From Candidatus Peribacteria bacterium (GTDB taxonomy: Bacteria; Patescibacteriota; Gracilibacteria; UBA1369; LOWO2-01-FULL-3): a DNA stretch of 44,641 nt. The notes under the pieces are model-generated. The model ran no database searches, had not been told where the DNA came from, and worked only from the letters and a program-made list of their open reading frames with translations. Numbering within the stretch: position 1 is the stretch's first letter; each line of letters starts with the position of its first letter. This document shows positions 1 to 44,641 of the stretch, in pieces. Made by a program: the position numbers and the translations under genes. The stretch spans positions 67,807 to 112,447 of the forward strand of contig CALREX010000004.1 of the NCBI GenBank assembly GCA_943356465.1. The letters run 5' to 3'.

Positions 1-676
1 GCGATCACAATGACGGATGGAACATTGAATGGAGCAGGAGCGATCACATGTACAGGTGTGGCGGCAACGAGAGTGATCACATGTACGACAGACGGAGCGA
101 TTACTGGTGATCTCGCAGGAAGTATCGGACTAGCTGGAATTCAATCGTTATGGGATTCAGCTGGGGCGACAAACGTAGCGGATTTGACAATCAATGATAA
201 CGCAGCAGGAAGCGGAGGAGATATTGCATTGGATACAACATCTGCGGTGGACGATACGACGCCTGAGGTGCAGTTGACGTCATCAATAACATTGGGAGCG
301 AATTCAGTAGTAGGAACAGCAGGAACAACGACATTGACATTGACACCACCGAGAGCATTGGCAGCGACAGATAATATGGTATTCACAATGCCGACAAACT
401 TCAGCGTACCGCAAGGAGCGATCACAATGACGGATGGAACATTGAATGGAGCAGGAGCGATCACATGTACAGGTGTGGCGGCAACGAGAGTGATCACATG
501 TACGACAGACGGAGCGATTACTGGTGATCTCGCAGGAAGTATCGGACTAGCTGGAATCAAATCACTCTGGAATTCGTCTGGGGCGACAAACGTAGCAAAT
601 TTGACAATCAATGATAACGCAGCAGGAGGAGGACTAGATATCGCATTGGATGCAACATCTGCGGTGGACGATACGA
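1..676 (+). repeat. 417-bp tandem repeat inside the surface-protein gene
   Basis: Bases 1-259 recur at 418-676 (offset 417 bp, 139 codons, in frame). Bases 1-140 and 418-557 are identical as read; the remainder of the unit is diverged but clearly homologous. The window edge cuts the array, so more copies may lie upstream. The long identical block suggests recent duplication or gene conversion and is a possible assembly-collapse point. Confidence 0.9.
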
Positions 677-1974
677 GTGTAGGAGCATTGAGCTCAACAA
701 ATGTAGAACCTACAAACCTATCTGTAGGAACACCATCTGCGAATACAATTTCATTTACAACTGTAACGGCAGTTGAAAACCTAGGAAAAATAGTAATCAC
801 ATATCCATCAGGATTTAACGTAGCGCCTGTCACTGGAGTTACGGCCTCAAGCCTTTCAGGATTGGATGGAACATGGACTGCTACAGTTTCAGGACAAATA
901 ATAACACTTACTCAAACAGGTGGAGGTGCAAGTGCTGCAGGCGCAAAGAGTTTAGTACTTGCAACAGGTATAGTTTCTCCTGCAGCTACAGGATCTACAG
1001 GAACATATACAATCACAACAACAACAGCAGCAGACTTAACTATTGAAACAGATGCAGCAGTAGCAGCTGATATAATAGCTTCATTCTCAAGCTCAGCTTC
1101 ATCAAGCTCTAGTGGAGGTGGTGGAGGTGGCGGTGGAAGCAACAGTTCTTCAAAGACAACTACAACTAAAACAACCACAACAACTACAGAAACTCCAGCC
1201 AAAGAAGACACAACAAAAGAAACTCCAGCAACCGAAACAACAACAAACACAGAAACTACGACTACAGATACAACTACAAATACAACTGAAAACGGAGGCA
1301 CATCTTCAGAAAATTCTGCACCGGAACCAATCACAATCGAAACAAAATCAGGAGAAACTATCACTATCACAGATCTATCAGCAGACTTCTGGGCTACAGA
1401 TATGATCAAAGCGATGGTCGAAGCTGGCATCGTAAAAGGAAATCCGGACGGAACATTCAAACCGGATGGAAATCTAAATCGTGCAGAGACAGCAGCACTT
1501 CTATATAGAGTAATGGGTCTTGGAGATCCTGCAAATCCTAGCGTAAAACCATTCACAGATGTTGAAATAGACAAATGGTATGTAGGATATGTAGCTGAAC
1601 TAAAATCCAGAGAAGTGATAAACGGAAATCCTGATGGAACATACAAACCTGTAAGCAGTATCAACAGAGCGGAATTCCTAAAAATGGCTGTAGGCCTATG
1701 GACATACCTTGCAGATGACACGCAAAAAGCGGAAATTGCAGCACTTGAAGCCGGTAAAGTAACAGAAGCATACAAAGATCTAGATGTAAAAGCTTGGTAT
1801 GCACCGGTTGTTACAGCTGCTACGGAAAAAGGATGGATCGGTGGAAAAGCATGCGGAGAAGACAAATGTATCGATGCAAGCGCAAAGATCACAAGAGCTG
1901 AAGCTACAAAAATCCTATTCCAAATGTTCGGCAAAATGCTACAGGTAGACATGCCTGCAGTAGAAGGAAATTAA
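1..1974 (+). CDS. SLH-domain surface protein, 5' end outside window
   Basis: The reading frame is open from base 1 and the first codons (A-I-T before the first ATG at 10) match the internal repeat, so the true start lies upstream. The protein has two copies of a 139-residue Thr/Ala/Gly-rich, beta-type repeat, each with a Cys-x10-Cys pair, then a further beta-rich region. A linker with eight consecutive glycines (about 1117-1140) and a Thr/Glu/Lys-rich stretch (about 1150-1300) follow. Three S-layer homology domains close the protein (from about 1372, 1555 and 1770), with typical F-x-D-V...W-Y and INRAEF/ITRAEA motifs. SLH domains anchor exported proteins to cell-wall polymers, so this is probably an S-layer or cell-surface protein. 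SLH3 holds a CGEDKC pair also seen in the next gene. The function of the repeats is unknown. A hairpin terminator follows the stop. Confidence 0.9.
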   Translation, partial: AITMTDGTLNGAGAITCTGVAATRVITCTTDGAITGDLAGSIGLAGIQSLWDSAGATNVADLTINDNAAGSGGDIALDTTSAVDDTTPEVQLTSSITLGANSVVGTAGTTTLTLTPPRALAATDNMVFTMPTNFSVPQGAITMTDGTLNGAGAITCTGVAATRVITCTTDGAITGDLAGSIGLAGIKSLWNSSGATNVANLTINDNAAGGGLDIALDATSAVDDTSVGALSSTNVEPTNLSVGTPSANTISFTTVTAVENLGKIVITYPSGFNVAPVTGVTASSLSGLDGTWTATVSGQIITLTQTGGGASAAGAKSLVLATGIVSPAATGSTGTYTITTTTAADLTIETDAAVAADIIASFSSSASSSSSGGGGGGGGSNSSSKTTTTKTTTTTTETPAKEDTTKETPATETTTNTETTTTDTTTNTTENGGTSSENSAPEPITIETKSGETITITDLSADFWATDMIKAMVEAGIVKGNPDGTFKPDGNLNRAETAALLYRVMGLGDPANPSVKPFTDVEIDKWYVGYVAELKSREVINGNPDGTYKPVSSINRAEFLKMAVGLWTYLADDTQKAEIAALEAGKVTEAYKDLDVKAWYAPVVTAATEKGWIGGKACGEDKCIDASAKITRAEATKILFQMFGKMLQVDMPAVEGN

Positions 1975-2008
1975 GAAGCAGATATAGCTGATAAAAACGA
2001 AACAAATC

Positions 2009-2040
2009 AAAAGACCTTCCCTAACCGGAGGGTCTTTTTG
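2009..2040 (+). terminator. Rho-independent terminator after SLH gene 1
   Basis: Arms at 2010-2020 (AAAGACCTTCC) and 2027-2037 (GGAGGGTCTTT) pair over 11 bp with one U-G wobble around a 6-nt loop, followed by a T run to 2039. Confidence 0.85.
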
Positions 2041-2142
2041 TATAAAAAAATAACAATTCCTCCACACCCACACCTTCTGTCAACAACATCACAAAAGCAA
2101 AATTTAACTTCCTTTTCATTTTAGTATAAAATTTCAAAAGAT

Positions 2143-4758
2143 ATGCGAAACAAAAAAAATATGAAAATTTTCTCAAGACTCTTTTTTACGGCATTTTTTA
2201 CTACAGCACTTTCAATACTGACTTCCATCACAGTATTCGCGGCTGGAACAACTCCGGCAATCTCAACAGCAACGTACAAAACAGGAGTAGCAAAAATAGT
2301 GGTAACATTCAATGTCCCGACTTGGGGAGACAGTGGGCTTACCACAGCCCTTAATTCAAGTGATTTTCAATTAGGTGGTACATGCGGATTCAGTGGTTCT
2401 GCAACAATAACAAATGTTACATATGGAACTGCTGGCAGCACTTGGGCACTTTTGACAATCGCCGGCATGGCAGGAGCAACAGAAACATCATGTACAGTAG
2501 CGGCAAAAGCAAACAGTATATTCACAGTAGGCGGGGCATTAAGTGAAAAAACTGTAGCACTCGTGTCAGATACAACAGGCCCGACAGTAACAGGCCCGGG
2601 ATCAGGAATTGGAAAATATGTCACAGGCAGCCAATACGTTCTCATAATGTTCAACGAACCAGTCTTCGGAGACAGTGCTGCGACTACCGCATTGGATTAT
2701 AATGATATTGCCTATACAGATGCGGCAAATGCAGGATGTCAACTTTTTACAGATAATGAAGTAACTGTTGCGGGAGGAGACTTTATTATAGAAAAATGTG
2801 ATAATGTAAGTACAGTCTCAGACACATCAGACACATTTGATTTTGCGTCGGGTGCTGTATATGACGCACTTGGGAACGCATCAACTACAGGGACATCAAA
2901 AGCAATGATAAACCTACAGCTTGGCCCAAATCTTACTTTTTCAAAAGTGCACACAGGAGATGCAGCAGCAGGATTTGATACATGCGTAGGATGCGGAAGC
3001 GGACTTGTCAAATACAGTTTTCCAGCATTTAATACAAGCACTCCAAGCATGGGAGCAGCTTTGCAAACATCAGATTTCTCATATACAGACACCGGAGGTG
3101 GAGGAAAAACAATACAATCAGTAAGTCATCTTTCAAACATGGAGTGGACGATGGTCTCTTTCACGGCAGTATTTACGGCAGCAGACCTGACAACTGCGAC
3201 AGCGGATACGATAACAAGAGCCGACTCAACATCAATCTATGATCCATGGGGAAGAAGTATAGATACAGCAACATTAAGCATGGTGGACAATACAAATCCT
3301 GTGATATTAAGTATCTCAAAAGACTTTGGTTTTTCTCATAACCTTATAACTATCACATACAGTGAAAATGTAAAAATAGGGTCATTGGATTCAGCTTCTG
3401 AATCTATGGTAAGTACTTCATCAATTGGAGACACTACAACAGCCGGAACAATAGCAGGATTCGGCTCATTTGCTACAACAGGAGACGTAACAGTCGCAAC
3501 AACAAAAAACACAGCACTTGAAAACGGAGATGTATCGAGTTTTACCATTATAATTGCAGCACAATCAGGTTCATACATGACACCGGGATCATCAACAGAA
3601 CCATCGGGCGTATTCACGCCAAATGCATCAGGAACATATGTAACCGATTTCGAACCAAACACGGGAAACGGCATAGCATCAACTTCAATTCAGTCAACAA
3701 TTACTTCAACAGCAGCATGGGATCTAACACCTCCATCACAAATCACGGGGTTTAATTATTCAAATAACAGCGATACAGGAACAACTCTTGTATGGACACC
3801 ATATAGTGTATTGGCGGACTTTTCCAGATATCTTATTGCATATAAAACATCTACAGGAGTAGGGCTTTCAGATAGCCTATGGACAACATCAAATGCATCC
3901 AATCTTGCCACAATAACAACAGCATCAACATTGATAACAGGGTTATCAAAAGAAATAACACACTATGCAAAAATCTACGGAATAGATGCAAGCGGAAACG
4001 TCTCAACTGAAAGTGCTGAAAAAAATTGGTACATAGCGGGAGCGGGAGGAGGAGGAAGCCAAGAATCAACACCGGCACCTGCTCAGGAAACAGCACCTTC
4101 AAAAGAGGCGCCGCCAAAAGAAGCGCCGCCAAAAGAAGCGCCGCCAAAAGAAGCGCCGCCAAAAGAGGTGCCGCCAAAAAAAGTACTTCCAAAAAAAGAC
4201 TCCATCGCTGCAATGATAAAAGCAGGCATATTCAAAGCTAAGGCAGATGGTACATTTGAAGCAAATAAAGCTATGAATAGAGCCGAAGTTGCCACTGTAT
4301 TTTATCGTGTTTTAGGCCTTGTCGAGCCACCTGCCAGTCCAAAAGCGGATCCATATTCAGATGTCTCAAAAAATCAATGGTATGCAGGATACGTACAAAA
4401 GATGAAAGATATGAAGTTCTTAAGCAATAAGGTAAATACGTATGGACCGGAAGTGTTCACAACAAAAGCTGAATTTTTAAGATTCGCAATGAACGTTTAT
4501 ATATTATTGGTTCCACAAGAAATAGCCGAAATAAAAGCTCTCGGACAAGACAAATCAAATATAAAATTTGATGATGTAAGTATAGACGCTTGGTATGCTT
4601 CAGATGTTGCGGCAGCAGGCGCAAAAGGATTTTTGGAAGACATGGGAACGGAATGTAAGCAAGGTACATGCTTTCTTGCAAATGAAACAATAACTCGAGG
4701 CAATGCTACAGGAATACTTTACAATATGTTTGGAAAAATCCTTGGAGTAGCGGAGTAA
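2143..4758 (+). CDS. Secreted SLH-domain surface protein with Fn3-like domain
   Basis: 871 residues. It begins with a basic N-terminus and a hydrophobic signal peptide, likely cleaved near VFAAG at about residue 32. The body consists of long Ser/Thr/Gly-rich beta-type domains with 'DTTGPTVTG'- and 'DNTNPVILS'-like junctions of Ig/Big-type repeats. A fibronectin-III-like segment starts near residue 530 (PPSQITGFNYSN). A KEAPP repeat linker follows, then three SLH motifs (about residues 688-860). SLH3 carries Cys838-x4-Cys843, matching the pair in the preceding gene. The protein should be exported and held on the wall through the SLH domains; a more specific role cannot be read. No Shine-Dalgarno sequence precedes the ATG; a TATAAA box ends 12 nt upstream. 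A second ATG at 2161 would also keep the signal peptide. Confidence 0.9.
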   Translation: MRNKKNMKIFSRLFFTAFFTTALSILTSITVFAAGTTPAISTATYKTGVAKIVVTFNVPTWGDSGLTTALNSSDFQLGGTCGFSGSATITNVTYGTAGSTWALLTIAGMAGATETSCTVAAKANSIFTVGGALSEKTVALVSDTTGPTVTGPGSGIGKYVTGSQYVLIMFNEPVFGDSAATTALDYNDIAYTDAANAGCQLFTDNEVTVAGGDFIIEKCDNVSTVSDTSDTFDFASGAVYDALGNASTTGTSKAMINLQLGPNLTFSKVHTGDAAAGFDTCVGCGSGLVKYSFPAFNTSTPSMGAALQTSDFSYTDTGGGGKTIQSVSHLSNMEWTMVSFTAVFTAADLTTATADTITRADSTSIYDPWGRSIDTATLSMVDNTNPVILSISKDFGFSHNLITITYSENVKIGSLDSASESMVSTSSIGDTTTAGTIAGFGSFATTGDVTVATTKNTALENGDVSSFTIIIAAQSGSYMTPGSSTEPSGVFTPNASGTYVTDFEPNTGNGIASTSIQSTITSTAAWDLTPPSQITGFNYSNNSDTGTTLVWTPYSVLADFSRYLIAYKTSTGVGLSDSLWTTSNASNLATITTASTLITGLSKEITHYAKIYGIDASGNVSTESAEKNWYIAGAGGGGSQESTPAPAQETAPSKEAPPKEAPPKEAPPKEAPPKEVPPKKVLPKKDSIAAMIKAGIFKAKADGTFEANKAMNRAEVATVFYRVLGLVEPPASPKADPYSDVSKNQWYAGYVQKMKDMKFLSNKVNTYGPEVFTTKAEFLRFAMNVYILLVPQEIAEIKALGQDKSNIKFDDVSIDAWYASDVAAAGAKGFLEDMGTECKQGTCFLANETITRGNATGILYNMFGKILGVAE
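4102..4176 (+). repeat. 15-bp tandem repeat encoding KEAPP linker
   Basis: Five in-frame 15-bp units encode KEAPP four times and KEVPP once. This is a Pro/Lys/Glu spacer between the extracellular body and the SLH anchor. Near-identical units make its length prone to slippage. Confidence 0.85.
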
Positions 4759-4831
4759 AAAGTCTTTTTATAAAAAATTTAACTTTTTTTAACGATTCCT
4801 TAATCTCGGCGTGATAAAACTTAAGTCGCTA

Positions 4832-4925
4832 TCAGGCGTCGTGGATTTTTTATAGGGGGATTTGCTCTTTGGTCACAACAAAAAACTTCGATGGGTATAA
4901 AAAAATTCTTGCAACCGACGCCTGA
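4832..4925. other. Long imperfect hairpin between convergent genes
   Basis: TCAGGCGTCG (4832-4841) and CGACGCCTGA (4916-4925) form a perfect 10-bp inverted repeat. Inside it, 4843-4854 can pair with 4896-4908 (TTTTTTATA against TATAAAAAA plus flanking pairs, one bulge), leaving an apical segment of about 41 nt. The element fills most of the 178-bp gap between the second SLH gene and the 3' end of metK. No T run follows either arm, so it is not a simple terminator. It could be a small structured RNA, a stabilising 3' element, or a miniature inverted-repeat element. I do not recognise SRP RNA, tmRNA, 6S RNA or a known riboswitch in it. Confidence 0.4.
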
Positions 4926-4936
4926 GCTCTAAAAAA

Positions 4937-6088
4937 TTAAACTGATTTTTTTAGCTTCTCGGCCATGTCTGTTTTCTCCCAAGTAAAACCCTCACCACTT
5001 CTACCAAAATGCCCGTAAGAGGCTGTTTTTTTATACACAGGGCGTCTCAGATTTAAAGTCTTTATAATTGCCTGAGGTGAGAAATCAAAATTCTTTTTTA
5101 TTATCTTTGCAATATCGCTGTCAGAGATTTTTTTGCCATTTTTTACAGCACCTGTTCCAAAACTATCCACAAAAATACTTACAGGTTCTTTTACTCCAAT
5201 CGCATAAGCGACCTGTATTTCACATCTTTTACAAAGTCCGGAAGCCACAACATTTTTTGCCACATATCTTCCCATGTAAGCACCGCTTCTATCAACTTTT
5301 GTCGGATCCTTGCCGGAAAAACAGCCACCGCCATGTCGAGCCATTCCACCATAAGTATCAACTATTATTTTTCGTCCTGTAAGTCCGCTATCTCCAGGTG
5401 GTCCACCAATGATAAATCTTCCTGTAGGATTTACATGATACTTTGTTTTGGCATCTAAAAGCCGTCCACAAACAGGTTTGATAACATGTTCGATAACATC
5501 TTTTTTGATTTTCGACTGTGAAACTTCAGGCCCATGTTGAGTGGAAACAACAATAGTATCTACCCGAATTGGCTTAAAACCATCATATTCAACAGTTACC
5601 TGAGTTTTTCCGTCAGGACGTAAATAAGGAAGAATGTTTTTCTTTCGTACTTCAGCAAGTCTCATCGCAAGTTTATGTGCAAGCATTATCGGCATAGGCA
5701 TAAGCTCAGGCGTTTCATCGCATGCAAAACCGAACATCATTCCTTGATCTCCGGCTCCACCGCTGTCCACGCCAAGCGCAATATCTGCGCTCTGTTCATC
5801 GATCGCAGTCAGTACACTGCAAGCTTTATAATCAAATCCATAAATGGCGTCTGTATAACCAATATCCTTGATTGTATTTCTTGCGATTTTTGCAATATCT
5901 GCATATCCATTTGTACGAATTTCACCGGCTACAAGCACAAGACCGGTGGAAACCATGGTCTCGCATGCAACTCTGCTCATTGGATCTTGTTTGATTAAAT
6001 CATCCAAGATAGCATCGGAAATAGCATCGGCGATTTTATCAGGATGCCCCTCTGTGACAGACTCTGATGTAAAAAGATATGTAGACAT
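4937..6088 (-). CDS. metK: S-adenosylmethionine synthetase
   Basis: 383 residues, the usual family length. It makes S-adenosylmethionine from methionine and ATP in the cytoplasm, supplying methyl groups. Visible signatures are [16 protein letters not shown] near the N-terminus (catalytic His15), [15 protein letters not shown] near residue 111, [14 protein letters not shown], and the phosphate-binding loop [16 protein letters not shown], where the usual Ala is Cys. The ATG start gives the standard [15 protein letters not shown] beginning. A 55-bp gap separates it from a divergent glycosyltransferase. No Shine-Dalgarno sequence is present and no SAM riboswitch is visible upstream. Confidence 0.97.
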
Positions 6089-6143
6089 CGCGAAAATATA
6101 TAAGTAAACTGTTGCAGGGAAAAATATACATCAAAAAACAACG

Positions 6144-7205
6144 ATGAACAAGCCAAAAATCTCGATAATTATAATCCATTACAACACTCCACATTTTTTA
6201 AAAACATGTTTGGATGGAATCTTCGGACAAACTTATGAAAACATAGAAGTTATTTTTATAGACAATAATTCTCCGGATAAAGAGGGCTTGGAATTTGTAA
6301 AAAATATATATTTAAATAATGCAGAACTTAGAAACAATAAATCTTTAGTCGTGATAGATAATTCTGAAAATTTAGGATATGCAAAAGCTGCAAATCAAGG
6401 AATAAAAATTGCGATGGAGAATGGGGCTGATTTCATGGTTATCACAAATCCGGACATTATCTACACGCCTGAATATTTTGAAAAAATTGTAGAACGAATA
6501 GAGAAAGATCCGAAAATCGCATCCATAACTGGAAAGGTTTACAAATACGATTTTGCAAATCAAAAACCAACAAATATTATCGATACGGTAGGCTTATTTG
6601 CATACAAAAGCAGACGTGTAATCGATGATGGACAAGGAGTAGAAGACGTAGGACAATTTGATGAAGAACAAGAGGTATTTGGAATTTCCGGCGCATGTCC
6701 ATTGTATCGCAGGACAGCACTGGAAGACGTCAAAATCGGAGAGGAATATTTGGATGAAAATTTCTTCATGTACAAAGAAGACGTAGATCTTTCTTGGAGA
6801 TTTTTGTTGTTTGGATGGAAGAATTTATATTATCCGAAGGCAATTGCATATCACGGCAGAGGTACTGGAGTTATTAGAAGATTCACAAATAAAGAAGTTA
6901 TCGAAAATCGCAAAAAACTCAGCAAATTTCAGAAAAAATATTCTTTCAGAAACCAACTTTTGATGGAAGTAAAAAATGAACTTCCTGGAAATTTCTTCAG
7001 AGATTTTTTCCAAATAGTCGGTAAGAAAATTTTGATGTTTGGATACATAACACTTTTCGAACCATATCTCTGGGGTAGTTTTTTAGGCTTTTTGAGGCTG
7101 CTTCCGTCAACATTAAAAAAACGTGCTGAAATAATGAAACGCAAAAAATCTTCATCAAAACAAATGTCGAAATATTTCGGCAATAAATCAAAGTACGAGA
7201 AATAA
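6144..7205 (+). CDS. Family 2 glycosyltransferase (WbbL-like)
   Basis: 353 residues. The N-terminal GT-A fold shows ISIIIIHYNTPHFLKTCLDG, the nucleotide-binding IDNNSPD, NLGYAKAANQG, and an acidic NPDII motif in place of the classic DXD. A second conserved block, FFMYKEDVDLSWR, resembles the catalytic region of rhamnosyltransferase-type GT2 enzymes. The C-terminus is basic (KRKKSSSKQMSK) and follows a hydrophobic stretch, suggesting membrane association. It probably transfers a nucleotide-activated sugar to a surface polysaccharide or lipid carrier; the sugar cannot be told. It is divergent from metK and convergent with nnrD (2-bp gap). Confidence 0.88.
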   Translation: MNKPKISIIIIHYNTPHFLKTCLDGIFGQTYENIEVIFIDNNSPDKEGLEFVKNIYLNNAELRNNKSLVVIDNSENLGYAKAANQGIKIAMENGADFMVITNPDIIYTPEYFEKIVERIEKDPKIASITGKVYKYDFANQKPTNIIDTVGLFAYKSRRVIDDGQGVEDVGQFDEEQEVFGISGACPLYRRTALEDVKIGEEYLDENFFMYKEDVDLSWRFLLFGWKNLYYPKAIAYHGRGTGVIRRFTNKEVIENRKKLSKFQKKYSFRNQLLMEVKNELPGNFFRDFFQIVGKKILMFGYITLFEPYLWGSFLGFLRLLPSTLKKRAEIMKRKKSSSKQMSKYFGNKSKYEK

Positions 7206-7207
7206 AT

Positions 7208-8068
7208 TTACAAAAATTTATTCAGACAAAACGGAAGTGCCATGGCAATATCACTGGCGGAAAAATACCAACCTTTTGTTTTTTTCATAGTATCACCACT
7301 GTCGCCGACTATATAAGCGGCACATCTTGCGGCATCAAATCCTTCGCATCCTTGTGCCAAAAAAGTTGCGACTACGCCGGAAAGAACATCACCACTTCCA
7401 CCAACTGTCATACCTGCATTTCCGGTACGATTTGTCTCCACATGTCCTTCTTCGGAAGAAACATAATCAATCGGACCTTTAAGTAAAACATTAAGTTTCA
7501 AATCCATTGAGATCGACCTTAGCATAATCACAGATTTAGCATCTTGCTCGTCTATTTCTACATCTTTATCTATAAGATTTTGGAATTCACGGGAATGTGG
7601 AGTTATAACAATAGTTTGTTGAAGAGGGAATTTATCGATTTTTTTAATAGCGGAAATACCGTCAGCATCAAGAACTGTAGGTATGTGCAAATTTTGCAGA
7701 ATATTTACAATTGCCGCCTGACTTTCTTCATTAGTTCCAATGCCAGGTCCGATAAGAATACTGTCACACCCCTTTCCAAAAGAAATAATTTCTTCACTGT
7801 CCTTTTTTTGCAAAAATTCTCCATCAAATTTTTTTACAATAAAATCGGGATACATACTTCTTGTCACATCAAAATTTGAAGATGGAACATAAAGGTAAAC
7901 CAAATCAGCTCCACTATAAAGAGCCCCAAGCCCGGCCAAAATCGGCGCTCCGCTAAATTCAATACTTCCTCCGACAATCAAAACCTTTCCATTTTGTCCC
8001 TTATGAGATTTGGTGTCTCTTTTTGGCAAAAGTTTTTCAATAAGTGATTTTTTTATTTCAGGCAACAT
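7208..8068 (-). CDS. nnrD: ADP/ATP-dependent NAD(P)H-hydrate dehydratase
   Basis: About 286 residues of the YjeF C-terminal (CARKD) family, which repairs hydrated NAD(P)H using ADP or ATP. Signatures are [45 protein letters not shown] and the ribokinase-like GGSGDVLSG, whose Asp is catalytic. The NnrE epimerase domain often fused to this enzyme is absent. I chose the ATG at 8068, which overlaps the end of eno by 11 bp. A longer frame begins with TTG at 8122 but would overlap eno by 65 bp. Tight overlap suggests co-transcription and translational coupling with enolase. Confidence 0.92.
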
Positions 8069-9356
8069 GTTTCTTAAGGTTATAAAATGCCTTTCCTCCG
8101 GCAAAAACAGCTTTTTCTCCAAGGCGTTCTTCTATTCTGAGCAATTGATTGTATTTGCAAATTCTCTCGGTTCTGGAGAGAGATCCGGTCTTTATAAGGC
8201 CTGTTTCCATCCCTACAACTAGGTCTGCAATAGTTGTATCTTCAGTTTCCCCGCTTCGATGAGAAACAACAGCAGTCCATCCAGCATCTTTCGCCATTTT
8301 TATGGCAGAAAGTGTTTCGGTATAAGTTCCAATTTGATTTAATTTTATCAAAACGGAATTTGCCAAGCCTTCAGAAATGCCTGTTTTAAGTCTTTTCACG
8401 TTGGTTACAAAAAGATCATCTCCAACAATTTGTATTCCACCATCTGTGGATTTCATAATTTTTTGAAATCCGTCAAAATCATCTTCGGCGTGAGAATCTT
8501 CGATAGAAACGATCGGATATTTTCGAAGTAATACATCATAAAAACCGACCAAATCAGTATTTGAAAGTTCTTGTAAAACACCATTCACTTTTATTTTATA
8601 AATATTTTTTTCTGTATCATAAAATTCACTCGCTGCACAATCTAGAGCAATCATTACATCCTTCCACGGCTTATATCCTGCCTTTTCGATTGCTTTTACA
8701 ATATAATCAAGAGCCTCTTCGTTGCCGGAAAGTTTTGGAGCAAATCCTCCCTCGTCACCAACAGCTACAGAAAATCCACCGTCTTTTAATAAATCTTTCA
8801 GTGCATAAAAAACTTCAACACCAATGCGTAAAGCATCTGAAAATTTTGCACCACCAACAGGCACAATCATAAATTCCTGTATTTCCAAGCCACTATCTGC
8901 ATGCTTTCCTCCATTGATAATATTCATCATCGCAACAGGTAGAGTCACTGCCTCAGGATTTATATGTTCATACAAATATAAGTTTTCTTCATTTGCGGAA
9001 GCTCTTAAAACTGCCAACGAAAGCGCCAAAATAGCATTCGCGCCAAGTTTACTTTTATTTTCAGTGCCATCAATCTCAATCATTTTCCTATCGATTTCTT
9101 CTTGGTTTTTACTTTCCATTCCGATCAAAGATTCCGCAAGAACAGAAACATTTTTAACTGCATTCAAAACGCCTTTTCCCATATATCTTTTTTTATCCAA
9201 GTCACGAAGCTCAAGTGCTTCATGTATTCCTGTAGATGCACCACTTGGAACAATTGCCCGCCCAAAACCATTTTCAGTAAAAACTTCAACTTCAACAGTT
9301 GGAATTCCCCTGGAATCTAAAACTTCTCGTGCATGAATTTTTTTGATTTTTGACAT
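8058..9356 (-). CDS. eno: Enolase
   Basis: 432 residues, full length. It converts 2-phosphoglycerate to phosphoenolpyruvate in glycolysis and gluconeogenesis. Motifs present are [42 protein letters not shown] (catalytic Glu), [19 protein letters not shown] (metal ligands), LIKLNQIGT (catalytic Lys) and SHRSGETED. The C-terminal signature reads [19 protein letters not shown], against the more common KTGAPSRSER, a mild variant. It ends within the start region of nnrD. Its 96-bp upstream region is shared with a divergent membrane protein; no Shine-Dalgarno sequence lies at normal spacing. Confidence 0.98.
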
Positions 9357-9452
9357 AATATTTTGTTATTTCCTAAAAGATAGTAGCAAAAATAAGCCTT
9401 AAAATGCAAAAGAAACATTTCACTATCCAATATTTTTATATAAAATAAAATC

Positions 9453-10127
9453 ATGTTAACAGCTTACGTCATAGAGTTTTTATTTTTTGGATTTGTCGGA
9501 TGGCTTCTGGATTCGACATATAGGCTTATCACCGACGGGAAATTTTTATTCGGGGGATATTTTAGATGGATACCGATAAGACCTATTTATGGAACAGGAG
9601 GAGTATTATTGATTCTTTATTTCAAGATTTTTACAGATATAAATCCTTTCACCTTGATCATTATTGCAAGTATAATGATGGTTTTATTGGAATATATTTC
9701 CGGAGTTTTTTCGGAATATTTTTTGGGAATAAAACTTTGGGATTATTCAAAATCAAAATTTAACATCGGAGGAAAAGTGGATCTTTTGCATTCAATATTT
9801 TGGATTGGACTGGTTTTTCTTTTTTATAAATATATCTTCAGTTTTATTTTATTATTCGAATCTAACTTCATTTTTCCCCAGTACATAGATCTCCCCGTAT
9901 TTTGGTTATTTATTACAATTATAATTTTTTCCACGATAAAAAATCATCCGGCAATGATTTTCGGTATAAATAAGCCGATGGTCTGTCTATATGTTTATGA
10001 TTATCACAGATTTGCAATCTTATTGAAAAAATTCAAAAGGGCAATAAAACCAGCAAGAAAAGCAATGCTCAGAAAACAACTCCAACCATACCTCAGGCAA
10101 ACAGGAATTTCTTTAAAGAATATATAA
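9453..10127 (+). CDS. CmpB-like (putative ABC-transporter type IV) membrane protein
   Basis: 224 residues, largely hydrophobic, with about five or six membrane segments. The order of motifs fits the PF06541 (CmpB) family: FGFVGWLLDSTYR at the N-terminus, IPIRPIYGTGG, then LLEYISGVFSEYFLGIKLWDYS followed by FNIGGKVDLLHS. The biochemical role of this family is not established; some members are annotated as ABC permease-like. The C-terminus is basic and likely cytoplasmic (RKAMLRKQLQPYLR). A TATATAAAAT box lies 6-8 nt before the ATG, implying a leaderless mRNA. The stop codon directly abuts the 3' CCA of a tRNA gene on the other strand. Confidence 0.85.
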   Translation: MLTAYVIEFLFFGFVGWLLDSTYRLITDGKFLFGGYFRWIPIRPIYGTGGVLLILYFKIFTDINPFTLIIIASIMMVLLEYISGVFSEYFLGIKLWDYSKSKFNIGGKVDLLHSIFWIGLVFLFYKYIFSFILLFESNFIFPQYIDLPVFWLFITIIIFSTIKNHPAMIFGINKPMVCLYVYDYHRFAILLKKFKRAIKPARKAMLRKQLQPYLRQTGISLKNI

Positions 10128-10202
10128 TGGTGCCCCCGGCAGGAATCGAACCTGCATTGAGGGTTTAGGAAACCCCAGTTCTATCCATTAAACTACGAGA
10201 GC
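10128..10202 (-). tRNA. tRNA-Arg (anticodon CCT)
   Basis: Folds as a 75-nt cloverleaf with acceptor GCTCTCG/CGGGGGC (two G-U pairs), anticodon loop TTCCTAA, T-arm GCAGG-TTCGATT-CCTGC, A73 and an encoded CCA. Anticodon CCT reads AGG. It lies 14 bp downstream of the metallo-beta-lactamase-like gene on the same strand, so it may be processed from that transcript. Confidence 0.95.
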
Positions 10203-10216
10203 AAGTGGGACGTATT

Positions 10217-10765
10217 TTAATCGTTTGAAAGCAAAACGTAAACTCTTTTATCTTCCGGAAGATCAGATTGACTCTTTATCACAAATTTATCTTGTGGGAA
10301 AACTCCTTCAGCTCCAAGATCTTTGAAGGCAATGGCATTAGCATTTTTTCCCATTGGAACAACAGATCTTGGCTCTATAGACTCAATAACCTCTATAGCT
10401 TTTTTTGTGTCAAGATTTGTTCCGGCTCCAGATTCAATCATCAAAACATCCGTATCACCGATTTTATTTACTATGTCGCTAGGCAAAACATGTCCTAATT
10501 TTCCAAGATGACAACACCTTATTCCATCAACAATAAAATAAATAATCATAGTTTCTTCACCTTTGGCTCCTTCTGATTCCTCCTTTGATTTGCTCTTTGT
10601 CCAAGCCGAAAGTAGCATAATAGGTATTTCTTTGACTTCATATTCTCCGGGCCATGTAAAAGATTTTCCTGATTCCAAAACTTCTATTTTTCCATTATCA
10701 ACTTCCACGATTGCCTTTTTGCCTTTTACTTCAAACCTTGACTCACCCTTCCATATAATTTCCAT
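10217..10765 (-). CDS. Degenerate metallo-beta-lactamase-fold protein (UlaG-like)
   Basis: 182 residues. The order GESRFEV, then FTWPGEYEVKEIPI, then IRCCHLGKLGHVL, then DVLMIESG and IEPRSVVPMG matches the COG2220/PF13483 family of metal-dependent hydrolase-fold proteins. The family's HxHxDH metal-binding motif, normally between the first beta-strands and the PGEYE motif, is missing: only about 20 residues bridge the two. The later CHLGKLGH segment is kept. This is probably a catalytically inactive or non-canonical member, and its role is unknown. It stands alone with an extended -10 promoter and is followed by tRNA-Arg. Confidence 0.75.
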   Translation of the reverse strand: MEIIWKGESRFEVKGKKAIVEVDNGKIEVLESGKSFTWPGEYEVKEIPIMLLSAWTKSKSKEESEGAKGEETMIIYFIVDGIRCCHLGKLGHVLPSDIVNKIGDTDVLMIESGAGTNLDTKKAIEVIESIEPRSVVPMGKNANAIAFKDLGAEGVFPQDKFVIKSQSDLPEDKRVYVLLSND

Positions 10766-10777
10766 ATATATTTAGTT

Positions 10778-10786
10778 ATTTTAGCA
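10778..10786 (-). promoter_or_regulatory. Extended -10 promoter for the MBL-fold gene
   Basis: TGC-TAAAAT on the minus strand, ending 12 nt before the ATG, so the mRNA leader would be only about 5 nt. No clear -35 was found. Confidence 0.4.
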
Positions 10787-10908
10787 GTAAGAGCATACAG
10801 TATTTAAGATCACGAGGCAAGTATAAGGAAGCGTAATCTCAGAGCGTCAAACCTTTTAAAAATACAAATTTTCATGTATAATTAATAAACATTTAAAAAA
10901 ACAAACAG

Positions 10909-12135
10909 TTGTCAGAAAGACAAGAAGAACAACCAGAATATCCGCTTGCAACATTACTAGGTGGACAAGAAGGCCACGAAATAAGAAATAACGGTGATTA
11001 TCAAGCTTTGACATACTCGTCAGGCGGCGAAAGGAAGTATCATGAGAATCAAGATTCTGCATACGCAAATGCGGAAAAAGGCGCTATAGCTGTAATAGAC
11101 GGAATGGGTGGTCATGGTGGAGGTAGAGAAGCCTCATTGCAAGCAACAACAGCGATTAATGATGGAATTATTGAAGGTGTTGCAACAGACGAAATATTCA
11201 AAGAAGCAAAAGAAAGAATACAAAGAGTTCCTGGAGATAATCCTGGGGTAACATTGGCAATTGTAAGAACAATACAATCACAGGGAAAATATTATGTGGA
11301 ATGTACAAACATCGGTGATGCAAAAGTTATAATAACTCATCCGCAAAAAGGTCTGATATATGCATCAAAAGACCAATCAAGGGTTCAATCAGCATATGAT
11401 ACCGGACATTTGCAAGATCCATTGGAAAGATATACAAACGCTGAGAACAATATCGTCCTAAATGGAATCATGAAAGGTATTGATTTAAAGGCACCCGAGA
11501 GACAAATAATTGAAGTGGAACAAGGAACATATGCATTAACATTAAGTGACGGAATTACAGATTTCGTCAGCACAGAAGAAATAGTTGAAATAGTTCAAAA
11601 ACATGGGAAATCAGCGCCTGTAAAAATCAAAGAACTTGCAGAATCAAGGCAATGGCAGGTAAATGGATTCTATATAAAATTAAATGGACATATTATGTAC
11701 GCATTTTCAGAGAATACAAATGCTGGAGATAATATTGCAATCGCAATGATGATTGTCGGAGGAGAAAATTCTAATATAGGAGCAACAAAACAACACAAAA
11801 TACAATCACCAAACAAAAGACTTCACATACAACAACTTAAGGCGAATACAGAAAATATTTATCAAAACATAGGAACACTAGGTATACAATTCGGCATTGA
11901 TGCAAATTTATATATATCTTTGATTATTTCTAATGGTCATTTAGAATTACACTTAAATATCGTAGATGGAAAAGTCGTTTATCTTAATCCTGGAGAAGAA
12001 ATAATTCTTGGAAGAGATGATTTAGGAGGAGATCAACGAATTTCAAGACAACACATAAAAATAAAATACTTACAGAACAATAGCATAAGTATTACAGACC
12101 TAGGTTCATCAAATGGAACTCGAGTATTTCGATAA
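10909..12135 (+). CDS. PP2C-type Ser/Thr phosphatase fused to an FHA domain
   Basis: 408 residues. The N-terminal PP2C domain keeps its metal-binding aspartates: ENQD (Asp49), VIDGMGGHGGG (Asp64), LSDGITD (Asp214) and GDNIAIA (Asp274). The C-terminal FHA domain has Gly368-Arg369, SRQH (Ser379, His382) and the closing SSNGT, the phosphothreonine-reading signature. The protein would remove phosphate from Ser/Thr and dock onto phosphothreonine peptides, implying Ser/Thr kinase signalling; no kinase lies in this window. The start is TTG at 10909, the only candidate because an in-frame stop lies at 10894. A TATAAT box sits at 10877-10882. It converges with alaS (8-bp gap). Confidence 0.92.
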   Translation: MSERQEEQPEYPLATLLGGQEGHEIRNNGDYQALTYSSGGERKYHENQDSAYANAEKGAIAVIDGMGGHGGGREASLQATTAINDGIIEGVATDEIFKEAKERIQRVPGDNPGVTLAIVRTIQSQGKYYVECTNIGDAKVIITHPQKGLIYASKDQSRVQSAYDTGHLQDPLERYTNAENNIVLNGIMKGIDLKAPERQIIEVEQGTYALTLSDGITDFVSTEEIVEIVQKHGKSAPVKIKELAESRQWQVNGFYIKLNGHIMYAFSENTNAGDNIAIAMMIVGGENSNIGATKQHKIQSPNKRLHIQQLKANTENIYQNIGTLGIQFGIDANLYISLIISNGHLELHLNIVDGKVVYLNPGEEIILGRDDLGGDQRISRQHIKIKYLQNNSISITDLGSSNGTRVFR

Positions 12136-12143
12136 AGAAAACT

Positions 12144-14006
12144 TTAAATTCCCACGACAGCCTTGATTCTTCTAATCCCGCTTGAGGAACTTTCCTCTTT
12201 TAGAATTTTGAAACTTTTTAACTCAGATGTGTTTTTTACATGAGGACCGCCACAAATTTCACGACTGAAAACAGTTCCTTTTTCTTCATCTCCCATTGTA
12301 TAAACTTTCACTTTCTCTCCATATTTTGATTCAAAAAGACCGATTGAACCTTTTGCTTTTGCTTCATCGACAGTCATTTCTTGGTAGCTTACAGGTAAGG
12401 CATTTTTTATTTGTTCATTTACCAAGTCTTCGACTTTTTTTATTTGTTCAGGTGTCATCTTGTCTGCATAATTAAAATCAAACCTAAGTCTTTCAGGCGT
12501 TATATTTGAGCCTCTTTGTTCGACATGTGTTCCCAAAACTGTACGCAAAGCCTTATGCAGAAGATGAGTAGCAGTGTGAAGTTTTGTAGATTCTTCGCTA
12601 TGATCTGCAAGGCCTCCGGCAAACTTTTTATCGGCTCCCATTCTCGAAAGATTTTGATGTTCTTTGAAAAATTTTTCAAAATTTTCAGTTACAAAATCAG
12701 AATCTTTTTTATCCTTTATCCATCCTTCATTTTGAAGCTCTTCGATAATCATTTCGATAGGGAAGCCGTAAGTTGCAAACATTTCAAAAAAGAAATTATC
12801 GGCGAAAATCTTTAGTCCATCGGATTTTCTATCTTCAAATTTTTGCATCTCTTTCCTCAAAACAGAAATTCCATTATTTAAGGTTTTTCCAAATCTTTCT
12901 TCTTCGATAGCGATTTCATTAAATATTTTTTCCTGATTTTCAAGGAGGCCGGTGTAAAAATCAGAGTATTTTTTTACAAAAATTCCGGCAAGTTTTCTTG
13001 TAAAATCCATTTCTATTCCAACTTTTCTTCCATGTCGAATAGCCCTTCGGATAAGCCTTCGTAGGACATATCCTTGATCAACATTTGAAGGGGTAACAGC
13101 AAATTTATCACCTAAAATAAAGGTGGAAGCTCTCAAATGATCCGCAATAATTCTTTCCGACTTTTGTACATTTTCATTTGCTTCGGAATAATTTCCAAGA
13201 AGTCTTATTTCTTTTATCACATCTTCAAAAAGTTCTGTCTCAAAAGGAGATTTAGCTCCATTCATAACAGTCAAAACACGTTCAAGCCCCATCCCTGTAT
13301 CCACATTTTTTTGCTTAAGAGGCTCATATTTCCCGTCTGCAGTTTTATTATATTGCATGAAAACATCGTTCCATATTTCAACCCATTTGGTATCATCCGG
13401 ATCAAATTTCTTTGGGGCTTTTCCTTCTCCTGTCCAAAAAAACATTTCAGTATCAGGGCCACATGGTCCGGTAAGTCCGGCAGGGCCCCACCAGTTATTT
13501 TTCTTTGGCAAAAATGCAATTCTATCTTCAAAAACACCAAGGCTTCTCCATACATTTGCAGATTCTTCATCTTTTGGAGCATCATCATCACCGGCAAAAC
13601 AGCTAACTGAAATATCATTTATATCAAGACCTAAACAAAATTCTTCTTTGCCTGTCAAAAATTCAAAACTCATTTTGATCGCTTCTTCTTTGAAATAATC
13701 ACCAAGCGACCAATTTCCAAGCATCTCAAAAAAAGTAAGATGACACATATCTCCGACCTCTTCAATATCATCAGTTCTTATACATTTTTGAACATCAACA
13801 AGCCTTTTTCCTTCAGGATGAGGTTCACCCATCAGGAAAGGAACAAGTGGATGCATTCCTGCTGTTGTAAAAAGGACAGTTGGGTCATTTTCAGGAATAA
13901 GAGAAGCACCTTGGATTTCCTTATGATTATATTTTTTTGCAAAGAAATTTATATAACGCTTTCTTAAGTCCTGTGCTGTCAGTTTTTGATTATCCATATA
14001 TGTCAT
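12144..14006 (-). CDS. alaS: Alanyl-tRNA synthetase, short form without C-Ala domain
   Basis: 620 residues, against about 875 for typical bacterial enzymes. It charges tRNA-Ala. The class II catalytic core (LFTTAGMHPLVPFL, FFEMLGNWSLGDYFK, GLERVL), the tRNA-recognition helical region (GYVLRRLIRRAIRHGR) and the editing domain (HTATHLLH and CGGPHV zinc ligands) are all present. The protein ends at RRIKAVVGI, immediately after the editing domain, so the DHHA1/C-Ala region is absent rather than split off: no remnant appears next to it. Short AlaRS forms are known in reduced genomes. A second ATG nine bases in (MDNQK) is an equally plausible start. Confidence 0.95.
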   Translation of the reverse strand: MTYMDNQKLTAQDLRKRYINFFAKKYNHKEIQGASLIPENDPTVLFTTAGMHPLVPFLMGEPHPEGKRLVDVQKCIRTDDIEEVGDMCHLTFFEMLGNWSLGDYFKEEAIKMSFEFLTGKEEFCLGLDINDISVSCFAGDDDAPKDEESANVWRSLGVFEDRIAFLPKKNNWWGPAGLTGPCGPDTEMFFWTGEGKAPKKFDPDDTKWVEIWNDVFMQYNKTADGKYEPLKQKNVDTGMGLERVLTVMNGAKSPFETELFEDVIKEIRLLGNYSEANENVQKSERIIADHLRASTFILGDKFAVTPSNVDQGYVLRRLIRRAIRHGRKVGIEMDFTRKLAGIFVKKYSDFYTGLLENQEKIFNEIAIEEERFGKTLNNGISVLRKEMQKFEDRKSDGLKIFADNFFFEMFATYGFPIEMIIEELQNEGWIKDKKDSDFVTENFEKFFKEHQNLSRMGADKKFAGGLADHSEESTKLHTATHLLHKALRTVLGTHVEQRGSNITPERLRFDFNYADKMTPEQIKKVEDLVNEQIKNALPVSYQEMTVDEAKAKGSIGLFESKYGEKVKVYTMGDEEKGTVFSREICGGPHVKNTSELKSFKILKEESSSSGIRRIKAVVGI

Positions 14007-14021
14007 TAGTTTAGCTCGCTT

Positions 14022-14050
14022 ATTCTACGAAAAATTACTTTAACTTACAA
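14022..14050 (-). promoter_or_regulatory. alaS promoter
   Basis: Minus-strand TTGTAA (14045-14050), 17-bp spacer, TAGAAT (14022-14027). The expected transcription start is only about 8 nt before the ATG. Confidence 0.5.
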
Positions 14051-14073
14051 GTAAACTATGACATATTATTCAT

Positions 14074-15912
14074 ATGGGAAAAAAAGCAAATATCAAAAAA
14101 ATAGTAAGGGAATTAATCAAAGAAAAAGAAGGAAAGGATAAAAAAGATAAACGCACTATTCGAAAAGAGCTGACTAGAGAGATGTTAAAAGAGGAACAGG
14201 TAAAGGAAAAAACAAGAAATAAAGCAAAAGAAAAAGATCATAAAAAAGAAGAACCACGCAGTGTTGCGCCAAAAAAAGAAAAATTCAAAATTTCATTTAA
14301 TAGTAAGAAAATATTTGGAGTGGCACTTGTAATCATAATGCTTTCCATCCTTGTCGCCACAGGATATTTGTTGTTCGAAAAAGTTTTTAAACCAATACCG
14401 ATAGCCAAATATTTGCCTTCAGACAGGACAATGGCATTCATCGACTTGAATAGCAATTTTAACCATAATCAAGTTATAAAAAGCTTCGAATTGTTGAGAA
14501 ATTATCCGGAATATTCGGAAAAAAAAGTACAGGAAGTATTAGAAAAAAAGTTGGTTGGAAATTATGACGCTGACATAAGGCCGTGGCTTGGTAGAAGTAT
14601 GGGAATAGCTTTCCTTAAAGGAAGACAGGATGAAAAAGTACTGGAGACAATATATTTTGCAGAGGCGACAAATAAAGCAAATGCAAAAAAGTTTATAGAG
14701 AATAAAAAAACATACATAAAAATGCCATATGCCGGATATGACATGTATTCCTCAGAAAGTGGGGAAAAAATAGCATTTGTTGATAACTATGTGATTTATA
14801 GTGATGACAAAAAAGCTATAGAAAATTTATTGGATTTCGAAAGCTCACAAGATAAATCAGTATTTTCATCTGAAAAATATTCAAGGATATCGAACAACAT
14901 GCCTATCAATAAAATGGCTTTCTTATATGTAAATTTCAATCAAATATCAGAAGCATTTTTAAAAAATATTCCATTTTTAAAAAACATGGATATAGATTTC
15001 GGACAATTACTTCCATTGGTTAAATTAATGGATTCTGATGGCATGGCAGTTGTAGCGATAAATGATAAATTCGCAATCCAAAGTTTTCTGAATCTAAATA
15101 TAGATAAAGTAAAAGACAAGAAATATATAAAAATGAATCAAAAGTATTCAGCTGATATTACTCAGTACGTTGGAGAAAATGCACTTGCATTTTACGGAGG
15201 ACAAAACATAGAAGGTCAGTTAAAACGCTTAATAGAAATATTATCCAGCGGAAGACAGGAAGTCGTGGAAAATTTCGATAAAGTACTACAAAATTATACT
15301 CAAAAATATTTTGGTTCAGAGGTGATTTTTAATTTGGATATATTGCCTTTGCTTAAGAATGAATATGCGCTTGCTATAGAGAACGATGGAGGAAAGCCAA
15401 TATATAAATTCTTTTTGGAACTTTCCGATAAAGAAAAAGATGCAGGGAAGCTCGATAAAATAGCTGATAATTTTGCTAAAATAGGTGGGATATATAAACA
15501 AGAAGTTGTAGATCATACATTGCCAGACGGAACAGAGGCACAGGAGATTATGGCCGTACCGGAAGCGATAAAAAAAGAATCTGAGACATACAAAGGAGTA
15601 AAAATCACAGAACTACACATAGGAGAATCGAAAGGAATTTTCTATGCAATAATAGATAATATAGCTGTTATTTCGGACAGTTTTAATGGAATACAAAAGA
15701 GCATAGATTTAAAAGAAAACAAAAATAACCTGAAAGTATCTGCAACATTTAAGAAATTAATAGAACCTATTTTGAAAAATTCAGATGAAATTTCATACTT
15801 TAATATTGCGAAATTACTACCAAATTTACATTTACCAATATCGGAAGTAAGTGGAGGCAACAATTATTTTGACGATGGAATAGTTTCAATTAATTACTTG
15901 CATGTTAAATAA
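14074..15912 (+). CDS. Membrane-anchored protein, DUF3352-like
   Basis: 612 residues. Residues 1-78 are extremely rich in Lys/Glu and predicted cytoplasmic and helical. A single membrane helix spans about 80-102 (GVALVIIMLSILVATGYLL). The remaining 500 residues would be extracytoplasmic and open with IAKYLPSDRTMAFIDLN, resembling DUF3352 proteins ('YLP..T..Y..L'). Repeated patterns such as 'ALAFYGG', 'EYALAIENDG' and 'YKGVKITELHIGESKGIFYAIIDNIAVISD' support that assignment. The function of the family is unknown. It is followed after 2 bp by the DUF4012 gene with the same membrane layout, so the two probably form an operon and may act together at the envelope. Confidence 0.75.
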   Translation: MGKKANIKKIVRELIKEKEGKDKKDKRTIRKELTREMLKEEQVKEKTRNKAKEKDHKKEEPRSVAPKKEKFKISFNSKKIFGVALVIIMLSILVATGYLLFEKVFKPIPIAKYLPSDRTMAFIDLNSNFNHNQVIKSFELLRNYPEYSEKKVQEVLEKKLVGNYDADIRPWLGRSMGIAFLKGRQDEKVLETIYFAEATNKANAKKFIENKKTYIKMPYAGYDMYSSESGEKIAFVDNYVIYSDDKKAIENLLDFESSQDKSVFSSEKYSRISNNMPINKMAFLYVNFNQISEAFLKNIPFLKNMDIDFGQLLPLVKLMDSDGMAVVAINDKFAIQSFLNLNIDKVKDKKYIKMNQKYSADITQYVGENALAFYGGQNIEGQLKRLIEILSSGRQEVVENFDKVLQNYTQKYFGSEVIFNLDILPLLKNEYALAIENDGGKPIYKFFLELSDKEKDAGKLDKIADNFAKIGGIYKQEVVDHTLPDGTEAQEIMAVPEAIKKESETYKGVKITELHIGESKGIFYAIIDNIAVISDSFNGIQKSIDLKENKNNLKVSATFKKLIEPILKNSDEISYFNIAKLLPNLHLPISEVSGGNNYFDDGIVSINYLHVK

Positions 15913-15914
15913 CT

Positions 15915-18056
15915 ATGCAGGGAAAAATAAATGATATACAACAGGGAATATCCAAAGAAAAAATAGACTTAAGAAGGCCTAAAGATTTGGAGTTACGGAA
16001 AAAAGCTGAGACATTGAGAAAAAATAAAAATGTACTATACAAAAAAACAGCAACAGTTAAATCTGTGAAAGACCTTTCTGGTAGCGATAAAACTTCATAC
16101 TCATATATAAAAGGAAAATCATACACACCATCAAAATCTCTTGGAAATATTATAAAAATGGGAGTTTTTAGTTTTCTTATAATTTTAATATTAAACTCAG
16201 TTTCAATTTATTTTCAGGGAAAATCAGTTAAGAAAGAAATATCAAATATAGCATACGAGGGAATAAGTTATTTAGTAGATGCAGGGAAAAGTGCAACAAA
16301 AATTCAATTTGCAGACGCACTCGAAACATTTGATAAAGCATTAAAAAACTTCGGTGATGCACAACATGATCTTTGGTTTATAAGCAACGACAAGACACTA
16401 TATGCATCTGATAATAATGCCGGTAATGCAGTAGAGGCTTTACTTGAAAGTGGAAAGAACTTTGCGACAGCTGGAAAATATTTCACAGAAGGACTTGATG
16501 AATTTAATAAAATTCCTGTATTTTTTGTTTCAAAAAATAACTCAGAGTCACAACAAAAAGTATCAATAACAGATATATTAAAAAAAGGACTGGATAAGAC
16601 AGATATGGCCTTAAAAGAGATTTCACAGGCAACAGAAAAAATAAAAAATATAAATGAAAAATCATTGCCATCGGAGATAGGTTCTAGAATAACTTTGGCA
16701 AAACAAAAAATAAACGAAGTATCTAATATTTTAGAAATGACATCTCAATCATTTCCTGCACTTTTAAAACTTTTGGGAGATAAGAAGCTTCATAGATATT
16801 TGATTTTACTGCAAAATAATAATGAAATTAGGCCTACAGGAGGCTTTATAGGTAGTTATGCGATTGTAGAAATTCAAGACGGATATATAGAAAAATTAGA
16901 AGTGGATGATGTCTATGATATTGACGGAAGTTATAAGGAAATTATAGAACCGCCTGAGGAATTAAAATTCTTCACAACAAACTGGAGATTCAGGGATTCA
17001 AATTATTCTCCGGATTTCAAAGTAGCGGCATCGAAGGCAAAATGGTTTTTTGAAACAGAAGGAGGACCTCAAATCGATACGGTTATAGCAATAAATCAAG
17101 GGTTACTAAAAGACATGCTCGAAATATCCGGCGGCGTACAAGTTGGAAATTTTGGAAAATTAGATTCTGAAAATTACAATTTACTTTTAAGTTTTATAAT
17201 CGAATCGAAATATTGGGGAGCTGAAGATCCAAAGCACATATTAAAAGTTTTCATTCCGGAGTTCAAAAAACAAATAATGAAAGAAGAAAATGTTGGTAAA
17301 ATAATGAGTAAATTATACAAGGCAATTCAACAAAAACACATAATGGCATATTCTGCAGATTCAGATATAGAAGCCTTATTTAAGTCTTTTGGATTAAGCG
17401 GTGAAATGAATAAGCCGGTATCGAATGAAGATTATTTAAGTGTAATCAATACATCAGTTGGAGGAACAAAATCAGATCAGTTTATCGAAGAAAAAATATA
17501 CCACAATACTACAATTGATAAATCAGGAACAATTGTCGATGAGGTAAATGTAAAGCGAACACACTTATGGAGCGATTCGTTATACTACCAATGGAAAAAA
17601 ACATTGGAATCATACGGAATTACTCAAATGCCGGATCAGATAATAGATATTTTAGGGCGCGGAAAAAACAAAGTATCGATGAGAATATATGTGCCTGATG
17701 GAGCGATTTTATTACAAAATTCTCAAGACACGCAGATACAAACAAAATACGACAAAGATTTAAAAAAAACATATTTTATTTTACAGATGGAAGTAAAAAC
17801 AGGAGAGTCGAAAGAAGTTAAAATAAAATATCAATTACCTTTCAGATTGGATTTTTCTCCTATGGCTACATACAAATTGTACGTGGACAAACAGCCTGGC
17901 AGCAGAGGAAGTATTTTAACAAAAGAAATAAGCGGCAGCGAAATACATGATTTGGAGTTTTATCCACAAGACGCAAAATCATATACAAACAAAGAAATAA
18001 ACTATGAAACCAATTTGGTTTACGATAGATATTTTTCGAGTATATGGGAGAAATAA
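15915..18056 (+). CDS. DUF4012 membrane-anchored protein
   Basis: 713 residues. A charged cytoplasmic N-terminus is followed by a single membrane helix at about 80-100 (FSFLIILILNSVSIYF). The outside part contains a coiled helical segment and then the DUF4012 core, recognised by RYLILLQNNNEIRPTGGFIG, SYAIVEIQDG, DSNYSPDFKVAA and IDTVIAINQGLLKDML. DUF4012 is widespread in Actinobacteria and candidate phyla; its activity is not established. It follows the DUF3352-like gene by 2 bp and converges with mutL (11-bp gap). Confidence 0.85.
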   Translation: MQGKINDIQQGISKEKIDLRRPKDLELRKKAETLRKNKNVLYKKTATVKSVKDLSGSDKTSYSYIKGKSYTPSKSLGNIIKMGVFSFLIILILNSVSIYFQGKSVKKEISNIAYEGISYLVDAGKSATKIQFADALETFDKALKNFGDAQHDLWFISNDKTLYASDNNAGNAVEALLESGKNFATAGKYFTEGLDEFNKIPVFFVSKNNSESQQKVSITDILKKGLDKTDMALKEISQATEKIKNINEKSLPSEIGSRITLAKQKINEVSNILEMTSQSFPALLKLLGDKKLHRYLILLQNNNEIRPTGGFIGSYAIVEIQDGYIEKLEVDDVYDIDGSYKEIIEPPEELKFFTTNWRFRDSNYSPDFKVAASKAKWFFETEGGPQIDTVIAINQGLLKDMLEISGGVQVGNFGKLDSENYNLLLSFIIESKYWGAEDPKHILKVFIPEFKKQIMKEENVGKIMSKLYKAIQQKHIMAYSADSDIEALFKSFGLSGEMNKPVSNEDYLSVINTSVGGTKSDQFIEEKIYHNTTIDKSGTIVDEVNVKRTHLWSDSLYYQWKKTLESYGITQMPDQIIDILGRGKNKVSMRIYVPDGAILLQNSQDTQIQTKYDKDLKKTYFILQMEVKTGESKEVKIKYQLPFRLDFSPMATYKLYVDKQPGSRGSILTKEISGSEIHDLEFYPQDAKSYTNKEINYETNLVYDRYFSSIWEK

Positions 18057-18067
18057 AGATTCAGGAA

Positions 18068-19834
18068 TTATTTTCTACCAAACATTTTCGAAAGTTCAGA
18101 TAGTGTAAGTGAAATCATAGTAGGCCTTCCATGAGGGCAGGTATAAGGCATTTTAAGTTTTTCAAGTTGCATAATCAATGACTGCATTTCATCAAGATTA
18201 AGCTTTTGCCCAAATTTTATTGCACTTCTACAAGCCATATAGGTAATAATAGTTTCGACATTACCTTGTAATCTGGAAGGATTTTTTTCGTTATTAATGT
18301 CATCCAAAACGCCTTTAATTACTTGTTCTATATCCTCTTCAGAGAAAAATGATGGTACAGCATATACATTAAAAGTATTGCCACCAAAACTTTCTATTTC
18401 AAAACCAAGATTTTTAAACACTTCAATATTGGCTTCAATCTGAGCGATTTCAGTACTTGTGAATTCTATTTGCAACGGCACAAGTAGAGGCTGAATTTTT
18501 TTATCTGCACTTGAAGATTGCTGCATAAGTTCTTCATAACGAACTCTTTCATGAGCCGCATGTTGATCAATAAGTACAAGCCCTTCATCGTTTTTAGCAA
18601 CAATATAAGAATCAGAAATTTGAACAATCGATTTCAATACAGGCTCTTTTTGTATGAGTGAAGAAGTATTTTGCTCGCGCTCCATCAAAATATTTTTAGA
18701 AAAATTAATAGAATCTTGGGCAGAAAAATTTTTGTCATAATTGCTGAAATTTTTCACGAAATCACCTACATGATTTGAATCAATTTCCTTCGGAAAACTA
18801 TCGGACATATATCTTTGAGCTTCAACAAAAGCTTTTGGTATCAAATTATTCTTTTCAAGTACTGTTTTTGTGGCTGAATAAAGTATTGAATTCAGGGCTT
18901 GTTGGTCTGTGAATCTTACCTCTGTTTTTCTCGGATGCGCATTCACGTCAACCATCGCTGGATTGATTTTTATATTTATTATAAAAACAGGCTTCTTGTT
19001 TTCCATCAACATTGAATGATATGCAGACTTGATGGTATTGGCAAAAAGATGATGTTGAATACATCTTCCATTAACAAAAAAATATTGATGTTGAGAAGTA
19101 CTTCTGGATAATAAAGGCTTTCCAACAAAGCCATCGATCTGTAATTCAGTGCCGCCATAAAAGATAGGAAGCATAGCATCGGCTGTGTTTTTACCAAAGA
19201 TTTCCGCCACTCTTGAAATCAAATCGGTGGATTTCGGAAAATCAGAGATAACTTTTTCATTATGGATAAGCTTGAATGCAATTTGCGGATTAGCAAGCGC
19301 TATATTATCGAATATAGTAGTGATATGCCCAAGCTCTGTAGTTTCTTTTTTTAGAAATTTTTGCCTCGCAGGAGTATTGAAAAATAAATCATATACTTCA
19401 ATAATTGTTCCAACAGGAATTCCAATATCCTCCATAGAAACCACATTTCCACCTTTTACATTTATTGATGTTCCAGAAATATCATCAGCATTTTTACTCT
19501 TAATTATCATATTAGAAACAGAAGCAATACTTGGTATTGCCTCACCTCTAAATCCCATTGTATTGATTTTCCATAGATCTGATTCGCAGGATATTTTGCT
19601 TGTGGCATGTCTTTGAATACACATCATTAAATCTTCACGTGACATTCCACGACCATTATCAGAAACTTTGATGAAAGTATTTCCAGCATCTTTTATATCC
19701 ACAACAATTCTATCAGATCCGGCATCGATACTATTCTCAACTAATTCTTTTACCACGCTGGCAGGCCTTTCTACGACCTCTCCGGCAGCGATCTGATTCA
19801 CAAGATTCTCAGGTAAAAGCTTTATTATGGACAT
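18068..19834 (-). CDS. mutL: DNA mismatch repair protein MutL (endonuclease type)
   Basis: 588 residues. The N-terminal GHKL ATPase shows IAAGEVVERPASVVKELVEN, DNGRGM and GFRGEAIPSIASVS. The C-terminal domain has the metal-dependent nicking motif DQHAAHERVRYE starting at Asp423, plus ACRSAIKFG and CPHGRP. This is therefore the endonuclease form that nicks the new strand and does not need MutH, unlike E. coli MutL. The stop of the upstream lipoprotein gene is one base before its ATG (TAA-A-ATG), suggesting translational coupling. It belongs to a mutS-lipoprotein-mutL cluster. Confidence 0.97.
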   Translation of the reverse strand: MSIIKLLPENLVNQIAAGEVVERPASVVKELVENSIDAGSDRIVVDIKDAGNTFIKVSDNGRGMSREDLMMCIQRHATSKISCESDLWKINTMGFRGEAIPSIASVSNMIIKSKNADDISGTSINVKGGNVVSMEDIGIPVGTIIEVYDLFFNTPARQKFLKKETTELGHITTIFDNIALANPQIAFKLIHNEKVISDFPKSTDLISRVAEIFGKNTADAMLPIFYGGTELQIDGFVGKPLLSRSTSQHQYFFVNGRCIQHHLFANTIKSAYHSMLMENKKPVFIINIKINPAMVDVNAHPRKTEVRFTDQQALNSILYSATKTVLEKNNLIPKAFVEAQRYMSDSFPKEIDSNHVGDFVKNFSNYDKNFSAQDSINFSKNILMEREQNTSSLIQKEPVLKSIVQISDSYIVAKNDEGLVLIDQHAAHERVRYEELMQQSSSADKKIQPLLVPLQIEFTSTEIAQIEANIEVFKNLGFEIESFGGNTFNVYAVPSFFSEEDIEQVIKGVLDDINNEKNPSRLQGNVETIITYMACRSAIKFGQKLNLDEMQSLIMQLEKLKMPYTCPHGRPTMISLTLSELSKMFGRK

Positions 19835-19835
19835 T

Positions 19836-20405
19836 TTATTTCGTTGAATAATTGACTACCATTTCATAAGTCTGAGTTTTTCCATCTTTGAAAGTAGCTA
19901 TAAATCTAAATATATTTTTACCAACAGCAAGATTTCCAAACTTTTGACTGGCCTTATATGAAAAATTTGGGTCACCTTCTTTAAAACTTTTTAATGTATA
20001 TGAGTCCTTAATGGTTTTTCCATTTTTTACGAACTCAGATTCAACTGAAACTTTTGTTGTATCTGGAGAAATAGTTCCCAAAAATACAACAGGATCAGCG
20101 GTCAAATTAGCATCTTTTTCAGGACTAGTGATTTTTATAAAACTCGTAGAAGTAGGCTCATCTGATTTTTTTTCTTCTGCAGTCTTTCCGTCAATAACTT
20201 TTACTTCAGGAGTTTTAGGTACTTTAGCAGTTTTTACATCCTCTTGAACAAGACCAAGTTTCATTTGAAGATCTTTTACATCAATCTGCAATTGCGCAAC
20301 AGCATCTTTTTGTTCTTTCAAATCATCTATATAAGGAATTCTACATCCTGAGAAAACAAGTGATGATAAAATAACTAGAGAAACGATTGAGATCTTTTTA
20401 TACAT
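19836..20405 (-). CDS. Small lipoprotein between mutS and mutL
   Basis: 189 residues. A lipoprotein signal peptide ends in the lipobox LVFSGC with Cys21. A short coiled-coil region follows (LKEQKDAVAQLQIDVKDLQM), then a Lys/Glu/Thr linker and a C-terminal beta-rich domain (about 100-189) resembling an extracellular Ig-like fold. It would be a membrane-tethered surface lipoprotein; I do not recognise the family. Its position one base before mutL and 55 bp after mutS places it in a repair operon for no evident reason. LspA, needed to process it, is encoded at 27053. Confidence 0.75.
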   Translation of the reverse strand: MYKKISIVSLVILSSLVFSGCRIPYIDDLKEQKDAVAQLQIDVKDLQMKLGLVQEDVKTAKVPKTPEVKVIDGKTAEEKKSDEPTSTSFIKITSPEKDANLTADPVVFLGTISPDTTKVSVESEFVKNGKTIKDSYTLKSFKEGDPNFSYKASQKFGNLAVGKNIFRFIATFKDGKTQTYEMVVNYSTK

Positions 20406-20460
20406 ACATTTTGATTAATCAAATACCTTCTGCAGGCGCAGATAATAACAAAAATAGATA

Positions 20461-23022
20461 TTAACTTCCAGTCTTTTTCTTTATTTCGTCAAGCTTTTGT
20501 AATGCCTCTAAAGGAGTGAGAGAATCAATATCAAGAGTTCTTAATTCATTCAAAATTCCATGAGTTCTGTCAGATGCTTCAAATAATTTCAATTGAGAAG
20601 GATCGAAGGAAGGTTTATTGATTTTTTTATTTTCAAGATCAATCAAAACTTCTTTTGCTCTTGAGACAATTTCATGCGGTAGTCCAGCAATCTTCGCAAC
20701 CTCAATTCCGTAACTTCGATCTATTCCTCCATCAATTATTTTATACAAAAACACAACGCCATCTCTTTCATTTTCTTTAACAGCCACACTCAAATTTTTT
20801 GCATAAGTAAGACCGTCTACGAGGCCAATGAGTTCATGATAGTGAGTGGCAAAAAGAGTTTTTGCTTTAACGAAATTGTGAATATATTCAGTAATTGCCC
20901 ACGCAATGCTTACTCCATCGTAAGTCGAAGTTCCACGTCCAACCTCATCCAAAATTATCAAACTTTTGTTAGTTGCATGATTTAAAATATGAGATGTTTC
21001 CTGCATCTCAACCATAAAAGTGCTTTCTCCTTGTATTAAGTTATCACTGGCACCTACACGTGTGAAAATGCGATCAAATAGAGGAATTTTAACATTACTT
21101 GCCGGGACAAAACTTCCTATTTGAGCCATCAAAACAATGACAGCAATTTGTCTTAAATATGTAGACTTACCTCCCATATTTGGACCTGTGATTAACAAAA
21201 ATCTCAAATCATCGCTCATGACTAAATCATTCGGAACAAAATTTGAAGATTCATTTAAGCTCTCTATTACAGGATGTCTGCCATTTAGAATCTCAAATGA
21301 ATCATCATTTTCGAGAATTTCAGGACGGCAATAATTATTTTTTACAGCATTAAAAGCAAAAGTCGAGAAGACATCGAGTAGAGCAATTGCTCTTGCACAA
21401 GCTTTTATTTCACTCATCTGTTTTACTACCTCCATTCTTACTTTATAAAAAATCTCATACTCAAGTTGTCTGATTTTTTCTTCGGCATTCAAAACTTTTT
21501 CTTCATATTCTTTTAGTTCAGGAGTTATAAATCTTTCTGCATTCACCAAAGTTTGCTTGCGAATATAATCCTGTGGAACCGCAGACAGATTAGTATTACT
21601 GATTTCTATATAGTAGCCGAAAACGCTATTAAATTTTACTTTCAACGACGAAATTCCGGTTCTCGCGATTTCTCTTTCTTGTAGATTTTTTATAAAAGTT
21701 TTTCCCTCAGTTCCGATATTTCTTAAGTCATCCAATACTTTGTCAAAAGAATCTTTGATGATTCCGCCCTCTTTCACGGTTAAAGGAGCTTCATCAACAA
21801 TAGCTTTATCGATCAAATCAGTAAGTACAGAAAAATCTCCAAGAGATGAAATCAAATCTTCAAGTCCTGAAAAATCTGAAAGTTTTTTTATCGTTGATAA
21901 ACTTTTCAGTGAAGATTTTAATGAAATTAGATCGCGTGCATTGCCTGTACCAAGGCTCAAACGACTAAGCAATCTTTCTATGTCAAAAATTCCTCCAAGT
22001 ATTTCACGTAAATTTCTAAGTAACGTAGAATCTGAAATGAAGAAAGAAACTTTATTTAGTCGGTCTTCAATTTCAGATTTTTTAAGCAATGGGTGAAGTA
22101 GAAAACTTCTTATCATACGGCCGCCCATCGGGGTTTTTGTGTTGTCCAGAATAGAGATAACACTGCCTTCTTTTTTATCTCTGGAAGTATAAAAAAGCTC
22201 AAGATTCCTGATACATGATTGATCAAGAACCATAAAATCAGAAACGTGATAATAAGAAATTTTTTGAATATGTTTGATGTCGGATTTTTGTGTTTCTATC
22301 AAATATTCATAAAGCATAGCACTTGCAAAAATAGCAGAGTGCTTTTCCTCAAGCCCAAAAATACTAAGAGAATGAATACCAAAATATTTTTTCAAACTTT
22401 CATCGGGAACTTTCACATAAGAAAAAGGGAAGGCATAAATACTTCTAAAATCTTTTAGGAAATTAAGTAGACTATTTTTTGAAATTAAATCATTAGGATT
22501 GTCTGACAATTTTCTATCATAAATAATTTCTGCAGGACTTAACCTGGAAATCTCTGAACTTAGTTCATTTAAGGATTCAACTTCAGTCGAATAAAAATCA
22601 CCAGTAGTGATATCGCAGTATGCAAAGCCAAAAACGCCTTTATGTTCATATGCACAAGTGACGTAATTATTCGTTCTGCTATCGATAATATTTTCATCAA
22701 AAGTTGTGCCGGGAGTAACTACACGCATCACTTCTCTTTCGACAATTCCTTTTCCGCTAGGCTCAGTAATCTGATCACATATCGCAACTTTTTTCCCTGC
22801 ACGAGTAAGTTTTGAAAGATAATTATCAAGCGCATGATAAGGCACGCCGCACATCGGTGTACCATTTCTAGAAGTTAAAGCGATTTGTAAAATCTTAGAA
22901 GCAGTCAAAGCATCATCAAAAAACATTTCATAAAAATCTCCAAGACGAAACATCAAAATAGCATCTTTATGAATTTCTTTAATTTTATGATATTGCGCCA
23001 TCATCGGCGTAACCTTTTCCAT
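20461..23022 (-). CDS. mutS: DNA mismatch repair protein MutS
   Basis: 853 residues, full length MutS1. The N-terminal mismatch-binding motif is LGDFYEMF (Phe30-x-Glu32). The ATPase domain has Walker A GPNMGGKST (from residue 613), Walker B LIILDEVGRGTSTYDG and ATHYHEL. It recognises mispairs and recruits MutL. The ATG start gives the expected short lead before the Phe-x-Glu motif. It is first in a minus-strand cluster with the lipoprotein and mutL. The 127-bp region before it contains two adjacent CATTAAATTTT copies and the tRNA-Thr gene, and no LexA-type operator. Confidence 0.98.
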   Translation of the reverse strand: MEKVTPMMAQYHKIKEIHKDAILMFRLGDFYEMFFDDALTASKILQIALTSRNGTPMCGVPYHALDNYLSKLTRAGKKVAICDQITEPSGKGIVEREVMRVVTPGTTFDENIIDSRTNNYVTCAYEHKGVFGFAYCDITTGDFYSTEVESLNELSSEISRLSPAEIIYDRKLSDNPNDLISKNSLLNFLKDFRSIYAFPFSYVKVPDESLKKYFGIHSLSIFGLEEKHSAIFASAMLYEYLIETQKSDIKHIQKISYYHVSDFMVLDQSCIRNLELFYTSRDKKEGSVISILDNTKTPMGGRMIRSFLLHPLLKKSEIEDRLNKVSFFISDSTLLRNLREILGGIFDIERLLSRLSLGTGNARDLISLKSSLKSLSTIKKLSDFSGLEDLISSLGDFSVLTDLIDKAIVDEAPLTVKEGGIIKDSFDKVLDDLRNIGTEGKTFIKNLQEREIARTGISSLKVKFNSVFGYYIEISNTNLSAVPQDYIRKQTLVNAERFITPELKEYEEKVLNAEEKIRQLEYEIFYKVRMEVVKQMSEIKACARAIALLDVFSTFAFNAVKNNYCRPEILENDDSFEILNGRHPVIESLNESSNFVPNDLVMSDDLRFLLITGPNMGGKSTYLRQIAVIVLMAQIGSFVPASNVKIPLFDRIFTRVGASDNLIQGESTFMVEMQETSHILNHATNKSLIILDEVGRGTSTYDGVSIAWAITEYIHNFVKAKTLFATHYHELIGLVDGLTYAKNLSVAVKENERDGVVFLYKIIDGGIDRSYGIEVAKIAGLPHEIVSRAKEVLIDLENKKINKPSFDPSQLKLFEASDRTHGILNELRTLDIDSLTPLEALQKLDEIKKKTGS

Positions 23023-23149
23023 AAACCATTATTAAATTGCCCATGCCCTTCAGGAAGCAAAGTCTACCAAAGATTTTAAGAAAATTTAATGAAAATTTAA
23101 TGTCCCGGCTTTACAATATAGACATTTTCTTTCTTTACGCTTAATCGAG

Positions 23150-23225
23150 TGGAGCCACTACCCGGATTTGAACCGGGGACCTCTGCTTTACGAAAGCATT
23201 GCTCTACCAGCTGAGCTATAGTGGC
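23150..23225 (-). tRNA. tRNA-Thr (anticodon CGT)
   Basis: 76-nt cloverleaf with acceptor GCCACTA/TAGTGGC, D-arm GCTC...GAGC, anticodon loop TTCGTAA, T-arm CCCGG-TTCAAAT-CCGGG, U73 and an encoded CCA. The bottom pair 27-43 is A-G. CGT reads ACG. Confidence 0.95.
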
Positions 23226-23234
23226 ACAAAGCTG

Positions 23235-23263
23235 ATTCTAGGACATTGACACTCAGTCGTAAA
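23235..23263 (-). promoter_or_regulatory. Promoter of tRNA-Thr
   Basis: Minus-strand TTTACG (23258-23263), 17-bp spacer, TAGAAT (23235-23240), ending 9 nt before the mature tRNA 5' end. Confidence 0.4.
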
Positions 23264-23273
23264 GCAAATCTTC

Positions 23274-23477
23274 CTACACCAACACTCCCTGTCCACCAAG
23301 CGCATAGTTTCCTCTGACGCGTTTCAATGCAAACATTCTATCAAAGAAACTACGTTTCTTCGCATTAAATCCATTTTTCCAACTGCTGCCACCAATGCTA
23401 GAACCAAAGCTTTTTTTCTGCATCTTTACAGCAGGTTTCTTTACTTTGTGAGTATCGATTGTTAATGTGATAAACAT
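23274..23477 (-). CDS. Small basic hypothetical protein
   Basis: 67 residues from the ATG at 23477; a TTG at 23516 would add 13. Very basic, with a Ser/Gly patch (SFGSSIGGSSWKNGF) and a C-terminal KKRSFFDRMFALKRVRGNY segment. No recognised domain. It fills the gap between tRNA-Thr and lexA on the same strand. An inverted repeat, TCTCG-N9-CGAGA (23503-23521), lies just upstream. The composition looks protein-like, but no homology supports it. Confidence 0.4.
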   Translation of the reverse strand: MFITLTIDTHKVKKPAVKMQKKSFGSSIGGSSWKNGFNAKKRSFFDRMFALKRVRGNYALGGQGVLV

Positions 23478-23564
23478 AGTTTTGGGGGTTAGAGAAATAA
23501 CGTCTCGCTTAAACAACGAGAAATACGTTTTAATTTTTTATAATTTTCTTAAACTATCTATTTT

Positions 23565-24179
23565 CTAATACTGCCTGATAAGTCCGGTTACAACTCCCTG
23601 AATCATCAAAGATTCTTTTGGGTAAATATCTTTGTAATTCTTATTTTCAGCTTTCAAATAATATTTTCCATTTTCCTTAACAAGTCTCTTCAAGGTATTT
23701 CCTTCATCAATCAAAGCAACTACTATATCATTTTCCTTTGGTTGTTTTTTCATATTTACAAGTACCAAATCTCCTTCAACAATTCCTGCATCTATCATGC
23801 TAAGTCCTGTGACTTTCAAGAAAAAATAATCTGTATTATTTTTTGCGAGCTCTTCACCAACTTTCATCCATCCCTCTACATATTCATCAGTAACGACAGG
23901 TCCACCAGCTGGAACAAATCCCAATATTGGCAAACTGAAAGCACCTTCATCAAGTTTTTCTTTAACGCTATTTAAAAGTCCTATTCCTCGAGGAGTATCA
24001 TCTTTTTGGATGTATCCTTTTTCTTTAAGAGCACTCAAATGCTTAAGGATACTATTGTCAGAACTGACTCCAAAGTGTTCGCGCATCTCGCGCAAAGTAG
24101 GGGACTTACCATAAGCCAGTTGATATTCTTCGATAAATTTTAGTACCGCTTCCTGTTTTTCTGTTAAAACTTGATCCAT
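23565..24179 (-). CDS. lexA: SOS repressor LexA
   Basis: 204 residues. The N-terminal winged helix (LTEKQEAVLKFIEEYQ, SPTLREMREHFG) binds operators. The C-terminal S24 peptidase domain has the cleavage site Ala91-Gly92 (FVPAGGPV), catalytic Ser127 (VTGLSMIDAGI) and catalytic Lys164 (NTLKRLV). The residue before the serine is Leu, where most LexA proteins have Asp (GDSM). LexA blocks SOS genes until RecA filaments trigger self-cleavage. Its own promoter carries two operators, so it is autoregulated. The operator sequence differs from both the E. coli and Bacillus consensus. Confidence 0.97.
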   Translation of the reverse strand: MDQVLTEKQEAVLKFIEEYQLAYGKSPTLREMREHFGVSSDNSILKHLSALKEKGYIQKDDTPRGIGLLNSVKEKLDEGAFSLPILGFVPAGGPVVTDEYVEGWMKVGEELAKNNTDYFFLKVTGLSMIDAGIVEGDLVLVNMKKQPKENDIVVALIDEGNTLKRLVKENGKYYLKAENKNYKDIYPKESLMIQGVVTGLIRQY

Positions 24180-24192
24180 AAATTTTTATAAG

Positions 24193-24237
24193 GTGAGTAT
24201 ATGCTCACAGTATAGGTGAGTGCTTACTCACCGTCAA
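24193..24237 (-). promoter_or_regulatory. lexA promoter with two LexA-type operators
   Basis: Minus-strand promoter TTGACG (24232-24237), 17-bp spacer, TATACT (24209-24214). The spacer and first -35 base hold the palindrome GGTGAGT-GCTT-ACTCACC (24215-24232). A second palindrome, GTGAG-TATATG-CTCAC (24193-24208), lies over the expected transcription start. Both fit GTGAG-N6-CTCAC, with centres 23 bp apart. Occupancy would block RNA polymerase directly. That LexA is the binder is inferred from position and autoregulation. Confidence 0.8.
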
Positions 24238-24270
24238 TGGTATTTTTACAAACAAGTTGAAAGAATGGAA

Positions 24271-24798
24271 TTATATGTCGAAGATATTTAAAATTCCAAA
24301 CCCAAAAATACGAGAAATTGGCTTAAGCCAAAGAGAATCACGATTACGATTGTATTCTCTAATTATATCGTTATATTTTTTTGTATCATTTACTGCGCTC
24401 TGAAAAATATCTATGATTTCACTTTTTACTTCAAGAAAAACAGTATCTTTCAAAATTTCCGGATTTATTTTTGCTATTTCATAAATCTTTTCTAAAGTAG
24501 CAGAAATATCATGTTCGTAAACCATTTTATTTGCACTTGGCGTGTACTCTTTTGATGCAATTGACCTTTCAGCAATCAGTTGTTCTACAAGAGCATCTTG
24601 TCCTGCCACATTGGATCTGAAAGATTCTATAAACAGAGGAATCAGATCATGTCTTTTTCTTATTTTTGCGGCGATAATTTCCCATTGATTTGCCACAGAT
24701 GCCTGTAATTGCTTAAAATGACGTACCCCTACAATTGTCCAAAGAATCAGTATAAAAACAATTGCTCCGACTATAATAAAAATGTTTACCAGATCCAT
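24271..24798 (-). CDS. LemA-like membrane protein
   Basis: 175 residues. An N-terminal membrane helix (about 5-25) is followed by a long helical domain with LemA hallmarks: VANQWEIIAAKIRKRHDLIP, the central AERSIA region, and YNDIIREYNRNRDSLWLKPI near the end. LemA proteins have the N-terminus outside and a helical bundle; their function is uncertain. Its ATG overlaps the murG stop by one base (TAATG), so it is the last gene of an ftsW-murG-lemA set. The lexA promoter starts about 33 bp beyond its stop. Confidence 0.8.
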   Translation of the reverse strand: MDLVNIFIIVGAIVFILILWTIVGVRHFKQLQASVANQWEIIAAKIRKRHDLIPLFIESFRSNVAGQDALVEQLIAERSIASKEYTPSANKMVYEHDISATLEKIYEIAKINPEILKDTVFLEVKSEIIDIFQSAVNDTKKYNDIIREYNRNRDSLWLKPISRIFGFGILNIFDI

Positions 24799-25850
24799 TA
24801 TTTTTTAAATTTATTGATGATATCAACGATAAAACTCGTACCATTCGTCACTTTCGCACTTTTGTTGATATTGTTATTAAAAGCATAATCTATAGTTTTC
24901 AGAAATTCACTCGTGGTAATATTTCCGGAAATCATAGACCATCCGAATTTTCTCACAAAAACCTGTGCATTTGCAATCTGTTCGCCACGACTCGCATTAG
25001 TAGCAAGCGGAATAATCAAAACTTTCTTTTGCATGAGAGCAAGCTCAAAAAGGCTGTTTGCACCACCACGGGAAAGTACCATTTCGCTCATTGCATAAAT
25101 ATCTTTAAGGGGCTCATCCAAAAATTCATATTGCCTATATCCTTCCTTATGTGCGCCCAAATCCAAATTTCCTTTTCCTGCAATATGCACGACCTGATAC
25201 CTTTTCAACAATTCATTCAAAGAATCACGAACCAAGTCATTTATTTGTTTTGCACCAAGACTTCCACCCATTACCAAAATAATAGGACGATGAGAGTCCA
25301 AGCCTGTAAACTTATGTCCACGCTCTTTGTCTCCGGTAAGAATGCCTTCACGAACAGGATTACCAGTCACAACACTTTTTTTAAGCTCAGATTTTGAAAG
25401 AAAACTTTTTGTCTCTTCAAAACTCAAACAAATTTGTTTTGAAAATTTGAAAGAAATTTTATTTGCAAGTCCAGGGCTTACATCAGATTCATGTGATATT
25501 ACAGGGATTTTCAAAAAACTAGCAGCAATAACAACAGGCACTGCAACATATCCTCCTTTACTGAAAACTATGTCAGCAGAGAATTCTTTAAGTGCCTTAT
25601 ACGACTGAAAAATTCCCGTTGGAACCTTCAAAAAATCAACAAAATTTTTCCATGAAAAATATCTACGCAATTTTCCGCAGTGTACTCCAACAAAAGGTAT
25701 GCCAATTTTTTCCATCATTCCCACCTCAATGCCACCTTTAGATCCAATATAAAGTATTTCAGCGTCTCCACGCTTTTTAAGTTCTTCTATAACGGCCATA
25801 TTGGGGATAATGTGTCCTGCGGTTCCCCCACCTGTTAGTACTATTTTCAT
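24798..25850 (-). CDS. murG: UDP-GlcNAc:lipid I GlcNAc transferase MurG
   Basis: 350 residues. It adds GlcNAc to lipid I to make lipid II, the last cytoplasmic step of peptidoglycan synthesis. Signatures are GGGTAGHIIPNMAVIEEL at the N-terminus, HESDVSPGLANK, GGSLGAKQIND and SRGGANSLFELALMQKKVLI. The start is fixed by the N-terminal glycine loop. As a result the first 74 bp overlap the 3' end of ftsW in another frame, and the stop overlaps the lemA-like start. Confidence 0.97.
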   Translation of the reverse strand: MKIVLTGGGTAGHIIPNMAVIEELKKRGDAEILYIGSKGGIEVGMMEKIGIPFVGVHCGKLRRYFSWKNFVDFLKVPTGIFQSYKALKEFSADIVFSKGGYVAVPVVIAASFLKIPVISHESDVSPGLANKISFKFSKQICLSFEETKSFLSKSELKKSVVTGNPVREGILTGDKERGHKFTGLDSHRPIILVMGGSLGAKQINDLVRDSLNELLKRYQVVHIAGKGNLDLGAHKEGYRQYEFLDEPLKDIYAMSEMVLSRGGANSLFELALMQKKVLIIPLATNASRGEQIANAQVFVRKFGWSMISGNITTSEFLKTIDYAFNNNINKSAKVTNGTSFIVDIINKFKK

Positions 25851-26985
25851 GGTAACTTGTGTTTTGTGAAAGATTTAAAAGAATACCTACGGCAATCAAA
25901 CATGCGATCAACGATGACCCTCCATAACTTACAAACGGCAAAGTAATTCCTGTCACAGGCATAAGGCCAGTGTTCACGGCAATATTAACAAAAGCTTGAA
26001 CAGTAATCCATATTGTAAGACCTATTGCCAACAAAATTTCAAAACTACCCTGTGATTTACTCGCGATATTATATCCACGAAGAGCGATGATAAAGTACGC
26101 AATAATTACAAAAACAATTCTGAAAAAACCAAGCTCCTCAGCACTGGCTGCAAAAATAAAATCATCAGAGGCCTGAGGCAGCCAATACGATTTTTGCACT
26201 CCCTGAGTAAGTCCCTTCCCAAAAATTCCACCACTTCCAACAGCTATACTAGCCTGTTGTGACTGCCAACAATCATCCTCCACACACTCTGAACTTACAC
26301 TATTAAAGCTTTGAAATCGCTGTCGTACATGAGGAACAGCAAGGACAACTATTAGCGCTCCGATAAAAGCTACAAGAAAAAGAATCCCAAGATGTTGCAG
26401 TTTTGCGCCGGCCATAAAATACATAGCCACAGCTATAAGAGAAATTGTTAGAGTTCCTCCGAAATCATTTTCCAAAATTATAGGAAAAACAATCATTGCA
26501 CAAATTATACAAAAAGGAATCAATCCATTTTTGAAATCCTCGATATAAGCTTGTTTTTTACTAAACCAATAAGCCAAATAAAGTATTATCGCCAATTTTG
26601 CAAATTCGGAAGGTTGTAGCGATGTACTGAAAATTGTAATCCAGTTTTGCGCTATAGTCCCAAAAGTACTTCCAAAAACAAGAACAGCAACAAGCAAAGA
26701 AACTATTATTCCAAAAAATGGAGTCGCGATTTTTCTCCAAAATTTCACAGGAAGTCTATAAGAGACATAGAAAGCCAAAAGTCCTATCCCAAGACGAATC
26801 AAATGGTTTTTAAAGAGCAAATAGCAATCTACATTTGCATCACTGCAGTTTGGATAAAGCACGCCTGGAGCCGAAAGTTCGATAGATTTTGGAACACCGA
26901 TACTTGTAATCATGACAAGACCTAGAATCAGCAGAAAAACTACGCTTAAAAAAAGAGGAGTATCAAATTTAAAAACATTTTTCAT
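25777..26985 (-). CDS. ftsW: SEDS-family cell-division/shape protein (FtsW/RodA)
   Basis: About 402 residues, roughly ten membrane helices. SEDS proteins polymerise glycan strands from lipid II. Motifs are SLQPSEFAKLAIILYLAYW, ENDFGGTL, LPQASDDFIFAASAEELGF and NTGLMPVTGITLPFVSYGGSS. The adjacent murG favours FtsW over RodA. I start at the ATG at 26985; the TTG one codon earlier is unlikely. Two close Cys pairs lie in predicted outside loops (Cys47/Cys54 and Cys234/Cys239). The last 24 residues or so are encoded inside the murG start in a different frame. Confidence 0.92.
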   Translation of the reverse strand: MKNVFKFDTPLFLSVVFLLILGLVMITSIGVPKSIELSAPGVLYPNCSDANVDCYLLFKNHLIRLGIGLLAFYVSYRLPVKFWRKIATPFFGIIVSLLVAVLVFGSTFGTIAQNWITIFSTSLQPSEFAKLAIILYLAYWFSKKQAYIEDFKNGLIPFCIICAMIVFPIILENDFGGTLTISLIAVAMYFMAGAKLQHLGILFLVAFIGALIVVLAVPHVRQRFQSFNSVSSECVEDDCWQSQQASIAVGSGGIFGKGLTQGVQKSYWLPQASDDFIFAASAEELGFFRIVFVIIAYFIIALRGYNIASKSQGSFEILLAIGLTIWITVQAFVNIAVNTGLMPVTGITLPFVSYGGSSLIACLIAVGILLNLSQNTSYHENSTNRWGNRRTHYPQYGRYRRT

Positions 26986-27039
26986 CAAAAAAAATTATGT
27001 CTGAGGCGAATATTACTGGTTTTAAATCAAAAGAGCAAT

Positions 27040-27045
27040 TATAAT
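27040..27045 (+). promoter_or_regulatory. -10 box of lspA
   Basis: A perfect TATAAT ends 7 nt before the lspA ATG, which would place the transcription start at the start codon (leaderless mRNA). The -35 is not clear. Confidence 0.45.
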
Positions 27046-27052
27046 AAATTGC

Positions 27053-27466
27053 ATGAAAAAAATATTTTTGAGAATTGTAGGCATTGTGGTTTTAGTCATT
27101 TTTTTAGACCAAATGACGAAATTTGCCATGGAAAAAAACTTTCCGGAAATAATAAGTAACAACACAGGAATAGCCTTCGGAATAAACATAGGAAATATAT
27201 GGACAATTGTAGTATCAAATATATTTCTGATAGGAATTGTAATATATGCGGCAAAAAAGGAACTGCAAATCACACACACGCTGACTCAGATTTTTTTGGC
27301 TCTGATCCTAGGAGGGGGAATAGGAAATTTAATAGACAGGATTTTTAAAGGATACGTGGTGGATTTTATTTCTATATGGAGGTATCCATCATTCAACGTA
27401 GCCGACATTTGTATATCAGTGGGAATTTTCGGAATTATAATTTTCTTCAATAAAGTAAAAAAATAA
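27053..27466 (+). CDS. lspA: Lipoprotein signal peptidase II
   Basis: 137 residues with four membrane helices. It cleaves prolipoprotein signal peptides before the lipidated Cys. Conserved motifs are [35 protein letters not shown] (catalytic Asp) and [11 protein letters not shown] (second catalytic Asp). At least one substrate, the lipoprotein at 19836, is in this window. It is divergent from ftsW, and its stop directly abuts the stop of the convergent aroE gene (no gap). Confidence 0.97.
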
Positions 27467-28306
27467 TCACTCCAAATTTAGTTCTAGAGTTTTTTTCATA
27501 ACACCGACAGGAGCTTTTTGTTCCGTGAAAATCTCAAATTGTTTTACAGCCTGATACAAAAACATTTTATCTCCGGTAATGTATTTTTGCTTAAGTTCTT
27601 GAGCTTTTTTGATAAACGGAGTCATCAAAGGATTATATGCGATTTCCATAAAACATTCGAAATTCTTCAAATATTCATCAGTAAAATATTTTCCGATTTC
27701 AGAAAAATCAGCAGTTTTATTTAAAGTCCAAATAGAAGAAGTATTTATAAACACATTTCCATCCTTTTTCACATCATCTAGGCCAAGTCCAACAATTTCA
27801 ATTCCAAACATTTCAGAAAATTCTTTCGCCAATTTTTCGGCATTTTCTTTTGTGCGGTTTACGATGCACGAAACTTTTCCGCCATTTTTTAATATTCCAT
27901 AAATGACCGCACGAGCCGCACCACCGGCACCAAAAACGACGGCATTTACTTTTTTTGCGTCACTAAAAACTTCTTTCAAAGCATCTACCGCTCCAATAAA
28001 ATCAGTGTTGTACCCGTACAAAAATCCGGTTTTATTTACAACAGTATTTACAGCACCAATTTTTTTTGCATCTTCATCGAGGACATCGATATATCTCAAA
28101 ATATCTTCTTTATAAGGCAAAGAAACAGAAAGTCCACTGATAGGTTCATTTCGAGCATTTTCAATAAACTGCGAAAGTTCAGTGTCCGGAATTTCAAAAA
28201 CGCCATATTGCGCATCAATACCAAGCGCTTTAAAAGCCGCATTATGCACGACAGGGGACAACGAATGTCCTGCAGGATAAGCTAAAATTCCATAAGTCTT
28301 TATCAT
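27467..28306 (-). CDS. aroE: Shikimate dehydrogenase
   Basis: 279 residues. It reduces 3-dehydroshikimate to shikimate with NADPH in aromatic amino acid synthesis. Visible are GHSLSPVVHNAAFKALG, SLPYKEDI (catalytic Lys), GAVNTVV, YNTDFIGAV (catalytic Asp) and the NADP-binding VFGAGGAARAVIYG. No other shikimate-pathway gene lies nearby. The ATG has no Shine-Dalgarno sequence. It is convergent with lspA and divergent from purN. Confidence 0.96.
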   Translation of the reverse strand: MIKTYGILAYPAGHSLSPVVHNAAFKALGIDAQYGVFEIPDTELSQFIENARNEPISGLSVSLPYKEDILRYIDVLDEDAKKIGAVNTVVNKTGFLYGYNTDFIGAVDALKEVFSDAKKVNAVVFGAGGAARAVIYGILKNGGKVSCIVNRTKENAEKLAKEFSEMFGIEIVGLGLDDVKKDGNVFINTSSIWTLNKTADFSEIGKYFTDEYLKNFECFMEIAYNPLMTPFIKKAQELKQKYITGDKMFLYQAVKQFEIFTEQKAPVGVMKKTLELNLE

Positions 28307-28367
28307 AAGAAAAGATTATCATAAAAAACAAAAAACTGTTAATATCTAAGCGTAATAACCTAAAAAT

Positions 28368-28952
28368 ATGTTTAAAGTAGGAGTATTAGCATCGACAAAA
28401 GGGACGGATCTGCAAGCCATCATCGACGAGATGAAGGCCGGAAAAATGGAAGGAATAGAACTCACGGTAGTTATAGGCAACAAAAAATATTCATACGCGC
28501 TTGAAAGGGCAAAATCACAGGGATACAAATCAATTTTCATAGATCCAAAAAATCTCACACGCGAAGAATTTGATAAAAAAGTGGGAGATATTTTGGAAGA
28601 AAATAAAGTCGACTTGGTTGTCCTTGTCGGCTATATGAGGATACTTTCTACAGAATTTGTAAAAAGATTCAAACATAGAATCATAAATATACATCCTGCG
28701 CTTATTCCAAAATTCTCAGGAGAAAATTTCTTTGGAGCAAACGTGCATGAAGCTGTCTTGAATGCCGGAGAAGAGGAAACCGGTATGACCATTCATTACG
28801 TTGATGAAAATGTAGATACGGGAGAAATAATTTTACAGAAAAAATGCGAAGTTTTACCTACGGATACGCCACAAACACTAAAAGAAAGAGTTCAAGAATT
28901 GGAGAAAAAATGGTATCCCGAAATAATTCGTCGACTTGCAAAAGAAAAATAA
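28368..28952 (+). CDS. purN: Phosphoribosylglycinamide formyltransferase
   Basis: 194 residues. It transfers formyl from 10-formyl-THF to GAR in purine synthesis. The N-terminal loop VLASTKGTDLQAI is a variant of VLASGxGSNLQA. The catalytic triad is visible in INIHPALIPKF (Asn, His) and HYVDENVDTG (Asp). It is separate from the PurP/PurH genes further along. It stands before the split transketolase genes after a 55-bp gap with its own -10 box, so it is probably a single transcription unit. Confidence 0.95.
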   Translation: MFKVGVLASTKGTDLQAIIDEMKAGKMEGIELTVVIGNKKYSYALERAKSQGYKSIFIDPKNLTREEFDKKVGDILEENKVDLVVLVGYMRILSTEFVKRFKHRIINIHPALIPKFSGENFFGANVHEAVLNAGEEETGMTIHYVDENVDTGEIILQKKCEVLPTDTPQTLKERVQELEKKWYPEIIRRLAKEK

Positions 28953-29007
28953 TTTTGATTTTTAGAAATTTTCGTATATCTTAGCTCTACGGGCATAATT
29001 TAATGAC

Positions 29008-29877
29008 ATGAAATATCCAATTCCTTTCGATGAAAGGGAGTTAAAATTAAAAGCGATCCAGATGAGGAAGGACATAGTTCTTCAGACTTTACATGCTGGC
29101 TCAGGACATCCGGGAGGATCACTTTCAGCAACGGAAATATTGGTTGTGTTATACAACTGCATCATGAAACATGATCCGACAGATCCGCAGAATGAAGGAA
29201 GAGACAGATTCATACTTTCAAAAGGACATATAACACCTGGATATTATTCGATTCTTTCAAGAACCGGGTATATTGATGAAGACGAACTTGTGAAATTCAG
29301 AAAATTTGGAAGCATACTTCAAGGCCACCCAAAGAGGTATACTCAACATGGAATAGAAATGAGTGGAGGTTCACTCGGGCAGAATTTCTCAGTTGCATGC
29401 GGTATGGCAATGGCAATTAAACATTTGAAAAAGCAAGCTTATAAAGTATTTGACCTCGCAAGTGATGGGGAACTACAAGAAGGCTCAAATTGGGAAGCGA
29501 TAATGGCTGCGGCACATTTCAAACTGAATAATTTGTGCATGATAGTTGACGACAACAATCTTCAGATTGATGGAAATACTTGCGATATTATGGGTATTGC
29601 TCCAATAGATAAAAAATTTGAAGCATTTAATTGGAACGTAATAAACGTAGACGGGCATGATCTAAAAGCTGTTTATGATGCGTTTAAAAAATTCGAAGAA
29701 TTATCAAAAAATTCAGATCGCCCTACAGTAATAATTGCCAAAACAATAAAAGGCCAAGGAATTTCTTTCATGGCCGATGTGTGTGGATGGCATGGTAAAG
29801 CGCCAAATCAGGCGGAATACGATGCGTCTATCAAAGAACTTGAAGAGCAGGAAAAACAATTAAAAGAAAACTCATGA
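29008..29877 (+). CDS. tktA: Transketolase, N-terminal (TPP-binding) subunit
   Basis: 289 residues, equal to the first half of transketolase. It shows HPGGSLSATEI, SKGHITPGYYS, GSLGQNFSVACG and the thiamine-diphosphate motif DGELQEGSNWEA...NN. With the next gene it makes a two-subunit enzyme moving two-carbon units between sugar phosphates, as in archaea and some bacteria. Its TGA stop overlaps the next ATG (ATGA, 4 bp), which should balance the subunits. A CATAAT box (28994-28999) lies 8 nt before the ATG, pointing to a leaderless message. Confidence 0.96.
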   Translation: MKYPIPFDERELKLKAIQMRKDIVLQTLHAGSGHPGGSLSATEILVVLYNCIMKHDPTDPQNEGRDRFILSKGHITPGYYSILSRTGYIDEDELVKFRKFGSILQGHPKRYTQHGIEMSGGSLGQNFSVACGMAMAIKHLKKQAYKVFDLASDGELQEGSNWEAIMAAAHFKLNNLCMIVDDNNLQIDGNTCDIMGIAPIDKKFEAFNWNVINVDGHDLKAVYDAFKKFEELSKNSDRPTVIIAKTIKGQGISFMADVCGWHGKAPNQAEYDASIKELEEQEKQLKENS

Positions 29878-30824
29878 GAAATTGGGAACTAAAATTAGTA
29901 CGTCAAGGATGGGCTGATGCTCTTGTAGAGCTTGGAGAAAAAAATCCAAAAGTTGTTGTATTGGACGCAGACCTTTCAAAATCAACATTAACTTGTTTTT
30001 TTAAAGAAAAGTTTCCGGAAAGAGAATTTAATATAGGCATAGCCGAACAAAACATGGTGAACATCGGTGCGGGACTTTCTATCGAAGGATATATACCTTA
30101 TACAGCAACTTATGGAGTATTTATGTCGGGTCGCGCATGGGAACAAATCAGGACAACAGTTTGTATGAATAATTTTAATGTGAAATTTGGAGGGGCGCAC
30201 GGAGGGCTTTCAGTAGGGCCGGACGGTGCAAGTCACCAGGCACTTGAAGAAATAGCGGTAATGAGATGTCTTCCAAACATGACAATAATTGTACCTGCAG
30301 ATTATAGCGAAGCAAAAAAAGCTACGCTGGCGGCGGCAGAAATAGTAGGGCCTGTATATCTCAGATTTGGTCGTGAAAAATTGCCTGTTGTATCATCTGA
30401 TGACGATGAATTTATAGTAGGGAAGGCCAAATTAATGCAGGAAGGAACTGATGTAACCATAGTTGCATGCGGCGCAATGGTCGCAGAAGCTTTAGATGCA
30501 GCTGATGAATTAAAGGAAAAAGGAATCTCTGCGGAAGTAATAAATCTTCACACAGTAAAACCAATAGATTCTGAAGCTTTGATAAAAAGCGTCAAAAAAA
30601 CTAACGCACTTGTAACCGCAGAAGAACATCAATTGATGGGTGGAATGGGCAGCGCTGTTTTTGAGGTTATTGCACAGCATTATCCAGTCCCTGCCGAAAT
30701 GGTTGGAATAAAAGATACATTTGGAGAATCAGGAACGCCTGCGGAACTTTTTGAAAAATACGGATGTAAGAGTAAAAATATAGTTGAAAAAGTTCTTGAA
30801 GTTTTAAAACGAAAAAATAAATAA
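29874..30824 (+). CDS. tktB: Transketolase, C-terminal (pyrimidine-binding) subunit
   Basis: 316 residues, matching the Pyr and C-terminal domains of transketolase. Motifs are FNIGIAEQNMVNIGAGL (the Glu that activates TPP), GAHGGLSVGPDGASHQALE (His-rich substrate loop) and TAEEHQLMGGMGSAV. Overlap with the N-terminal subunit gene shows this is a natural split, not a frameshift: each half has a normal start and stop. It could also resemble a DXS-type C-half, but the pairing favours transketolase. Confidence 0.95.
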   Translation: MRNWELKLVRQGWADALVELGEKNPKVVVLDADLSKSTLTCFFKEKFPEREFNIGIAEQNMVNIGAGLSIEGYIPYTATYGVFMSGRAWEQIRTTVCMNNFNVKFGGAHGGLSVGPDGASHQALEEIAVMRCLPNMTIIVPADYSEAKKATLAAAEIVGPVYLRFGREKLPVVSSDDDEFIVGKAKLMQEGTDVTIVACGAMVAEALDAADELKEKGISAEVINLHTVKPIDSEALIKSVKKTNALVTAEEHQLMGGMGSAVFEVIAQHYPVPAEMVGIKDTFGESGTPAELFEKYGCKSKNIVEKVLEVLKRKNK

Positions 30825-30857
30825 TTAAATTTAACAAATTTTAACCTCAAAAATATC

Positions 30858-32057
30858 ATGAAATTCTCAAAAAGATTGGCAAATCTAGGTACAGAAGATG
30901 CTTTTTCGATTTTGAATGTAGCGAAAAAATTTGAGCAGGAAGAACTTACTCCACAAGGAAAAAGCCTTGTATATATGCAGATCGGAGAGCCTGCATTTGA
31001 TACTCCTGACAATATTAAACAAGCTGGAATCAAAGCGATTCAAGACAACAAAACTCACTACACTCCAACTTCGGGACTTATGGAAGTAAGACAAGCGGTT
31101 GCTGATTACTCAACAAAAGGCACAGGCACAAAATACGAAGCAACTGATATTACAATCCACTCAGGAGCAAAACCTGGTGTTTTCTACACTATTAATGCGA
31201 TTATCGACGAAGGAGATGAAGTAATTATTTTCGATCCGACATGGCCTATTCATTTCTCTCCAATAAGATATTTGGGAGGAAAACCTGTCTTCATCGAACT
31301 TAAAGAAGAGGCTGATTTTCAACCAAACATCGAAGAGGTAAAGAAAGCTATTACACCAAAAACAGTTTTGATGATCGTAAATAGTCCATCAAATCCAACA
31401 GGTGGAATTTTTACAAAAGAAACTTTAGAAGCTCTTGCAAAAATTGCTATTGAACACGATTTATGGGTTATTTCAGACGAAATCTACGACAAAATTATCC
31501 ACGAAGGAACACATCTTTCGATCACATCAATTCCTGGAATGGCAGAGAGAACAATCCTTGCAAATGGAGCATCAAAAACATTTGCAATGACAGGATGGAG
31601 AATGGGATGGACTGCAACAAAAAACAAAGAGATGCGTGCACAGATAGAACAAATTCAATCAAATGACACATCTTCTTCACCAACAATGAACCAACTTGCA
31701 ACTATGGAAGCTGTTTCAGGGCCACAAGATGCAGTTGAAGAAATGAGGAAAGAATATCTACGAAAAAGAGATATTTTAGTCGAATTGGTAAACCAGATTC
31801 CGGGATTTTCAGCAAAAGCACCAAAAGGAGCATTTTACCTGTTTGCAAACGTAAAACCACTTTGTGAAAAACTACAGCTAAACTGCTCTGATCTTCAAAA
31901 GAAAATCATGAAGGAAGCCAATGTACTTCTACTTCCAGGAACAGGTTTTGGTCCTCACGGAGAAGGATTTGTTCGCTTCTCATACGTAGGAACAGAAGAA
32001 ACACTAAGAGAAGGATGTAAGAGAATCAAAGAATGGGCAGAGAAGATAATGGCGTAA
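30858..32057 (+). CDS. Class I/II PLP aminotransferase (aspartate-type)
   Basis: 399 residues. Fold type I aminotransferase with NSPSNPTGGIFTKETLE, VISDEIYDKI and the PLP lysine Lys240 in GASKTFAMTGWRMGW. The C-terminal Arg that binds the substrate carboxylate lies in GFVRFSYVG. It best fits the aspartate/aromatic (I-gamma) subgroup; exact substrates cannot be read. It follows the transketolase pair by 33 bp on the same strand and is closed by a strong hairpin terminator. Confidence 0.92.
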   Translation: MKFSKRLANLGTEDAFSILNVAKKFEQEELTPQGKSLVYMQIGEPAFDTPDNIKQAGIKAIQDNKTHYTPTSGLMEVRQAVADYSTKGTGTKYEATDITIHSGAKPGVFYTINAIIDEGDEVIIFDPTWPIHFSPIRYLGGKPVFIELKEEADFQPNIEEVKKAITPKTVLMIVNSPSNPTGGIFTKETLEALAKIAIEHDLWVISDEIYDKIIHEGTHLSITSIPGMAERTILANGASKTFAMTGWRMGWTATKNKEMRAQIEQIQSNDTSSSPTMNQLATMEAVSGPQDAVEEMRKEYLRKRDILVELVNQIPGFSAKAPKGAFYLFANVKPLCEKLQLNCSDLQKKIMKEANVLLLPGTGFGPHGEGFVRFSYVGTEETLREGCKRIKEWAEKIMA

Positions 32058-32067
32058 AAAACATTTT

Positions 32068-32099
32068 AAAAGCCTCCACGAAAATGGGGGCTTTTTTTT
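32068..32099 (+). terminator. Bidirectional terminator
   Basis: Arms AAAAGCCTCCA (32068-32078) and TGGGGGCTTTT (32085-32095) pair over 11 bp with one wobble around a 6-nt loop; T runs occur on both strands. It serves the aminotransferase and the convergent glycosyltransferase, whose stop begins at 32101. Confidence 0.88.
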
Positions 32100-32100
32100 A

Positions 32101-32889
32101 TTACCATTTCAAAAAGTACTTGATTGCGCTTGCCAAATGATACCAGGAGATTTTGCTGAATAGAAGCTTAAAAAATGAGCCGTCGCTAAGCCGTTTGTGA
32201 TAATGCATTGCTGAAGCTGTAGGATAGTAAATAACCTTATATCCTGCTTTCCTTGTCTTTCTGCAAAGATCAAAATCCTCCATAAAAAGAAAATATCTTT
32301 CATCAAATCCACCTATTGCATCGAAAACTTTTTTAGGCATAACCATGAAAGCACCGGTGATTAAATCCACTTCCTGCTCTTTATTATGGTCAAAATCAAA
32401 CATTATATAATGCTCATATCGCTTTTTAAATGGCCAGATTTTTCGCAAAAAAGTACGTTTGATGAATAAATCAAAAAATTTAAAATCTCTTCTGCATGAT
32501 TGCTGAACTTCACCACTTTGATACATTAGTTTTGGCCCGACCATGCCTACATCTTTATGTACATCCAGATAATCAACAAGTTGTTGTAGAGTATCTTCTT
32601 CCACAGTAATATCAGTATTTAAAATCAAAATATATTCACCCTTTGCGACTTTCGATGCAAAATTATGTCCACTGCCATATCCAATATTTTTACCTGGCTC
32701 TACGAGCACAATTTCCGAATTTGATGCCGCAGTTTTAAGATACTGCAAGCTGTCATCAGTGGAAGCGTTATCACAAAAAATTATTTCAAATTCAAAATTT
32801 GTTTTGCTCTTTTTCAAGGCTTCCACGCAAAATTTTGGGAAATATTTTTGATTGAAATTCACAACTGTTATCGAAAGTTTTATAGCCAT
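32101..32889 (-). CDS. Family 2 glycosyltransferase (rhamnosyltransferase-like)
   Basis: 262 residues from the ATG at 32889. A TTG at 32898 would add three residues but is less likely. GT-A motifs: SITVVNFNQKYF, FCDNASTDDS, NIGYGSGHNFA, the metal-binding LNTDI and the catalytic-region FLFMEDFDLCRKTRKAGY. It resembles WbbL-type enzymes that add a deoxyhexose to cell-surface polysaccharide. It lies 12 bp downstream of a sugar-nucleotide pyrophosphorylase gene, so the pair may make and use the same sugar nucleotide. Confidence 0.9.
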   Translation of the reverse strand: MAIKLSITVVNFNQKYFPKFCVEALKKSKTNFEFEIIFCDNASTDDSLQYLKTAASNSEIVLVEPGKNIGYGSGHNFASKVAKGEYILILNTDITVEEDTLQQLVDYLDVHKDVGMVGPKLMYQSGEVQQSCRRDFKFFDLFIKRTFLRKIWPFKKRYEHYIMFDFDHNKEQEVDLITGAFMVMPKKVFDAIGGFDERYFLFMEDFDLCRKTRKAGYKVIYYPTASAMHYHKRLSDGSFFKLLFSKISWYHLASAIKYFLKW

Positions 32890-32901
32890 TTTTATCAAAA
32901 A

Positions 32902-34215
32902 TTATTTTATTTTTTTCTTCATTTCATCACGACTCATCTTACTTATATCTACATTATTTTCAGAAATTTTCAAAGTAACTTCTCCTCTGACAAAACTCTT
33001 TTCGGGAATATTTTCAGGAATCACAAGCCCTGCACCGATAAAGCTATCGCTTCCGATTTTCACTCCTGGCATAAAACTATTATTGATTCCAACACGAATA
33101 TTATCGCCGGTAATGATACCAAGTTTATTTTCGCCGGTAGGAGTTTTTTCATCATCTGTGATGCTGGAAATTTCACCTTCATCCAGCCTCAAATTGCCAG
33201 TCGCAGTTCCTGCCCCAAAAGACACATTATTTCCAATTACGCTATCACCAATATAGTTTGAATGAGTCCAAACATTGTCTCCAAGAAAACTTCTAGCAAC
33301 TTCAGTAGAGAATCCAATCACACAATTTTTACCTATATTGCTTTCACGAACCAAAGCATTTGTCGCAATCACGCTGTCGTCGCCGATGTATACAGGTCCG
33401 TTAACAACTGCCCCTTCAAGGATTTTCACATTTTCGCCGATAATAACATCACCTTTCACTACGGCATTTTTTGAAATCTGGGCACTTTTGGAGATAGTTT
33501 TTTTTGCATTATCAAACAAAAATTTGAAAACTTTATTTACATGCCAAGGGAATTTTATCGGCTGCCAGAAGCCATCATACTTCACAGCTTTCATCTTAAC
33601 TCCATCCTTAATCATATTTCCCAAAGCGACTTCATATAAATCATCACTATCACTTTTTGCCTGCTCCAAATATGAAACTAATTTAGAAAAATCCCTGTGA
33701 ACATGAACAACCAAATTCACCAGATTGCTAGGCTCCTTGCCTTTTTCAGGCTTCTCAATAATATTTTTTATAAACCCATCATCCGAAATTTCCAAGTATC
33801 CTCCGGGGAAATATTCATGCACAACTTTTCCAAGCAAATATCCCTCAGCATCACCTTTCTCAAATGCTTCAAGTACGCTTTCAAATGCAGATTTTTCGAC
33901 TACATCATTACTGCTAAAAATCAACACAGGTTCACTTCCAATCTTATTTTTTGCGGCCAAAACAGCTCCACACATACCGGTATCCAAATCTTTTTGCTCT
34001 ACAACCGAAACGTCCATTCCCAAGTCCTTTCCACATAAAACAAATTTCTCCAAATTGTGCTTTCCTCCAACAATAACCACTTCATCAAGTCCGGCATTTT
34101 TAAGTAGCTCAAGCTGATGCTCTATCAAAGGTTTGCCAAGAAAATTCAAAAAATTCTTATCTGTAATCGGTTTCATCCTTTTGCTCCTGCCTGCACCGAG
34201 AAGTAATACTTTCAT
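32902..34215 (-). CDS. Sugar-phosphate nucleotidyltransferase with hexapeptide acyltransferase-like domain (GlmU-like)
   Basis: 437 residues. The N-terminal nucleotidyltransferase domain begins MKVLLLGAGRSKRMKPITDK and contains KPLIEHQLELLKNAG and IFSSNDVV. The C-terminal half is a left-handed beta-helix of hexapeptide repeats (ISKNAVVKGDVIIGENVKIL, then VIGNNVSFGAGTATGNLRLD). The layout matches bifunctional GlmU or archaeal-type sugar-1-phosphate nucleotidyltransferase/acetyltransferases, giving UDP- or dTDP-sugars for wall or surface glycans. Whether the acyltransferase half is active cannot be judged. It precedes a glycosyltransferase gene and follows hicA by 57 bp. Confidence 0.88.
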   Translation of the reverse strand: MKVLLLGAGRSKRMKPITDKNFLNFLGKPLIEHQLELLKNAGLDEVVIVGGKHNLEKFVLCGKDLGMDVSVVEQKDLDTGMCGAVLAAKNKIGSEPVLIFSSNDVVEKSAFESVLEAFEKGDAEGYLLGKVVHEYFPGGYLEISDDGFIKNIIEKPEKGKEPSNLVNLVVHVHRDFSKLVSYLEQAKSDSDDLYEVALGNMIKDGVKMKAVKYDGFWQPIKFPWHVNKVFKFLFDNAKKTISKSAQISKNAVVKGDVIIGENVKILEGAVVNGPVYIGDDSVIATNALVRESNIGKNCVIGFSTEVARSFLGDNVWTHSNYIGDSVIGNNVSFGAGTATGNLRLDEGEISSITDDEKTPTGENKLGIITGDNIRVGINNSFMPGVKIGSDSFIGAGLVIPENIPEKSFVRGEVTLKISENNVDISKMSRDEMKKKIK

Positions 34216-34272
34216 AAGTCTTAAAATACATGTACCGCGATTATACAGCGAAAGGTGGACTTTTAAAAGGTT

Positions 34273-34473
34273 TTAGATGCTTATCCCAGCATCTTTTAAT
34301 ATGGCTATAGCTGTTCCTTTTGGGATGTCAGAGGCATGTATTGGAACAATAACCTTTCTATTTGTTTCAAAATTCTTAAAAATCGCATGACTCCCATTTT
34401 GACGCACAAACAAAAAACCATTTTCATTCAACAGCTTAATCAATTTTCGCGGAGTGTAGTTATATTTTGACAT
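34273..34473 (-). CDS. hicA: HicA-type toxin (mRNA interferase)
   Basis: 66 residues, double-stranded-RNA-binding-like fold. PRKLIKLLNENGF and the catalytic His in QNGSHAIFKN followed by IVPIHASDIPKGTAIAILK are typical of HicA, which cleaves mRNA when free of its antitoxin. The gene overlaps the end of hicB by 14 bp. The order (antitoxin first) is the reverse of the classic hicAB arrangement. The module sits inside a run of metabolic genes on the same strand. Confidence 0.93.
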   Translation of the reverse strand: MSKYNYTPRKLIKLLNENGFLFVRQNGSHAIFKNFETNRKVIVPIHASDIPKGTAIAILKDAGISI

Positions 34474-34660
34474 GTTGTTTTCTCTTCATAAGTGGACTGA
34501 TGGTTTGTGATTCCACTTCGTCCTCTATGTAAAGAGAAACAGCATTTTTGAGGTTTTTTATGGCCTCTGCTTTTGTGTCTCCAAATGTATGACAACCTTT
34601 AAGCTCCTTACAATAAGCATGAAATTTCTTGCCGTCTTTTTCGATCTTAAAGGTTAACAT
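34460..34660 (-). CDS. hicB: HicB-type antitoxin, short form
   Basis: 66 residues from the ATG at 34660. The partial RNase H-like fold is recognised by FHAYCKELKGCHTFGDTKAE and LKNAVSLYIEDE. No C-terminal DNA-binding domain is present, so it probably neutralises HicA without itself repressing the promoter. A longer start (ATG at 34687, +9 residues) is unlikely because that ATG lies inside the -10 element of the only visible promoter and would not be transcribed. Confidence 0.88.
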   Translation of the reverse strand: MLTFKIEKDGKKFHAYCKELKGCHTFGDTKAEAIKNLKNAVSLYIEDEVESQTISPLMKRKQHVKI

Positions 34661-34685
34661 GGATATTTGAGATATTGTCGTTTGC

Positions 34686-34694
34686 ATTATAACA
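34686..34694 (-). promoter_or_regulatory. Extended -10 promoter of hicBA
   Basis: Minus-strand TGT-TATAAT, an extended -10 with a perfect hexamer. Transcription should begin near 34679, giving a leader of about 19 nt before the ATG at 34660. The -35 region (TTTAAT) is weak. Confidence 0.5.
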
Positions 34695-34817
34695 TAAGGA
34701 TTTATAGAATTAAACTATCCTGTTTGTAACACACCGACATTAAATTTTTATTAAAAAAAGTTAAAATCTTTGCTAGAAAGTAATAACTTTAATAAATTGG
34801 CAAGTGAAAAACATTTC

Positions 34818-36008
34818 CTACGTCAAGATTTCTTTAAGCCTCCCTTGTTTCACCGCCTCTTTCACCTCCATTCCGATCCTTTCTCCAAAACTGACACTCT
34901 CTCCGTAAAGATAGCTTGTACAAGGCGTAAATCTTGTTCCAGGTGATCCAGGAATTCTCATTGAAACATCGAATACTACAAATTCTTCTTTTCCTTCATA
35001 AGCTGCGATGGCTCCTTGTAGAGCAAAAGCACCTATGATTCCGGGAGCGACTTCTTTTTTTAAAGTAGCCACAAACTTTTCTCCGGCCTCGAAAGCTTTT
35101 TCTAAAATAGATTCTTTTGTAGTACACGCCACGTGTCCGGTTTCTATCATTGAAGGAGCATATCCGGCATTCAAAAGTTCCATTTGTGTTGCAGCATTTA
35201 ATCTCAAAAATCCATCCAAAGAAGTCTGTCTTCGTAGGTCAGTTCCCATTATTTCAAGTTCATCCGTAAGAGGGGAATAGAAAAAATTGAAATTTATTTG
35301 CGCACCGATTATGAATTCTTCGATAACAGAGTTGTCCAAATCTTTTTGATTTATTTTCCCTTCATTTATCATTTTTTCACTTACGGTAAAGTAGGCGTCA
35401 GTATTTGTAATAACGAAAAAAGCTCTTTCATATGAGCGAATTGCTTCATTCACTTTTACGATCAACGGCCCACCTTTTTCAGCTACAAAGTGTTCGTCCA
35501 ACAATTTTTTAGTTTCTTCATAGCTTAGTTTTTTCCCACCCTCACGAACAATTTTAGGCATTCTTATCCCTGCTTTTTCAAGAAGATAATATTGATTTTT
35601 CGGCTGATCCCTCTCTTCAAGTTTTACCCCTTCCCTAAGCCCAAAAACAGGAACTTTAAATTTATCTTCGAAGTCCTTGAAATCCTTAAAATAAACCCAA
35701 AAATATCGATTATGAATGAAAATCGTATTCATCGCACGAAGACGTTCCTGCACATCTTCATTGATAATATCCGAAAATTTATCCACCAAAATTATTTCAT
35801 CTATACATCCACGTCCGTCGTTGCGTGTTTTATAATACTTGGAATATGTCTTGTCTCTGCCATTTTGGCAAACAGCAACAGTCTTAAATCCATGTTTCTT
35901 CGCCCCCGCGCAAACATCCAAAGCGCTATGTCCACCAAGAACACCGATTGTAAGATTTTTAAGATCGTAAGATTTCAAAATCTCCAAAATGTCTTTTTGT
36001 CCGATCAT
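34818..36008 (-). CDS. PurP-family ATP-grasp ligase, diverged paralog
   Basis: 396 residues. It is homologous in layout to the gene immediately upstream: an N-terminal nucleotide-binding-like domain (TIGVLGGHSALDVCAGAKKHG, VAVCQNGRDKTYSKYY), then an ATP-grasp domain (PLIVKVNEAIRSYERAFFVI, INFNFFYSPLTDELEIMGTD, GIIGAFALQGAIA, VFDVSMRIPGSPGT). It is about 55 residues longer and differs at many positions conserved in true PurP, so its substrate may differ. PurP makes FAICAR from AICAR, formate and ATP; PurP-like paralogs are known mainly from archaea. An 18-bp gap to purP indicates one operon. Confidence 0.82.
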   Translation of the reverse strand: MIGQKDILEILKSYDLKNLTIGVLGGHSALDVCAGAKKHGFKTVAVCQNGRDKTYSKYYKTRNDGRGCIDEIILVDKFSDIINEDVQERLRAMNTIFIHNRYFWVYFKDFKDFEDKFKVPVFGLREGVKLEERDQPKNQYYLLEKAGIRMPKIVREGGKKLSYEETKKLLDEHFVAEKGGPLIVKVNEAIRSYERAFFVITNTDAYFTVSEKMINEGKINQKDLDNSVIEEFIIGAQINFNFFYSPLTDELEIMGTDLRRQTSLDGFLRLNAATQMELLNAGYAPSMIETGHVACTTKESILEKAFEAGEKFVATLKKEVAPGIIGAFALQGAIAAYEGKEEFVVFDVSMRIPGSPGTRFTPCTSYLYGESVSFGERIGMEVKEAVKQGRLKEILT

Positions 36009-36026
36009 TGCTATAAAAGTTAAAAA

Positions 36027-37052
36027 TTATCCCAACACGGCCGCAAGCCTATCCTGCTCTATCGCCATTTTAATATCTCTTGCCAGTCTGCGTCCAGTGC
36101 TCATTGGTTCGTTGTATTTTAGCCAAGTGTAAGGAGAACCGTTTATATACGGATTTGTACCGGCTACAATTCTTGCTGAAATTTCAAAAACCGAATAATT
36201 AAGTTCAGGATCGATAATACCTTCAAGGCAGAAAGGCCCAAAAAGCCCTCCATCAACTAGTTTTTTCGAAGCCTCAACGACACGTTGCCCCATCTCAAAA
36301 ATCTCAGGCAAAAGCGATTCTCTGACAACCAAAGGTACATTTCCAGTGATTGTATAAGTCGTACGAATATCCACATCCACCTGATCCTTAGCCGCAATTC
36401 GTCCGATAGAATCGGCATTTGACTCGTATCTTTTATCGAATCCCATTACTTCAAGCTCTCCGGTAAGAGGACTATAAAAATAATGTGTATATACGGGAAC
36501 GCCGACTACATATTCTTGAATCGCATATTTATCGTGTCCTTCTTTTCCTTTATACGCTTCATACCTTTCGTGAAATTCTTTCGCAGAATTTGCAATAAAA
36601 TATCCTTTTCCGCCATGCGCTCCATGAAATTTCACAATCACAGGTCGATCTATTTCTTCGGGAGTTTTGAAAATTTTTGGAAGTTTTATATTCGCGCTAA
36701 GAAGCCATTCTCTCTCTTTTGTTCTGTCTGATTCCCAGTCCAAAATAGCTTTTGTTCCATAATGCATCGCCTTCACGTCCATCATTTTGCTAGGGCCTAT
36801 ATAAGCCACAAAAGAACCATGCGGAACAATAATGGCATTTTGTTTGATAAGCTCAGGCTCAATGCTGAAATAATCCTTGAATGAATCGACGGTAATAATT
36901 TGATCTGCAACTCCATAGCTTTTGTAAGGCCTTTCTTTGCCTTTTTCACAAATACATATTGTCTCAAATCCTTCATCCTTTGCCCCTTTTAGGATCTGAA
37001 GTGCAGTGTGACTGCCTAGCGTTGCGATTTTGTAGTCTTTAATATTTCCCAT
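36027..37052 (-). CDS. purP: PurP: formate-dependent AICAR ligase (FAICAR synthetase)
   Basis: 341 residues, normal for archaeal PurP. The start IATLGSHTALQILKGAKDEG, then IVPHGSFVAYIG, the ATP-grasp segments RPVIVKFHGAHGGKGYF, YFYSPLTGELEVMGFDKRYE, RIAAKDQ, TITGNVPLVVRESLLPEIFE and FEISARIVAGTNPYINGSPY closely follow archaeal PurP. It would formylate AICAR with free formate and ATP, bypassing folate, in purine synthesis. It is unusual in a bacterium, and a full PurH is encoded 1.1 kb beyond it, so the formylation step may be duplicated. A palindrome overlaps its promoter. Confidence 0.9.
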   Translation of the reverse strand: MGNIKDYKIATLGSHTALQILKGAKDEGFETICICEKGKERPYKSYGVADQIITVDSFKDYFSIEPELIKQNAIIVPHGSFVAYIGPSKMMDVKAMHYGTKAILDWESDRTKEREWLLSANIKLPKIFKTPEEIDRPVIVKFHGAHGGKGYFIANSAKEFHERYEAYKGKEGHDKYAIQEYVVGVPVYTHYFYSPLTGELEVMGFDKRYESNADSIGRIAAKDQVDVDIRTTYTITGNVPLVVRESLLPEIFEMGQRVVEASKKLVDGGLFGPFCLEGIIDPELNYSVFEISARIVAGTNPYINGSPYTWLKYNEPMSTGRRLARDIKMAIEQDRLAAVLG

Positions 37053-37079
37053 ATACTTAAAAATTTAGGTCTTTTGGCC

Positions 37080-37108
37080 ATCGTATAAGAAATTGGACCA
37101 TTTGTCCA
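37080..37108 (-). promoter_or_regulatory. Putative purP promoter with overlapping palindrome
   Basis: Minus-strand TGGACA (37103-37108), 17-bp spacer, TACGAT (37080-37085). The palindrome TGGAC-N5-GTCCA (37094-37108) covers the -35 and part of the spacer, where a repressor would act. The -10 match is only moderate. Confidence 0.35.
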
Positions 37109-37180
37109 CAGAATTAAATTATTGAATTCTCAATCCAACTGGAATAAGCTTATAAACAGATTATTTATTAATTTAAAAAT

Positions 37181-37597
37181 ATGTTTGAAGTAAATTACAC
37201 TTTGATATTTTTGGCTACGGTGGCGCAGTTTATACTTGGAGCTTTATGGTATTCACCATTAATGTTCGGAAAATGGTGGATGCAGATTATGGAGTGTACA
37301 GTTTCAAAAGAGGAGATGCAAAAACAACAAAAAGAGATGTTTCCATTTTACGCTTTGCAGTTTTTCTTATCACTATTTACATTAGTTTCTTTCGCAAATC
37401 TTCTGCCATATATAAGCACTTTTGGCATTTATCATGTCGCCTTTTGGATTTGGATAGGGTTTATAGCACCTACACAAATATGCTCTGTCATATGGGCAAA
37501 TACAAAAAAGAAGTACTGGCTAAAACAAATATTTGTAATGATATCTTATTCGCTTGTTGGTTTTATGCTGGCGGCATTTATTTTATCAATGAAATAA
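37181..37597 (+). CDS. DUF1761 membrane protein
   Basis: 138 residues, four predicted membrane helices. The opening TLIFLATVAQFILGALWYSP and FGKWWM are hallmarks of DUF1761, as are WIGFIAPTQICSVIWANTKK and the final helix. Function unknown. It starts divergently from purP and is followed after 2 bp by a pterin dehydratase gene, indicating co-transcription. Confidence 0.85.
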   Translation: MFEVNYTLIFLATVAQFILGALWYSPLMFGKWWMQIMECTVSKEEMQKQQKEMFPFYALQFFLSLFTLVSFANLLPYISTFGIYHVAFWIWIGFIAPTQICSVIWANTKKKYWLKQIFVMISYSLVGFMLAAFILSMK

Positions 37598-37599
37598 AT

Positions 37600-37830
37600 A
37601 TGGACTGGCAAAAAAACGATAATTTTCTTGAGAAAAATTTTAGTTTTGGCACGTTTGTACAGGCAATTGATTTCATAAATAAGATTGCCGAGGCAGCTGA
37701 AAAATTAAATCATCATCCTGAAATTTTTCTTCATAATTACAATCAAGTTCGCATACAAATCACAACTCACAGCAAAAAAGGTCTAACAGAAAAAGATTAT
37801 AAACTTGCAGAGTTGATAGATCTAATATGA
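37600..37830 (+). CDS. phhB: Pterin-4a-carbinolamine dehydratase
   Basis: 76 residues from the ATG at 37600. The family signature E-KLN-H-H-P-x6-Y-x9-H-x8-D is complete (AEKLNHHPEIFLHNY...TTHSKKGLTEKDYKLAELID). The enzyme dehydrates 4a-hydroxy-tetrahydropterin, recycling the cofactor of aromatic hydroxylases; some members have other pterin roles. No hydroxylase is in this window. The gene lies in the same frame as a longer open stretch from 37246, but the upstream part overlaps DUF1761 in another frame and is not coding. Confidence 0.92.
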   Translation: MDWQKNDNFLEKNFSFGTFVQAIDFINKIAEAAEKLNHHPEIFLHNYNQVRIQITTHSKKGLTEKDYKLAELIDLI

Positions 37831-37843
37831 TTATTATTGACAG

Positions 37844-37871
37844 TGGTGCACTTTTTGGGCACCATGTTTTT
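37844..37871 (+). terminator. Weak hairpin after phhB
   Basis: TGGTGC (37844-37849) and GCACCA (37859-37864) form a 6-bp stem with a 9-nt loop, followed by TGTTTTT. Short, but well placed 13 bp after the phhB stop. Confidence 0.4.
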
Positions 37872-37885
37872 CTATAAAATTATAT

Positions 37886-38146
37886 ATGACAGATAAGGTA
37901 GGAAACATCGATAAACGGGCTGGAGTGGAAGTGGAAGGTGTAGCATATCGCTTTGTACAAACAAGACAAGGTCTTTCGAAACCAAGTAGTGGAGGTACTT
38001 TACAGATTCACAAAAGAATAAAAACAGGCGCATATGTTTACTTTGGCGAAGCCGGACAGCAACATGTAATAGAGACATTGCCACTGGATGAAAGAAGAGA
38101 AATCCTAAGAACAAGGGTTATGGAAATATTATCAGAACAAAAATAA
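37886..38146 (+). CDS. Conserved-looking hypothetical protein, 86 aa
   Basis: 86 residues, soluble, mixed alpha/beta composition with a clear N-terminal beta region (VEVEGVAYRFVQTRQG, GAYVYFGEAGQQHVIET) and a C-terminal helix (LDERREILRTRVMEILSEQ). No family recognised. A TATAAA/TAAAAT box ends 5-7 nt before the ATG, implying a leaderless message. It converges with purH across 41 bp that contain the short inverted repeat GCCAAAGGTTTGGC. Confidence 0.65.
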   Translation: MTDKVGNIDKRAGVEVEGVAYRFVQTRQGLSKPSSGGTLQIHKRIKTGAYVYFGEAGQQHVIETLPLDERREILRTRVMEILSEQK

Positions 38147-38187
38147 TGGTCATATACGGCCAAAGGTTTGGCTCTATATAAAATATA

Positions 38188-39726
38188 TTAGTGCTTAAAA
38201 TATCTCCTTCCTGAAAACACCATTGCTAGACCTAGCTCGTCAGCCTTTTTAATAACGTCTTCATCACTCACGGACCCGCCTGGTTGGATGATGGCCGAAA
38301 TTCCTAGGTCATGAGCCATCTCAACGCTATCTACAAATGGAAAGAATGCGTCTGAAGACATGGTGGAGCCTTTTACACGGTCGCCACCCTTAAAACCGGC
38401 AATCTTTATGCTATCGACTCTGGACATCTGTCCTGCCCCAATTCCGGTGACCACAGTGCCCTTTGAGAAGATGATTGCGTTAGATCTGACGTGCTTTACT
38501 ACTTTTGTAGCAAAAAGCATGCTTTGCAGTTCTTCATCAGTAGGTTTTTTCTTTGTAACGACCTTTAAATCGTCCAAAGTAAGATCATAAGAGTCCTTTG
38601 TTTGTATCAAAATTCCACCGGCAACCTTCTTGATATCAGTTTGGAATAAGTCCTTTTTAAGTTCTCCTGTTTCAAGAATTCGTAGGTTTTTTCTTGTCAT
38701 AAGGCGTTTCAAAGCTGAATCCGAATATGAAGGAGCAATTATCAACTCTACAAACATATTTTGAGCTTTCATATGATCCAAAATACCATCAGTCACTTCT
38801 CTGTTTAATGCGATGATGCAGCCAAAAGCAGACATCGGATCAACATTGTATGCCTGAATAAAAGCTTCTTCGATTGTTTTAGCCGATGCAACCCCGCAAG
38901 GATTATTGTGCTTAACGAAGACAACGGTTGGCTCTTTAAATTCTTTCACAAGTTCAAGTGCGCTATCCGCATCTACGATATTGTTGAAAGAAAGCTCTTT
39001 TCCGTGCAAAACTTTTGAATTTGTAACATTTGCATCATGATTTTCAGGATGCCTAAAAAATGCGGCTTTCTGTTGAGGATTTTCTCCATATCTCAAGCTG
39101 CAAACTTTTTCATAGTGAAGATCCATAAGTTCAGGTTCTCCAAGAACTTGCCTGAAATAATGATCAATCATTTCATCATATCTGTAAGTCAAAGTGAAGG
39201 CTTTTCGGGCAAGCTTCTTTCGTGTCTCAAGGCTTGTGTCTTCATTTTTCTTAATCTCAGCCAACACATTTGAATAATCCTCAGGATCAGTCAAAATAGT
39301 CACAAATTTGAAATTTTTCGCAGCACTTCTTACCATACTAGGTCCGCCAATATCGATATTTTCGATAGCTTCTTCCTCAGTAACTCCAGGTTTTTCAATA
39401 GTTTCTTTGAATGGATAAAGATTAATTACAACTAAATCGATAAACTTTATTTCATGTTTTTCAGCGGCTTCTACATGCTCTTTATTATCTCTTATAGCCA
39501 AAATACCTCCATGAACAAGAGGATGAAGAGTTTTTACTCTACCATTCATCATTTCAGGAAATCCTGTGTAGTCAGATACGTCTTTTACGCTTACATTAGC
39601 CTCTTTCAAGGCCTTTGCCGTACCACCTGTAGATAGGATCTCTATTCCCATCTCGCTAAGCTCTCGAGCAAATTCAACAATCCCAGTCTTATCTGAGACG
39701 CTGATTAAAGCAGTTTTGATCGGCAT
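38188..39726 (-). CDS. purH: Bifunctional AICAR transformylase/IMP cyclohydrolase
   Basis: 512 residues, full length. The N-terminal MGS-like cyclohydrolase domain shows STGGTAKALKEANV and GFPEMMNGRVKTLHPLVHGG. The C-terminal transformylase domain has SLRYGENPQQKAAFF and the catalytic KHNNPCGVAS. It performs the last two steps of IMP synthesis, using 10-formyl-THF. Both active-site regions look intact, so the nearby PurP is not simply filling in for a lost domain. Confidence 0.97.
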   Translation of the reverse strand: MPIKTALISVSDKTGIVEFARELSEMGIEILSTGGTAKALKEANVSVKDVSDYTGFPEMMNGRVKTLHPLVHGGILAIRDNKEHVEAAEKHEIKFIDLVVINLYPFKETIEKPGVTEEEAIENIDIGGPSMVRSAAKNFKFVTILTDPEDYSNVLAEIKKNEDTSLETRKKLARKAFTLTYRYDEMIDHYFRQVLGEPELMDLHYEKVCSLRYGENPQQKAAFFRHPENHDANVTNSKVLHGKELSFNNIVDADSALELVKEFKEPTVVFVKHNNPCGVASAKTIEEAFIQAYNVDPMSAFGCIIALNREVTDGILDHMKAQNMFVELIIAPSYSDSALKRLMTRKNLRILETGELKKDLFQTDIKKVAGGILIQTKDSYDLTLDDLKVVTKKKPTDEELQSMLFATKVVKHVRSNAIIFSKGTVVTGIGAGQMSRVDSIKIAGFKGGDRVKGSTMSSDAFFPFVDSVEMAHDLGISAIIQPGGSVSDEDVIKKADELGLAMVFSGRRYFKH

Positions 39727-39787
39727 TTTGATTGTTTTTAGATTCCTCTCACCCAGACGACAAGTTTAATTGGACAAACTTCAAAAA

Positions 39788-40444
39788 TCAAGAGCTTCTA
39801 TTTTGTAATCCTCTTCTTGCCAACTCAGCAATTCCATCATCATAATATTCGGACATGCTAGAATTAGAACTGCTTACCATAATAAAACTTAAAAAAGATG
39901 CATTACCTTGAGATTGAGCCAATCTTTCAATAGCACTACGCCTCGAAGCCTTATTCAAGCCAAAAGCGCCGATTGTCGAAAGCACATCGGGATCAGTTAT
40001 TTTTCCGACATTGGAATCGAGCAAGTCTCTAGCTTTATGGCGAATATTTTGATTTTGACTTTTTAACCTCATCTTACGAAGATCTTCAAATCTTTCAGCT
40101 TTAGCCACCTTATCAAGAATAAAATCAAATAAAACCTCAGAGAAACATGAAATATAACGAACAATAAAATCAAGTACATCTTCCGGATTTTCATTTAAAA
40201 ATTCTCTAAAATGATCAATAACAAAAGTAGCAACCTGCAATTGATTACCTGTAACAGGCTGAGAGCCAAGAGTCGCTTTTAAAACAACAGCTCTTTTATC
40301 TTCAGAATACAGCTTAGTAAGCATATCCTCAACTTGATTTGGACTCCCTGAAGTCATTAGTGACGTAAATGCACTTTCATCAGATACAACAACTGATTCG
40401 TCATTTGAGTCTTGATCATCGCCTAAAGTACCAACATCTGACAT
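39788..40444 (-). CDS. Helical hypothetical protein, 218 aa
   Basis: 218 residues with an acidic, Ser/Asp-rich N-terminus (DQDSNDESVVVSDESAF) followed by mostly helical sequence in repeats of about 35-40 residues (e.g. LDSNVGKITDPDVLSTIGAF, ASRRSAIERLAQSQ, DDGIAELARRGLQ), resembling HEAT/ARM-like repeats. No signal peptide or membrane segment. No family recognised. It lies between yidD and purH on the same strand, 48 bp after yidD. Confidence 0.7.
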   Translation of the reverse strand: MSDVGTLGDDQDSNDESVVVSDESAFTSLMTSGSPNQVEDMLTKLYSEDKRAVVLKATLGSQPVTGNQLQVATFVIDHFREFLNENPEDVLDFIVRYISCFSEVLFDFILDKVAKAERFEDLRKMRLKSQNQNIRHKARDLLDSNVGKITDPDVLSTIGAFGLNKASRRSAIERLAQSQGNASFLSFIMVSSSNSSMSEYYDDGIAELARRGLQNRSS

Positions 40445-40492
40445 ACACCATATTGTTAAAGGTATACAACCATAGCATTACCATTAAAAATG

Positions 40493-40756
40493 TCAAGCTT
40501 CGTCAATTCCGCCTTTGCTCCAAGGATTGCATCTCAAAATTCTCCAGATAGCCTTCATGCTGCCAAAAACGAGCCCGTGCTTCTTCAACGAAAGACGGGC
40601 ATATTCAGAACAACTAGGTTTAAACTTGCAATGTCCATACGGGAAAAACATCTTCACAAAGCCATGGTCAGGGGATAGTGTTTTTTGGTACAGATGAACA
40701 AAAAAAGCTGCCATATTTCTAGGCAGCTTCCATAAATATAAGAAAAATCTCTTCAT
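40493..40756 (-). CDS. yidD: Membrane protein insertion efficiency factor YidD
   Basis: 87 residues. The Cys-rich YidD core is complete: FVHLYQKTLSP, CKFKPSCSEYARLSLKKHG and AIWRILRCNPWSKGGID. An amphipathic N-terminal helix precedes it. It helps YidC insert membrane proteins; the usual partners rpmH, rnpA and yidC are not here. It starts one base after the stop of the M23 peptidase gene (TAG-G-ATG), so the two are coupled. Confidence 0.96.
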   Translation of the reverse strand: MKRFFLYLWKLPRNMAAFFVHLYQKTLSPDHGFVKMFFPYGHCKFKPSCSEYARLSLKKHGLVFGSMKAIWRILRCNPWSKGGIDEA

Positions 40757-40757
40757 C

Positions 40758-41930
40758 CTAGTAATAATTCATAGGATTTTGCTTGACTCCATCTATGATA
40801 ACCTCCCAGTGTACGTGAATTCCTGTAATACCGTAAACACGGCCTGTATTACCCATGATACCGATTACATCACCTTGGTTCACATGTTGTCCGACAGACA
40901 CGTTTACGCTGTCAAAATGGGCATAAAGAGTCTTTACTCCATTTCCATGATCGATAATGACATGATTTCCATATCCACCTCCCCATGTTCCAACTGAAAC
41001 CTTCACTACAGTTCCGCTAGCGGCAGCCCAAACAGGTGGTTTGCTTCTATCAGCGATATCAATCGCATAATGCCCAGAATGATATCCCTGTGTGATTTTA
41101 CCTCTTGTTGGGAATATAAACATCTTACCAACTGCAGGAGTAGCATTTGACGAAGCAGCTGAGATAGCACGATTGTTTCTTGTAACTGAAGACACTCTAT
41201 AGGTATCACCTGCAATCAAATCTCCATCAAGCGGTTTAGCATTTGGAATAAATATTAATTGTCCCTTTGAAATAGTCTCAGTATCAAGCCCATTTTGAGC
41301 TATTATGACATCTTGAGAAATATTATATTTTTTTGAAATTTTAGCTAAAGTGTCTCCGGATTTGGCTGTATAGCTAACGCCATCAACAGGTGGAATTCTA
41401 AGAGATTGGCCTACTCTAAGAGAATTTACATTGGCCAAATGATTTTCCCACATAATTGTTTCGGATTTTAATCCATATCTCGCAGCAATAACAGACAAAG
41501 ATTCACCTGATTCAACGATATGCACAGCATAATCTGTAAGCCCGGTCCTTGAAGAAGAATCTGTAACAGGATTCATTTTTACAATATATCCATTTTCATC
41601 TGACACAAGCACATCTCCAGGAGTTATATAGGATTCCATATAGCTCTCTTGATAGTTCATGGCTGTTGCAGTAAAAGTGGCTCCTGCGGTAAAAGAAGTC
41701 ATAGTCAAAGCAACAACAGAAAGAACGCTTGCTTGGAAAAGAAGCCTTTTCTGTGGGGCTACGGGAACAATACTGTTAAAATACTGCTTAACCCTGTTCA
41801 AAAAAGATAAAACTTTCTCTGAAACAGGATTCTTTATAAGATATGTGACTGGTGAAATCGTGAACTTCAGAAAATCAACCACGTACATCTTTACCAGATA
41901 CTCTTTCGAAAATGCACGCAAATGACGCAT
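40758..41930 (-). CDS. LysM/M23 peptidoglycan endopeptidase
   Basis: 390 residues. A cytoplasmic N-terminus of about 60 residues precedes one membrane helix (about 64-88, LLFQASVLSVVALTMTSFTA). Two LysM modules follow (AVHIVESGESLSVIAARYG; YTAKSGDTLAKISKKYN), which bind glycan. The C-terminal M23 domain has zinc ligands His287 and Asp291 (GHYAIDIAD) and HVHWEV (His372, His374), so it should be active and cleave peptide cross-links. A strong promoter lies about 76 nt before the ATG, giving one of the few real leaders in the window; AGAAGG sits directly against the ATG. Confidence 0.94.
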   Translation of the reverse strand: MRHLRAFSKEYLVKMYVVDFLKFTISPVTYLIKNPVSEKVLSFLNRVKQYFNSIVPVAPQKRLLFQASVLSVVALTMTSFTAGATFTATAMNYQESYMESYITPGDVLVSDENGYIVKMNPVTDSSSRTGLTDYAVHIVESGESLSVIAARYGLKSETIMWENHLANVNSLRVGQSLRIPPVDGVSYTAKSGDTLAKISKKYNISQDVIIAQNGLDTETISKGQLIFIPNAKPLDGDLIAGDTYRVSSVTRNNRAISAASSNATPAVGKMFIFPTRGKITQGYHSGHYAIDIADRSKPPVWAAASGTVVKVSVGTWGGGYGNHVIIDHGNGVKTLYAHFDSVNVSVGQHVNQGDVIGIMGNTGRVYGITGIHVHWEVIIDGVKQNPMNYY

Positions 41931-42012
41931 CCTTCTAGCAAATTTGTTTACCTGTAATGTTGTTTCTAATGTTTCTATGATGATTTTAGTTAAGTCTATT
42001 TTTAAGTTACGG

Positions 42013-42041
42013 ACTATAACACTTCGAACTTAAATTGTCAA
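42013..42041 (-). promoter_or_regulatory. Promoter of the M23 peptidase-yidD unit
   Basis: Minus-strand TTGACA (42036-42041), 17-bp spacer, TATAGT (42013-42018): a perfect -35 and near-perfect -10. Expected start about 75 nt before the ATG. Confidence 0.75.
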
Positions 42042-42070
42042 CTCCATCAAGATATCTACTTTACTTAATT

Positions 42071-42157
42071 ATGACTGATTTACACCCAACAAGACAATAC
42101 CCCCTCATTGACTTTAATGGTAAAACATGGTGCATGGATTGTTTTGAAAAAAATTGA
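42071..42157 (+). CDS. Possible 28-residue micro-protein with CxxC
   Basis: ATG to TGA, 28 residues: begins MTDLHPTRQYPLIDFNG and ends KTWCMDCFEKN. The aromatic residues and Trp-Cys-x-x-Cys give it a zinc-knuckle or redox look rather than random sequence. There is no Shine-Dalgarno sequence, but leaderless starts are common here. Length alone cannot exclude chance. Confidence 0.25.
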   Translation: MTDLHPTRQYPLIDFNGKTWCMDCFEKN

Positions 42158-42347
42158 CATCAAGAAAATGTGAGCTGTAAGCCGTCGACGAAGTCAAGTG
42201 CATTATCGAAAGATAACTATACAAGAAAATAAATACTTGACTTTTTCGGCAAATCATTGCCCTTTTCTCTTGCAAAAAAATTGCCATTTTGATAACTTCC
42301 GTCTGCTTTTATATTTCTGCTCTATCGTCTAACTATAGATATAGGGC

Positions 42348-42353
42348 TATAAT
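42348..42353 (+). promoter_or_regulatory. -10 box of rpsF-ssb-rpsR
   Basis: A perfect TATAAT 11 nt before the rpsF ATG, giving a leader of about 5 nt. No convincing -35. Confidence 0.5.
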
Positions 42354-42364
42354 CCAAAGAATAT

Positions 42365-42976
42365 ATGGATACAAGAATCGCAAAATACGAGCTTATGGTG
42401 ATTCTGATGCCGGATATGGGTGAATCCAAAACGGCTGAAGAAATGCAGGAAGTTCGTGAACAAATTACCTCAAATGGTGGAGAGATCTTCGATGAGGATC
42501 TTTGGGGTGTCCGCAAACTTGCTTATATGATCAAAAAGCAGGAAAACGGCTACTACGCAGTGCTCAATTTCACATTGGACACTAGTAAAGTACATGAGCT
42601 GGAGAAATCACTTACTCTAAATCCACAGGTTATTAGACAGCTTGTGCTTAGGGTTTCAGATTCATACACTCTCAAGAAACTTTCAGATTATGAAGAGCAG
42701 TGGGCGAAAGATGATCTTGAGAGCAAGCAAAAAGAAGATGCTGAACAGGAGAGAAAAGATGAATTGAAAAAACCTGTTAGGAAGGTGGAAAAACCTCTTA
42801 AGAAAGAGGAAAAAGTAGAGGAGGTTAAAGAGGAAAAAGAAGAAGAAAAACCTAAAAAAGAGGCAAAGAAAGAACCAAAGAAAAAAACTGACGAAGATTC
42901 AAATTCAAAATCAAAACTTGATGAATTTGATGAAAAACTAAGAAGTCTTATCAATGACCCGGATATCACTTTATAA
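42365..42976 (+). CDS. rpsF: Ribosomal protein bS6 with long charged C-terminal tail
   Basis: 203 residues, about twice the usual bS6. Residues 1-105 form the S6 domain (KYELMVILMPDMG, WGVRKLAYMIKKQENGYYAV, LNPQVIRQLVLRV). Residues 106-183 are almost entirely Lys, Glu and Asp. The last 20 or so (LDEFDEKLRSLINDPDITL) could form an amphipathic helix. S6 binds S18 in the 30S platform. First gene of the conserved rpsF-ssb-rpsR operon; 12-bp gap to ssb. Confidence 0.96.
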   Translation: MDTRIAKYELMVILMPDMGESKTAEEMQEVREQITSNGGEIFDEDLWGVRKLAYMIKKQENGYYAVLNFTLDTSKVHELEKSLTLNPQVIRQLVLRVSDSYTLKKLSDYEEQWAKDDLESKQKEDAEQERKDELKKPVRKVEKPLKKEEKVEEVKEEKEEEKPKKEAKKEPKKKTDEDSNSKSKLDEFDEKLRSLINDPDITL

Positions 42977-42988
42977 TCAGCCAAAAAT

Positions 42989-43420
42989 ATGAGATCAATA
43001 AACAAAGTTATTCTTATCGGAAACCTTACAAGAGACCCTGAACTAAAACAAACGCAAAGTGGTCAGCCTGTAGCCACATTCGGGATTGCAACAAATCGTG
43101 AATGGGCGACAAAAGACAACGACAGAAAGAAATCCACAGAATTTCACGAAGTTGTTGCTTGGGCAAGACTTGCAGAAATTTGCGCTCAGTATCTTAGAAA
43201 AGGAAAATTGGTATACATCGAAGGATATCTTAAAACACGAAGCTGGGAAGCTGAAAACGGAGAAAAAAGATTCAGGACAGAAGTTGTCATGCAAGACATG
43301 ATAATGCTCGACAAAAGAGCAGGTTCACCTGACGAAGAAAAGGAAATCCTTGATGCAGTAGCGGAAAATTCATCAGACCTTCCAGTCTACGGAGACGACG
43401 AAGGAGAAAACGTATTCTAA
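42989..43420 (+). CDS. ssb: Single-stranded DNA-binding protein
   Basis: 143 residues. The OB fold begins INKVILIGNLTRDPELKQT and includes TEFHEVVAWARLAEICAQYL and KGKLVYIEGYLKTRSW. The tail is acidic (DLPVYGDDEGENVF) and ends in Phe like the SSB partner-docking tip, though the common DDDIPF reads GENVF here. It protects single strands in replication and repair and sits between rpsF and rpsR as in most bacteria. No Shine-Dalgarno sequence precedes it. Confidence 0.97.
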   Translation: MRSINKVILIGNLTRDPELKQTQSGQPVATFGIATNREWATKDNDRKKSTEFHEVVAWARLAEICAQYLRKGKLVYIEGYLKTRSWEAENGEKRFRTEVVMQDMIMLDKRAGSPDEEKEILDAVAENSSDLPVYGDDEGENVF

Positions 43421-43444
43421 ATATCAACCTAAACCTAAAATCAC

Positions 43445-43657
43445 ATGCCAACATTTAAAAATAGAAAGTGTTACTTCCATTCAGAAGACATCAAACATAT
43501 CGACTACAAAAACACAAGACTTCTAAGAAAATTTTTGACACAATATTTCAAGATTGTTCCAAGATATTACTCCGGAACTTGCATCAAGCACCAAAAAGAG
43601 ATCTCAACAGCGATCAAAAACGCTAGAATAATGGGTTTGATCAGATTCACAAGATAA
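43445..43657 (+). CDS. rpsR: Ribosomal protein bS18
   Basis: 70 residues, normal size. RKCYFHSEDIKHIDYKN, LLRKFLTQYFKIVPR and the C-terminal AIKNARIMGLIRFTR identify it. It pairs with bS6 on the small subunit. Last gene of the rpsF operon, 24 bp after ssb and followed by a strong terminator. Confidence 0.97.
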   Translation: MPTFKNRKCYFHSEDIKHIDYKNTRLLRKFLTQYFKIVPRYYSGTCIKHQKEISTAIKNARIMGLIRFTR

Positions 43658-43697
43658 TAGAAAATCACCTAAATTCGAGAAATTAGGCGAAACAAGT

Positions 43698-43727
43698 AAA
43701 AAGCCTCTGGACGGAGGCTTTTTTTTG
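43698..43727 (+). terminator. Rho-independent terminator after rpsR
   Basis: GCCTC (43703-43707) pairs with GAGGC (43714-43718), extended by five A-T pairs, with a 6-nt loop and a run of eight T. The following TGC-TAAAAT (43728-43736) is a likely extended -10 for the next gene. Confidence 0.9.
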
Positions 43728-43759
43728 TGCTAAAATGATATGAAAAAATAAAAACAAAA

Positions 43760-44314
43760 ATGATTTCAAAAATTGCATCTCATTTTAAGGAGAGAAAAAT
43801 AAAGAAAGCTCAAACGCGTGAAATGGAACGAAACTCAAATACGTCTTTTGACGAAGCTGTTCTTTCATGGACGGCTCCGGAATTTATAAGATATCAAAGA
43901 GGGATTATATGGAAAATCGTTGTAGCCCTTATCGCAGCGACTTTTGTAGTTTTTGGATATTTCTACGATGCATGGACTTTTTCATTGGCTGTGATCGTAT
44001 TCGTTATTGTTTACGCGATAGTAAACAGAAAAGAACCAAAAGAGATTAAAGTTGTAGTTTCAGAAATCGGCATAAAGGCTGGATTTAGGACATATCCATA
44101 CAGTTTGATAAAAGATTTTTGCATAGTTTATGAACCACCGTATGCATCAGAACTTCACATGAGAGTTTCAAACGATCTTGCTCATGAAATTGTTATTCAG
44201 CTATGGGGACAAAATCCATCTGAACTAAGAAACTATCTTTTGAAACATATACCTGAAAAACCTGATCACAAAGAACCGCTTTCTGATGCGCTTTTAAGAT
44301 TATTTAAAATTTAA
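43760..44314 (+). CDS. Membrane protein of unknown function, two TM helices
   Basis: 184 residues. A basic N-terminus and an aromatic segment (LSWTAPEFIRYQRG) precede two adjacent membrane helices (about 50-90: IIWKIVVALIAATFVVFGYF and the WTFSLAVIVFVIVYAIV stretch). A cytoplasmic beta-rich domain follows (KVVVSEIGIKAGFRTYPYSL) that looks like a short PH-like module. No family named with confidence. Its promoter follows directly on the rpsR terminator, and the next gene begins 2 bp after its stop. Confidence 0.8.
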   Translation: MISKIASHFKERKIKKAQTREMERNSNTSFDEAVLSWTAPEFIRYQRGIIWKIVVALIAATFVVFGYFYDAWTFSLAVIVFVIVYAIVNRKEPKEIKVVVSEIGIKAGFRTYPYSLIKDFCIVYEPPYASELHMRVSNDLAHEIVIQLWGQNPSELRNYLLKHIPEKPDHKEPLSDALLRLFKI

Positions 44315-44316
44315 AA

Positions 44317-44641
44317 ATGTCTGATACACCGGAAAAATTAGAACCAAAACCTACGCCGGATCACGAAGACGGAGATAAAATGACGGTAAAAAGGGCAAAC
44401 ACTGTAGTTATTGATGCAGAAGCCATAAAGGCAGATGAATCGAGACAGCAAGAAGCGGAAGAATTAAATAAAAAGAAAATAGCAGGGGCCATCAATGAAA
44501 CTGCAGCATACAGCTTGGATGCAAGAACGGAAACTTCAAGAGATGTGGCACAGGAAGTTTTACTTTCTCCCCTAAACAAACTTACAAAACAATGGGAAAA
44601 TAGAAGGAATGATCTATACACAAGAGCTCAAAAAGGTGAAC
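44317..44641 (+). CDS. Hypothetical protein, 3' end outside window
   Basis: The frame is open from the ATG at 44317 to the window edge (108 residues read). It starts MSDTPEKLEPKPTPDHED and continues as charged, helical sequence rich in Ala/Glu/Lys (VVIDAEAIKADESRQQEAEE). No membrane segment so far. Spacing of 2 bp to the preceding gene suggests one operon. Function cannot be assigned. Confidence 0.7.
   Translation, partial: MSDTPEKLEPKPTPDHEDGDKMTVKRANTVVIDAEAIKADESRQQEAEELNKKKIAGAINETAAYSLDARTETSRDVAQEVLLSPLNKLTKQWENRRNDLYTRAQKGE

Follow-up and report, generated by a model that had tools for sequence, protein, structure and literature searches.

The window, i.e. the whole stretch of DNA analyzed here (44,641 nt, positions 67,807–112,447 of the Candidatus Peribacteria contig CALREX010000004.1, assembly GCA_943356465.1), carries a lexA gene, two palindromes in its promoter and, 87 bp after lexA with no gene between, a second gene encoding a basic microprotein. 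The features are listed below, with the palindromes given in the letters of both strands:

24193-24208, forward-strand letters: palindrome GTGAGTATATGCTCAC
24216-24231, forward-strand letters: palindrome GTGAGTGCTTACTCAC
24232..24237, minus strand: −35 element TTGACG of lexA
24216..24231, minus strand: candidate operator 1, GTGAGTAAGCACTCAC, filling the spacer of the lexA promoter
24209..24214, minus strand: −10 element TATACT of lexA
24193..24208, minus strand: candidate operator 2, GTGAGCATATACTCAC, covering the expected transcription start of lexA
23565..24179, minus strand: lexA, 204 aa, with a winged-helix DNA-binding domain and an S24 autopeptidase domain (TIGR00498, PF01726, PF00717)
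23274..23477, minus strand: microprotein gene, 67 aa (MFITLTIDT...YALGGQGVLV)

On the minus strand, the promoter reads TTGACG-GTGAGTAAGCACTCACC-TATACT-GTGAGCATATACTCAC-CTTATAAAAATTT-ATG, with the ATG at 24179. The whole 17-bp spacer (24231-24215) consists of operator 1 plus one C, operator 2 starts immediately 3′ of the −10 element, and the two palindromes lie 23 bp apart, start to start. A sequence-only reading had described two GTGAG-N6-CTCAC palindromes here, one inside the TTGACG/TATACT spacer and the other over the start; both were found exactly where it had placed them, and an independent promoter scan returned the same arrangement (TTGACG-17-TATACT at 24237-24209). The outer five bases of each form a perfect inverted repeat, and the two are the only exact copies in the window, where shuffled sequences gave an expectation of 0.01. 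When two mismatches were allowed, the matches fell to chance level both in the window (8 vs. 8.3 expected) and in the genome (32 vs. 34 for the control), so that only near-exact sites are meaningful; a single-mismatch site inside an ORF (L006) was set aside as probably due to chance.

The lexA product matched TIGR00498 over its full length (residues 3–203, 166.1 bits against a cut-off of 110.95), and its Ala91-Gly92 cleavage site and Ser127/Lys164 dyad align with the E. coli LexA structures and are invariant in the alignment of relatives (A2). Its closest relatives belong to named Candidatus Peregrinibacteria (one labelled Peribacteria), with 94–100% identity over the aligned part. Second, diverged LexA-like proteins (26–45% identical) were also observed in several genomes (G037:C178, G034:C8, G001:C5, and others), and the genes of the first two adjoin Y-family polymerase genes.

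In the complete set of seven contigs of this genome (1.08 Mb), five exact sites were present vs. 0.39 expected from base composition, while the reversed-pattern control had no match in the same sequence. Two of the five are the pair at lexA, and the others lie 5′ of recA (approximately 37 bp upstream of its likely start; TIGR02012, 537 bits), radA (55 bp upstream; TIGR00416, 545 bits), and a Bro-N gene (38 bp upstream). The palindrome is thus present at both the lexA and the recA promoter, as is characteristic of an SOS operator, and the regulon is small here, comprising four transcription units.

Across 60 relatives, 273 sites were recovered vs. 23 matches to the control pattern, with at least one site in 59 of the 60 genomes. 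A subset of 147 distinct sites, mostly from the more complete genomes, was read together with the flanking sequences. The gene clusters behind them comprise lexA (37 sites), recA/radA (28), Bro-N (12), and dinD (5; identified by NF008573, 308 bits), as well as dinB, AntA, KilA-N/RhuM-like, RmuC-like, DUF2130, DUF763, and HNH genes; the KilA-N and RhuM labels were assigned by eye and the remaining ones from Pfam or NCBIfam matches. Divergent dinB and SRAP (SOS response associated peptidase) genes flank one site (L102). The motif is therefore kept in relatives and enriched at radA, dinB, dinD, SRAP, and RmuC-like genes, again in the manner of an SOS operator, and it does provide the direct handle on the SOS regulon of the lineage that had been proposed for it. 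The suggestion that it would be found near repair genes held for recA, radA, dinB, and damage-inducible genes; no uvr gene was among the targets of the sites read. We also observed that relatives of phage antirepressors, i.e. Bro-N (e.g. L001:1555-2382), DinD, AntA, KilA-N, and RhuM-type genes, account for a large share of the SOS genes in this order.

The position of the palindrome relative to the promoter is conserved as well. Of the 147 sites, 97 have a −35 element abutting the palindrome and a −10 element behind it, an arrangement (hereafter register) seen at 27 of the 28 recA/radA sites and at all Bro-N (12/12) and dinD (5/5) sites; among the nine lexA sites without it, seven are the downstream box. 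The search pattern itself dictated the ten half-site letters of these 97 sites, and the hexamers were also selected for; the C 3′ of the palindrome, present in 96 of them, was under neither constraint, and the middle six bases lean towards an alternation of pyrimidine and purine. The register is missing at the HNH family (1/20 in register) and at DUF763 (0/3), which were for this reason left out of the ordinary SOS promoters, and these 19 and three sites suggest that some GTGAG-N6-CTCAC copies may be recognized in another way or have another function. In the repeated HNH-nuclease family, the palindrome lies up to ~110 bp upstream of the gene (e.g. L133, L138, L143, L155, L167, and L168), and several copies occur in each of G042, G058, and G036.

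At lexA itself, a box in register was present in 34 of the 35 scoreable upstream regions of the order, confirming that the motif accompanies this gene in relatives; the members that deviate at lexA are L038, L189, and L191. A second box (≤ 2 mismatches) accompanies it in 30 of these 34 promoters, with CTTAC instead of CTCAC as its distal half in most of the family. The 23-bp separation noticed at the outset is correct for this lexA, but as a general rule it fails, since the spacing in relatives is 21 (n = 3), 23 (8), 24 (9), 25 (1), 27 (8), or 28 bp (1), and a fixed 23-bp distance was accordingly rejected as a defining feature. Such variability would argue against a rigid dimer–dimer contact and for two independent occlusions.

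Of 16 genomes sampled from the order, 15 contain the complete arrangement of hexamers and box, TTGACNGTGAGNNNNNNCTCACCTA (TTGACG-GTGAG-N6-CTCACC-TATAMT). It was absent from all 365 other Patescibacteria, the control pattern gave no hit, and the viral contigs searched for it contained no copy. Within the same class, nine genomes of family f19 have a different box, TTGACNGTGNACNNNNGTNCACCTA, once per genome, at lexA and in the same promoter slot, and this box occurs nowhere in the order of the window. More distant lineages have GGTGAACGATCGTTTACC near lexA, which contains GAAC-N4-GTT and is close to the Bacillus frame, while an intermediate lineage (L192, LexA 47% identical) has, judged by eye, the mixed boxes GTGAACTAAGTCTCAC and GTGAGCAGTACTTCAC. 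In the order, the recognition helix of LexA has the sequence SDNSILKH; in the lineages with GTGNAC-N4-GTNCAC or GGTGAACGATCGTTTACC, it is SKNA[VI]AK. This co-variation of box and helix, which covers few lineages and carries no statistical test, is the best argument available from sequences that LexA is the reader of the box.

The LexA and DNA-damage network of Patescibacteria has reportedly been studied before, by Sanchez-Osuna, Barbe and Erill in 2017 (doi 10.1111/1462-2920.13826), and there is a substantial chance, which we nevertheless put below that of the opposite, that the motif is the LexA box published then; this concerns its novelty and not its mechanism. When the later paper PMC8565304 counts the distinct LexA motifs, arriving at 17, it cites the 2017 study, which is in favor of an earlier publication. 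However, where PMC7739468 cites it, direct-repeat LexA motifs are being discussed, a context that would, indirectly, set the present palindrome apart, confined as it is to one order, and no open paper was found that combines LexA with Peregrinibacteria or Gracilibacteria. What was found is thus a well-supported variant of a known switch, specific to this lineage, which has possibly been described before.

As for the mechanism, the palindrome pair is very probably the operator through which LexA of Ca. Peregrinibacteria regulates its own gene. Its dimers would bind GGTGAGY-N4-RCTCACC and, because the 17-bp spacer is taken up by the upstream box, a bound dimer would occupy the place at which RNA polymerase has to make its contacts with the −35 and −10 elements, so that we infer repression by occlusion, which the downstream box over the start site would reinforce at lexA. 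Upon DNA damage, RecA filaments would trigger self-cleavage of LexA at Ala91-Gly92 through Ser127/Lys164, and this would free lexA together with the microprotein gene, recA, radA, and, in this genome, the one Bro-N gene. Another repressor, e.g. of prophage type or linked to Bro-N/AntA, might instead read the palindromes, lexA being merely one of its targets; the many Bro-N, AntA, RhuM, and KilA-N targets of phage-antirepressor type and the HNH family with its palindromes out of promoter register would be in line with this. We nevertheless consider it very unlikely, as lexA, recA, and radA are the most constant targets, two boxes occur regularly at lexA only, and the box co-varies with the recognition helix of LexA. 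Although the outer five bases of each palindrome are perfectly inverted, a role as an attenuator or terminator hairpin in RNA or DNA, in place of protein binding, is scarcely credible, given that operator 1 lies 5′ of the expected start and would not be transcribed, and that the site has a fixed place between the promoter hexamers of many genes.

The LexA operator pair would also control the microprotein gene if the two genes form an operon; a weak terminator-like hairpin was observed between them (23503-23521, minus strand) and, given its weakness, co-transcription is likely. Homologues were detected with a profile in 28 of the 60 relatives (24 of 30 family members, 3 of 3 in f8, and one in f6), a count that describes their distribution and is no independent test, since most of these sequences also built the profile. 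They are single-copy, adjoin lexA wherever the contig reaches that far, measure 51–73 aa, and are strongly basic and probably flexible. Searches gave no Pfam match and no convincing PHROG match, and a claim about the fold was dropped because the model was too weak (pLDDT 56, pTM 0.20). An ending of the form Qx[AV][MI][FYW] is shared by 20 of 26 copies, and most end in Qx[AV]MF, the version of most relatives being QxAMF; that of the genus of the window ends in QGVLV, without the final Phe. Sliding-clamp-binding peptides have the form Qxx[LM]F, and MutS in the window carries QLKLF. The ending resembles such a peptide and may be one. Several family members have dinB just after lexA and the microprotein gene. 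Y-family polymerases (PF00817) were found in none of the four genomes of the genus (G000–G003), the same search being positive in 11 of 14 control genomes. We regard as tentative and rather doubtful the idea that the microprotein, encoded second in an operon driven by the operator pair, is the first of a new SOS family acting on the replication clamp, as a brake or in polymerase handover.

The near-exact box can serve as a low-background marker of the DNA-damage regulon in this uncultured order of ultra-small Patescibacteria. It also indicates that the SOS set of a genus lacking Y-family polymerases is unusually small (lexA, recA, radA, and one Bro-N gene). Compared with known SOS boxes, the motif had been said to differ from those of E. 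coli and Bacillus, which is right in that neither core occurs at lexA. The LexA box of E. coli is CTGT-N8-ACAG, and its lexA promoter has two boxes; the only match in the window is at 15665, away from lexA. The order resembles E. coli in the two boxes at lexA, in autoregulation, and in the single box at most other targets, but has another half-site, and at most of its targets the spacer is taken up by the upstream box, whereas E. coli boxes lie at variable places. The core of the Bacillus (Gram-positive) box is GAAC-N4-GTTC, with no exact copy in the window. Here the claimed difference is smaller, since the half-site spacing equals that of the Peregrinibacterial GAGY-N4-RCTC, which is a near variant of the same frame: its half-site has G for A at position three and Y for C at position four, and the outer GT/AC is fixed. 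The boxes of other Patescibacteria (GTGNAC-N4-GTNCAC and GGTGAACGATCGTTTACC) share the palindrome frame but differ in the half-site, GAC or AAC in place of GAG, and in the helix, SKNA in place of SDNS. No gene other than lexA was found with the GTGNAC composite, whose box fills the promoter spacer there like that of the order. Within one class, LexA box and recognition helix have shifted jointly, with the slot in the promoter staying constant.
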